DNA of 64,000 bases from Ephemerocybe angulata (taxonomy: Eukaryota; Basidiomycota; Agaricomycetes; Agaricales; Psathyrellaceae): positions 62,001-126,000 of the forward strand of contig JAACJK010000122.1 in NCBI GenBank assembly GCA_013368325.1. The letters are read 5' to 3'. Shown piece by piece: positions 1 to 64,000 of the stretch. The notes beneath the pieces are model-generated. The model saw nothing but the letters and a program-made list of their open reading frames with translations. It was not told where the DNA came from and did not search any database. Every line of letters begins with the position of its first letter. Positions within the stretch are counted from its first letter, which is position 1. A program made the position numbers and the translations under genes.

Positions 1-3000
1 TCTGCACGAGCGTATGCTTACAAACATGGTTCATTTGACACTTGTGCTTGGGATATGATTTACTCGTAAGAGTGTGCAATATGCCCTGCCCTCGTCTGCT
101 GATCACTGTGAATAGGAGAGGACAGATGCGTATTCGCGTCGTCGAGCTACGCCGACGAACTTTTGGTCGCTGCTGCCTAACACGGATAAAACGTAGAGAT
201 GACGGCCTGCTCGATCCTTTGTCCAGCCATCCCGTCGGGCTCGTTCCGCGTGTTCATCGTTCGTCCTGAACGCGGATCGGTGATGCGCGCTGTAGAGCTA
301 TGGTGTGCGCTGCCTGTCTCCTGTTCGGTTTGCTCGGCAGCGCGGGGCAAGGCGATGGAGTCGCTTCGTTCGTCGCTCATGGGTTTTTACTTTCGATATC
401 TCAATCGTTCCTGCTAGGAGATTAGATTAGATTCTGTCGCCCGATGTAGTCATTGCCAGCGCGCCGAGAATTGATACCACACCCCGCCGTCGATGCTATA
501 CGAACGGTCCAGCGCAGCTTCGCTGACCCTGCTCGACGCCTTTCCGAGCCGCTCACCAGCCCACCAGCCTGCCCGCTGAGAGCAGTCTTCCTGGACCGCT
601 CCACGGCAGAATCTTGTAATATCCAAGGGGGTACATATTCTATAAGTCTCTCAGTATCCATACTATAGGACGACGCGCGCCTAATTTAGGCCAGGCTACG
701 CATATGCCAGTATCACAGTTCAAAGCCAGCCCAGCAAGGACCATCGCCTAAGCCCAGCCCGAAGATCCTGATTTTATGATCTTCAACACGTATATATCAA
801 CTTCGACGAGACATCCATATGTTGGAAGCGCAGTCTTGTTTGTGACATCAGATAGGACGCTTAAGGTTACCATGTATTAATCTTACGATGGAGATTGGCT
901 TCTCCCGTCCTATATCCGTTGCACTTGCACGTCAGGCGCACAACGGGAGATGAACGTATAAAGGAGACTTCCTGAAACCTGAGATAAGGATGGTGAAAGC
1001 CTATTTGTCCTTCGATATCCTCAGCTTCGTTCACGCAACAACCGCTCATGGTCTCCTACAGCTCAGAGGAACTGTCTGAAAAAGTCTCTGTGTGGATCGC
1101 CCAGGACGTAAGTCAATCACTAGTCGTATGCTCTTGTGGGAACCCGGCTCAGCGTTTTCCTATCTCACCACATAGTATATCTCTGGTATTTTGAGCAACC
1201 AAGCTCCACTGCCCGGTCCTCACTTTAAATCCCTACTTCCCAAGTCGCATTCTATTGCCTCTACGTCAGTGATCTGTTCACGTCGTTGTATTCACCTAAA
1301 GAAGAATATAGGGCTATTACTACCTGATTACGCTACCCGAAGAGGTATATGTTCAATACCAACCTCCACGATGTGTTATGAAGATAATCAATTCTTTAGA
1401 CAAGGACCATATGGCCACAAAAATGGCGCACAGGAAAGGCCCTGTTCGTTATCTTGCGGTACATGCCCATCGCGGCCATAGCAGCCACAATGCTCAGTAC
1501 GCCACGATTTCGATATATGAGTCACGGGAAGTCCTCTGAATCGACCTCATACTTCAGCGGAGATGAGAGTATATTTGGTCATGACGCCTGAGGTATGAAG
1601 CGAAGTGATGTCGTTTGTTCGGAGGTAACAGCAGCAACACCAGATTTGTAGAGGGTTAGCTCTGAGCATCGAGGGTGAGTATCACCACAGTGCTACGCAC
1701 CTCGTACGATGTTGCTCCTAACCGCCCCTTTGCCACCCACCAGTGACATACAGGTTACATAGCTACGCCTCTGAGGGTCAGTGGTTATCCTCCATTCAAT
1801 TGTGACCTCGTACGCCTGACGCACAACGTGGACATCCAGTCACACTTCTACTATGTCTCTACACCCTCATGGGCGCAAGGCAACGATACCTTTTGCTCTT
1901 AATTGGCTTATACCTGGTATGTCAAATGTCTCTCCATGTTCCATCGCGACTCACTGTGAATAGGGAACGTCTATAGGAATTCTGGTGCCACAAGTCAAGT
2001 ATATCAGAGAAAGTACCCAAGGTTAGGCAATTCAATTGGCGTTATGTGGCCATCGTGCTAACTCTGCCAGATAGCCGTTCCAAACGACCAATTCTCACAA
2101 GAGCTAGGATACGCCTGCTCCTGGAAACCCTTATCACAGGGGATTATAGCTGAGATAAAAGCGGTGCTATACTTTTCCCTTGCCAAAGCCTGCTGTGAGT
2201 TTATTCGTTTATCCCGTTCACTTCAATATTCAACCTCAACTGACAGTCGCGATGGGGTTTATCAAAGGTCTATCTGGATTTGTGATACTGGTCCTATGCG
2301 TGCGCTACCGATCTCAGACAGGAACACTATTCACGGTGCTACGAAGGGATGGCGGCATCCACCTGTTATCATTGATTGGTATGAGGCCCATGTCGAGTGA
2401 ATGTCTCAAAGCTCATTGATCACCTTCAGCTGCGCGGCTTATCGCCAAAATCACCGACTTTCTCAACCCCGTAGGTCATCTGTATCGCGTTATAAAGTGG
2501 TCTCGGCACTCAGATCCTCCGCGTCACAGACTTCTCCTCTGCTCGAAACGTAAGTTCTAATACTCTCATCCGTGCTCAAATGGTGCCGATCCGTACGATC
2601 TCAACGACGTCCAGCTGTCTCGCCCGGTGCGTTAAGCTATCACAGCGTTAAGTTGTGATATATGGTGCTGACCGGCATGAAACTCAGATTCCAAGACGCG
2701 GTCATCCCCATCCTCGCCTGTCGGCTTCTCCTGAATATCCACTGTATGGAGGACCCGGGCGTCCAATCCATTGTATCCTCGATCCTCTTTCAGCCTGCGG
2801 GAGAGATTGGCGACCCTGGGATGACTTCAGAAACGGAGGCGAGTCCGTCAGAGGGCGCGATACACGAGTAGAAAGGGGTGGAAAGAACCAAACACCAGAC
2901 GGGGCAGGATGTCGGGCACCAGCATGAAATGTAAATTACCATACTTGCTAGTAGTGGCTGCTTGCGCATCATGTGGGCGATCACGTGTGGGTTGAAATGA

Positions 3001-3569
3001 AGAAGCTTGAAGCCTAGGGCGTGTCACGCATCCTGCGCAGCGGGAGAAGTACTCATGATTGAATTGGATTCGAATGAATAGTGAGGTGACTGACTGTAAG
3101 AGGCGTTGTGATATCGATAGGCCGTCCAGGTGATACGATGCCAGTGACAAGTCAACTGACGATAGTCATATAAGTCATATTACCTCGGTTGCTTCGCCCT
3201 GCGTGGCTTTGCGGTTATAATGCTGGGTGCGTCTTTTCTGGTGTACTTATAATTCCGAAGAGAGGAGAGGAAATGCAGGTTGTGGGCGGTGAAAATCTTG
3301 AATTGCGAGCCCCACCTCCGCTTCTGCATCGTGCTTGATGCGTGTTCCATTGAAACGAAGGGGTTTCATTTTCGCTTTGGAGATATAGACCAATACGCAG
3401 TACTACGACTCCACGAGGGAGATAGTCATGCTCCACAGAAGCGTTCAAATCCGAGAGATAGCCCAATCCGAAACGAAATCGACTGCCTACCCCTCTCAGC
3501 ACCCCATTCGTTCCTTCAACGCTCTCTACACCACCCAAGTTCAACACCATCCACCACTAAGTCTCCACC
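1..3569. other. Gene-poor intergenic region
   Basis: No open frame here shows a recognisable domain, plausible splice structure or conserved motif. The open frames are short and overlap on both strands, as expected by chance. Around 320-410 there is a diverged copy of a segment that recurs in the long potassium-channel intron (about 7435-7510), sharing blocks such as GCTTCGTTCGTCG. It is therefore part of a low-level dispersed repeat. Confidence 0.5.
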
Positions 3570-4278
3570 ATGCCGGAACGTGAGCGTATTCTGAGAGACA
3601 GACGTACTACAATGACTTCAACGCCTTGCAGGTCCATCAAACGCAGCAGGCGCCGCGCAGGAACAGACGAAGAAGCTCCCAGCACGAAGTTCTATGTACA
3701 CTGTCACGGTGAGGAGGAAAGCCAGAACGCAAGTGCCCATTCATGGGCTTCACACGTCTCAAGGCTCGACGGGTCTGACCTGGGTTAAGTTCACCTTAGA
3801 TATGTACTCTGGGAAGGACGTCCGGAAGGCTGTGTACGAGAGCCATAAGGAAGCTGAGCGATTGAGGGAGCTTTCACTCAGCAGCGTTGAGAAGGAGAAA
3901 TCGCCGCTCAAGGTACGTACCCAATTCAAATTAAATCCAGTTCAAGTCTTGAAGCCACTATCTCGTGCTAATTAATATATGTATGTTGCGCAGCCATTCA
4001 ACAACTGCCCGAACGCCGTTCCAAAGAGTACTAGTAACCACACGCCAATTCCCAGCATGGCTCCTGTGAGCAAGCACCCCGGGCGCGAGTACCCCTTGCC
4101 GATCAAAGTCGCGCCCGGAACGCCGTTTCCCGCACGCGTCGTTACACAGAAGACGACGCGGGGACGTCGGGCGTTCCGCGCGGTCATTGCGCACGACCAG
4201 TCAAGGAAGCTAGGGTGCCCGGGGTATAACGATCACTTCGAGATTAAAGAGAAGAAACAGAAGATCAGCACAGTATAA
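3570..4278 (+). CDS. Hypothetical three-exon protein, 191 aa
   Basis: A consistent gene model can be built: exon 1 3570-3579, intron 3580-3631 (GTGAGC...TTGCAG, branch-like AATGAC), exon 2 3632-3912, intron 3913-3993 (GTACGT...GCGCAG) and exon 3 3994-4278. The exon lengths sum to 576 bases with one open frame of 191 residues. The middle holds a charged stretch (KAVYESHKEAERLRELSLSS) that looks helical. The C-terminal third is rich in Pro, Lys and Arg and ends in a Lys-rich tail. No known domain is recognised. The start is the first ATG and lies only three codons before the first intron. That the splices restore one long frame is the main support. About 430 pyrimidine-rich bases without a gene separate it from the potassium channel. 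Confidence 0.5.
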
Positions 4279-4711
4279 GTATGGATCGTACAGCACGACT
4301 TCCCTTTCAAATCGTCTCAGGCTCCCTCTCTATTCCTGAGTTGCGGTTCTTCCTCGCATCATAATACCTATCTACCTCGGCCTTGCCGCTCAGCGCTTCC
4401 GTCCGGCTCTGCTCTCGGTTTTACCCCCACTGTGTCAGTCGCCTCCTTCGTATTGTTCTCACGGATCTAGCAATCGTCGTCCCGTATAAACAAATATAGC
4501 CCACTTCCCCCGTCTACGTAGCCTGTGGTATGATTGAAGTGTGGTATCGAGACCCAGCTTGAAGTGCGCCATCTGCAACTTGAGGATCGTGCTGAAGGCC
4601 AAGCCCGACGATCACGGACCAACCGCCCCTAACCCAGCCCGTAAATGATGCATCGAACCCGGCAACGCCTTCCCACACACCTTTCTTCCCCACAACGATC
4701 GTCGCCGCACA

Positions 4712-7700
4712 ATGGCGGTGGGCTCGGCCTCCTCCTCGACCCACTCGCTCACAACCCTCGGCCCCGCCTACCACCGCCCCGCCCCCCTCGACACCTCCAA
4801 ATTTACAACCGAGTCGCCCCGCCCCACTCCCCGGGACCTCTACTCGCTCTTCCCCCCGAACCAAGGTCTAACAGACGACGACGTCCTCCTCACCATCCGC
4901 CCCCTATGGAAGAGGCGTTTACACCAGTTGTTAGAGCAGCCTGCGAGTAGTGGTGCTGCGTTTGCGGTGCACATGGTTAGCACGGCGCTCATTGTTACCA
5001 GCGCGCTCATTACGGTGCTCGAGACGGTGCCGACGTTCCATTACGGTGGAGTATGTTGCGAGGGTTGTGTGTTGGAGCTTTAGTTGGTCGAGCTTGTTCA
5101 AATGGTTCCTATGTGCGTTCTTTATATCTCTATCATGGGCGCGTTTGACTGACGCCGGGCTAGCGTTCTATGGGATTATTGATTTGCTCTCGGTGTTGCC
5201 GTACTACATCGAGCTCATGCTCGGGCAGGATACCTCTGTGCTATTCCGCTTCTCCATCCTGCGCATGTTCCGCCTCCTCCGCGTATTCCGCCCGTTCCGC
5301 CACAACCATACCATCCTCCTGTGCGTCCGTTTCACCCTTGCTTCCTATACTCGTAAACCCCTCCCTTCCTATACTCGAAAGCTAACGAGCCTCAAGCACG
5401 ATCGAAGTTATGTACCTCTCCGTGCGCAGGTCGCAGCACGCTTTACTCGCTATCGGGTTCTTCGTCGTCATGATATTGACGGTGTTTAGCACCCTTTTGT
5501 ACGTCGTCCAACCTTCCTCTGCGTTCTCGACTCGCTACTAATCTCCCTGTGTTCTTTGCTCTGTAGATACTTTGCGGAACGCGGCACATGGGACGAAGTA
5601 ATGGATACCTTCATCAACTCCGACGGCGACCCGACACAATTCGCCTCCATCCCCGCCGCAGCGTGGTTCGTGATCGTCAGTGAGTACCCTTTCCTCTCTT
5701 CTTCTCTCTTCTTTCGCCCTTCTTCCCTTCCACTCTTCGTCCCGCCGTCGCACCTCTTCGTCCCGGCCCTCAACATCTCACTCAAATCCTACCTACCTCG
5801 ACTACGCCTACGCCTACCTCGAATACGCCTACCTCGAATGCGCCGACCGCGATCGACTTCAGCTTTCACGTCGCACCTCCGACGACCCACCTGCCCTTCC
5901 TCCCTCCTCCCCTATCCTCGTAGACACCGGCATGCTGGCTGACTCTGGCTCTCCCTCTAGCGATAACGACGGTGGGCTACGGCGAAATCACACCGCGCTC
6001 ATTCCTCGGGCGGCTCATCACACTCCCCATTCTCGTGTTCGGACTGTTGCTCATCACGTTGCCGAGTTTTGTGCCGGGGCGGGAGTTTAGTCTGGTGTGG
6101 ACGCAGATGACGGAGGATAAGGTGCGTTGTATACTTGCTTTTTGGATATCTTTGTTTCATTGGACTTTCGACTTCGTTACTTCTGTGCTTCGTTTCTTTC
6201 GATGTTTGTTCCTTCGTTTGTTCCCTCGTTCTTTTGTTCTTGTCATGCTCGGAGGTTCTGCTATCCTTTCGATGTGTTTGCTTCTTCGTTTATTCGGTCT
6301 TTCGTTCTTCTTGTCATACTCGGAGGTTCGGTCGTTCGGGAATTCGGGCATTGAGCTCGTGGGACTCGCCTCGGGATTCGCCGTCGTCCACGATAATCGC
6401 CATCTTCTCTCCCTCGCTTCGTTTCTCCCTCCCCTTTCTTCCTTTCTTCCTTGTTCCTGCGTGTCCACCGAGCCCGTCCACTTACTTCCGCCCATTCTCT
6501 GACCATGTGCTCCAATGTTTGGGCACTGGCGTCATCGGACGTCTGCTATAGTGGGCGAACTTCAGTGGTCTTCTGTTGGAAGAGGTACGATGGGTCGATC
6601 GTGACTTCGTTCATCCTTCGTTTGTTCGGTCTGCGTTCGGTTTATGATCGTTGTGTGCTCGATCCTTCCGATCTTTCGCGATCGTTCGTGCTTTCGTGTT
6701 TCGCTCGATCTACCGTTCGTCGTTCGTTCTTCGCTATCTTCGTCCTTTCGTCCTTTCTCCCACGTATCGTACCCATCGAACCCTCCCAATTGCGTCCGCC
6801 CGTCACGCCCCCCTCTGCTTCAATGTGTGTGTTGGGCGCCGGCGTCTCGGGACGTCTGGTGCTCATTCACTACTGTAGCCTTGCTTGGGGGATTGGAACT
6901 GGTGGTCGTTTGGTTGAGGAGGTACGGTGGGCGGTGGTGCGCGTGCCTTGTTCTGTTCGTTCTGTTGCGCTAGTTCGATCGTTCGAGGGATTGTTTTTCT
7001 TAACCTCGTTCGCGTGCGTTTTCTTCAGCTTCCTGGGTTCATTATCGTACGCTTGTTCTTTTATCCACCTTGCCCTTGTGCGCTCGTTCTTTTTTGTTCA
7101 TCGTACGCTCCTCTCTCCTTCGTTCTCGCTTCGTCATGTTCCCCAATCTTCGTTCGTTTTCCAGTTTCGCTCCCGTCCTCGCAATCTTTGGACTTAATCC
7201 TTCGCATCATTCAACGCCCACTGCGACTCGACGTAGAACGGTCTCTCCCAGGCGTTCTGTCCAGGTAATCATCCATGACTATGCGGCCTTTCCCTCTACG
7301 ATGCGTGGGGTAGGTATTGGCGCGGTAGGGGTGTGACTGTCGCGCAGAAAGCCTGGGAGGTATTGTTTGTACGATCTGTCGTTCTGAGGTTCGGTCGGGC
7401 ATGGCTGAAAAGGTTTGGCCGCACGTCTCTTTTTCGGTATGTTCGGTAGCGCGTGGCGATGGGGACGCTTCGTTCGTCGTCTATGAGTCCTCAGTTTCGA
7501 TATTGCTACTTTATTATTCATTATTTATTATCTCGATTCGAATCGTATCGTCTCTACCTCGTTCTTCGCTCTACCCTTCCTTACCTCCTTTCTGTGATCC
7601 ACTTCACGATCGATAACTAACATCTCCGCGCTACAGGACAACCACACCTCTCCAAACTCAACAGACGACCTCGGCGCGACATACCCACCCGCACCACAAC

Positions 7701-8044
7701 CCCTCGGCGCCTCGTCCTCCACCTCCACATCACGGCGCCCATACACCTCGACCCATCCACCATCCTCATCTACATCGCACCCGCACCACGCACGCGCCTC
7801 GTCCTACGACCCCTTCCTCAACACCCCCGCCCCCGCGCCATCAACGGCCATAGCGCGAGACCTGAGTAACCTGAAGCTCGCGCAGAACCAGACGGAGCTG
7901 AGTCGGCAGATCGCCGAGTTGGCGGAGGAGGTGCGCAGGCAGGGTGTTTTGATGGGGAGGTTGGTGGAGGTGCTTGGGGAGGGGGGGATTAGGGATGGGT
8001 TGAAGAGTAGGGGTAAGCGGAGAGAGGATGAAGATGAGAGTTAG
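4712..8044 (+). pseudogene. Voltage-gated K+ channel gene with a frame-breaking deletion
   Basis: Six-transmembrane Shaker-type potassium channel of the plasma membrane. The N-terminal segment and S1 are in 4712 to about 5043. The remaining S2 segment (EYVARVVCWSFSWSSLFKWF) is in a second frame. S3 and the arginine-bearing S4 (FRLLRVFRPFR) are in 5164-5320, S5 in 5397-5498, the pore turret in 5567-5679, and the selectivity filter TTVGYGEITP with S6 in 5961-6121. The C-terminal cytoplasmic tail, ending in a coiled-coil-like stretch, is in 7637-8044. All introns after S2 are canonical and keep the frame. Between the end of S1 (TVPTFH) and TVEYVAR the usual S1-S2 loop and the first half of S2 are missing, and the two sides are one base out of phase near 5040-5050. 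I see no intron that repairs this. It is either a real recent deletion or an assembly error, since every other part looks functional. Confidence 0.75.
6122..7636 (+). repeat. 1.5 kb intron with internal degenerate repeats
   Basis: This intron (GTGCGT donor, CTACAG acceptor) separates the pore/S6 exon from the last exon of the potassium channel gene, whose other introns are 51-281 bases. It is rich in TTCGTTCG-like runs. It contains a diverged direct duplication of roughly 310 bp: the segment around 6505-6592 reappears at about 6818-6930, both carrying GACGTCTG-type blocks and a following GAGGTACG. Its 3' part (7435-7510) resembles 320-410 near the window start. The several open frames inside it are by-products of this low-complexity sequence. 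Confidence 0.6.
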
Positions 8045-8654
8045 GTTTTGGTACGTATATATTGGGTTTTGGGTATATGGGATTTATTGTGTATGTTATA
8101 AGGATGCGACGTTCAGCTTTAAGAGATTTGCTACATTCGAGTACTGGCGTATATACCGTACGTGACATCGTAAAGAGCTGTAATGGATGACTGATGGGCG
8201 AAGGGACGTGGGTAAATGGATGTCGAACATCGTGGTACGTACCTGGGTGTTCGTGTATAGGCGGGGAGTGTTCAAGGGTCGCGCAGCCTGACGATGTACT
8301 CAGAAGTCGCGTGGGTATTTTATGTCTGCTTTCTCAATGTCGCGAGGCACTGCAGAGTTCGATGCGTAACTAGCACCTATATTACATCCCAGATAGTCAC
8401 TACATGAAAACGGACATTCTCAGGGAACTCCTATGCCCAAATACCTTGCCAACGTACGCGACCTGGGCGATCGACGCGCGAGGCAATCGGAGACATATGT
8501 AAAGTACAAGAATATAATTTCATTTGTTTGATAACTCATCTATATACCACCAGCGTTATCTACCAATTCCTGCGCAGACTACGTTCCACGATCTCGCCTC
8601 GAGCTCCCGCCTCTGGAGATCAGCAGCTGAAGGAGAGCCGCCGATGTAGCGATC
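8045..8654. repeat. Intergenic region with a duplicated gene-tail segment
   Basis: No gene on either strand. About 8586-8655 is a diverged copy of about 8685-8760, both containing a GTCAGCAGCTGA or ATCAGCAGCTGA core. On the reverse strand the second copy continues the repeat SAADLRRREE of the neighbouring secreted protein past its stop codon, as a degenerate SAADLQRRELE. The secreted-protein gene was therefore probably longer and lost its last repeat. Confidence 0.5.
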
Positions 8655-9194
8655 CTACAAGTTTCTGAGGGCCGTACGAAGACCGCGCTGCACGAGCTCC
8701 TCGCGCCTGCGGAGGTCAGCAGCTGACAGAGACCTGCGGATATAGGTAACCCTCAAACGCCCGAGGCTTGTGCCAGCGCCCCGGCCGCGCTCCAGGAGTT
8801 CCTCGTCGACTTCGCGATGCTGTACCTCGGGGTCTGTGTCGAAAGCGCGGGCCGGGAGCTCTACGGGTGGTGCACTGCTGCCCCACATGATCTTGTTCTT
8901 CAATTTCCGGAGACCGGAACGCAGACCACGTTCTTCAAGGGTGAAATCGTCAAAGTCGAAACCGCGGGCCTCGACACTGGACTTGTAGGAGAGGTCCCGG
9001 GCGGCGTGGGAGGTGAGGTCATTGGAGATTGCCTCTGTCGCCTGAAGGCTGGTTAAGAATGGGAGTGACGTGAGAGGGGTGTTCAAAGTGTGTAGTGGAG
9101 ATGGGTGACGTACGGGGACGGGTACAGCGAGGACGCTGGAGCTGCTTAGGATGAGGGCGCTGAGGAGCGTGAGGGTTGTGGCGGCGAAACACAT
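8655..9194 (-). CDS. Small secreted protein with RGLR/AADLRRRE repeats
   Basis: Reading from 9194 leftward, the product begins with a clear signal peptide (MCFAATTLTLLSALILSSSS) followed by an Ala-Val-Pro cleavage region. A possible phase-0 intron at 9113-9042 (GTACGT...CTTCAG, 72 bases) would shorten the 179-residue product to 155 by removing a Pro/Leu/Thr-rich stretch. The mature part is highly charged and contains RGLRSGLRKLKNK, a later RGLRTALRNL, and the motif SAADLRRREELVQRG, which is repeated in degraded form downstream. Lys/Arg-rich stretches could be processing sites, as in secreted peptide precursors, but nothing proves that. No enzymatic domain is recognised. It lies head-to-head with another small secreted protein starting at 9833, so the 640 bases between are probably a shared promoter. 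Effector or peptide-precursor roles are only inference. Confidence 0.6.
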   Translation of the reverse strand: MCFAATTLTLLSALILSSSSVLAVPVPVRHPSPLHTLNTPLTSLPFLTSLQATEAISNDLTSHAARDLSYKSSVEARGFDFDDFTLEERGLRSGLRKLKNKIMWGSSAPPVELPARAFDTDPEVQHREVDEELLERGRGAGTSLGRLRVTYIRRSLSAADLRRREELVQRGLRTALRNL

Positions 9195-9832
9195 TTTTGA
9201 AGGTTACTAAGATGGACACCGTTAGCTCCGGCATTGTGTAAAGTGTATTCGAAGATGGCTTACCTTTAGTGGGAGGTGAAGTTATGTTGTGTAGGTGATG
9301 ATGTAGGACCAGCCTATAGATCTAGAGAGATGGAGAGGTGTATCAGACACTGGAGCCATGGTGGGGACAACAGGTGGGTGGATGAGACGTACGATGTGGG
9401 GGATGCACCGGGCACTGGGGACACCACTACCAGCATCGGTGGTATATATATGTGTTTTACATATTCGCGACTCTGGATCCCGAGCTGGAGCTGGGCCGAT
9501 ACGAGCGCTTGGTCGACTTGGCATCCTGAATGTCTTCCCATGCACATTAATATATTTGCTGCGGGAAGGTATTTTTGGGGTTATGCGATACAGTCAGAGG
9601 CCCTGGCTTTAGCTAATTTTAAGGAGGAAGCATCGAAGAAGGATCATGGATGAAACGTTGCTTTTACAAATCTGGTCGACGCGAACGGAGAAAGACACGA
9701 CAAAGAAAATCGCTTAGCAGTTTAAAGGCCACAGTCCAACTGGAGGTCAAATCATCACCGAAGCCCCTTCTCAGACTGAATCGCAGTCCACGTATACTGT
9801 TGACTCCTATAAACCTATAGTACAATCACAGA
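9195..9832. promoter_or_regulatory. Divergent promoter region between two secreted-protein genes
   Basis: The two genes start outward from this interval. A TATA-like CCTATAAACC lies about 25 bases before the ATG at 9833, and an alternating TATATATATG stretch lies near 9444. Open frames here (for example 9276-9653) have no features that support coding. Confidence 0.35.
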
Positions 9833-10247
9833 ATGCGTTGTACGATCTTCGCCGCTGTCCCAGTTGTGCTTGCGGTGGCATCATTTGCCACCGCACACTC
9901 AAGTAAATCTGGATTGGTACGTGCAACGGTCAGACCTTATTCCGATCTTTCCACCAATACTAACTCGCGACTATCCACAGTCGAACGATGCCCTCGGAAA
10001 ATATATTGGTGACCTGAACATTCGTGAAGGTCTCTCACAGCTTTCCGTCCGCGAGCTCCTGGACGAGCTCACCGACCGCCTTGAGCAGCGTGGTGGAGTG
10101 TCCATGTACTGTGGCAAGCAGAATGTCCAGGTTCGGTGACCTTATGCGTCCTCGATATATTAGTACTCACTGTGACCTATCTGTTGGCTTGCACAGAACG
10201 GCGGAAGGTGTAGACAACACCCCAACGGCGGTCACACTGTGCACTAG
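9833..10247 (+). CDS. Small secreted protein, 80-94 aa
   Basis: Exon 1 (9833-9916) encodes a signal peptide (MRCTIFAAVPVVLAVASFAT). An intron at 9917-9980 has GTACGT, a consensus TACTAAC branch site and CCACAG. Exon 2 starts at 9981 in frame and encodes an amphipathic charged helix ending in ELTDRLEQRGG and then a cysteine-bearing segment, MYCGKQNVQ. Reading through, the protein stops at 10139 (80 residues). If a second intron (10131-10196, GTTCGG...GCACAG) is spliced, it continues with a second cysteine (GGRCRQHPNGG) and stops at 10247 (94 residues). The second donor is weak, so both ends are possible. It is divergently paired with the secreted-protein gene at 8655-9194. Both have a short charged mature part with an RG(G/L) motif and may be related, but similarity is too low to be sure. 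Confidence 0.55.
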
Positions 10248-10629
10248 AGTGACCCATGAACGGAAACCATTTTATGCTGGTGAAGTAACTACGGGAGTTC
10301 AAAGTTGACCGCGGTGCCAATGGTCACGGTTTGGGGTGGCTGTGGACTCGCGGAAATCGTCACGGCGTGACGACGATAGATTAGATTTATGGTACATTTG
10401 TTCGTTCTTGCCGTATACCGCCCTATCATGCCCCAACAATTCCTTCACAGCCCTTAACTTCAGTGAGATGTCCTCTATAACCCACGCCATTACCAGATAC
10501 TCCACAACACAATTCAACGCCAAATCTAGCTCATCCGGAAGGCACCAATGCCGGAGTCTCCTCGTTCTCTGTGAGCACATACCTTGTCTAGATCCCACAT
10601 GCACCCTCATCCTCACCATCCAATGCGGA
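10248..10629. other. Intergenic, no supported gene
   Basis: Overlapping short open frames on both strands (10299-10667 and 10336-10635) have no recognisable domain, no signal peptide and no convincing splice structure. I see nothing else of note here. Confidence 0.4.
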
Positions 10630-11553
10630 AAGTAAACCAGCATTGGGAGTCGCACATATCGCGGCACGGCGCCTTCTCGCCGACTCGCCCAAGTCCAACG
10701 TGGGAACTATGTAAGTCCGGCATAGCCCCGGCATCACTGATCGTGACGGGACGCAGCTCCTATCCCGAACGTCCATCCCCTCCCCCCCGTCTCTCCCCTC
10801 AAGCTTTCCCACCTCTCTAACAACTTTACCAACGAAATAGACCACACATTAACGCGCTCACCCAACCAAGATATCCCAAATGACGGCAGAGGAGCCTCCG
10901 ACGCCGATGTCGGTCCAGGACCTGAAGCGGGTCAAGAAAAGCGTTATCGGGAACCCCATAGCAAAGACTGCGCTCTCTAGAGACCCAGAATTCATGCGCA
11001 GGTGAGTCTAGAGCGCTATGAAGAGGGATGTGGTCCACTGACTTACATCCAAGTCTTGTAGAGTGTGTGGACGTTGCATCGGTTGCAGGGACGGTCGGGA
11101 GCGAAATTAGAGTAGAAGCGGCTCATGTCGTCGCTTCTCTTTCATATGGTGAGTATCCATTCTACATTAGCATGCCCATATGTGTCTCATTGCGCATGGT
11201 ATCTAATACTAGGTTCCGAAAGTGCACTGGAGACGCTCCTGCGCCTCCAAACCCCACGAATCCTCATGTTCGCCCTATCCCAGTTCACACCCACCGACCC
11301 CTGCCCCTCCGATCAGCATACGCTCGAGCACTGAGAGCGATCGTGGCGAGCGTCGCTGACATCGTAGGTCCGAGCGAGTACGGCCTACGCCCCGAAACGA
11401 CCGGCCCCATGCAGATGGACTAGGGCTCATATTCGCAGTACGTCCCCCTCTCTCCTCCCCACACCCCTTCATCCACCACTATCCCCATTACTTACCACAC
11501 CCCCGACTACCCAGATCGAAACCCTAGACATCCTACTCCCCCTCCTCCTCTCG

Positions 11554-11588
<35 letters not shown>

Positions 11589-12791
11589 CTCGCAACCCCC
11601 ATCGTCCAACTCCTCGCCTCCCCCACACGCTCAGCGCACCACACCGCGCAACACTCTCCTCCTACCTCCCGCCCATCGAACGCATCGCCACGTACCCCGC
11701 CAAGTCCAAGAAGCGCGGCTGGGAGAAGATCGCTTCGCCCACATTGCCCTGCGCCTCGCTCCCCGGAGCCATCGCTACAAGCCCGATCGCAGGTGCAGGT
11801 GGAGGGGGAGGGGCAGGAGGTGCGCGCGGAGTACTGCGGGTGGGATGGGTTGGAAGGGTTCTTGTCGGGTTGTTAGCGCTGACGAAGGATGTGAAGCTGC
11901 AGGAAGCGACGATGTTAGGCCTCGTTGCGCTCGCGAAGGAGAACGCGGGTGTGGCGGTCCCGTTGGCGAGGGGGATAGTCTATCAACCTGACGTACGTCC
12001 CACCGTTTCTAATCTGTTGCTGATCTTTGCTGACTTCGTGTTCGCCAGTGTTCGGCCCTCCCCTCGCGCTTATCCACACCCTCATGAAAGTGCTGATCGA
12101 CGAGTCCAACTTGCCGCATGTCCATGGTACGTCCTTCCCTCCCCTCCTCCCCGTACACCCACCTCCACGGATCTTACCATTCTAAATCTAATCTTCGAAC
12201 GCTCTCAACGCCTTGCACGCCTAACCATACGCCGAGGCCACGACGCACGTCTTCGATTATGCGCAGACGAACTACGCGCAAGTCCTGCTCGACGATGCGT
12301 GTGCGGGGGCCGCGCTGAAGATGATTAACCGGCTTGTGGTTGAGGTACGGGAGAGGCGGTCGAGAGGCGGTCGAGAGGAAGGTGACGGAGTGCTATATTT
12401 CATGTGCGTATGCTTCGTTCGTCATATTTGGGTGAAGTGTGGGCTGATAAGTTTCGACTCGTCCTTCCCTGGATCTTTGCGTGTTCCACCTCCGTCGTTC
12501 CGCCACACTCTATGCCTCCACTTTACAACGCATCCCATTGGTACGCTCCTTACCTGGTTTACATACAAAGTCTCAATATCTGATGTTGAATCCCCATTCT
12601 TCGCCCCTTCGACTTCCTCGCATCCATATTCTCTCCGCACTCCTAACCATTCCTGCGACCAAAACCCAGATTCGCATTCGACCAGACGTGCTTCGATACG
12701 CTCGCGGGCATCGTGAAGGCGATCGCGCCCGTCGAGCCGAAGGAGGTGTGGGATGGGGGCGAGAGTGAGGGCATGTTACTGTTGTTGGTGG
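10630..12791 (+). pseudogene. ARMC8/GID5-like armadillo protein, decayed copy 1
   Basis: The family are armadillo-repeat scaffold subunits of the CTLH/GID ubiquitin ligase. The start is at 10878. Recognisable pieces: LKRVKKSVIGNPIAKTAL in the first exon (10878 to about 11000), GSEIRVEAAHVVASLSY (about 11060-11150), ALETLLRLQTPRILMFALSQ (about 11218-11300), AYARALRAIVASVADIVGPS (about 11315-11375), IETLDILLPLLLS (about 11517-11552), and the armadillo helices VLVGLLALTKDVKLQEATM (about 11850-11940), followed by the stretch around YAQVLLDDACAGAALKMI (to 12342) and a last exon ending at 12791. Canonical introns survive. The frame is broken between the last TDP and PLRS (about 11300), by a stop after QMD (about 11420), around a C33 tract, and near the splice at 11993. 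The 3' end of the family is missing. A second copy at 27170-29040 shares even the upstream 200 bases. Assignment to ARMC8 rather than another armadillo protein is by memory of motifs. Confidence 0.6.
11554..11586. repeat. Poly-C tract (33 C)
   Basis: An uninterrupted run of 33 cytosines lies inside the decayed armadillo gene, immediately after a codon run for LLPLLLS. It would encode polyproline in any frame. Such a run is prone to slippage and to sequencing-length error, so the exact length is uncertain. Confidence 0.9.
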
Positions 12792-13690
12792 AGGTGCGTG
12801 CTCGTATATTTTCGAGAATCGGGTACGGTCTTTGTTGCGTTGTGTGATCACAAGGTTTACGCCTTGTTTCGGTTTCGGTCTTGGGGTAGAGTGCGTGAGT
12901 ATCGTTCAGCTTGGATCCGAGTTCGATAGCTCTCATGGGCGAGTACCGTGCATCTGTCGATTTTGAGTTGGGGCTTTCGCGTTTCTCGGGCACGTAAACT
13001 GCCTGTACCTAGCTTCGCCTCGGCCCCACCAACCCACTCGAGGAGATCCGCCGTGTCCTCGGCTGTTCGTCGGGTCGTCGGGTCTGACGGCTTCGATGAG
13101 TCCATCGCTTCGGTCGACCGCCGCTCTTGTTCTCGTTCAACAGAACTGGCTCGTATACGTCGTGGTGCCCCACTCAGGCCTGGGATACTTCGCCAATAAA
13201 AGCGAGCGCGCCCATGTCCATCCCCATTGTCAGTCGCCATCTCTGTTATACTTTGGAGGCTTGTGAAACGGCCCAGGCTGTACTCCCAGAGCCCATTGAG
13301 CTCCGGAATGGCCTCAAGGGTGCTCCAGGACGTCGTTGCACGTGTGAACGGTGGGTCGACCATCGACCCCCGGCGCATTTGTATTGCTAGTTGACCGCTC
13401 CGTGGCCACCACTCATTGACAAGATCCGACAGCAGCTGCTGGGGAACATACTTTGACGTCAGTCCTCTCAGATGATCGTCTCTGCCGTCTATTCAGTGGG
13501 CCTGAGTTGATAAAGATTCCCGTATTCGACTTCCGGAATATATGCCTGCTACCGTTAGGTAGTGGGTCTTGGGGCCTGCTATTTGCAAATCTGGCGTGCA
13601 TTTGGATTTTTGATGGGTTTTTGATGGCGGCGTTTAAACATGTCAGCGGAAGTGCCCCTAAGCGCCGAGTCAGAACATGTCATCGTACAT
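12792..13690. other. Intergenic, no supported gene
   Basis: Sequence between the last recognisable armadillo exon and the minisatellite. A reverse-strand frame of 173 codons (12857-13378) is open but contains no recognisable domain and has irregular composition. I do not call it a gene. Confidence 0.4.
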
Positions 13691-13699
13691 ACTTAGCCT

Positions 13700-14012
13700 A
13701 CGTATCGAGGGTACCCTGTGGGTGCATACCCTATGTATCCCGAGGGTGCATACCCTGTGCCTAGGGTACATACCCTATGTATCTCTGCATACCCTGTGCC
13801 TAGGGTACATACCCTATGTATCTCGAGGGTGCATACCCTGTGCCTAAGGTACATACCTTGTACATACCCTTTGTATCTGTGTGTAGGGTACATACCTTGC
13901 ACATACCCATTGTATCGTGCATACCCTGTGCCGAGGGTACATACCTTTTACATACCCTTTGTATCTGTGATGAGGGTATGTACCTTCGTGCTTCGAGAGT
14001 ATATATACCCCC
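13700..14012. repeat. Minisatellite of GGGTACATACCC units
   Basis: Direct repeats of a roughly 45-base unit contain GGGTACATACCC or GGGTGCATACCC, each an imperfect palindrome, joined by CTATGTATCTC-like and CTGTGCCTA-like linkers. Units lose regularity toward the right end. The array is 5' of the Helitron coding region and ends about 100 bases before its first ATG, so it may lie inside the element or just outside it. Confidence 0.85.
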
Positions 14013-14118
14013 ACCCAAGGTGTGAACAATTCTAAGACCAACCACCACCCCACACCCAGTCCAGCTAACCCGTAAACGGATATCGAAATCTCGAATTTAG
14101 GCGCTCGATTCCCGCCCT

Positions 14119-15897
14119 ATGACTACGCCGGCGGTCCCTGCACTCGTTCATGGGCTACAGGCGCTGTTCTTAGTACCCATTGACCACCCGAGGCAGTGTA
14201 CCCCTCCTTTGTTTTCCGATGCAATTTCCGAAATCCATCCCTTAATGTTGCACCACGGCATCAAGTTCTCCTTTGCTGCATCACTGGAGCACTGTAGGGA
14301 TATACTCATTCGTCATATCGTAGGTGGCGCTTGCGCTGTGGGTTCCAATCCAGCTCCAGGATGCCTGCAGACCACCGGTTCCCATCAAACACGCTCGGAT
14401 ATTTCAACCGCTGTGGTTAGCCTCGTCAGTCGCAGTGATATGCCCATCGACAAGTTGGAGAGAGTGGTACATGCGTTGGATTATGCCCAACCCCTTCCCC
14501 CATCCTCTTCCCTAACACGCAGACGACAACACGCCTGTCGGTCGCTCACTCAGTATCTGGTCTATCTATCAAACAAGCCAGAGACCATCCAGCAGGATCC
14601 GCAGGATATTCTCGGGATTTTAGACCGGGACGTATTCAAAAAGAGACAACTACAGGAGGTTGCCTCTATGCACGGGATCCGTTTTGTACATCAAACGGGC
14701 ATGGAGGTCCTCCGTGATCGAATCTCAGAGCATCTCTGTCGGGGAGAGTGTGTCTTTGGGCAAGGGAATATGGGCTGTGACCATGTCCTCGCATTGTATC
14801 ATCCGGAGCTGGGAATCCCAGCTCAAGATGACATACGGGAACACATCCTCGCTGGAGTCCTCAAAGCTGCCAGTAGTGTGCATCCGATAAGGCGTGCGCT
14901 CTACGCCAACCAAGTCTCCTACAAGTTGTCGGACGGATTACGCGAGCTGCGCAGTAAACTCAAAGCGCAGAAAAGGAAGATTCAGGAAACCAATCGATCA
15001 CGCTGAGGGCGCTGCGTATATACTTCATCTCAAGTTATCCATGACCTCTCGAAGGCGCACAATGACTGGCCCAACGTCATCCCGGATCAGTTCAAAGATC
15101 GCCTTGTCTCTCGATTTTACAAAGAAACCTCCACGGCTGCTCTGACGGTCTTTACGTGTGCTTCATGTGCAGGAGACTATCGGTCAAGCTCGCGATGCGA
15201 GCTTCGTCTTACTCTCACAGACCCTGTGCTCACCAAGATATTGAGTCACCCACATTTTACACCAAATGAACCCCAGTTTCCGCACCCTCTCCCAGAGCCG
15301 TTGGCCCTCACAGTCTCACATGCGTTCTTGCACCCATCTGGACTTCAGCTGATGGAAGGGGAAGTTACTCTCTCACTCTGCTCGGAATGCACGAACTGCC
15401 TCAAGAAGAGGAAATTACCTCCTCTCGCGCTCGCCAACCAAAATTATCTTGGAGAGGTCCCCGACGAGCTCAAGGATCTTACTGTCGTGGAAGAAGCAAT
15501 GATATCGAGATCACGGGCCAAGTGCTGGATAATCCAACTGAAGGAAATCAACCAGAATCTGGATGTTCCAATCGCACAGCGGGGAATGAAAGGTCATGTT
15601 ATTATATTTCCTCAACGCCCATCGGAAATTGCGCGTGTCTTACCTCCTTCGGTTGACGACATTGTTACTGCGATATGTGTTATTTTCATTGGGTCGAAGC
15701 CCCCTTCCCAAGAATGGCTCCGAGCCAAGGCCAAACCTCTCATTGTTCGAAAGGAGAAGGTCCGTAATGCTCTACTGTGGCTCAAAGCCCACAATCCCTT
15801 GTACGCCTCCATTGAAATCAACGACCATCTCCTGGGACAGCTCGATGCCGAGCACGCTGCACCTCTTCCCGTACAATATCCAACACATCCTCCCTAG
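14119..15897 (+). pseudogene. Helitron N-terminal region, stop and frameshift
   Basis: One reading frame runs from 14119 to 15897 with a single TGA at 15004-15006. The first 295 codons are followed, in the same frame, by the segment typical of basidiomycete Helitrons, with a zinc-binding-like CASCAGDY, CSECTNCLKKRKLPPLALAN, the conserved DELKDLTVVEEAMISRSRAK and LLWLKAHNPLY. These precede the Rep domain in family members. The frame then ends at 15897, but homology continues one base over: near 15870 the expected PYNIQHILPSAESDGLTSRYD region is read in the frame of the downstream Rep-helicase. The codons upstream of 15870 in the long downstream frame (from 15596) are therefore out-of-frame translation and should not be counted as protein. 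Confidence 0.75.
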
Positions 15898-18800
15898 TGC
15901 CGAATCTGATGGATTAACCTCTCGTTATGACGCCTCTGAAACAGGCCCAGCGCAGGACTCGCCTTCCGTCGATATTCCGTTCCAGAATGTTGTCGTGACT
16001 GACGTAGATGCTCGTGCACCTGCTCATGAGCTTCGAGCAGCTGCCATGCGACACTTCAAGAAACGCGGTGGTGGCTATTTTCAGATATCTCATGATGCCG
16101 AACCCGTCAACGAGTTCTTTAACCCTGACCTGCTCCCCATGATATACCCAACTCTGTTTCCATATGGTATCGGTGGACCTGAGAATAGGGGGAGGAGGGC
16201 ACCCCTCTCGTTCGCTCGACATGTCAAGCATTTGTTTGCGCTGCACGACCGCCGCTTCCAGGAGCATTACTCCTTCCTCTTCACAACATTCAATATCCTA
16301 CAACGTCGCGCCATTCTTCTCCACACCAGTTTGAAGGTAAAGCGATCAAGCTTTGATCATGTTGCGGCGACCTTTGCATCGGTCTCCCCAGATGTGTTGC
16401 ATGCAGTTGCTGAGAAGGTCGGAAATGGGAACACCTCCTTTGAAAGCCCCGAGGAACGCCAAGCCCTCAGCCTGATGAAGGAAGTGAAACTTATCACATC
16501 AAATGTCCCTGCATCCACCTCCTCAAAGGTCGTGATGCGCAATGAAATCAAGGCTCTTATAGTCGACAAAGGACTTCCCAGTTTCTATCTCACCATCAAC
16601 CCAGCAGACATCTACAATCCTCTCGTACGCCTACTAGCCGGAGCAGAAATCGATATGGACAACCTCCTGGACAAGGACATGTCCAACTACTGGGACCAAT
16701 CAATCTTGGTTGCGAAAAATCCGGCAGTCGCTGCGCGATTCTTCAATACGGTCATGAAGGCATTCATCTCAAAAATTCTGGGCTATGATCCAAATGGAAC
16801 GGACAATGAAGGCGGTATTCTTGGAGTGGTCAGTGCATACTATGGCTGTGTCGAAGCGCAGGGCCGTGGTACCCTCCACTGTCATATGCTGGTATGGCTT
16901 TATGGCGCCTTAAATCCTGACGAGATCAAGCGCCGAGTTCTCCACCTGCGTGACACTGAATTCCAGGCACGTCTCCTCGCCTTCCTGGATGACACGATAT
17001 CGACGAGTATTCCCGACGACCCGGGTGACACCTGCCCTGTCGAAGTACCGTCAGCATCATACCACCCATGCTCGGTGAGGGGTGTAAATCTGGAAGGAGT
17101 CCCGGAAGATGTCGCGCGTTTGGCGAAGCAAAGAGATATCCACTATCTCGCCAGCCAATGCCAACGGCACACCCATTCTAATACGTGCTACAAATACTGG
17201 AAAGGTCCGCCAAATCCCAAGGAGTGCCGTTTCGACCTTGATGAATCAAACACCCACCCGGCCAGCAGCTTTGATGAGGAAACTGGAGAGCTCAACCTAC
17301 GTCGCTTGGACGGACTCGTTAACAACTACAATGACACGATCATCCGGGCCGTCCGATGCAACATGGACATTAAGTTCATTGGCTCTGGCAACACGGCGAA
17401 GGCTGTTTGTTACTACATAACAGACTATATCACCAAATCGCAGTTGAAGACTCACGTTGCCTTTGCTGCATTGGAGCTCGCATCACAGAAGCTTGGGGAA
17501 TATGACCCTGATGAGGATGATCTTCAAACACGGGCAAAACGACTTCTTCAACGCTGCGCGTACAGCATGGTCTCGCATCAAGAATTGTCCGCACAGCAAG
17601 TCATATCATACCTAATGGACCTCGAGGACCATTTCACGAGCCACCGTTTTCGCAACCTCTACTGGACCTCATTTGAACGATATGTCGACAGCGAAAGCCC
17701 GCTTCAATTCGCTCAATGCGTACCAACACCGGACGACTCAGAGGACCCTGATTGCGACGGTGACAATAGCGATGAACAAGTTTTGTCAATGCACGAACTT
17801 GGTGATTCCGCTGACGACGACGACGAAGCTTCACAGTTTGGCGAGTACAGGGAGCGCGCGGGGGACCAAGAAGATGAGGTTGGTGTCCGTGTAGATGGCG
17901 TCACTGGGGGATTGGTCCTCCGGAGTGACCAAACTGCCGACTACTTGCTTCGGGGCAAGCAACTTGAGGCCATATCGCTGTGGGATTTTGTAGCCCAGGT
18001 CGACAAGATAGCGAATTTGTCAGTTCCTAACAGCAGAGGAGGCGAGGGAACAGATGAAGAAGAGATGGATTGGTCCGATTGTGGCACATCTACGAGGGCT
18101 ACTGCCATAGAAGAGCTCTTGCTAGACACCCATCGATTCAGGCCACGATCGGAATTCCAGGACACGCATCTCGAAGCCCGAACACACTTCCTCCGAATTA
18201 GGCTCCCAACCAAACGCTACATTCCAGTACCCATCGGTCCCGCAATACCCCGCCGTGACACCACAGATCCAGCAGTGAACGAACGCTATAGTCGATTGAT
18301 GCTAATTCTCTTCAAACCATGGCGCAATGTCGCCGACCTCCGCACCCAAGGCCAATCGTGGATCAAAGCATTTGACGAATTCGTAAAGACCTGTGACCCA
18401 TTCAGCAAGTCGCGGATGGACAATATGCAGGTCTTACACGAGTGCAAGGACAGCAGGGACGACCATTTTACCCGACGGAGCAAGGAGAAATGGCGGAGGG
18501 GATTTGCCAGTGGGTTGAACCCTGAGACCAATCGACGCACGATTGCACAAGATGATTTCTTCGGCGAAGCCGATGAGTTTTCCGCCATACTGGAACACCT
18601 GGAAAGTATAGAGAGAGGAGCAGACGGTCGACTACAACGCGCTCGAGCAAATGCGGACGAGTGTATCGCCAGGGCAGAGCAGAGCGGGATGTTTAGCAGT
18701 CAGCTGAACCAACCCGACACGCAAACAAGCAGTACGCTGATAGACCGAGGTACGCACCTCATCGACGAGAACAACCTCGACGGTCTCGAAGCAGTGTGGA

Positions 18801-20670
18801 GATCAACTTACGAGGACCGACGTGGAACGATGAAACAGAAGCTCGCACGCAGCGAACCAGCCTCCGAACTAGAGCAGGGTGCAATGACCCTACCTGCGAT
18901 ACCCAGTCTCATCGCACCGAATCCCGTGTTTCAAAGAAACCGAATCACATCTCCCACGATCCCTCTCATCGCGCAAGATATTGCTCCTCCTCAACAAGAG
19001 CAGACAAGCATTGAGGATGTTGTGCAACAATTCACGCTAAACAACGAGCAAGCACGCGCATTCAAGATCATAGCAAATCACGCACTGGAAAGAAAGCCGA
19101 ATCCACTTCGCATGTACTTGGGTGGTGCAGGGGGCACCGGAAAATCGCGTGTCATAGACGCCCTGAAAGACTTTTTTACCCAGCGCGGGGAGAGAGAGAG
19201 GCTAAGACTGGCGTCATTCACAGGGGTCGCAGCACGAAACATTTCAGGAACCACACTCCATTCGGCACTCAATCTATTCCAGCGGATATCGAAATCAGGG
19301 TCTGAGAAGTCAAAACGGGATCTCATTGCGTTGTGGGAAGGTGTCGACTTCCTCTTCATTGACGAAGTCTCCATGATTGGGTGCCATCTACTACTTCAAA
19401 TTAGCAACGCCCTTGTTGACGCCAAAGGAAACACGGCACCATTTGGAGGAATGAACGTTATATTCGCAGGCGATTTTGCCCAGCTGCCCCCGGTTGGACA
19501 GCGTCGGCTTTCATGTTCGATGGACAAAACACGCAGCCTGAAGAGTCAATATGACCTTGGGGGTCAGCTCCTTTGGCACTCCGTTGAAACAGTGGTCATC
19601 CTTACCGAAAGTATGCGTCAATCTGGCAAGGCCAATGAGGGCTTCGTCGACTTGCTCGGGCGTTTACGGGAAGGGCGCTGTACAGACAATGATTACGAGC
19701 TCCTGACGGCACGGATGATTCAGAAGGCTTCTCCAGATTGGACCCAGTGGCAAGACGCACCCATCATCGTATCTGATAACGCTGCAAAGGATGCGCTCAA
19801 CGTGCGAGCCACAATCGCATTTGCAGAGAGAACTCGCCGAGAACTACACTGGTACTTCGCGGAGGATACAAGACGCGGTCAGCCGATCCATGATCCTGAG
19901 CTCAAGAGGCACTTACACTCTCTCGATTCGGGTCGCACCAACTATCGTTTGGGTAAAGTGCCGTTGGTTATCGGGATGCCAGTCATGATTAACCAGAATT
20001 ACGATGTCGAGGGCGGCATCGTAAATGGCACAACAGGCGTCTTGAAGAAGATCCGGTACCGGGTTGGTCAGGATGGACTCCGACATGCTATCTCCTGTGT
20101 GGTAGAGTCCCCGAGCATTACAGCCAGCCCGCTACCTGAACTCGGGGAGAATTGTGCTGCCGTGCTCGAAGATTCTGTCGACCTGAAATTCGTCAACCCA
20201 TACTCAGGAAAACGATGCACCATCAAGCGTACCCAGCTGCCCATAAGTCCCGGCTTTGCAATGACAGCCCATAAGGCACAAGGGAAGACATTCGAACGAG
20301 CGATAGTGGATCTCACTTGCTGCGTTGGAACCGAGGCACCCTACGTGATGGTTTCTCGAGTGAAGTCGCTCTCCGGACTAATGGTATTGTGGGACTTTTC
20401 AAAGCAGAAGATCTCTTGTAGGCAGTCTCAGGATACCAGGGATGAGATGAAGCGGTTGGAGGTGCTGAGGCTTAAAACGGTGCTCGAGTACGGTTCGACG
20501 GAGGAGATTAACGAAGCGCGGGTCTCGCTCCAGTTGTTGCGTAAGAAGCCCGGTTCTGATGTACCTAAAAGAAAACGGAGAAAATGTGAGTTATTCTTGG
20601 TGTCAATGTGCATGGCTGATAGAACTCACCATCCTACGATTCCTACATCCTGCAGTGGGTTGAAACTTGA
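15870..20670 (+). CDS. Helitron Rep-helicase (HUH nuclease plus Pif1-like helicase)
   Basis: About 1,590 uninterrupted codons. The Rep part contains the single-strand-transfer nuclease landmarks: FYLTINPADIYNPL, the HUH motif in GRGTLHCHMLVWL, and the two-tyrosine motif YYITDYITK. An acidic linker follows (EDPDCDGDNSDEQ and nearby). The helicase carries Walker A GGAGGTGKS, Walker B FLFIDEVSMIG, the GDFAQLPPVG motif, and C-terminal AMTAHKAQGKTFERAIVDL with YVMVSRV. These are standard superfamily-1 Pif1/RecD-like motifs and none is obviously damaged. The end is probably spliced (20586-20655, GTGAGT...CTGCAG) so that translation finishes as KRRKWVET at 20670; unspliced it would end at 20674. Because the 5' part is broken, this copy could act only if the frameshift is an error or if an internal start is used. 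Confidence 0.85.
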
Positions 20671-20674
20671 ATGA

Positions 20675-22433
20675 GGAACACTGTTGATGTGGGTTGAATC
20701 AATGAATGTGGGCGGTGGGCACACGGTGGACCGTGGGCAGCCTCGGAGTTTCAAACACTTTCCCAGTCTTGCCGTTCGGCATCACACACAACGACAATGT
20801 CAAAAAGCCTGGAGCTCGAGGCTGGAGGGATGTGTGCCTGGTTGTCTGACTATTTAATACTCAGAAGTGTTCGAATGGAATACGTATGTACCAGCACTGC
20901 TACTGAAACTCCCTCAGTGCATTTCCGTACTTCGATGGTTAAGCAAATTTGAGAAATAGAATAGATTGCCCCTAGATTCATATGAAGGTCAAGCGCATAT
21001 AGGTTAAAGGCAGGTAGCAGGTTGTGCCGCTGGTCGGCCTTACAGATGTTATTTCTATGTATAACTGTGCATGATGGCCCACGCGAGCTCTGTAATCATG
21101 TAGCCGTGCCGTCCCAGACCGCGAAAGGGAATCGCACGCTTCGAAGGCGACATCGAGGCTTGCAGGAGGACAGGAGGCGGTGCGCAGGATATGCGATGCT
21201 GATTCAATGCACACCTTATCGCATCATCATCTCATCGATACACAAATGCTCCACCTTTCGATCATATGAAATAGACGCCCATCACACAGCATATCGAGCT
21301 AAACGCTAGGCGTTCAGATAGGACTTACACCGCATCCTTCCCATGCGTCCCTTTTGACGGGGCTGTGGATTCTAGAATAAGCCTCGTTGCGTGTACGGTG
21401 TAGCATCTATGGAAAGCTGTGGCGAGATTCACACCTCACCCATTTCATTTACAACTTCTTTTCACAGCCCGGTATCAGTGGGCCACCGTTCATATATTCC
21501 TCCATCCTCCATCCTCGTAAAGGCAGCTTATTACTCTTGGTATATAGACAGAATTGCGACAGAAACGACGCACCTGTGAGACACTACTTTCACTGTGAGA
21601 TGGAGCACTCCGTCGATAGGATGCGAGTAAAAGGTGGGCTTATCGGTCTTCGAATGCTGTGAATGTGAACAAAATGGCTGTGCGGCTGGAAATTCAATGG
21701 CACCGTCGTATGTAATACTCGAGAACGAGTGAGTGGTGTAGCGTAACATTCCACCGCCCTCTGCCACGTTATCATCGAGCTTAGTATATAATGGACCTCT
21801 GACTCGTTTACACTTTATCCTAGGCGATATAGACCCCCAATTAGCCTATCACACCCTAAGGCACGACGCGTAAACCATGATTCAACAAAGGTATGGTTAT
21901 ATTGTCTGTCCAAGGTATCGAATATTGACAACAGACATATCGACGATAGTTCTCTTGTCAGCGAAGGGGTAATCAAGACGAGGTAGTGTCCATCATTACG
22001 AAAAGAGGCGATGTATTGTACTGACTTTGTACTGACGCTACTGACGCACCTCGTGCACGGTTTAGGCTATTTATTATTACAGGTATGGCATAAGCGTATG
22101 TCCACGGTAACTTCTTTTTACCAATTACACTTTTCTAGGCGTTATTGTCGAGCGGACGGACAGCGCCAGCTTGCATGATCACGGGGAACATTTAAATCTC
22201 ACAGAGCTGTGGATATTTGGTTCCCCTGGCTCAGAGGCCAAGTCCTGCGTGCTAACCAGGGCCACGACGAGTCGTTGGGAAATAAAGCCTCCAATTGAGC
22301 TGTAAGTGCTTCCAACATGGTATCTCAACCGATAAATGCATACTTAAGACGTGAAGAGCTACCGAAGTCCAGGGAATCGACTGCATCGTTAAGTGTGACG
22401 ACGGAGACGACTTCGGTTTTCTACATCTAGATA
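20675..22433. other. Intergenic, no supported gene
   Basis: AT-richer than the flanks. Short overlapping frames lack domains. The 300 bases before 22434 include splice-like signals (for example GTAAGTGC near 22303) and may contain upstream exons of the TPR-CHAT gene, but I could not join them into one frame. Confidence 0.4.
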
Positions 22434-25400
22434 TTGGGAAGATGCGAAAGACGAATATGTGTCCCAATTATGGTAAGGACTCCAGATACATATTCCAAAG
22501 TACCTGGCTTTGACGGTGTCTACATATGTATAGGGCACGGTCAGAAGATCACGACAAACGATGCTCAAATTCACATGAATATGTCATGGAAGGTGGTTAA
22601 AATCCCATGGGAGTATACACAGCTCAATTTATATGGCGAGTACCTTCGCGAAGCGAAGAAGAACTGGACTCATCTCTGTATCCATCCAGACGTTGCGTTT
22701 CAGCTCCAGAAACATGGTGTCCAGCTCTTTGAGAGACCTAGTGATCTCACAGACTTGAATAACGCTATCTTGCTTCTGCAGCAGGCGGTGGACCTCATTT
22801 CTGGGCGCGATGGAGCCCTGCCTTCTCAGCTCTGCAACTTGGGAGCTGCGCTGGCGCATCGATTTGAGTGGAGAGGGGACCTTGCGGATATCGATTACGC
22901 TATCGCACTGCTGCAGCAAGCAGTGGAGCTTACCCCTCGGGGACACGCTACTCTGCCCACCCTTCTCAGCAACCTTGGAAACTCGTTGAACGGTCGCTTT
23001 GAACGGACAGGTGAACTAATGGATATATCTGAAGCCATATCTGCGAAAACTAAGGCGGCAGACCTTACCCCTCGCGGGAGTGCAGACCTTCCTGGCTATC
23101 TCAGCAGCCTCGGGACCTCGGTCGCTCGTCGGTACGAACGGACTAATGAGCTCTCGGACATTACCGAGGCCATTTCTATGCAACAGAAAGCAGTAGAGAT
23201 TACCCTTCCAGGTCATCCCAGCCTCGCAGGCTCGCTTAACAACCTCGGAAACTCTTTGATGTGGCGTTTCGAACGTACGAGGGACATCGCGGACATTGAT
23301 GGAGCCATATCTGTAACTCAAAAAGCGGTAGAACTCACCTCTGAAGGGAGTTACCACTTGCCCACCTTTCTCAACAACCTTGGAAGCGCCTTCTCCCGCC
23401 GCTTTGGACAGACCGGCAATGTCCCCGACCTTGTTGATGCAATATCCGTTCAGCTGAGAGTTGCGGAGCTCCTTCCCCAGGGACACTCAGTAAAAAAGGA
23501 AGTCAGACAAAGTCATGCATTTGGAAGCTGAAAGTCAGAAAATACGACCATAGTCAGATTACAGTCAGACTAAAGTATAGCGGCGCCGGAATTTGTAAAT
23601 TTTAGATGTGCCAAGCCTGGCCAAGCGACAGAACTTGACAATGTGATATTTTTACAAGTCCAAATCACAGTGGCGACCGAGCGGCGACGTTTTGCACTCT
23701 CCTGCCGTTGGCAGGTGGGAAGTTTGAGCCCATATGTTACATAAGTTCAGTTGAAGTTGGATTAAGTTCGCCAACACCTCTTCCCATCTTACCACCACTT
23801 CCAGTGCCGCTACCAACCTCAGACTCCCAAAGCCCGCCCTCTCCACAAAAGCAAAGGTTGGTGCGTCTCTTTACAGATAGAGAACCTTGCTGACCGCCAT
23901 TCTTCGCTAGGTACTAAGGACATTGTATGTGTATCTCGATACAAAACTGCCAGCACGTACGAGTGAGTTCCTTTGCTTTTCTTGCACCTCATTGGATCCT
24001 TCGCTGACTCTGTCTATAGGGGTGTGCCGCATATTGCTAGTGTAGAGTTCGGTTCGCTATAGTATTACTGTAAGCCCATTCTCATGTACATGTAGTCGTT
24101 AGCATTATTCAATGGAATTCTATTCTCCTCCCCATCTACGTGCAGCTGTTGTGCAGCTGGAAATGGTACCACAAAGTGGAATTGATTTGGGAGCTGGGAA
24201 TGCTGTGGCGCTACGTGGGGATAGACCTACCCGGCACGGACAATTGTATGACTTTTGCAAGACATGAGTGTCGTCTTTTTGTCCATTTGGTACAGGAAAA
24301 GTCAGACGCGTCACAATCAAGAATTTTGCATGACTATGACCAGACTTTCGTTTTTACTGAGCCTAGGGACATGTTAACCTACCTGCTTTTCTCAGTAACC
24401 TTGGGGGCTCGTTCACTCGTAGCTTTGAGCGAACGGGTGATTTCACAGACATCGCTGACGCCATCTCAGTACGACAGCGAGCAGTGGGTCTCACCCCTCA
24501 GGGTCATTCCAGCCTACCGCTCTATCTCACAAGCCTTGCACACTCGTTCTATTCTCGCTTTAACGCAGGTGGAAACAGTAAAGATCTGGAAGGAGCGATA
24601 TTTAATTATAAAGAGGCGGCAATGTCTCCGTCTGGGCGTCGCCTAATAAAGCTTCAAGCGGCCAAGTTCTGGGTCAATACGACTTTGGCTCGACATCGGC
24701 CACAATCCCTGGAGATTATACTCGCTTTCGACACTGTGCTAGGTTTAATCGCATCGATCGCCGGGCTTGAGCAGACGGTACAAGGTCGATATACCCAGCT
24801 TGAAAGCATTTCCGGCTTGGCTCGCAAAGCAGCTGCGGCTGCATGCGCATTCGGTAGAGTGGATAAGGCGTTGGAATGGCTCGAACAGGGTCGCTGCCTC
24901 GTCTGGAACCAATTGAACAGCCTCCGGACTCCGCTCGATGAGCTACGCCGCCACGACGAGAAGCTCGCAGGAAGGATCGCGGATGTTGCCAAGCGACTGG
25001 AGAATGCCGGATCGTCTCGTGCTGAATCACATCCGAACATGACATTCTCCGAGAAGATCTCTCTCGAAGACGAATCCCGTGTGCACTTGGACCTTGCGAG
25101 GCGGTGGAGCGACCTCCTTGGAGCGGCGAGGGCGATTCCCGGCTTCGAGTCCTTCCTCAGGCCACCACCATGTTCTATTCTTATGGAAGATCTGCCAGAA
25201 TCTGGGCCTATCGTCCTCATTAACGTCGATGAGCATCGCTGCGATGCGCTTGCGCTGCTGGCGGGGCTGGACGAGCCCATTCACATCCCCCTTCCCAGCT
25301 TCTCAATCGAGAAAGCTAGAAAATTTCGCACAATGCTGGATTCCGAATTGCGCACTCGTAACCTTCGCGTTCGGAATATAGACGTAGTCACGTCCGGTAA

Positions 25401-26406
25401 TGGCGAGAGAGGTGTCAGGCGCCTCCCCGTCGTCAAGGGCAGTGGGGACCATCCCGTCAACAAGGTCCTTCGCGGTATGTGGGAGGAGATAGTAAAACCA
25501 GTTTTGGATGCCCTAGGATTCTCAGTGAGTACTTTCCTCGTGTTTCACGCCAAAGACTCACGATCATGATAGCGTGTAGATCAAGCCTCGGGGGAGGTAC
25601 CGCCGAGGCTCTGGTGGTGCCCAACCGGCCCGCTGTCCTTCCTTCCCCTTCATGCAGCAGGAATATACCATGGCTCAGAGACGGAGAGCGCCTTTGACTA
25701 CGTGGTATCATCATATACCCCCACTGCCACCGCCATCATTGACCGAGTTAAGAACCATCGCTCGGTCGATGCTAAGACATCCGGCCTATTTCTGACGAGC
25801 CAGCCAAGTGTCTTTGGCGCTTCTGCCATTCCTGGAACCACGTCGGAGGTGCGATCCATCCTCAAACGCGCCGAGGAGAACGGGGTGAGGGCACTAAGTC
25901 TCGAAGGAGACGAGCTTACCGTCAACGCGTGTCTCGAGCGGATGCAGGAGTTTAGTAGTATCCATCTTGCATGCCACGGATCGCAGAATGGGTCAGATCC
26001 ACTGAAGAGTCGCTTCCTTTTCCACCGTGGATCCCTAGGGCTCGATCGCATCGTCCAGTCTAATCTCAAGAACGCCGACCTTGCGTTCTTATCAGCGTGC
26101 GAGACGAGCACCGGGCAGGATAAACTCTCCGACGAAGCCGTCCATCTTGCTGCTGGAATGCTTGCGGCGGGGTACCGCCGTGTTGTTGGAACAATGTGGT
26201 CCATTGGAGATCTGGCCGCACACGACGTCGCCATAACTTTCTATGATTATCTTTTCGCTCATGGGGAATGTAGCAGGGATACCGGCTTTGATGGGGCGAT
26301 GTCCGCGTATGCTCTCCACCATGCCACCCGGCAACTTCGCCTTACCCTCGATGACTCGACGAGCTCATTGCTCACTTGGATACCATTTGTTCATTTTGGC
26401 TATTGA
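22434..26406 (+). pseudogene. TPR-CHAT (caspase-like) protein, split by a transposon
   Basis: The family pairs tetratricopeptide repeats with a CHAT domain, a caspase-clan cysteine protease fold. Many Agaricomycetes carry large expansions, and roles in cell death or NLR-like sensing are proposed for relatives. Here about eight repeats of roughly 45 residues (consensus like DIADIDGAISVTQKAVEL...LNNLGNSL..RFERTG) run from about 22740 to 24650, interrupted in the sixth repeat by an 876 bp insertion (23486-24361). On removing the insertion and one target copy, the frame joins exactly. A linker follows, then an intron at 25525-25572 (GTGAGT...GATAG) that keeps phase, then the CHAT domain with VPPRLWWCPTGPLSFLPLHA, the catalytic histidine in SSIHLACHG and the catalytic cysteine in LAFLSACETSTG. 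The start at 22434 is uncertain, and earlier exons may exist. Apart from the insertion I see no lesion. Confidence 0.8.
23486..24361. mobile_element. 876 bp non-autonomous TIR element inserted in the TPR-CHAT gene
   Basis: Both ends carry an imperfect inverted repeat of about 34 bases beginning CTCAGTAAAAA and reaching AGTCATGCA. Directly outside are near-identical 10-mers, CCCAGGGACA (23476-23485) and CCTAGGGACA (24362-24371), interpreted as a target-site duplication with one change. Short AGTCAGA/TCTGACT words are repeated just inside each end. No transposase is encoded, so it depends on an enzyme elsewhere. A 9-10 base duplication suits MULE-like elements and 8 would suit hAT; the superfamily is not settled. 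Confidence 0.85.
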
Positions 26407-27169
26407 GTAACGTTGGTTATATTACACCCAAATTCCACCCTTCGCCCCAGAAACCACTCGTTGGCTCCGTTCTTCGATCTCAGTTCTCACTTTTTCTCCG
26501 GCCCTTCTCCCGATCTATGTTTTGCATGTCCGTTTTATGATGCTTGTAGCAGTTTAAATTTATCTGTGCCCTCTCTGGTTGGTATCTCCCATCCCCATTA
26601 GCAAACACCCCAGTGCGATATTATGGGTATTGGAGCACAAATAGTAGTACCCGCTCACGCTTCCTGCCTTCCTGGATCTCGACGGTTGACGGAGGAGGAG
26701 GCGAATTGCCTTTGCGATGTTACTCGTTCGATAAAGCTGGAGACCCAGCAGCTCGCTCCTCACCATAGTTGAGCGGGAAGGCGCGATGCTTTATACAGGC
26801 CCATGGTATAAAAGCGATGGGTAATACCCGGAGTGTTAATCTCATTGGATTTATTCACTTCGGTAACAACCGTATCCAGGTGGATCCTATCTTCTCGACC
26901 TGAAGTCATGGTTAGTACCTCCTGTAATACAGTGAGTGTATTGTGGATGGCGCTATAGTGTAGCATCCCTCATCCTTTTATTACCTCTCCCAGTCTATGT
27001 CCTCTCTCCGTCTCGGACTATCTGGTAATGTATGTGGCTACCTCTTTCTGAGACCGACACATTGCCGACACAGAATATTCCCCTTTTAATCAGCGAGCGT
27101 TCAAAGCCTGTTCGAGATCCTCCCATCGTACATATAACAGCTCTTAGGGTCTTTCCGTTTCAGCTGTCT
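26407..27169. other. Intergenic, no supported gene
   Basis: Sequence between the CHAT gene stop and the upstream part of the second armadillo-like copy. Only short frames without domains are seen. Confidence 0.4.
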
Positions 27170-29040
27170 CGAATGGGCGGCCAAGCGCCCAAGAAAGCGT
27201 GGGTAACAAGTTCGGCAAGGGTCCGGCATCATGGACCGTGGCGGCATCGCGGCGATGGTTCGTTCAGCTCCTGTCCCGAACCACCACCCTCCGTACACTC
27301 TCCCTCAGTTTCTACCGTTCTAACCTCTTTCCACAACTCCTAAAACCGAGTAGAAGTTCCTCATCCCGATAGATACCCCTGGATGACCATAGAGCCGACG
27401 ATGATGTCCGCGCAGGATTCGGAGGGTGTGAAGGCCGGGCCCGTCGCGAAGAGGGCGTCCCCTCGAGACGCGGAGTTCATGCCCAAGTGAGCTCTGGGTT
27501 GTGTACTGGGGACAATGGGGTCCGCCCACCTCTGTATACGCCCTTTAGCGTGTGGGTGGAGCATCGGATGGAGCAGTTGGGAACGAAATTGGGGGAGCAG
27601 CGGCTCGTGTCGTTGATTTTTGGCAAGGTGAGTATCTATTCCATCTTAACATCGTGATAACGTGTCCTAATGTGTATTTGTACCCTAACTAAGCTTTCAA
27701 CAGGTTTCGGATAGTGCTTTAGAGACACTCCTTTGCCTCCCAACCCGCCCAATTCGCCGCTTTGCCCTTTCCCAATTCACCGCTACCTACTCTCTCCCTC
27801 TCCGATCTGCATACGCTAGAGCACCAAGCGGCTGTAGCGAGCGTCGCTGAGACTCAAGACCCTAGCGAGTACGACCTTCGTTCCGAAAACGGGACTCATG
27901 GGGACGGAAACGAAGGATTGATATTCGCCGTACGAGTACGTCGCCTCACATCACCTCTCCCTCTCCCTCCCTCCTCCGAGTCCTCTTTACTGACCGCATC
28001 ATCCAACACAGAGGTCGAGACCGTCTATATCTTTCTCCATATCCTTATCTCCCCCTCCTATCTCGCTGTATCAATCGTCCATTCAATCGCCTCCACCACG
28101 CGCTCCATGCCAACACCGCGCCGTGCTCTTCTCTCGTACCTCCCGCCCTCCGAGCACATCGCCGTGACGCAGCCGAGTACAAGAAGGGCCGATGGGAGAA
28201 GGCGGCTTCGCCCACCTTGCCCTCTGCGTCGCTCCCCGGACCTAGTGGGGTTGGGGCGAACCGTCGACAGGTGGTTCAGGGGAGGAGGCGTGGTATGGAG
28301 CACGAGTGGGGGTGGGTCGTACGGACGCTAGCGGAATTGTTTGTGGTGCTTTTGGCGCAGACGATGGGGCTGGAGCTGCAGGAGGGAGCGCTGTTGGGCC
28401 TCGAGTACTTGCGGAGGAGAACGTAACAGGGCGATGGCGCTTGCGATGGGGATGGTCTCTATCAACCTGATCGTACGTCCGTTTCGATTCTGCTGCTATT
28501 CTCCTCTGACCTCCCTTGTTTCTAGTACTCGGCCAGCTTCTAGCACTTACCCACACCTTCACTAAGTCAGGGAACGTCGACGTCTAGCTCGCTGCTAGCC
28601 CATGGTACGTCCCCTCTTCCCGACCAAGCACTCGTCTATGCGGATGTGACGATCCTAACTGTGGTCTACAGCCTGGACCTCATCACATACCAGGCCGCGA
28701 CACACATCTCTGGTGATACTCCTCTTCTTGACTCGCATCCACGTCTTTCCGTCCTCTTCCCTCGACCTTCGACAGGCATCAAATCCCGATCATCGGCGCG
28801 CGACCTGTCACTGCCCTCCATCGCCCGTTCTATCATGCGCCGTTCTGCGCTGCACCCTTCTCTTCCCGTTTTGCGACCTTCGACAACACTTGCAGACACC
28901 AGACGCGCGACGACTGCTTTCAGTTTCAATTCGCCTTCGCCCGGACGTAGCTCGAGGCGCTCGTGGCGTTCTGAAGTGCACAACGCCGGTTGAGCCTGAA
29001 GCGGGATGGTACGAGAGCAAGAGCGACAGTGGGTTGCAGC
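27170..29040 (+). pseudogene. ARMC8/GID5-like armadillo protein, decayed copy 2
   Basis: Collinear with the copy at 10630-12791. Shared landmarks are the promoter segment (27170-27300), the first exon from about 27383, the segment around GTTGGGAACGAAATTGGGGG (27575-27630) ending in GTGAGTATC, the GPSEY-like block written as DPSEYDLRSENG (about 27860-27915), the VETVY/LIFLHI block in place of IETLDILLPLL, the splice at about 28470-28525, and the last exon starting ATTCGCCTTCGCCCGGACGT (about 28940). It is more degraded than copy 1: the VIGN motif of exon 1 is lost and several frames are broken. Copy 1 lacks one base at the 11993 splice relative to this copy, which helps place one of its frameshifts. 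No active parental gene is in the window. Confidence 0.6.
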
Positions 29041-30914
29041 GCGGTTGAGGGAGGTGGACGCCCCTCCGATTTATGTCTGTCTACCTATCTGGCTATAGGC
29101 TCTTTCTGCTTGACTGGTCTCCGTCCCGCTGTGCTTTCTTGATCGTCCCGCGTCGGGTCACTGCTGGTGTTTCGAGCCTAGGATGATGCTGTTGTGCTGT
29201 TGTGGGTAATTTAGAGGATCGTTTGGGCCTGGACTGGGGGTGTTGCGGTGGGGTACATCCGTAGTTCATTCGCCAAGTTCGTCGTCCCGGTGTGAGTGTT
29301 GCTTGGCAGTAGGCGCCCATCCGGCGACTACTCGAGCGCATCTGAGGCGCGCGTCATTCGACGTTCTCTTTCGCTTCGTCGAATCTTCAATCTTTGTGAC
29401 TTTGCGGCGTTTGTGTGCTTCGCCGTCGATTCAAGTTCTCCCTCTCGTTGGACACCACTGCTTGGGACGCCTACTGATATGTTTCTTCCCTCCTGTAGGC
29501 GTCTCCGAGTATGATCGGGCGCGATACTGGGATCCTTCGAAGAGCACATCTGACGACTCTCTCCTCTCGTATGTCGTGTCAGGTGTCTGCGAGGGCATCT
29601 TACCTTACGAGCTTGCATTCGCCGTCGCGAGTCTCCGTTCGGCTCGTTGTCCAAGGTCGCCCGACGCCTCGGGGGCGGCAGCCCGTTACAGCATCGGCTC
29701 GTCGTCATTCGCGGTTTGGGAGTTCTTGATGTGGAAAGTGGGAGTGGAAAGGTGGGAAGGCGGGCATGCGGGGTGTGAGTGGGCGGGGGTTCTGGCCAGG
29801 GCCTGAGGGTGTCGAGGATGACAGTTGTGGATATGGGGTCTGGGATGGAAGGAAGTCGTTCGGGTGTCGGGTCGTGGCGAGGAAGGAAGTGCGAAGGCAG
29901 GGAGGGAGTTTGCTAGAGGGACGGCCGGGGTGCTGATGGCGAGGCCGGGAGTACAGATGAAGAGGACACTCAGAGAACGACTGAGGAATCGGAGGCAGGA
30001 GGTCGACGATTGAATGGTCTTGAACGCTGTGCTTTCGGCAGTGTGTGAGTTTGCGACGAAGGTCTGGACTCTGCGATCCGTGAGCAGGATTATCGTTTCA
30101 TTTCATTCTCTTTCTCTCGTTTATCATCATCCTCTCCTCGGATGTCGGCATTCACGTTACTCGTCGTAAGTAGCCTAAAGCGAATCGGTTATGCATGTGG
30201 GTCCCGACAATCGATGGGGTGCCGTCGAGCTCGACGGGTATGGTGGTGGAAACGACTATCCAGGATTCTGGCCGACCTGTTGGCACAAGTGGATACACAC
30301 CAGTGACCAAGTACACACTTACTCTCTGGGGTCACCGCTCAGCTGGCGGCGACTACGACACCTGCGAATATTGAGTGCAAATGGGCCGACGTCGGTGAGC
30401 GGAGCCGTGCCGGTACACTAGGATTAAAGTCTTGTGCTTTGATAGGTGCGTCGAGGAATACAACTGCGCTGTGTATAGGTCCTTAAGTACCCGCTTTGGT
30501 GTACGAATGTGTATACCTATGTTTTAGATGTTTCCATCTTTATGATACGTCGTCCTTGACCGTCGAGGATGTGTAGCCGGAACTCAATGGAGTGCGCGTG
30601 AACAAGATGAACGATCCTGGGTGCAGCAAATCCATCGTCGCACAACGTGGTAACAATAATAATTTGGACGTGTACACAAGGCACATAGTGGGGTATAGTA
30701 GGGGTGTGGAGTCGTATATAGATATACACTGGAGCCAGGATACGTAGATCACCAGGTGAGTAGCATATGCAGAAAGATAATGAGCTATGGCAACAAACGA
30801 GATGGGTATAGACTAGCATAGAAAAGGGTAACATGCGGTAAAGTACAAACTTCGTAACAACATGATCGAAGACAAGTGTGAAGAGAAAATCGACAATAAT
30901 AGAGTGAGACGCGT
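29041..30914. other. Intergenic, no supported gene
   Basis: Contains a long forward frame (29240-29806) and a 76-codon frame at 30191-30421, but neither has a recognisable domain or splice partners. Sequence is pyrimidine-rich with TTCGTTC-like words. Confidence 0.4.
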
Positions 30915-32231
30915 CTAAAGAACATGGGTAGCAAACCTAAGCGCCCTAGCCCGGATCTGGGGCGCGAGCACCGGATATCCAATTACCTCTAGCACATCCA
31001 GAGACGCCTCCCGGTCTATATTGAGAGCCTCGATAAACGAAACGAGACCTGTGGCAGACAGGCGAACACAATTCTTGATGCGGAGGTTGCGAAGACGTGG
31101 ATACGCACTCCCCATGAAGTTCAGGCGGTTTCGCCCCAGAACCCTCATCAAGAAAGAGCGTGTAAGAAACGAACAGGCATGGAAGGCAACGCAATGGCCG
31201 TTGAAGTAAGATAAGGCGCGGAAAATGGGGTAAGAGGCGCGTTCGTCGACGATGTCCGACAGTTCCAGGTGATCAACACACTTTGGGATGTGGAGAGGGG
31301 GTGTCGTGGTGAAGGTGCAGGCGTCAAGGACGAGGGTGGTGGGCGCGAAGTGGCGCAGAAGGTAGGCGATGGCGGTCGTATTCGAGCTTCTGACAGCTAA
31401 GGTGCGTACTAGGCGTGGAGAGGTGGATGGTCGGAGGTCGCTTCGGAAGGTTCGGTGTCCTCCAAGGATGTGGAACCTCTCGATACGGAGGCTGACCAAA
31501 TGGAAGAGGGAATGGACAAAAGAAAGGATTGAATCGAGTCCGTCGTCGGGAAACCCTGGAGAGTGCGGCAGAATGTAGTTGATGGTGAGGGAAGTGAGAT
31601 GTGCGAGGGTATGATGAGGAGCTTGAATCGATGCGAGGAGGTCGAGAAGGTCGGTAGTGTTGATGGAAAGTGAAGTGAGTCTCGAGGGATAATGGGCGCC
31701 CGTAAGAAGACTCTGGTATGGAGGACCGACGTCGTTGAAGGTGGCATTGAGATGCGAACGCTCCAGTATGGGGTACTCTTGAGGGTCGAACACGTTCCCA
31801 ATGCGTTCTAGGGAGGATCGCCATCGCATCTCGACGACGAGGGATCGAATCCTGGGTCCTACTTCTCGGAGAGCGTCCGCTAGACCGCGTTCGAGGTTGA
31901 TCGTATGTTCTTTCCCAGCGTCGACAGCCCCCGGGAAGATATAAATCGAAAGTGGCATGGCTCCCGACCTGCGAAGGTAGGTGGTGAATGTCGAGCTCTC
32001 GAGGCGACGATTAGTTCCTAGAGAGCGCGGAAGGAGGATGATGGTGCTCCATAACGATGGATGGCGCAGGACGAATTCGTGCCATTGTCTGCAGACGAGA
32101 CCGAGATAACCTCGTGGCACCATTCCACGAATCTCGTGAAGACCGACATCGAGAGGGAGGAGCATCGCAAGGCAGAAAATAGTAAGAAGACTTCCGTTGT
32201 CGATCCTGTGAATGTATGGAATCTGCCCCAA
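30915..32231 (-). CDS. F-box/leucine-rich-like protein
   Basis: About 438 codons open leftward from 32231. The N-terminal part resembles the second half of an F-box (LGLVCRQWHEFVLRHPSLWS), the segment that contacts Skp1 in SCF ubiquitin ligases. The rest has irregular leucine-rich repeats typical of Agaricomycete F-box proteins: LTSLSINTTDLLDLL, LTSLTINYILP, HLVSLRIERFHIL, VDHLELSDI, YPRLRNLRIKNCVRLSATG, followed by SLDVLEVIGYPVL. The substrate is unknown. The frame as given opens at a TTG and has no ATG before an upstream stop, so the true start is either an internal ATG (FCLAM) or an upstream exon with a coiled coil, as in many relatives. No internal stop or frameshift is seen. Confidence 0.7.
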   Translation of the reverse strand: MGQIPYIHRIDNGSLLTIFCLAMLLPLDVGLHEIRGMVPRGYLGLVCRQWHEFVLRHPSLWSTIILLPRSLGTNRRLESSTFTTYLRRSGAMPLSIYIFPGAVDAGKEHTINLERGLADALREVGPRIRSLVVEMRWRSSLERIGNVFDPQEYPILERSHLNATFNDVGPPYQSLLTGAHYPSRLTSLSINTTDLLDLLASIQAPHHTLAHLTSLTINYILPHSPGFPDDGLDSILSFVHSLFHLVSLRIERFHILGGHRTFRSDLRPSTSPRLVRTLAVRSSNTTAIAYLLRHFAPTTLVLDACTFTTTPPLHIPKCVDHLELSDIVDERASYPIFRALSYFNGHCVAFHACSFLTRSFLMRVLGRNRLNFMGSAYPRLRNLRIKNCVRLSATGLVSFIEALNIDREASLDVLEVIGYPVLAPQIRARALRFATHVL

Positions 32232-32531
32232 AGTCGGCGTTTGGGAGTCCAGAGGGTTATGAGGAGACGCGAAGGCGGTATCGAGACCTTGGCTTTCGAT
32301 ATAGAGCTGAATATGTAGAAGGTCTTGAAAAGTCTGGAATAAAGGGGAGAGAGAGACGTACCATGGCTACTGGAAGGGTTAGAAATTGCTGGGAGGGAAT
32401 AGAGAGAAAGAAAGGACGTAGACGACAGCACAACCCCTTCCCGTCTGACCAGCTATATCGCTCGTTCCATTTCCTTTTCGAAATTGTGAATGCAACCTCG
32501 AGGCCCAGATTGAACTGCGGGAAAGCTTGAT

Positions 32532-35500
32532 TTGCTTTGATTTTCAAATATGCCGGCGGCTCGGTACCCCATCAAGGTACCAAGGAACCGGGAGTCCGAC
32601 CTCAGATCGCTCAAAGATGATGGATGAGGAAATATGTACCCCGCTGTAGCCTGCAAGACCCAGAACGCGTGTCCAGAGAAACACCGTCATCTGCCTTTGC
32701 CATGAGTCAGTGTCACTCCCGATGACCCCACTTCCAGCCCAATACAGCTACCTATCATCGCAGACCGGACTCATCTGCCAATCCTGCGGATGCACAGCGC
32801 TTACTCCCAGAGACGATCATAGACTAAGCATAGGTGGCAGTCGTATATTTCCTGTGATCCTGATATTAACAGTCTTTTGTCTCGGGCGGTCACTTCTCCT
32901 CCAGAGAGTGATTAAGACGTTCAGGTACTTGAGTAAGAGCACAGAGCAAGTTCCCGGATGGGAGAGGTGTCCAACAGTATCATAAGCCTATCTTACGTGA
33001 GGGAGGTCACAACAGCCGTCCCAGTGCTGACCAGCGCCATTAGGAGGACACATCACAGACCCCATGCACAATGTACGCTCCATTTTACCCTAAACATTCA
33101 GGGACCCAAGGCGTTCACACTCGAGGCGGAAGTTAGCTTTGCTATGAGGACGGAAGTGAATTGCACGTGTCAAAGCGTACTGCAACTCCGCAGTAGGTCA
33201 CATTGCATTCCTCTCAACGGTACACCAGAGATACAAGTAGAATACGCTCTCTCCTGCCAACATAGTTAGGGGGCGAAGTCGATGAAAAATAGCTTGGATC
33301 CCCCGCCAGCACAGTCTACCGACTGTTCTATTCTAATTCAATGTTTTCTCTTGCTTTAGCCTCCCCGAGGCACTCCTCGGACGCACCACGGTGACCCCAT
33401 TCTCGCTCAAGATAGGTCAAAGTATAAGAAACGTGTTTCTACATCGGGAAGCTGCGGCAGTCCACGCATATATTCTTGAGCACGACCAACATGCGACTGT
33501 TGCAAATGGAAATCGATAGACCCGGGAAGAGGTACCCTAGTTTATCTCGGGCATGCTGCACCCACGGCAAGGCAAGGCCCAAGTCATCTCGCCCTCGATC
33601 TAGTGTGGTGTCGACGCGCAAGATGAAGCCAAGAAGTGTGTAGATAGAGCGAATACAAATATACACTGTAGTGGACTAAGGAGAACGAGCAGGCGACCCA
33701 TCTCTAGGGCTCGCGAGCGTGAGAACGAAGGCATCGAGCGTCCGTATGGGCGCGATCTAATCTAATCTAGGTCCGGCTGTCCTGGGCGCTCCCCACACTA
33801 GGACATGGATTGGGTGTATGGATACACCTCTGAAGAGCCTATAGTTAATTCTATTAGGTCTCTCGGGTGGGGAAAAGGGACCCAAACCTGATATTGTGTG
33901 GGTGGGTGGTGGCCCTCCTGGCGAGTGTTCAGAGCCATTCTCACCGAAGTCGCTATCTGTGTCACACTGCGAGGCGACAACCTAGGCTCGTTGCCCCTAC
34001 ACTTGCCTCTTTGTCCTTGGCACACCAGATACGAAATAGATAGCATAATAAAATACCTATAAAGACGAGCATGATCATCTGGTCGACACGAAAGGTTATC
34101 GAAGGACTCGGAAGGTCCGAACCCCGGTTGTTGGTCTGATCAAGATTGGAGGCACCTGGTTCCGGTCATTCCACAACCGAACCCTCTCACCCGGTATTGG
34201 TGAGTATCCTTGACGTTCGGCGAGAAGGTTTGTGTTCACATCGCCTCTAGTTTATGGCTGCAGCTGACTGGAATAGGCGCCGTGCAGACTAGGCCGAATG
34301 TCTGCAGGTGTGTAGTTTACTGTCTTGATATTACTTCTAACGGCAGCTGAGATCGTTTGCTCGTGGATAGGTGGTTCAATGGTTTGACGGACCGGCCATC
34401 CTGGAAGCCCATTCAGGTTCCATCATCTCTAATGCTTGTGACAACCCATGTTCTGCATCCCCTTCAAGGTCGACTCGATATTGTATATACCTGTTGGATG
34501 CGATTGGCGATTCCTGTATCTGTGTAGTGTATCATGTCTCCGTACATTTATGGTCTCCAAACATATCTCGTACATATACGATCACGATATTGTTTCACGT
34601 TATTTCGAGTTTGACCAAAGTTTGACCAAGCCTGTTGGAGTGGATCTTCACCCCCCCTTGAGCCAGAGATCTCACCACGCCCCGCATGTGCATCTGTGTA
34701 CGGTAGGCCGGACGGGCAAGGATGGATTTCCGGCCCGCCGTCCACACAAGCACAGTTTGGACACATTCTCCCCCAACAACTAGGGTACACATGGCTCTAT
34801 TAAAATGCTACGGGCATAGAACTATGGCTCATTGTCACCCTCGTAGATCCTATATGCCTCAAAAGCTGCTCCTGGACCCGAGAAAAAATTATTTGATATG
34901 TGGCCATGAAGAGGATTGAACCTGCGACATCCGGGTGAGGGAGGCCGAAAGGGACAGGCCCGCACCGCCGAGAGGCTCGGAGTTGACTTGGAGGGCGCCT
35001 GGGGCTGCCTGGGGCTCGTTTCATTCAAGTTTCAATGGTGTAAAATCGCTGTAAAGTAGCATAGAGCTGCGGGAATGAATGAACTGCAGGAAAGGTCCCT
35101 TCAGGACAGACTGTGCTGACCCTTAGAATGCTGGCATTAAGCCGGCGAAAGTCAAGCTCTCCTTGAATTCAAGGCAGCTACCAAATAGACCACATATATG
35201 CCAGTTCTAGACATATGAAGGACCCTCGTACCCCTGAATACGGCCAGGATTGTCAAGACGAACCTCTACACTGGAGGCGCCGCGCGCGCTTTCCATCAAA
35301 ATCCATCCATGCCCGTCCGGCCTACCGTAATCTGTGGGGTCGGCGGTGGGCGTTCTGCCGACGTTCATTTGTGTACTCCGCTGTTGGGGACAAATGTAAT
35401 AAGACCGGCGAAGAAGAACATCTGATGGTCCGTCTGTAGGGGACCCACACAAGATGAACCCTGCATCATTAGATTGAGAGTCTCATGACGCATTATCGCC

Positions 35501-38500
35501 CTGCGGTGGCCCACATAACTAGATCTTTGCTTCTCATGGACGTATTTGCTGCAGTGAGTATCTCATATATCGGTTCAGGTGTGAGAGTCTCACTCTTTAC
35601 CGCGTAGCACTCTACCCCACACAACACACATTCGATCTGCAATTCAAAGGACTTTCAACTGGGCGCTAATCCCGAAACGGAATTTCGTAGCCACGAGGCT
35701 CTCACACGAGGCTCACAGTGTCCATTTTCGACTCGAACGCCCCTATCACTGGGATCACAGCTCGTCCGACCGGCAGAAGCATCCGCGCCGCCGACACCGC
35801 AGCTGTACGAATACGCTTGGAACATTCCACTGAGGAATCCGACTAGTTTCCAATGGCGCTCGGGAGAGTGATAGAGTCTTGAGATAGAGTGTCGTTTCTA
35901 ATCGGGATTTCCATGGACGTACTGTGAGTCCATCTGGTCATTAGTTAGAATCCTGGGGTCCTTAGTACCTACAGGCCCTCTCTGCACCCACATAATTGCC
36001 CCTGTGAGGTCTCTGCTCCTACTCGTTACCGTTTTACCTCGGAGCACTGTGGGTTATGCGAAGTAAGACGCTTCTCTATGACGTTTCTTAATATCGATTT
36101 TTGGCGGGTTTCGAGAAACTCACACCCAATTCTAGGCTCGTTATGGACGGAATCCGAGTGCACCCCGCGCCTCTTCCCCGAAGGGATGCACCGACTGTCA
36201 ATCGACGGCGTGTATAATGAAATTATACGCCTCCCAGAGAACTGGGTCGCAGGATGCAGGCGCCTTGCTCGGAAGCACCGGGCCCGGTCAACACCCGACG
36301 AGGCATAGCCCCGTCGCTAAAGATAAGACGTGTAGATAATTGCACCTTAAATATCCCTGGTGCACTGTCCCAGTCGGAAGTGCACGTCTCATACAACCCT
36401 GCTCATTCATCGTCGCGAAGTTAGATTCCCATGTCGATGGTTCTGTAACCTGTTTAACCTTGCAGGTCGGTTCAGTGCATGAGAAAATCGTTGTAATGGT
36501 CTCAAAGCTGTCAGTATTATCATTCAGGTACGACAAGAGTTCATTATCCGTGTCAAGCATATTTACGACATATCAGTGATAGTTTCTGACTCCACTCAAG
36601 CTGTTCTCTATTCAGATGTCGTCCTGTCAAGGCGCTATGTAGTGTATTCGACGGTTGCGAGTTCATTTATACAAGGTTTTTGAGAGTATGCCTGGGCAAG
36701 GCGCTCAGCGAGGAATGTTGTTTACCGACCTCGACAAGAAGGGAAAGAAAATGGCGTGGTTGAGGTTCGTTTACACGGTTCAACTGCACTTTCGGGGCGC
36801 GAAGGCACCCACCTTGCGAGATGAAAGACCGGCGCCTTGTGCTAGAAACATGGCACCACCGGGACGACAACAACAGCACCAAACGACTTACAATGGTCGT
36901 CTACTGGCAGGGTCTGACGTCTCTAACCGCGGCCGAGGCTGTACTATCGAAACGCTTTTTGGAAGCTTCAATAGTGGATGTTCATATCCGACCCCCGCTC
37001 TGCCCCGATCTACCAAGGTGGAAGCATCAATTATGGAGGATCCTCATCAGATTTTGAGTTCGGTCAGTCGAGCTTTGTTGAGCTCCCGTAGGCTCCATGT
37101 CTCTAGAATACGGAATTAGATCTACGGATATCCCACTTTTTGCTGGCTCTGTGTGAGCCCCAAATCCTTCAGTAGTACCTATAGCATAGTTTGGAAAACT
37201 AAAAGTCGAGGATAGCAATATAAATCATACCTCCTCCCAATTACCATATTCAGATGCGAGCCGCATGGTTCCGCCACAGGGCTCAATCCAGCCGATTCCA
37301 GCGATTCCACTTCAGTGATTCCAGTGGAGCCCAATCAGAAGTACTGAGGCGTCACCTTTCCTTCATCTAGGAATCGAATATCTCCCGTACCCTGGACGTG
37401 TGGCACCTAGAGGGCGTACACGGCATTCGTGGTACCGACTTGGCATAAGATGGGTCTTGTGAGGCTGGTCCAAGGCTGGTCAACTCAGGTCGAGAACTCT
37501 CGGAGATCAGATAATCTAGAGATAATTCCCTTATCGCGGGATAAGATTGATGTATAAACAGCAACCGCGACACGGAAGCATATGCGAAGCAGGACTAGGT
37601 TACCGGTCAGACGCGGGTGCGCTTGACGGCATCATGATCCATCGCGGCCAGTTGGCGCCCGCGCGCCTCTTTCCAGTACCCATCACATCACACTCAACCC
37701 TACTCAACCGCTCAATCGCGCATTTGCAAATTGCAGCCACACATATATCTAACCTCTCATGATATACAGGATCGATGAAACATACCGAGCGGGTTCATGA
37801 GGTGGGCATCCTTGTATTCCCACTCTCCCCTGCGTCTCCACAGCCGGTGAAGCACATGATCGTGCAACATGGTCTTACATCCTCTGTTCAGCACGAGTGC
37901 GATGGATCAGGTGCAGACTATACGAAGTCGCCGGAAGAGACGGATATTGTCGTACATAGTATATACTCAGCACTTACCCGCCAAATGTAGATATATCCTG
38001 TTTGACGGTGGTTCGAGGGGACAATGGTGTTTTGGGCATGACGCGAAGGGCATAAGGTCAGCGTAAACTTGTATGTGACTGGGCTTCTCTGTCGTTAGGT
38101 GTGGCGCAGTAGCTATATGGACTAGTAAAGGTAGAAATGAGTCGAATCCTGCGTATGCGAGAAATGGTCGGGGTAGTAGGGCAGGGTCAGTCGGTCCGGT
38201 CCCATGCGGCCACACGATCCCCGCCTTTTTCGTACGTACCGACTAGAGTCGATATCAGCGCAAATTGGGTCGGCTAGCCGACGGCCAACCGACATCTGCC
38301 AGTCTCGTACATAAATAACCTTGACAGGACGGTCTCCGCTCCACCTTGACTTGTCGGAAGCGCGCCGCGCCCATCCTATTCGGTATCCGTATCCTCATGT
38401 TACACTCTGGAACACGATCAAGCGTAGACACTGCGCTCGCAACAGGTATGAAAGTGGATTAGCGCCCAGGCGCCATAGCAATATCGATCGATCGTACTAT

Positions 38501-41046
38501 CCCTATCTGCGACTCTATGTCACTGTTTATCTGAGAGCGTTCATACATTCGAGCCTTCGTTGGCTGATATGAGAGAATCCGCCACGGTGCCTTGGGCTGA
38601 ATTAGACATTATTACGCCAGACGTTACATGAGGATGACGGCGGAGGCGACCACGGGATGGGTGGAAGGTTTGACAGGTCGCTCTGTGTGAGAAGGGGACA
38701 AGTTGCTGGGCCGGCGATGAGGTTCTTTTGGGATTTTGGCCCATGATAATCGGTCGGTCGGGCCTCCGGTGCTGCGTATTTCTGGAAAAAGAAGGTTTAT
38801 GGTTCAATTGAATGAATTGGATGTAATTTGGATCGATTCGGTGCGAAGTATTTGGGGTGTGTTTGAACGTTGAACGAGCTCAACATCGCTTCACAAGCGA
38901 TGTTCTGGGTCTGCTGGAGGATGACTGCAGAGGATTCACAGCTTGAATTGAATTATAACACGAATTGAATAGCATTGTGCTGTCGCGTACTAACCTGGAA
39001 CAACCCTCTACCTAACCTCTACCCGATACCTTGTACTTTCTCTTTCACCGTCCACCACACGGTCACCTTCGCATCCTCGCTCCGAACCCAAGGAATCCCA
39101 GATCAGATATCGCCCGGTCTATTGGGTACAATCTGTCATCTAATCAGGCAGGATTTGATTTAGATAAGATCTCCTTATAGCGTCGCATCACTATCTGACG
39201 GGTTGACCGGGCAGAGTGGGAACTGGGGAACGAGAGAACCACAGGGTGAGTGCGCGTGACTGATGCTCTGAGACGATTAGAGATTAGACTACGACTCGAG
39301 GAGGAGAGGATGGCAAAGGCTGAGGATGGGGAGGGGGACAAAAGTGCACGTTGTGGGATTCCATACACGCTGAGAGGCAGAATGACAGGAAAACGGACGA
39401 AAGTCACATCCTTCAGTGAATAGGTGGCGGTATGCCCCCAAAACAGGCCGGGGTAACTCAATAGAATATTCTATTCGCACAAGACGCACCATTTCTGTTA
39501 ACGTTAGGATGGGACGGCAGGCCTGTGAGCGCAGGTAGCGTGTCCCCACCCGCATCACCGAAGACTCTCCTGCACGCCTTCTCGCCCGCCTCGTGTTTGC
39601 AAAGTACTCGTCGTCGCTCCCATACGTGGCGAGGCGGGCATTGTGTGCACACATGCTTCATCGACGTTTACCTTAGCGCGGACTTACGGGCACGAACAAT
39701 GCGTGGAACAGAGGGAGTGCGAGGGAAGGGAGGGAGGGTTTGATGATTGTTCGCCTTACATGGAGCGTCACATTTAGATTTCTGATGCACTTGGTCCAGT
39801 TTTCCCCGTGAGGTCCGCTTACCGGCGATGCTTCCGCTCTGCCCCTGGTTTGCCCATATCCGTTCACAAGCACCGCCGGAAGCAAATCGCGAAGCGAAAC
39901 AGGGCGCCCGACCTCATCCTCCGATTCCGTTCAGCCATACTAATAATGCGAATAGTCAAACGATAATGCCAATGATGCGAGAAGTGCTGGGGGAGGTCTC
40001 GAAGTTCAGTAGACTCGCGAAGACCCGTGCTGAGAAGAAGGGCTTGGGTCGGCGCTTCCCCTTTGAGAGATCACACAGAATCCAGATCTCTGGCCCGATG
40101 GGGGATGTTATGACATTGGCTCGGCAGCATTAGCACAATGGCAGGCAGCGTATCGCGCTGATTCCTTATATGAGCTTGGGGCAGGGACCTCGTGCTTATA
40201 GGTAGCGACACCTGCACCCTTTTTCTCCCCCGAATCCTCGTTCCTCCCCAGCACGCCTCGAGGTCCCGCCGTTCAACCAACCGTACCCACACGCCCACAC
40301 CAAGTACAATGCCTGCAGATCGTTCGAATTCGATGACGACGAGTAGTTGGAGTGTGATGAACAACGACATGAGCTGTGCGTTATCGCTTACCCGCGAATT
40401 TGCTTCCGCCTTTTACTGATGATCCCTAGTCTCGTCGCAAGACATACCTCCCCTGTGGGGAGGGTCTTGTCCTAAACTAGTCGATTAGCCGGGCAGTGTA
40501 ACTTGTCAATACATGTAAACAAAGTTCCAGTTTGGGATGTGTGACAGCGAGTGACCGGCACATTTGGTGCTCTTTCCTCCCAAACCATTCCTGAAGCACT
40601 ACCGAGAGTTCCAAATGGCTTCAATGTTTGTGGAAGGATCCTCTGTACCTTATCTCTCGCAAACTCGAAGAAATGGACTCGCATCGTTAAAGAAAGCCAA
40701 CGCCGGCGACTATGTTTGATAAGTGGCCGAAGCTGTCACATCGTGTCACAGCGCGGCAGACGTCGGCAGCTGGCGACCACTACGTTTCGAATGTAATGAA
40801 AGTGTGATTCAATACAAAGTCGTTGATTCGGTATCGGTCCCTCCAGGAAGAGTGGATGGGAAGATAAGCATAAAAATTTTATGTAGAGGTGCACTTTTTC
40901 GAGGAGAATAGATGTCCCCACATAATCTAAATGGCCCGCTCACGCCAGCGTTCGCAAAAGTGGAATTACACTGCCCTACAAAAATCCTATGTTGGTATAA
41001 GCCCCTCTTCGCTAAGGCGTGAGAGGGTTTACTTAGTTGAGCCTAG
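32532..41046. other. Long gene desert
   Basis: About 8.5 kb without a supportable gene. Many short frames overlap on both strands and none has a domain, signal peptide or consistent splice model. One noticeable structure is a short inverted similarity: the core around GTAGGCCGGACGGGCA at about 34707-34735 is repeated in opposite orientation at about 35300-35330. Sequence composition is mixed and looks like decayed repetitive DNA. It may contain unrecognised mobile-element remnants. Confidence 0.45.
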
Positions 41047-42534
41047 ATGATCCCACCTATCTGTGGGCGTATAGGCCATCAGCTCGTATGGACGGCGCCA
41101 GTCGCAGCCGCCCCACGTGCGCTCGACTATACCTTCGAGTCGACCGCCCAGATCACCGAGATCGACTTTGACGACGGCCCGCCGCCTCTGGTCGATGCCC
41201 CTCCTCTGGGCGCCCTACCTCCCCCGCCTTCCCAATTCATCCTCTTCCCCCCTCCCGATTCCGACGACCCCTTTATTAGTGAGACCGGATCGAAGGAAAA
41301 GGCCGTGGCGAAGCGCTCGCCGCATTCGAAGAAGAAACCCGAGAACCACATCCCCCGCCCACCCAACGCCTTCATCCTCTTCCGCTCCTCCTTTATCAAG
41401 CAGCAGCACGTCTCGCAGGAAGTCGAGACTAACCACTCGACGCTCTCCAAGATCATCGGTCTCACCTGGAAGAACCTCTCCGACAACGAGCGCAAGAACT
41501 GGCACGACAAGGCGAAGACCGCGCAGGAGGAGCACCGCCGCAAGTTCCCGAAGTATGCGTTCCGGCCGCAGCAGACGAAGGGTGCGAAGGGTGGTGGTGG
41601 TGCAGGGGCGAAACGGAAAGTGAGAGAGGTGGAACCGAAGGACTCGGTACGGTGTGCGAAGATAGCAGAGCTGCTGGTACAGGGGAAGAAGGGGAGCGAG
41701 CTGCAGGAGGAGATTGCCGAGTTCGACAAGCACCACGTCCCCGAGATTATCACCCGCTTCGAGGCACCTATCACCGAGAAGGCGTTCCGCCGCTCGTCGA
41801 GTGCGCCGGTCGAGGAGACAGAGCTCACGATAGAGCAGCAGAGCTTCCTGCCCAAGGAGAAGCCGGCAAAGAAGGTTCGCTCTGTCAGCCAACGCCCCAC
41901 GCGATGCCCCACGCCCCTCGTCGTCGCCCAGCCCCAGCCCCAGCAGCATATCCAACAGTCGCAGATGATGATGCAGAGTCCGCTGAAGGAGGAAGCAACC
42001 TACGTACGTATCTACCCCGCTTCGACGATCATGTGGCCACATACTAACCTTCCTTACATACAGGACTTCAGCAACTTCTCCTTCGAGAATGTCGCCCCCA
42101 ACGTCTACAACAGCGCCGGCGATCCGCTCGTGGAGAACTACGCCGTCAACATGAACGTGAACCTCTACGCCAGCGCCAACGAGGGACTACACATCGACAC
42201 GAACTCGTACATTGCCGACCAATGGAGCCAGTGCTCGTCTCCGATGACGCCAGAATCTACCCCAGAGTTCTTCGCTTCTACGCCTTCGCCTTCCCCAGTC
42301 GAGTCGTACGCCGCATCGCCCGCGGACTCCTTCGGACAGCAGGTCTTCGAAAAGCAGTACAACAATGGCTTCAACCAACTCCAGTACCCCGTCGTGTACC
42401 AGCAGGACTCGAACGACGCCTTCCTCAACATGGCCGGCGACTACGGCTTCGCCGCTGACCTGTCGATGGAGCAGTTCCAGATGGACAACGGATCGTACGC
42501 CGCGTACTCGCAGGTGCCCCAGTTCGCCTACTAG
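41047..42534 (+). CDS. HMG-box transcription factor (SOX/TCF/MATA class)
   Basis: The DNA-binding HMG box is near residues 100-175: HIPRPPNAFILFRSSFIKQQ, then NHSTLSKIIGLTWKNLSDNE and WHDKAKTAQEEHRRKFPKYA. The IPRPPNAFILFR start and the SKIIG.TWK..S..E..WH pattern are those of sequence-specific, minor-groove-binding factors of the fungal mating/Prf1-like group rather than the non-specific HMGB type. Next comes a conserved basidiomycete block (RCAKIAELLVQGKKGSEL, then HHVPEIITRFEAPITEKAFR). The C-terminal half is low-complexity, Pro/Gln/Ser/Asn-rich, probably an activation region. A phase-0 intron of 60 bases at 42004-42063 (GTACGT, TACTAAC, ATACAG) is likely, giving 475 rather than 495 residues. 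The frame would also be open unspliced. The first ATG is used, but an earlier exon is possible. Target genes are unknown. Confidence 0.85.
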   Translation: MIPPICGRIGHQLVWTAPVAAAPRALDYTFESTAQITEIDFDDGPPPLVDAPPLGALPPPPSQFILFPPPDSDDPFISETGSKEKAVAKRSPHSKKKPENHIPRPPNAFILFRSSFIKQQHVSQEVETNHSTLSKIIGLTWKNLSDNERKNWHDKAKTAQEEHRRKFPKYAFRPQQTKGAKGGGGAGAKRKVREVEPKDSVRCAKIAELLVQGKKGSELQEEIAEFDKHHVPEIITRFEAPITEKAFRRSSSAPVEETELTIEQQSFLPKEKPAKKVRSVSQRPTRCPTPLVVAQPQPQQHIQQSQMMMQSPLKEEATYVRIYPASTIMWPHTNLPYIQDFSNFSFENVAPNVYNSAGDPLVENYAVNMNVNLYASANEGLHIDTNSYIADQWSQCSSPMTPESTPEFFASTPSPSPVESYAASPADSFGQQVFEKQYNNGFNQLQYPVVYQQDSNDAFLNMAGDYGFAADLSMEQFQMDNGSYAAYSQVPQFAY

Positions 42535-45526
42535 GCTGGTATGTTCCTCATATGATCCTCGTACCGGTGTCTCGGCGGCCCCCCTTCGACCTTCTCGTCC
42601 TCGATGCACCTCATCCCTTCTCGCTTATTGTTCTCATAACTTCTCTCTTTATTGCTTCTTGGCTCCTCGTAGAGCAGGTGGTACGATTGTTATGTCCACC
42701 TTACAGACCGTCGTTCAATCGACGCCTTCCTTCTCTGAAGATTCGCAGACCTTGTATTATTGCTATTTACTTCTCTTTCTCGTCTTGATTCTCATTGGGT
42801 TCAATTCGACTCGATTCGGCGCTAGACCCCGAATGTCTGTGCTCGCGTTTCCTCTTCCTCTTCTTGCTCTGGATCTGTTGTACCACCACCACCATACCAC
42901 TTGCCGTCGATGCGACGGCCCTTCGTTCTCCTGTACAGCCTCCACTCTTCTCGTTTACGTTCTCACTCTTGAATACGCCTAACGTTACACGCTCCTTGGT
43001 TGGATTTCACTCATTTCACGTCGTCTTGATCCTCTCGTCATTCATCGCTCTCGCTCTCGTTCTGTGTATAGACTTTCTTCTCCTTCGTCACTATCGGTAT
43101 CGCTAACACCAAAGACTGTGTGCGTACCGGCGCTCTCCTTCATTCCTCCCTCCTTTCGCTTACCTCATTTTTTCCTCCTCTTCCTCCATCACATCGTCTC
43201 GACTCCCGAGCTTCGGATTGATCAAATAACCCAAGTCAATTCACTTGTACTACTACTTTACCACCACGACCTTCGCTCGTGTGCATGTACCATAGCCATC
43301 ATCGTATACGAGTCTCATGTATAGACTTCGTGTTATAAAATCAGCCGCGCGCCGAACCCTCTCTCCCTCTATTATCGTCCTGCTCAGCCTCTCTGACTTG
43401 ACCTCCGGTAAGTAGTAGACATTCTCTCCCAGCTGCCGACTGCGCACGCGATCCGATATCGAAGTGGCTAGAACCGTCGGCCCTTCGCCTTCTTCTTTTG
43501 TCCAAAATGTTCTTTTCCCTCAAAAACTTGTAATATCACCGATAATATACCCAAAAAAGCGCGCTTACGCCGAGACGCTGGGCTTACGGCTCGACCTCCA
43601 CGAAGAAGAAAGCGAGCCGCATGATACATCGGCATCGACCGAATTAGAGGTGGTCGGAGGGCACTCTGGGTAGGCAAGTCTTGTATATTTTGGATGAGGA
43701 TATGCGACTTTGTTCTGTTGTTGGGCGGGGGAGTGACTATAGATGTAATGACGTTCGCGCCGTTATCATCGGTGCTCGCGCTCGTTCGTTCGTTATCTAT
43801 CGGACTGAGGCTAAGTTTGAGCTTGATCGTAGCACTTAACAGGTATTGTAGTATAGTACACAATTGAGCTATTCGTCCTCGCCCATGCTTAAGTTTATAT
43901 TCAACTGTGGGATCGGTGTACTCCCAGAGTGTGGAGGGAAATGAATGTACACACAAAACCTGGGTCATGCGCCATCCTCTTCAGAGACACCGTCCCTCGC
44001 CACCGTCCCACGAAGTCTCAGAGCCTGATATATGACACCAGCTTTACGAGACCCTCGGACGGCATCCGTCGGCTTCGCGAATCCACCCAGCCGTTCCCAG
44101 GTCTACCTACCACTATCCTGGCCAGGGGAGTTAGAGCGGATATGTGAAGATTTTGACGTTCTGAGGAGGGAAACGGAAGAGGACGATGAACGTGGGTGCG
44201 CAACGAGGGTCGGAGGGGCGGAAGAGCGATGATAGATAGGTTGAGAATGAAATCTCCAGAAGAAGGGTGGTGTACGAGCTCGGGATAAGGAGTTTGTGTG
44301 TTGTATACCCGTGGGCTTCGAGATTGGTTGATGCCCGTCATTTCTCCTGCTGGAAATGTGCGATGTTCGTCGGCGAAAATGAGGAAGAGAAGATGACGGA
44401 CATGATAGGATGTGAATTGGAAGACATTGTATGTGTGGGCCATAGAGAGATTAGGATGGAGTAGTGGGTGGGTCGATTAACTGGAAGTGAATGATCGTCG
44501 TTGCAAGGCGACGCTGCTCTAGAGCAAATCGAGCTTCCTATTGGCGCTCACTATGATATAGACCCATACCCTTACCTCTTTCTCTCTCCAATACCTATAT
44601 AGTAAGAGAAACCGGGCTGTATATCACGACTATCAGAACCCTTGGAATTCAATTGGAACAGCAATGCACAATGTAGCGCTCCCGGAATGTCGTTCTATGA
44701 TATACATCTCTTTAGTATCCATAGTGCTCTACCTAAAGTGTCCTCATACAGGAGGACGAATATCAGGACTGCAGATAAAGGTATCTTATCGTTGAGATGA
44801 AGATAAAGATATCCACAAAGAAATGATGGGAACTCGAGCTAATCCCATGGGCGCCTAAATCTATCTATGGCTTCTCAACTTAAGGCGATCATGCAGTAGC
44901 ATTTTGCGCAGTGGAGCTAAGGCTGGCCTGATTTACGCACCTCTTCCCTCAGTAAAGCTTGGTGGGTCTATTCTAGACGGCCCATACGAGAGGTTCGCGG
45001 GATGGAATGATGGAAGGAAGCTTGGATCGCACAACTTGAAGTCAGGAATACGAACATTCGTCATTTGGAAGGTAGAAAGGTTGGATGGATACTTCGACAT
45101 TCAAATCAGACCGGTATGGAATCCCGCACCCTAGAATGCATTTTTAACCAGTCCTAACAGTCTGATACCCGGCGTCAGTGAACAGCTCTTATGTATCGAA
45201 ATGCGAGGTGATAGTGAGGACTTCACCAACTCCTTAGGACTCAAGCGCAGTGTCGACCCCAGAATGAAGCCGTCTCTGAGTGATGATGACCGAAATGCAG
45301 TGAGGCAGTCGGTAATTCAAGCTTCGAGTCAATCATATCCATATAAGGGCGAATGAGAGGTAGAACTTACCGCCCTACAGGTTACATATAGGCACCGATG
45401 CCTTCCATATGACTCTGCATACCACATCATAAGGGGACGAAGGAGGTTCGCTTTGCCTTCAAGCAACTTCTTGAAGCTTAACGATGGAAGCTGGTTAGAA
45501 GATAACAGCGGTACCGACACCGATAT
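42535..45526. other. 3' flank of the HMG gene and intergenic region
   Basis: The first kilobase is T/C-rich (CTCGTTCTC-like) with many open but featureless frames, probably including the HMG gene's untranslated region. From about 43.7 kb onward only short frames are seen, with no domain or repeat. Confidence 0.4.
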
Positions 45527-45739
45527 CTATAGAGACGTATTCATGGCACGACCCTGCGCTACTAATGCGAGGCTCACTTCATTCTCTACCCCTAAATGCA
45601 GGACCCTATTTTCGTCGAAGTAATCTATAGCAGTCTGTAACGTTGGAATGTTCAAAGCAACCTTCGTCGCTCCCGCGCCCAACTCGCGCCGTACTCCGAA
45701 CATGAGTTCGAGAACTGAAGTCACATTTTCATAAACACT
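45527..45739 (-). other. Exon-like fragment of an unidentified protein
   Basis: On the reverse strand a 65-codon frame looks like true protein sequence: MFGVRRELGAGATKVALN and HLGVENEVSLALVAQG, with even amino acid use. An acceptor-like AATGTCAG precedes it (about 45742), but the frame stops after MNTSL with no obvious donor. It may be a remnant exon of a gene disrupted next to the left array. I do not recognise the family. Confidence 0.3.
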
Positions 45740-46379
45740 GACATTTGACGCATGAAAAAAGAGATCGGTTTATGGTCAGAAACAGTCAACGTGTCGTTCA
45801 TCTCCCTTGGACATCCCGCATCGTGCGGTTGGTAGCTTTCCTCGGGCTCGCAACAACTTGAAACGTGCCCTATCGGCGAGTGTGTGGCATACCATGAGAC
45901 ACTGTGACCGATGAAATATCGTCCGCAGCCATGAATCGGGGTTCTACAGTATCACTAGAATCACCTCCAATGATGCATCACATTCGATAACCGATGGGCT
46001 TCTGGTGACGCATCAAACCGTGAATTATCATGGTTTGGCCCGTGATGCATCACGAACTCCCTGCGGGGCGCGGCTGGTTGGCTGGGGCGAGGGTGTGATG
46101 CATCACGAGCTGGCTGGGGCGAGGGTGGGACAGGGGCTGGGACGTCAGGGGCTGGGACCTCTGGCGCGGTCCCAGGGGTAGATGGGGTGATGGTCCACAT
46201 CACCTGGCTGCACACCGCGCCGCCGCCGCCATCATGGTCTCTCCTGATGCGCCCAGCGTAGGATTTCGACATTTTCTGGGGGAAATTTGCACTTTCCCAG
46301 CAAAACCGTCATCATCGATGGGTCGAATACTGACCTCCAACTACCGACTGGTGATGCATCACAGGGTCTACTGACTACA

Positions 46380-47180
46380 GCGTGGGTTGCTAAATAGGTA
46401 GAAAATTCAGCGCTGCCTGGCGCTGGGTGATGCATCACGCTCTTTTGCAGTGCATGCCCAGCGACAGCAAATTGTAAATAAATAGATCGCCGACTGGCGC
46501 CTGGTGATGTATCACGGCGCCAGCCCGCTCTACCCAATATAATACTAATTTGACCGACCGTCCGCGCATGGTGATGCATCATGGGGGCCGCTAAATAGGT
46601 AGAAAATTCAGCGCTGCCTGGCGCTGGGTGATGCATCACGCTCTTTTGCAGTGCATACCCAGCGACAGCAAATTATCAATAATGAGATCGCCGACTGGCG
46701 CCTGGTGATGTATCACGGCGCCAACCCGCTCTACCCAATATAATACTAATTTGACCGACCGTCCGCGCATGGTGATGCATCATGGGGGCCGCTAAATAGG
46801 TAGAAAATTCAGCGCTGCCTGGCGCTGGGAGATGCATCACGCTCTTTTGCAGTGCATACCCAGCGACAGCAAATTATCAATAATGAGATCGCCGACTGGC
46901 GCCTGGTGATGTATCACGGCGCCAGCCCGCTCTACCCAATATAATACTAATTTGACCGACCGTCCGCGCATGGTGATGCATCATGGGGGCCGCTAAATAG
47001 GTAGAAAATTCAGCGCTGCCTGGCGCGTGGTGATGCATCACACTCTTTCGCAGTGCCTGCCCAGCTACAGCAAATTATCAATACTTAAATCGCTGACTGG
47101 CGGCTGGTGATGTATCACGGCGCCAGCCCACTGTACCCAATATAACACTAATTTAAATTTGACCGACCGTTCCCGCATGG
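46380..47180. repeat. 201 bp higher-order tandem repeat, four units
   Basis: Within the left array a 201 bp unit repeats about four times. The start word GGGGGCCGCTAAATAGG occurs at 46583, 46784 and 46985, exactly 201 apart, with a variant near 46382. Each unit holds three palindromes in the order GTGATGCATCAC, GTGATGTATCAC, GTGATGCATCAT. The outer units are slightly diverged and the middle two almost identical, suggesting recent amplification or gene conversion. Confidence 0.95.
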
Positions 47181-48269
47181 TGATGCATCATGCTTCTGCG
47201 GAGTGCTTAGCCATGCACACAAAAATAATCAATAAATTTACCACCAACTGGCGCCAGGTGAAGCATCACCACGTCTCCTCACTATACGACTATATCAGGA
47301 AAATAACCTACCTTTGGCATGGCGTGATGCATAATGCGCTATGCCAATTACCGTGCTCCCCACCATAGGAATATACCAATAAATTGACCTACCTTTGGCG
47401 CGTCCTGATATCACGCACTATGCCACTGGTCCGCCCACCGTACCAAACAATCAATAAATTGAGCATCTATTAGCGCTAGGTAATGGATCACTGTGCCTCC
47501 CCATTGTAGAAATGCATCAATAACTTCACCTACCTTTGGCGCGTGGTGATGCAATACGACGGGCCACTGCTCTACCCCTCGTGCCAAAATTATCTATAAA
47601 TGGAGCGCCTATTGGCGCTGGGTGATGCATCACCGCACTTCACTACCATACCGAAGATACTAATGAAATGGTCGCCCGCTCAAGCGTCGTGATGCATCAC
47701 ACGCCGAGCCATAGCTCAATCCACCACCCCTGACTACTCAACAAATAGAGCGCCTAGTAACTGGCGCCTGGTGATGCATCACTGCGCCTTCCCAGTCGAC
47801 TTATTATCTTAGTAATTCGGCCTACCATTGGCACGACATGATGCATCACCCTCAATACCACTGGTAATGTTAACAAATATATCAGAACGATTCCTATGGG
47901 CCCGTGATTGGTGAGTAAATTGAGCACCAGCCGGCGCCTGGTGATGCATCACAATACATCCTAGCCATACCGGAGTATAACCAGGCGATCAAGACCTTTA
48001 CCGTTGACTGGCACCTGGTTATAGATCACTGCGCCTAAGTAGCACAGTAGCTCATCGACCTATCTTCGCTCAGAAATATGTCGGTATATTGCCTGGAATG
48101 TTGACTTGCCCGTGGTGATCCTTCACCATGCCTATCTAACCCATCTGGCCTGTTTGTGAGGTATTTAATTCTTCAGCTAGCCTTAGATACATAGGGCTGT
48201 CTCTGAGGTATCTCGCTCTGCTACTGGGTAGGGCACTTAACCCTCGTAAAAAAGAGACAACAAAAAGTC

Positions 48270-48400
48270 AAACAATCGATCTCGCTATGGGCACGCCGCG
48301 CGTGGCCCATTCTTCAATTCAAACCTTCACTTCCTCATGGAATTGAACGCAGGAACTGAAGAATGAGCCCTGCGGGCGTGCCGACATGGGAGCAATCGTC
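48270..48400. repeat. Short inverted repeat inside the left array region
   Basis: GGCACGCCGCG...CATTCTTCA (from about 48289) and its imperfect inverted copy TGAAGAATGAGCCCTGCGGGC (to about 48384) enclose about 30 bases. It interrupts the palindrome spacing and could be a tiny foldback element. Confidence 0.6.
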
Positions 48401-48885
48401 CGCTGAGCCATGGGGGCTTGTGAAACACAGCTAGCTGGGCACGATGTAGATAGATCTTGGTATCAATGCAAAATTGGCGCTGATTTGGCGCCGGTTGCTA
48501 TATAATTGGGTCTGGACCTCGAGAGCCGAATACCGGTACCTTGTGGAGCAGCAACCATGCTGCAACATGCACACAATCACAAGGAAATAGTGTTTGCACC
48601 CTGCGATGCAACGCCCGGCGGTTTGCGCCCTGTGATGCATCAGTGTCCAGCATCAGCCGCCGGTTTACGTCCTGTGATGCATCACCATAATAGATAGCGA
48701 AGATTCACGGCCCATTGGTTGATGAATATTAAGCGCTAGTTACCGTACAATCATGCATCACACATCAAACTGGAGAGTATGGATTACACGCAAGTTTGCC
48801 CAACTACACAGCAATTTCACGCACATTCAATGACAAAGAAAATTTGATTCAAGTGACTACAGCGAAGACCATAAGATATACCACT

Positions 48886-51619
48886 TCACACCTTCTTCGC
48901 CTTTGACCCAGAAAGCGACGCTGCTACATCCTCAGGCAGCGTCTCGAGATCAACTTCACCACAATCGTTACCCTCCCCGTCAACGGCGACATAGGCATAG
49001 CGGGTGCCGCCTACTTTGACGCGCGAGCCACTGACCTTCGCTCGCTTCTTGGGCACCTGCTGGGATGGAGCAGGACTCGCCGCGCGCTTCTGGCGACTAC
49101 GAAGCGAGCGTGAAGTGGTGCCGACATCATTTACGCTGGGCTGTGCAGCCTGGTTCTCCTTCTGGCGAACACGAAGCGTGCGCGATGCGGCGCCATCTGC
49201 AGCGGGAGTGCTGGTTGGGGTGGCGGCGCCCGTCGGCTCCGCTGCGGTCACGCTTGAACCCTCCTTCGCAACACCTTTGCCTTTACCCGCCTTCGTAGCA
49301 CCTTTGCCTTTACCCTTCCTACCCTTGGCCTGACCTCCCACCTTGGCTCCCGTGGGCGCCTTCCTACAGATCATTTTGACACATTAGATGATACAAGAAT
49401 GTAAATAGAGTATGAATACGTACTTTGCAGCAGCAGCTGGGGCGGGAAAGTTGGTCTGAAGGTTTGCGAACAGATCCTCGCGGTCGTCAGCCGGAATTCC
49501 ATCTTGCGTAAGAGGGAGATTCAAATCTAAATCAGCAAGTCCGTTCGTGGGAAAGTCGGGCATGCGACCGCTATCCCAGGAGCCTTCCGCATCCCGAACG
49601 CTCTCCTGAGGGGCCGAGGCGGCCGAGTTTGGGAGTTCCTCGACCGTGATCCCAGCGCGTTGGAGTCCAAGCTCCATGGGCTCGGTTGGACCACCTTCTG
49701 GAAGGGGTTTACGCGTTCCAGGGTACACGGCTGGACCAGTGGGTGCTGCAGTGTGAGGGGAGGGTGTTTCAGAGGGAAGCGGAGGTTGGAATTGGGGGAC
49801 ATAAACGTTGCCAGGTGCAGGGAATGGGACGTAGACGGGGCGTTCAACAGTGCTAGGGCTCGCGCCTAGAGTGCCCCGAGCTACAGGGGCTGCTGACGTT
49901 GTCGAAGCGACCGCCAAGGATGGATTATGGACGCTGGGAGGCGAGGCCTCAGATCTCGATACCATTGTCGGAGTTTCGGAGGTCGATACCAGAGTAGTCG
50001 AGGGAGTCGAGGCTGTAGGAGACGAGGTGCCATGATTCAAGTCATCAAGCATCAAGACGTTGGAAGCTGGGGTGCCGGGGGTTGGAACGTTCGCCGTCGA
50101 GAGTACCGTCGAGTTAGATGTCAAGACGTTAGAAGGTGAGGGGCTGGGGGTCGGAACATTCGGAGTAGAGACTACAGTCGAGGCGTTTGCGGCGTGAGTC
50201 TCGATGGTGGCAGAGTCCAGAGCTCCCTCGTGGTCCGCGGCTTCAACATCCCCTTCTTCATCTTCCTTTTCCCGGAGCCCAAGTCGTTCAAGCTGTTCCT
50301 GATGTTTGGTAACGGCATCCGCCCATTGATCATCGCCTAGATAAAGCAATGTAGGGATCAGCGCCAAAGCTGGGAGATTGGGTTTAGAGATGAGAACTCA
50401 CTGAATACATTCTCTCGCGCCCATTCCTTGAGTGGGCGAGTAATGGCTCTCCTAACTTCAGGATGCGCATCGACATAGAGCTTATCCTGGCCGTCCTTGC
50501 CAAAAGCGACACTGTTTGCGAAACGTTTCATCATCATCAGAACCAAACGTGCGCACATAGTGTCAATATACTCACAACCTGCTTATCAGCTTCTTTGGGT
50601 CGCTCGGATCGGGGGCGACGCCAATGGTAATAGTCGTCATGGCGCATTGAGCCCACATCAAGCGACCGTTCTCGATCATGAACGCCTCAACACGATCAAG
50701 AGCCCTGCAAATCATGTGAGTAAGCATTCTGTGCTCGAAAGATAATGATCACTTACTCCCGCCGCAGACTGGCCTTACGCGCCAAACCAGCCCCAGATCG
50801 CCTCATATCCGCCTCGTCCTTGAGCCTCTTTTTCTCTTTCTCGACCGCTTCGTCCACCGCCTTCAGATCTTCTGCCGAGGCTCCATCGAATTCGCGCTGA
50901 ATGACTTCAGCACGAACCTTCAAGTTCCAGCCTTTCTTCTTTGCCTCAGCGAGAGGGCGAGAAGTGTCAGCGCCTCCATTGACTTCGTTAGCATTCATCT
51001 CCGCATCATCCTTCTCTCCGTCTGCGTCCTCGTCCTCGTCATCATCATACTCCGGTAATTCCTCCCCCTTCGCCTTTCTGGACTTGTACTCCGACATGGC
51101 CTGAGCAATCAGCGGGTCTAACCGAACCTGGTTTATCTTGTAGAAGATTTCTCCGCGCTTACTGATCCGGCGCTGCGACGATACGAAGGCTTTCGCAGCG
51201 CGGGACACTGCCTGCTGGGATCCTCGCGCTCCAAGCACGACACCTACCCCAGTTCCTCTGTACTCCGTTTTGTAGAGGTACCGGAAGAGGGTTTTAATTT
51301 GCTATAAATCGTTGGTAAGCATCCATTTAATTGAATCTCAAGTCGTATAGCTTACCTTGCATCGATTCTTCATTTTCTTCTTGTAGAGCTCTCTCTCCTC
51401 CTCGTTCAACCTGTACCCGTCGTCGAGAACGTGAGCGTCCAGCTTGCCCTTCTGGACGAGCTCTTGCAGCATTGGGAATTTGGCGAAAAATATCGCCTCG
51501 TAAGTCGGCCACCACATCCTGATGGATTTCTTCCCCTCTTGGACAACGTCATGGTACGTCGGCAAGTACTTGTTGAATAGCTCGCGCTGAGGGTCGGAGG
51601 TCCAGGGTTTAGTCGGCAT
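48886..51619 (-). CDS. KDZ-associated cargo protein, 812 aa, six exons
   Basis: Exons from right to left: 51619-51356, 51301-50757, 50704-50576, 50511-50402, 50336-49424 and 49363-48886. All introns have GT..AG ends and the frame is continuous for 812 residues. The N-terminus (PWTSDPQRELFNKYLPTYHD, then a WWPTYEAIFFAKFPMLQELV segment) matches a large Agaricomycete orphan family that starts with a WT..Q..(F/Y)L motif. A KN-rich basic stretch and a segment for REIFYKIN-like helices follow, then an acidic run (EYDDDEDEDADGEKDD), a conserved ALDRVEAFMIENGRLMWAQC region, a long Ser/Thr/Pro-rich linker, and a Lys/Gly/Arg-rich tail (GRKGKGKGATKAGKGKG). The basic tail suggests nucleic-acid or nuclear association. 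Function is unknown. Its 3' end lies 130 bases from the left array and its frame is intact, so it may be active cargo. Confidence 0.75.
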
Positions 51620-52072
51620 GGAGTAGGCGGTGATAGAGGCGAAGGTAATCGGTGGTAGGTGGTAGGATGGACAGTAAGAGGGATATGTGGGGCGTGCGGG
51701 CGAGTGATTGGGAGTGTGCGAAGCAAGCTGGTCTTGAGCGAATGTTAATATATTTGTCAGGAAATGGAGTATAATTTTATAAGGAAAAAAGAGAATGCAT
51801 GATGGACGTGATTGGGGCTAATTCGCAAACAGGGAATTTCACAAATGAGAATAATTCACGGAAGATCTTATGATCATCCATCTCCACCCTTATCTGCTGA
51901 GTCACACTGCAATACAACGATTTATTTGAACGATTAGAGCCCAAGGTGCAAATACAGTTTCAACTTGAGCTCGAAATTCCTTCATTCAACCCCAAATCGA
52001 CTGTCACACCATGCCCCCTCATATTGCGCCGCGAAAATTGACGCTCGCCGATGCGGCTCTATTTTACCAAAC

Positions 52073-52368
52073 TCAATCGCTACGAGATCGATCTACCGCA
52101 CATGTGGTCAGTAAGTATATCGAGACCACCATGTGCAATAGCGCATGTAGTCGGTATTTCACGAGCACTTACCTTTACCATCGTGTGAGTCCAACGACGA
52201 CTCATCTTTGGTCGGGGAGCTCAATCGCTACGAGATTGATCTACCGCACATGTGGTCAGTAAGTATGTCGAAACCACCATGTGCAACAGCGCATGTGGTC
52301 TGTATGTTACGAGCGCTTACCTTTACCATCACGTGAGTCCACCGACAACTCCCCTTTCATCGGGAACT
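52073..52368. repeat. Tandem duplication, two 148 bp units
   Basis: 52073-52220 and 52221-52368 are about 85 percent alike, for example both carrying TCAATCGCTACGAGAT and GATCTACCGCACATGTGGTC. Each unit carries, on the reverse strand, an exon-end-like GTAAGT or GTAAGC donor. The duplication overlaps the 3' end of the fragment at 52307-52513, and probably arose by unequal exchange after that gene decayed. Confidence 0.85.
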
Positions 52369-52513
52369 GAGCAGAGAATTTTGCTTCATAGTCAAGCCTC
52401 CACTGTGTGACAGTCTTCTTACTCATCCTGATGGCATGGCGATAATTCTCCATGTTATCGTTGAGGTAGGTCTTCTGGGAAAGTGAGGTCCAGGTGTTGG
52501 GCGACATGGACAT
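52307..52513 (-). pseudogene. Truncated paralogue of the cargo family
   Basis: Reading leftward from 52513, the product starts MSMSPNTWTSLSQKTYLNDN and continues with QWRLDYEAKFSAQFPM, the same W(T/S)..Q..YL and FPxxxEL pattern as the N-terminus of the gene at 48886-51619. A donor (GTAAGC) follows, but beyond it there is only the 148 bp tandem duplication. I see no later exon, so this is a first-exon remnant or an early-truncated gene. Confidence 0.55.
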
Positions 52514-52837
52514 GGAAGGCTAACGAAACTCGTGTGTGTGTGTCGGTTTTATCTACAAGGTATTACATATCTGCAAAGGTCCGGATGCTAGGCATTGCCA
52601 ACTGCGCTCGACCGTCAATTGCGTTCCACTGCACCCCATCATGCCCTGCCTTGGCGCAACCGGATCCATCCTCAAAACAGCCTGGGAACCAAGTCGGGCG
52701 GTGGCCGAGGCCCATTGACACAGCACGCCTTGTGCTGGATCTGCCACTCGATTCTATTGAGCCAGACCAGCGCCATGTGGACTCTCTATGCATGGAATTA
52801 GTGATTATCAACTGACCACAGAAACATTGGAGCTTAC

Positions 52838-53134
52838 GATCAGACGAGCCCTTTCAGCTGCCGCGACAAGCACGCGCTGCTCATCGGACAGTTCAAACTT
52901 GCGGCGCGCCGCGCCAGGGGGAAGGTGACCTTTCTTGATAAGCTCGGGAATTATCGGCCATCGAAGAGACCAGTATCCTTCCAGAGGCTCGATGAGGGTG
53001 TCGATGCTGGCGGCCGGACCCTTCATTTGGAGACGCCGGGAATATTCCACCCTAATCTCCCTCATGAACTGCCGCTGACGGGATGTCGCCCAGTGCCAGG
53101 AGTGCTGCGACCATATATCTCTTGTGTAGCTCAT
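52838..53134 (-). CDS. First exon of a diverged cargo-family member
   Basis: Ninety-nine codons from 53134 with a trailing GTAAGC donor at 52837. The exon contains DIWSQHSWHWATSRQRQFMR, a YWSLRWPIIPELIKKGHLPP segment and ELSDEQRVLVAAAERARLI, the family pattern of an aromatic/Gln start, a W..(F/I)P..(E/Q)L segment and a charged helix. A possible continuation downstream (52563-52811) is open but has no recognisable match to the family, so the gene may be truncated. It is transcribed with the neighbours toward the left array. Confidence 0.45.
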
Positions 53135-53240
53135 CTTCGGAGGGAAGTAGTGGGTAGGAGGTGGGTTAATCGAGGCAATTCGGCCTATTCACCCCTTTAA
53201 ATACTCAGACAATATCACATCGACAAGTATGTATCTACAT

Positions 53241-54164
53241 CTAATCGGATAAGTACTCGGCATCACCCTCTTCCTCTGAGCCGTCTGCATCCAGTGTATC
53301 ATTCAACGTGCTGTGGTCTCCAGGTCCATCTGCATCTGGATCCGTCGTCTTGGCTTCTCTCGCTGACCCATGCGAGCTCCCATCTTCGCACTCCAACCCA
53401 TGTGAGCTCCCGTCGCTCGAGGACCCATGTGAACTCCCATCGCCCGAAGACCCATCCGATCTCCCATCGCCCGAGGATCCGTCCGAGCTCCCATCGTTTG
53501 AGGACTCATTGCTCGAGTCCGAGGCTCCATCGTCCCAATACCCGAGCTCCTCCAAGAACGGTATGCTCATGTCGAAGTCATCCCTGCATAAAGAGGGTTA
53601 GTTCCTAGTTGTAGAGTAAAAATAATGGTGTACACACATGTTGCTGGTTGGCGTGAGCTTGGGACGTTTGGTTGGAGGCTCGCGTACGGTACTGGGAGCG
53701 CCCACACGGGGCACTTCATGAAACGCGAGCTGATGTCTTCCGGACTCATCCTTGACAAGGACGAGTACCTGCTCTAGCCCTGCGTCTTCTCTGGCCTGCC
53801 TCGCTTTTTCGGCCCTGTCAATCAAGCCTCAGTATCACGCAATAGCAATGGATTTGAAGGAATAGCATACTCTTTGTATTCCTCCCAAGAACGCTTGGCT
53901 TCATCGATGCGGGCTTGCCGCTTGGTTCGCTTCACCTGACTTCAAGGTACTATGAGTTAATTGAATGATTGAAGAACGGGAGACTTACTTTTCAGGAGCC
54001 AATGAGGACTCAGCGCTGCTGGCTTGCGATCTCGGCTGCGACATCTTCGAGGACTCAGCGCTGCTGGCTTGTGATCTCTTCGAGGACCCAACACTGGCTT
54101 GCGATCTTGGCTGCGACATCTTCAAGGACCCAGCACGGCTAGCTTGCGATCTCGGCTGCGACAT
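53241..54164 (-). CDS. Cargo gene with N-terminal SQPRSQAS repeats, 254 aa
   Basis: Four exons from right to left: 54164-53989, 53939-53871, 53814-53638 and 53583-53241, joined by canonical introns in one 254-residue frame. The N-terminus is a degenerate tandem repeat of MSQPRSQAS (four copies, with MSQPRSQASRAGS and KRSQASSAESS variants). A basic, helical stretch (KRTKRQARIDEAKRSWEEYK) and an EKARQAREDA segment follow. Then comes DESGRHQLAFHEVPRVGAP, which looks more conserved, and a C-terminus of DGSS and GSSHG repeats ending in an acidic tail (DADGSEEEGDAEYLSD). The composition suggests a disordered nuclear protein. Function is unknown. Its ATG at 54164 is the first in frame; a nearby earlier ATG is out of frame. 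It lies nearest the central divergent region on the left-transcribed side. Confidence 0.6.
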
Positions 54165-55138
54165 CGAGGTAACAGAAAAGATGGAAGTCCACTCGCAGAC
54201 TCTCCCACCGGCATTTTGATGATTTAAAGGCTAACTCCGGATGTCAAGCTGAATTGATCCGGTGACAAGGGTTGACGACATGAGCGCCTATGACGATGAC
54301 TTGGGCGCTCACCATTCTCAATGCGCATACTCTGTGTTTCAATACAAATTAACTATTACAGAGGTCTAAATTAGTCCTTATACTACTCCTGACGTTCTCT
54401 GTGCAACGGTGCTATGTACTTTGCGCATTTGAATGCGTGCATGTATGACATGACCCTGACCTCACTACTCTCTGGCCTCGAGTTCAGCATTCACCCCCTC
54501 ATTACTCATAGATTAACGAAAGTAAGGCTACAAATCTAATTCCACGAAATCTAAGCCAGTTTTTACTTCCCTCTACATACATACTTAGCTACTGTACCAC
54601 CGTTAACACGTCCCGCGACTCGCGTTCAAGCTAATCCAAAAGTCAAGTATCATGCGAGGTGCACCTGTACCTTGGTTGTGATTGACTTCTACATAAGGCT
54701 CACTACTCAATATGAAACCCAATGAGCAACTGATAGAGCCTGTCCGAACCACCAGGCCGCTCATTCTGAGGGAAGACAGTGGTTTGAAGATGCTGGCTTC
54801 GTGAGTCTGATGATGGGATGACACCCTCATTACCTCGAATACAGTGCCTCAAATAGAGCAAATGTGCCTACTCCTTGTGTATCATATAATGCAGCCGGTA
54901 TTTTCCTACCATTTACATACTTTCTTATGGCTGATATGAAGAGCAATTGTGTCGTTCTAGCAGCCTTGTTTGATGGGACAGTAAACGTGAGACGAAACTT
55001 GAAAGTCAGACACTGAAACTGAGATTTATATAAATCTCGACTTTAAGCAGGCGCGATCAAACCCTCCTTTCTCTCTTTTCGCTACAACTGGGGTTCAACA
55101 ACGCTTCATTGCACCTCAGTTCTAGTTCTCTGCGCGTG
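54165..55138. promoter_or_regulatory. Central divergent promoter region of the KDZ element
   Basis: All genes left of this interval run leftward and all right of it run rightward. An AT-rich stretch with ATTTATATAAATC lies about 115 bases before the ATG at 55139, and pyrimidine-rich sequence follows. No gene or palindrome is seen here. Confidence 0.5.
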
Positions 55139-55996
55139 ATGGGTCGACCTGCACTGTACAAAACGGAGGATGAAAAAAAGCAAGCTGCAGCGGCTCGTAG
55201 CCAAAGGTATTATGACCGGTAAGAACCCGCCCACTCTGCCTCAATCACATTCGCTTACATCGCCATAGCTTTCGGGAGGATATCTGTAGGGCCAAGAGGG
55301 AGAAGTACAATGCCAGAAAACCTGAGGCTACAGCAAAACCTAGAAAATCGAAGACCGAGGAGCAACGCAAGCTCTACAACCGTATGAAGAGTAATCTTAG
55401 TTATGCGCGGTACGCATTATAAACCTCAATTCCAAAGTCGTTTTTATTGATATAGCACGTATAAGCAGTAGGAAATCTCAGCCAAAGAGCGAGAATAGAA
55501 CGCATGAGAAAGCGAAAGCAAAGAATAGCTCTAAGTACGTCAGTTAGATTGAACTTTGGCGGGGCACCCTACTGACTTGATGTGCGATCGAAGCATGAGC
55601 GTACCGCAAGTGACACCGAAGATAGCTCTGTGGGAGGAGCATACAGCGTTCCTTCGCGCCGCATACGAAGACATGATTGAAAATGTGTCACTGAGGACGT
55701 ACCTCGACCTTATTTCAGCTCGATACATCGAGAACAGCTCGCTTGAAGCCCTTGGATCATCCTTGCCGCGTTTGAGACGCCTTCACACTGCGGTCTTTGA
55801 CCATGAGGAAGATATTGTAAAGGAAGCTGGGGCCAGTGCTAATCTTGTTGACCTTGAAGATCTTTCGCAGAGTATCAAGTGTGCGGTCACAATGATCGAG
55901 AACCTGGAGGATATGGTCAGGACCCGGGGTTGGTTCATATTTATGGACGACTATACTCGCGGGAGTCTCCTATTCCAGACGTCTGAGCTTTGTTAA
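55139..55996 (+). CDS. Cargo protein of the GRPxLY family, 229 aa, four exons
   Basis: Exons 55139-55218, 55269-55409, 55469-55534 and 55594-55996 join in one frame of 229 residues. The start MGRPALYKTEDEKKQAAAAR is characteristic of a small Agaricomycete family with a GRPxLY motif followed by basic helical repeats, often found near KDZ elements (from memory). The next part is Lys/Arg-rich (REDICRAKREKYNARK). The last exon encodes a longer helical C-terminus, with QVTPKIALWEEHTAFLRAAY and a DLEDLSQSIKCAVTMIENLE segment, ending at a TAA. The basic N-terminus suggests nucleic-acid binding. Function is unknown. It is the first rightward gene beyond the central divergent region, and its intact frame suggests it is under selection or recently inserted. 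Confidence 0.6.
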
Positions 55997-56227
55997 TAAA
56001 TGGTGTATATTTAGTGCTACGGTGACCGGATTCCCTTCAATATGGATTATGGGGCTGGGATGAGGTGTCGATGACTACGTCGATGGGACTTGCACATGGT
56101 CATTTGTCGCCATCTTCACAGCATGGGAGAACATTATCACAGGGGCTGATAAGTTATAACTACATCATTTGCGTTCTGCCTACGGGTTTTTTCCCTTACC
56201 CCTCCACACATTTCACAACGTCCCACA

Positions 56228-57767
56228 ATGACTTCCCCACCCATTCGACGCTCTAAACGAACGTCAGCAAAAGCCCTCGCACCACGAGTCGAACCGACTA
56301 GAATCCAGCAGGCTCGCAAGGCAGCGGTCGCTGCTTCCGTACTCAACGTGATCAACGCCGACGCCGACATGCATGCACTCCCCAACGCCAATATGCCACT
56401 CCCCGACGTCAGCACGCCTGCGCTCCCCATTGCTGATGTCGTCAACGCCCCCACCAGAGGTCACGAGTCCGCACTTCCCATCGCCGTGGTTAATCTTCCG
56501 ATGATCATGCTCTCCGTCCCCGACGTGTCTGTGCTCCCCGATGCCGACACTCCTGCGCTCGCCGATGCCAACACTCCTGCGCTCGCCGATGCCAACACTC
56601 CTGCGCTCCCCGATGCCAACAATCCTGCGCTCCCCATCGAAGGAGGTTCAGCGCTCCCCGACATGAGTTCTGCGGCCCCTGAAGCCGATGTTACCGCACT
56701 CGACGCTGCCGTTGGAGAGCCTGCTCACCCCGTCGGTCCCTCCACTGAGGATGACAGCTCCCTCGTTGCCGTCAGTGAGCCCTCTGGCCCCGTCAACCCC
56801 TTGATCGAGGATGGCGATGATGGCATCGCCATCGCTCTCGACTCCAGTGCGGGCATTTTTGCGGTGGAGGAGCGGATCGTGCCTCACATCTTCCGTGCCA
56901 ATAGAGCTCGAGTCCGTGATGCGACCGAGGCTTCTCAGACTGCCGTCCCCGTTGGTGGTGATCGCATCCCTGCTGCGGCCACCGAGGCAGCTCAGACTGC
57001 CGTCCCCGCTGCTGATCGCATCCCTGCTGCTGCCGCCGCCGAAGCTCAGACTGCCGTCCCCGCTGGTGCAGCTCGTCTCCCTGCTGTCACGGTTACGTTG
57101 AAGGATGGGGGGTCGATCAGCTTTAGCGCTTTCGAGGACTTCATGAGTTACTTGTCGTTGTAAGGTCCCATTCATTCTAACAGTACAAATAACTGACAAT
57201 ATCATGGTAGCCAAAAAAAGGGGGAAACACAAGCGCCTGGTGGCTCTCCTACACAGACGCCCGAGCCCACTCTACCGAAATCTAAAGGGTATGTTACTTT
57301 CTCTATCGCCTGAGCTATTACTAATTATGCAGTAGTAAAGGAAAGCGCGTCGCGCGTCCTTCATCGTGAGTTGTTCCTTCATCTCGACTGGAGGTCGATT
57401 TTCTGATTAGCATACGCCTAGCGTTCCACATCACGTTGAAGCTTCGACGGGGACCGATAGGAATGCAGAATCATCGTCTGAAACAATTGCTCAAAGCGGG
57501 TAAGTGATATTTCTGAGCTCTTCTGAAGTCTGATATGGAATGATGGATATTTAAAGGTCATCCTCATCAACTCTGGGGAAGCGTCGCCAACCTCCTTCGC
57601 ATGACGATGGGGATTGTGGTATTCAGATCATTGGGCACAAGCCCTCTAGGAAGTACCAGGCAGTTCGCTGCGGTTCCGATAACGAGGTAATATTCGTTAG
57701 CGACGTCATTCCTGCGCCGAAAGTTGGTTCATCTTCCAAGCTTGGAAGCTCGTCCTCTCGCAAGTAG
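56228..57767 (+). CDS. Low-complexity cargo protein with ALPDANTP repeats, 443 aa
   Basis: Five exons (56228-57159, 57211-57288, 57333-57365, 57422-57499, 57557-57767) form one 443-residue frame. The N-terminus is basic (IRRSKRTSAKALAP). A long Pro/Ala/Asp region contains tandem PDANTPAL/ADANTPAL units, then a second repeat built on EAAQTAVPAADRIPAAA. After VTLKDGGSISFSAFEDFMSY the later exons are Ser/Lys-rich, with EVIFVSDVIPAPK near the end. Nothing resembles a known enzyme. The many repeats suggest a disordered linker-type protein. It may be a binding partner of the transposase, but that is a guess from position between the GRPxLY gene and the transposase. Confidence 0.55.
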
Positions 57768-58036
57768 ATAGATGCTCGTCTTCGAATGTGATATGGATTT
57801 TCTGTCATATGGTGCTGAAACGTGTGGTGCTCCACCCGTTGAATCGACCCATGAGGACATGAATTTGAATTATTGGCTTTATTTCCGGAGATTCTTCTCT
57901 CATATGGACTCATGATGTAAAATGAGCAGGGATCTCAGTCATATGGGCTCTTGATTATTCGGCAGCAATACGCCATCTGACAGAATATGTCGATCAACAT
58001 TCTTTCAGGTACCTCAACTGATTTGACACACGGCCT

Positions 58037-58440
58037 ACGGTCGGTGGGAAGTCCAAGGATGAATTTCACGCGCGCGCATCTGGATCAAAGGTGGGATCAC
58101 CCCCGCACCGACCCCCCAGCGCGACTTTCATTGACGTCATAAAAATGAAAGTATTCACCTCGATCAGCCGGAAGGAAGCGTCTGCACCAAGAGCACCAGT
58201 ATAGGTTAAATATGTTAGGTAAATACAACAACGGCCTATGCGAGAAGGGTCCTCCTCAACCGAAATTACCTCAATACATATACCAGGTATTCTCAGTGCC
58301 GCAGGATCACATAGAATAATAGCCATAGAATAGCCACAACAGGTATATACACAGGTAGCAACAACCACCTTGCAACCATCCGGCCATCAGATCTTGTTGC
58401 GCGCGCGTGAAATTCATCCTTGGACTTCCCGCCGACCGTA
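58037..58440. mobile_element. 400 bp MITE with 40 bp TIRs and TA duplication
   Basis: 58039-58438 is bounded by near-perfect inverted repeats of about 40 bases beginning CGGTCGGYGGGAAGTCCAAG and ending in GCGCGCGCA, with one visible mismatch at position 8. Each end is flanked directly by TA. No coding sequence is present. A TA target and this structure fit a Tc1/mariner-type miniature element. It sits in the promoter side of the KDZ transposase gene, whose ATG is 188 bases away. Confidence 0.9.
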
Positions 58441-58627
58441 CACGGCCCCATGGTACCCAGCTCCATCGCTGATTGATTCAATACACAGCCTAGGCGTGTG
58501 TAGGAGATTGGTGGGAGATGTACGGGGGCCCGATGGACTCTGTATCAGGAATTTTAGATAATGAAAACTGACCATCTTATCGAGGACTGCTCACTTCCCC
58601 CCACATTTCCTGCCTTGCTTTGTTCTT

Positions 58628-61600
58628 ATGCCCCGCGCTGACAGGAAGCGGAAGCGTGACTACGGATCATTTGCCGACGACGATTCGAGCGACGCAGAAA
58701 GCCAAGCGCCTGCTGGTGATGGCCGCAGCACAGCTACATCGGCTGCTCCATCAACGCGAACCGACTTTGACTCTCTTGTCGAGGACTCTGTCGACGTCGA
58801 CTTCCTCCCTCCTCTCGATAGTGAAGGCGACAATGTACAGCTTCCTCCAGCCCCACCTCTGGCGCCCTACGAGAATACCTGGACCGACGACATAGACGCT
58901 AGCGCGGAAGAGGATGAAGAGGACGAAGCAAGGGACAACGATGGTAAAGAAAAGGATGGAACACCTCCAGACTCCGTGCGCATGCTATGATCCTTCCTTT
59001 ATATCAAGATATACTCACTTTCTTTACATAAAGGCTCACCAGGAGTGGATCAAGCACTATCGAGAGGCTTATCTACGAGAGATGATCAGGTTGGAAGGGC
59101 GTGGGGGCCGCAGCTCGCAGGCAGTCTGCTCGGGTTGTCGGTGCGCCTCTGTAGCCATCTATCGGTGCACAACCTGCATTGGAGCAGAGATGCTATGCAA
59201 GACGTGCGTCGTTTCCGCCCACCAACAGAACCCGCTTCATTTTATCGAGGTAGGCGAAGTTCCAGCCTTGGCCATACGCAACAAACTGACACTCTCCCAA
59301 TAGGTCTGGGCCGACACTCACTTCGAACGCATCACCCTCAAAACCCTCGGACTTCACATCCAACTTGGCCATGCCCCAGGATATACCTGTGCGAACCCGG
59401 ATCCTCCACGCCGAAATGATTTTGTCATCGTCGATACGAATGGGATCCACGAAGTCAACCTCTCGTTCTGTCGATGTGATGGGATGCAGCCGCAGTTTGT
59501 CCAGCTCTTACGGTACGGGCTGTTCCCTGGGACAGGGTTGGAGCCGCGAACAGCATCTACCTTCCGAGCGCTGAAGCTCTTTCAAATTCTGTCGTTCGAG
59601 TCGAAGGGATCGCACCAGGAATTCTACCGAGCCCTCGAACGCCTCACCGGTAATGTGCTTCCCAAGTCGTCCAGGGTGAGTCGATGTCTCCATCATCTCA
59701 TGCACTGACAGCTCAACGTGACCGACAGGACCGCTACCACGAGTTTATAGGCATGGTCAGCCAATGGCGACACTTGAAGATGTTGAAGAGAGCTGGACGG
59801 GGTCACGATACTGGTGGTGTTGCGGGGACGGGTCTGGGATCATGCGCTCTGCGCTGCCCATCTTGCCCACAGCCAGGCATCAACCTTCCGAATGGCTGGG
59901 CGTCCGCTAGACCCGAGATCCGGTCTGTCGTTTACAGCATTACCTTTATATCTGTCCTTACCTTTATATCTGTTCTGAACTTCGTTTAGTTGGTTGTATC
60001 GACTATTTGTGGCCCTCGACGGAAACTTTAAGCTCAGACGACGATTAGTTTCCTCAAATGAGAAAGATCCAGGGTACAACGAAGGTTGGGCGTACTTCGT
60101 CGAGGAGATTAGCTTCAAGGATCACTTGTCATCAAAGTGGCACCTGCCGCAGGATGTAAGTTCGATGTTCGCTGCCTGTATTCACTAGTCTAAACCGTGC
60201 TTCAGCGTAGTACATGTGTCGCTCACGAGGCCGTCGACAAACCTGATCGCCAAGCCAGAGGCCTTGCGGCCTCTGGGGTTGGGGCAGCGGTTTGTACTCG
60301 TCATGAGTTCAGGCTTCCTAACAGCGTCGGCGACTTGCAGCATGGGGAACGGTATGTTTATTCGCTTTTTTCACGTGCTATACAAACCAACGAGGGACTT
60401 GTGTTCCATGTAAATAGGTATATCAACATCGATTACATCGCGTTTTCAGCAATTCATTGGTTCAAGGTGCTCGAACTTGTCATCTCGTATGATATTGGGT
60501 GCCAGTGGCACAAGAAGCTTCTTGAACGACTGAAGAAGCTCCCCAAGCACCTCTGGCCAACGTTTCTGAGGGCGCTAATCGTGCTAATCCCAAAGTTTCA
60601 CCTACCGGCGCATGTCGAGTCCTGCAATCGAACGTACTCCTTTAACCTCACAAAGGGCGTTGGTCGGACGGATGGTGAGGCTCCTGAACGCGGATGGTCT
60701 CGAATGAATGCAATTGCGAAAAGTACAGCGGAGATGGGTCCAGGCATGCGCCGCGATACTCTGGATGACCATATGGGGGATGAGAACTGGGGGAAGACTA
60801 AGAAATGCGGTGCGTGAAGGATCTGGTTGCATACGTCTGTTCTACGGCTGATCCTTGCCATAGCGGATACGTTTGTCACGAAAATGGAAAGAGCAGTCGA
60901 AGGAAAGGCTAAGTCTGAGCGGGATCACGCCGAATATGTGGCTTCCCTTCCCGCCAACTTCATCTCAACGTGGACGCAGCAGGTGGAGAAGTGGGAAGCA
61001 GACCCAGCAAAGAACCGAAACCCGTATGAAGCGGAGACGAAGGGTGAGACTTACTTGCTTTTTTGTATCATGATTTCTGATAGGTCTACCGTTCAGGTGT
61101 TAGCGAGCAGGCCGTGCGATTGAAGCTTGCGCAGGAGGCCGAGGCAGCTGACATTGCAGATGGAGAGAAGACGGGCGACTCCAGTTATCTGGGAGTTGTC
61201 CAACCTTCGCTGTTTATTTCGGCTGGGGTCCAGTTGGAAGAAGATCAGTACGTCTCCTGTATTATGCTCACAAGCCACTTACTAAATCACAGGGCCAGGT
61301 ATAAGCTTCGTATCGCCGCATCGCAGCTTGGAAACCACCCGACGAAGAAACAGCTGACAAATCTAGCTGAACGATCAAATATCCTTCGTCGCCGCATTGC
61401 TGCGTGGACTGATGTCCAGAAATTATACATTCCTGAAGCTGAGTCAATTCGTCTTCGTCAAGACTCGGCTTCTGCAGCAGTTGACGGGAAGCCTTCGGTC
61501 GAGGCGTACGAAATCCCACTTCTCCTGCCATCCTCCTTACCTGTGACTTCCAAGTGCAGGTCCGACCTGATCAGGTACGAGGCTCTGCTCAGGGAGGGCC

Positions 61601-62422
61601 AGGCGTACGACGCCTTGGAGGAACTTCGCAGGTACCTCCGGAGTCGTTCCTATCACTACAAGCGCAAGGATAAGAACTCGAGAGGCTCGCAGGCGTCGGT
61701 TTCAGCGAATACCCGATCCAACACAGCACTTAAACGTGCTCAGCAGGGCGTCGACGGTGCCGCGATCAGGTACACACGGGCGTACAAGGCCTTGATCGTG
61801 CTTCGGGGGATTGATGGTGATGAGAATGCGCCTGACGAGCAATGGCGATCCGACTTGCAGAAGTTGAAGCCCAGTGATATTCGCGGCCTGTCGGAGGGTC
61901 TCTTCGGCGACTCAGAAGGAACACGAGCGATTTCGTGGATATGGAAGTCGCGTTCATCGAGCACGACGTCCAAATCGGAGGAGGATATAGAAGGGGATTC
62001 GCAGTTACAAGACGGTATGTTGACTTAGTCATTTAATCTGACACAAGCTCATATATTATCCCAAAGCCCTTCGCATCGAGTTTTTAAAATCTCGGGCACG
62101 CGCTAACCGCTGGGCAGAAGAAGTGTTACTGCTTGAGGAGGAGATGAGGCGTACAGTGGTGTTCTTTAAATACAAGGCTGCCTGGTGGTATTCGAGGCAG
62201 ACGAGCTCGATTGGTGGCTCGACGCCTGACTACATAGAGGGGTTCTCCGCATACGCGATGTCACAAGTCAAAGTTTATCAAGCGCTTCAGCTCGAATGCG
62301 AGAGGCGATGGGAAGAGGGACGGGCAAGGGCTTGGGTAAAAACAGTGCAGAAGGGTGGAAGGAAGAAGAAGGTCTCACAGGAAGACGAGTTAGATATGGA
62401 TGAACTATTGGACGATCTCTAA
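58628..62422 (+). CDS. KDZ transposase, intact, 1080 aa
   Basis: KDZ transposases carry out DNA transposition of Kyakuja-Dileera-Zisupton elements. Eleven exons (58628-58975, 59034-59249, 59304-59675, 59729-59922, 59990-60155, 60206-60351, 60418-60809, 60864-61043, 61097-61247, 61293-62014, 62067-62422) sum to 3,243 bases in one frame. After an acidic N-terminus comes the CxC2 cysteine cluster (CSGCRCASVAIYRCTTC, then CRCDGMQPQ and CPSCPQPGINLPNGW). The core follows with LDGNFKLRRRLVSS, EGWAYFVEE, GLAASGVGAAVCTRHEF, GDLQHGERYINIDY, SYDIGCQWHKK, PKFHLPAHVESC and GVGRTDGEAPERGW, all hallmark motifs of the family. The C-terminal helical region ends in DELDMDELLDD. No stop, frameshift or missing motif is seen, so this copy is probably competent. 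It is read toward the right array, which starts within 100 bases of its stop. Confidence 0.9.
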
Positions 62423-62459
62423 TGAAATACTTTACTTCACGTATATTGTGCGTCGTTGC

Positions 62460-64000
62460 TTGGCGATTAATGATGCGTAATCGCAACTCACACACGAGGT
62501 GGGGAACAATATCATGCATCATTATACATCAACCAGCGATGATAGAAGAATTTCGGGAATCCCAAGTTCAGTGTGATGTATCACTGGGCGCCAACTATCG
62601 ACGCGCCTGGCATGCAACGCGCCGATGCGGGTTCGAGTTTGTGATCCATCACCAAGTGCCAATTGGCGGCACAGGTCCCCGTCACGAAACGCCGGTTCCC
62701 ACCTGAGGACGTCACTTGGATGCAACCAGGCCTCTAACTAGAAGGAAAAGATATTTGCATATTCACCTCTAGTTAGAGGTGTTTTTTGCAACCAAGTGAC
62801 GTACTCGACTGCGGTTCCAGTTATTGATCACCCGGTTAGGCCAAGCTATGACTTAGAGGGAGCATGATGTATCACTGGGCCAGTTTACTGATACATTCAA
62901 TAAGGTGAGGAGGCGCGGTGATGCATCACCAGGCCCCAGTTATCAATAAAACCATGGTGATGCATCACCGAGCGCCAGTCGGCGCTGAAGACTTAGTGGC
63001 ATCGAGCGTGATGCATCTATGCATCACCTGGCGCCTATTTGGCGGTGGGTACAGCCATGGCGCGTGGTGATGCATCACCCTGCCTCAAGAAATTGGCGCG
63101 TCGTGATGCATCACCTGGCGTCTATTTCCCGCCGGTGGGTAGAGCCGTGCCATGGCGGGTGATGTATCACGACGCGCCAATATATTGAGGCTGATTTATC
63201 CGGTGTAGTGGGAGCGCGTCATCAAACGCTGGTGGAATGAGGGGCGCACGATTTTTGTAAATAATAGCATTTGGTTATGCCGGGGACAGCAGTGGCATGG
63301 ATCGTGATGCATCACGACGCGCCAAAGGAGGCGCGGTGCATGATCCTTTGGCGCGCCGTGATGCATCACCTAGCGCCAGTAGGTGCCAGATGTATTGGTG
63401 ATTTCCCGGCGGGGGGTAGAGCCGTGGAATAGCGCGTGATGCATCACGACGCGTCAGAGGTAGGCCAATTTAATGAGGCGCCGTGATGCATCACCTAGCG
63501 CCAGTAGCCGCCGGATTTATTGGTAATTTCCCAGATCCGTGGCATGGCGCGTGATGCATCACGACGCGCCAGAGGTATGCCAATTTAATGAGGAGCCGTG
63601 ATGCATCACCTAGCGCCAATGGGCGCTCATTTTATGGGTGGCTATGGGCGGTGGGTAGAGCCATGGCATGGCGCGTGATGCATCACGGCGCGCCAATGGC
63701 TGTTAAAGTTACTGATATATTTGTATAGTGGAGAGGGTACGGTGATGCATCACCTAGCGCCAATGGGCGCTCGATTTATTGATCATTTGTGAAGGCATGG
63801 TTATTCACTGGAGGAGGCGTGATGCATCACCATGCGCAAACAATAGGTCAAATAGTATTATATTGGGTATAGTGGGCTGGCGCCGTGATACATCACCAGG
63901 CGCCAGTCAGGGATCTATTTATTAATGCTTTATTTCGTAGGGGTATGCGCTGCGAAAGAGCGTGATGCATCACCATGCGCTAACCAGCGGCTAATTTTCA
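62460..64000. repeat. Right palindrome array (continues past the window)
   Basis: About twenty palindromic sites, of which I count about fourteen perfect GTGATGCATCAC (for example 62918, 62957, 63067, 63103, 63303 and 63960), spaced about 45-80 bases apart. At about 63008 a fused double site reads GTGATGCATCTATGCATCAC. Sites are nested between arms such as GCGCGTGATGCATCACGACGCG and CCGTGATGCATCACCTAGCG. From about 63830 the sequence becomes the reverse complement of the 201 bp unit in the left array. The array is not complete in the window. Confidence 0.95.
62709..62802. repeat. 94 bp foldback with nested hairpin
   Basis: ACGTCACTTGG-TGCAA at 62709 recurs as its inverted complement ending at 62802. 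Each arm carries CCTCTAACTAGA, and inside the right arm lies a perfect CACCTCTA-GT-TAGAGGTG hairpin (62764-62781). It breaks the palindrome spacing at the inner edge of the right array. It may be a tiny non-autonomous element. A clear target duplication is not visible. Confidence 0.7.

Follow-up and report, generated by a model that had tools for sequence, protein, structure and literature searches.

Inverted palindrome arrays at the ends of an apparently complete Kyakuja-type KDZ transposon in Ephemerocybe angulata

Kyakuja elements are DNA transposons of the Agaricomycotina with 7-bp target site duplications and CA..TG termini, and the families first characterised are reported to lack terminal inverted repeats (TIRs) (Kojima 2025, PMC12730594). 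Their ends being described there as TIR-less, the question arises of how they are recognised. In mushrooms, Kyakuja elements bear TET/JBP genes, which are proposed to act against silencing by methylation (PMC12730594). The Zisupton elements have 8-bp duplications and a transposase lineage well separated from that of Kyakuja (PMC12730594). In Cryptococcus neoformans, the KDZ1, KDZ2, and KDZ3 elements are active, approximately 9-11 kb in length, and bounded by TIRs of 139-241 bp (PMC12810828).

The window analysed here, a stretch of 64,000 nucleotides of contig C124 of E. angulata, contains what is almost certainly one KDZ element. The first-pass annotation had proposed a single unit of about 19 kb ending near 66 kb; the single element is borne out by a right terminus, an inverted repeat and a target duplication that matches perfectly between the two sides, but it ends earlier, at window position 64,522, and is exactly 18,570 bp long (C124:107953-126522; window 45953-64522), with its right end just beyond the window. 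Its features, in window coordinates, are the following.

45946..45952, no strand: target site duplication ACAGTAT, left copy; the right copy is at 64523-64529, outside the window
45953..45970, + strand: left 18-nt tip, 5'-CACTAGAATCACCTCCAA; the right tip is not its inverted copy
45971..46374, + strand: left TIR, 404 bp, 96% identical to 64101-64504 in inverse
45970..48761, + strand: left palindrome array, 30 GTGATGCATCAC sites with at most 2 mismatches, TGGCGC on the outer flank at many
46389..47192, + strand: tandem amplification inside the left array, 201-bp unit, 4.0 copies, 94%
48886..51619, - strand: leftward gene, 6 predicted exons, ~810 aa, no Pfam domain; homologue on C209, 51% over residues 1-271
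52310..54164, - strand: further leftward open frames, gene structure uncertain, no Pfam domain
54231..55138, no strand: central intergenic region between the divergent gene sets
55139..55996, + strand: small rightward gene, ~229 aa, no Pfam domain; homologues on C209, C13, C202, and C112
56228..57163, + strand: rightward open frame, 311 aa, coding status uncertain, internal 24- and 54-bp repeats, no Pfam domain
58628..62422, + strand: KDZ transposase gene, 9 predicted exons, 1,117 aa, open, CxC2 and KDZ domains
62573..64000 in the window and to 64505 on the contig, - strand: right palindrome array, inverted relative to the left

The limits of the element were fixed to the base. An exact 7-bp duplication, ACAGTAT, borders it on both sides, 18 nt outside the outermost palindrome in each case. 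When 600 bp around one end were compared with 600 bp around the other, it was the only 7-mer pair whose left copy has CA directly after it and whose right copy has TG directly before it; random 7-mer pairs agree at a rate of 7e-5. The tips are 5'-CA..TG-3', and at the right end homology to a relative on C114 stops at exactly the same base. The outermost palindrome was rejected as the terminus because the end indicated by the C114 homology, and equally by the duplication, is 18 nt farther out. The duplication anticipated at both ends was found, although at 7 bp rather than 8: the flanking 8-mers TACAGTAT and ACAGTATA have only the 7-mer in common. The right array likewise terminates beyond the window, where its end had been sought. 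An inverted repeat of 404 bp and 96% identity begins 18 nt inside the tips; the element has TIRs in addition to the arrays recognised in the first pass. From its KDZ domain, 7-bp duplication and CA..TG termini, the sequence is typed as a complete Kyakuja-type KDZ DNA transposon.

The family assignment of the transposase agrees with matches on the + strand to Pfam KDZ (E = 4e-44, 151.4 bits against a cut-off of 26.6) and CxC2 (E = 7e-37, 126.4 bits against a cut-off of 27). The gene had been called intact, and the predicted nine-exon frame is indeed open, with a dN/dS of 0.113 relative to the C114 copy; judged by this comparison of sequences, it is under purifying selection. Between the window and C114, seven of the eight transposase introns are 48-58% identical and the exons after the first 79-91%. 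One intron of the model reaches 87% identity and exon 1 only 55%, and parts of the gene model may therefore be incorrect.

All the genes modelled, by simple splice models predicted from sequence, run leftward from 54.2 kb and rightward from 55.1 kb, in the divergent order originally proposed. On the coding strand in three frames, the leftward side gave no match to any Pfam family, and the rightward side matched CxC2, CxC1, and KDZ only; the spliced models of the accompanying genes matched no Pfam family, and searches against PDB sequences gave nothing convincing. On C209, C13, C202, and C112, homologues of the ~229-aa gene stand upstream of KDZ matches, at distances of 13-23 kb. Because C209 has counterparts of two of the outward genes, likewise in divergent order, these genes, first described as cargo, look partly like the element's own accessory gene set.

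The motif of the arrays, GTGATGCATCAC, is a 12-bp perfect palindrome. It occurs 42 times in the window with at most one mismatch, against 0.24 expected from 100 shuffles, and all 42 sites fall in 45970-48685 or 62573-63973. The right array over its whole length holds 25 sites with at most 2 mismatches. The inverted orientation of the two arrays, already noted in the first pass, is apparent from the inverted pairs that join them (33-82 nt, 71-93% identity, among the 25 longest inverted pairs listed), from the 404-bp TIR and from a flanking word, TGGCGC. In the left array (n = 30), 12 sites have this word on the outer side alone and 2 on the inner side alone, while 6 have it on both sides and 10 on neither; the corresponding numbers for the right array (n = 25) are 11, 2, 8, and 4. 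In C114 the word is not kept, being upstream only at 4 sites, on both sides at 1 and on neither at 23 of 28, and the directionality therefore holds for the window element only. The spacings of the palindromes have a best period of 10.1 (R 0.48, n = 38), and those of C114 give R 0.35 at period 10 (n = 24); helical phasing is suggestive only, because the array units share ancestry.

Across the 58.7-Mb genome there are 62 exact GTGATGCATCAC sites, 27 of them in the window element, and none for the reversed control; the core, TGATGCATCA, occurs 256 times against 30 for its control. Twenty-six of the exact sites outside the element were listed, with 9 further sites outside that listing, and 24 of the 26 have a KDZ match, among the matches listed, no more than 15 kb away. 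The other two, on C115, are without a nearby KDZ match among those listed. Overall, the palindrome is scarce in the genome and concentrated at KDZ loci. Short repeats do form arrays in this fungal genome, which is what ordinary satellite or centromere DNA flanking a KDZ gene by chance would look like. A palindrome this rare, with nearly half of its exact copies in one element and most others at KDZ loci, and boundaries that coincide with an exact target duplication make that explanation exceedingly improbable. An array at C115:532.5-534 kb that looks similar is a different repeat.

Four further KDZ elements, C117, C16a, C16b, and C11, have CA..TG tips and exact 7-bp duplications (AGCAGGG, GTATCTT, CCAGTTC, and CGTGGAA, respectively). 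For C16b and C11 the ends were set by homology and the flanks read only afterwards, so that these duplications were predicted; for C117 three 7-mer pairs fit the CA/TG rule, and the one taken was that whose tips match C16a. The flanks beyond the common tip differ among C117, C190, C139, and C11, and homology therefore ends at the tip, whereas homology matches starting at the tip base show tip conservation only, the query having been cut there. Altogether, a 7-bp duplication was found in five of the seven elements tried in the genome, including that of the window, the other two being without fixed ends. Several 7-mer pairs are present at the C209 ends, none convincing, and a second end of C114 was not found up to 55 kb. 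Long TIRs do not appear to be a general feature, since a pairwise search of the C117 ends gave only a 28-bp match (79%, E 0.23).

The search for other copies of the window element returned one related, broken copy, on C114; neither a second intact copy in the genome nor an empty site in the assembly was found. The lack of a second full copy, and the 4% by which the TIRs differ, could be accommodated if the ends derived from two insertions later joined and the cargo had never moved as a unit. This is very unlikely, given 7-bp duplications that match at both ends, symmetric 18-nt tips, and five elements with both ends fixed that are all of similar length, 17.3-18.6 kb.

Clusters of the core TGATGCATCA lie at the two ends of C117, the two ends of C16a, and the right end of C209, where the surrounding sequences differ: C117 and C124 have only one 93-bp stretch in common in the parts compared, and C16, over the 10 kb of 330001-340000, has nothing in common with C124. 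C117, C16, C106, and C114 were examined on account of holding the palindrome. At C115:535 kb and C124:34 kb, two loci chosen only for KDZ, there is no TGATGCATCA array, and arrays are therefore not universal. These two loci would suit arrays that play no part in transposition and are by-products of tandem duplication near the ends, through slippage or unequal exchange. Transposon ends are commonly accompanied by tandem amplification, and since part of the left array is a 201-bp tandem amplification, site number alone could arise by slippage. Against this stand the recurrence of the core at ends with differing surroundings, the mutual inversion of the two arrays, and the conservation of the right array relative to C114, where palindrome positions are 83.5% identical (192/230) and other positions 56.4% (976/1732), a difference to which the aligner and the choice of sites from the window element contribute. 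We consider by-product arrays unlikely, and slightly less probable than a second alternative, itself doubtful, that the palindromes are sites for host factors in transcription, replication or silencing, kept for regulating the element and not for transposase binding. A 12-bp perfect palindrome is typical of a host dimeric factor, and the arrays start just past the outward-running genes. They lie downstream of those genes rather than upstream, however, and reach to within 18 nt of the presumed cleavage point, and only two of the 26 outside sites listed have no KDZ match within 15 kb among the matches listed.

The most likely role of the GTGATGCATCAC palindromes would be as end-recognition sites of the transposase. 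We think it probable, with some reservation, that this is one Kyakuja-type element whose arrays serve end recognition by the transposase or a neighbour-encoded protein. Either the transposase or the product of a neighbouring gene would bind GTGATGCATCAC; the inverted site arrays would hold and pair the two element ends; the CA..TG tips, which lie 18 nt beyond the outermost palindrome, would be cleaved, and the element would then insert by cut-and-paste with a stagger of 7 bp. Dense arrays may in this way permit recognition of ends with weak TIRs or none. The chances seem about even that this extends to the large Kyakuja-type KDZ elements of this host, with ends defined by inverted palindrome arrays instead of or besides TIRs, and a site kept almost unchanged in diverged families whose ends have otherwise changed, which would explain recognition of TIR-less elements. 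Exact ends, five duplications and one common 10-12-bp motif make recognition directly testable with short synthetic DNA.

Among related and analogous systems, Zisupton elements have a KDZ-group transposase and TIRs, as does the window element, but the 8-bp duplication of Zisupton and Dileera differs from its 7 bp. Ac/CACTA elements also have repeated or palindromic subterminal transposase sites, and in piggyBat, the P element and Ac/CACTA such sites are fewer or shorter than the approximately 25-30 per end seen here. The repeated or palindromic subterminal sites of piggyBat and the P element (PMC11707139, PMC7776569), like those of Ac/CACTA, represent a likeness in working only, the transposases being unrelated to KDZ. 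C. neoformans KDZ1-3 share TIRs with the window element but are shorter, have duplications of 8 bp (KDZ1) or 4-8 bp rather than 7 bp, and are described with CxC1 rather than CxC2; the available text mentions no palindrome array (PMC12810828). Kyakuja is reported as TIR-less, in contrast to the 404-bp TIRs here, and the portions of that account available to us make no mention of a palindrome array (PMC12730594). Kyakuja elements occur beside TET/JBP genes (PMC12730594), and the E. angulata genome shows this association in 20 of 25 instances, with no Tet_JBP on C124 among the matches listed; a TET/JBP gene within the element characterises only the TET+ subset of Kyakuja. The KDZ transposase, the 7-bp duplications and the 5'-CA..TG-3' termini are all common to Kyakuja and the window element (PMC12730594).

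The window element, a KDZ transposon of the Kyakuja type on contig C124 (JAACJK010000122.1), has exact ends, a target duplication, terminal inverted repeats (TIRs), mutually inverted palindrome arrays and an open transposase gene under selection. Its features are as follows (the window is C124:62001-126000, so that 62000 is subtracted from contig coordinates; assembly size, 58.7 Mb).

Directly 5′ of the CA at 45953: left target duplication, ACAGTAT
45971-46374: left copy of the 404-bp TIR
56228-57163: open frame, repetitive
58628-62422: KDZ transposase gene, 9 exons, 1,117 aa, CxC2 and KDZ domains (our own splice model)
64101-64504: inverted right copy of the 404-bp TIR, 96% identity
Directly 3′ of the TG ending at 64522: right target duplication, ACAGTAT

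When two 600-bp zones were scanned, ACAGTAT was the sole 7-mer pair with the left copy followed by CA and the right copy directly preceded by TG (the CA/TG rule), and random 7-mer pairs from the same contig match by chance at 7e-5. On the right side, the alignment to a relative on contig C114 ends at the identical base, contig position 126522. The duplication, the CA/TG tips and this homology stop therefore give an element of 18,570 bp, the true ends of which are 18 nt outside the 404-bp repeat; the 18-nt tip on the left is not the inverse of that on the right. The first-pass annotation had placed a right terminus with an inverted repeat beyond the window, and both were found, with the end at 64522; the matching target duplication that it proposed to look for, of 8 bp or similar, is exact at both ends and 7 bp long. 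Of the other genomic copies that it proposed to search for, one is present, the C114 relative, in which the transposase copy is broken by a stop and frame-disturbing gaps.

An exact 7-bp duplication at both ends was found in five of the seven KDZ elements of this genome that were tried, the window element and the following four from other contigs.

C117: 17,636 bp, duplication AGCAGGG, fits the CA/TG rule
C16a: 17,309 bp, duplication GTATCTT, fits the CA/TG rule
C16b: 17,509 bp, duplication CCAGTTC, exact 7 bp, ends located by C16a-end search
C11: 17,491 bp, duplication CGTGGAA, exact 7 bp, ends located by C16a-end search

For C117, three candidate pairs satisfied the CA/TG rule, and the selected pair has tips in common with C16a. 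The ends of C16b and C11 were placed by the genome search with the C16a ends before their flanks were read. No both-end 7-bp duplication was settled for the C209 and C114 elements. The KDZ-side end of the C16a family has 14 genome matches including the query, 13 of which contain the tip base. Copies at C117:2535548, C190:449893 and C139:368538 score equally as matches and have one tip in common, with flanking DNA beyond it that differs from copy to copy; this suggests that they inserted separately, perhaps recently. Since C11:481 and C114:743007 have a flank in common, they are not independent, and one of them is a duplication or haplotype copy. Opposite tips also occur 45-48 kb apart (C207:175453-223202 and C117:2418745-2463665), which suggests nested or much larger elements.

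The GTGATGCATCAC palindrome occurs at 42 sites in the window with at most one mismatch, versus 0.24 from shuffles, all confined to two mutually inverted blocks, the second extending beyond the window end. In the left array (n=30), TGGCGC flanks the outer side only at 12 sites, the opposite side only at 2, both at 6 and neither at 10; the corresponding counts in the right array (n=25) are 11, 2, 8 and 4. The flank is not general, because 23 of 28 palindrome sites in the C114 relative have it on neither side. Across 48 of 55 sites, retained after removal of seven from a repeated 201-bp unit, the 12-bp core has an information content of 1.66 bits per position, a figure inflated by site selection, versus 0.39 for the eight positions flanking it to either side.

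Across the genome there are 62 exact copies of the 12-mer (reversed control, 0) and 256 of the 10-mer core (control, 30). Among the 50 of 62 exact sites in the matches listed, 24 are in the window element and 26 outside; 24 of the latter have a listed KDZ match no more than 15 kb away (150 of 175 candidates scored), and the other two, at C115:16.7 kb, have none listed that near. The fetched part of C124 holds 27 exact sites, and nine further genome sites lie beyond the matches listed. Sites resembling TGATGCATCA cluster at each end of C117 and C16a; C106 and C114 each have a cluster at the single end observed, and C209 has one at its right end and a weak one at its left. No such clusters occur at C115:535 kb or C124:34 kb, two KDZ loci fetched irrespective of the palindrome; array frequency among KDZ loci is not derivable, because C117, C16, C106 and C114 were selected for carrying the palindrome. 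A tandem array with GCATGATGCATGGAGG (C115:532500-534000; unit ~70 bp by eye), close to another KDZ gene, was rejected as the window-element repeat, being distinct. A short array on the near-palindrome GGGTACATACCC lies outside the element at window 13720-13986.

Between the window element and the C114 relative, palindrome positions are 83.5% and spacers 56.4% conserved, a contrast aided by site choice and alignment. Palindromes are also common to families whose remaining DNA shows hardly any alignment over the stretches compared, and extend to 18 nt from the cut position. For these three reasons we favor reading them as predicted binding sites of the transposase or of a partner protein; arrays arising as a by-product of slippage, or palindromes serving host regulation, are each less favored on the same observations.

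The transposase has a dN/dS of 0.113 against the C114 copy (dS 0.92; 1,108 codons). Exons are 79-91% identical except the first (55%, poorly aligned), and seven of eight introns are at 48-58%, with one at 87%; the splice model may therefore be wrong at the first exon and the 87% intron. A short way upstream of the gene is a 51-nt inverted repeat (58036-58086 and 58390-58440; 92% complementary, 303 nt apart). No known domain was found in the leftward gene or the small rightward gene, and the open frame at 56228-57163 is possibly not a gene. On C209, homologs of both genes are arranged in the same divergent order, and a KDZ match lies downstream of them; on C13, C202 and C112, small-gene homologs occur upstream of KDZ matches at distances of 13-23 kb (~4.4 kb in the window). 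The genes that the first-pass annotation called cargo do lie in the element, but, given these homologs, the leftward gene and the small rightward gene are more plausibly genes of the element itself than cargo captured recently. A tandem 148-bp duplication (52072-52351) lies in the leftward gene region, with a number of N-terminal peptide segments of similar appearance nearby. Homologs of the small gene further include a high-copy set with nearly equal scores (C142:1853, C38:6750, C197:3305 and over 20 further places), many of them within ~10 kb of the start of a contig; C38 and C142 have 3.1 kb in common at 99% identity, and C38:1-8000 has no Pfam domain. This set is probably another repeat where contigs break.

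In the mostly open-access literature searched on KDZ transposases, we found neither palindrome arrays of this kind nor a paper linking KDZ with subterminal repeats. In Cryptococcus, KDZ1-3 carry TIRs and make duplications of 4-8 bp (PMC12810828). According to Kojima 2025 (PMC12730594), Zisupton and a Dileera family have 8-bp duplications, unlike the 7 bp here. Genome-wide, 25 TET/JBP matches exceed the cut-off; 20 have a listed KDZ match no more than 11 kb away, and for 17 of these the distance is 3.8-4.7 kb, in agreement with that account of Kyakuja; among the matches listed, none is on C124. As in the Kyakuja of Agaricomycotina described there, the window element has a 7-bp duplication and CA..TG ends, but those elements are reported without TIRs, whereas the window element has TIRs of 404 bp.
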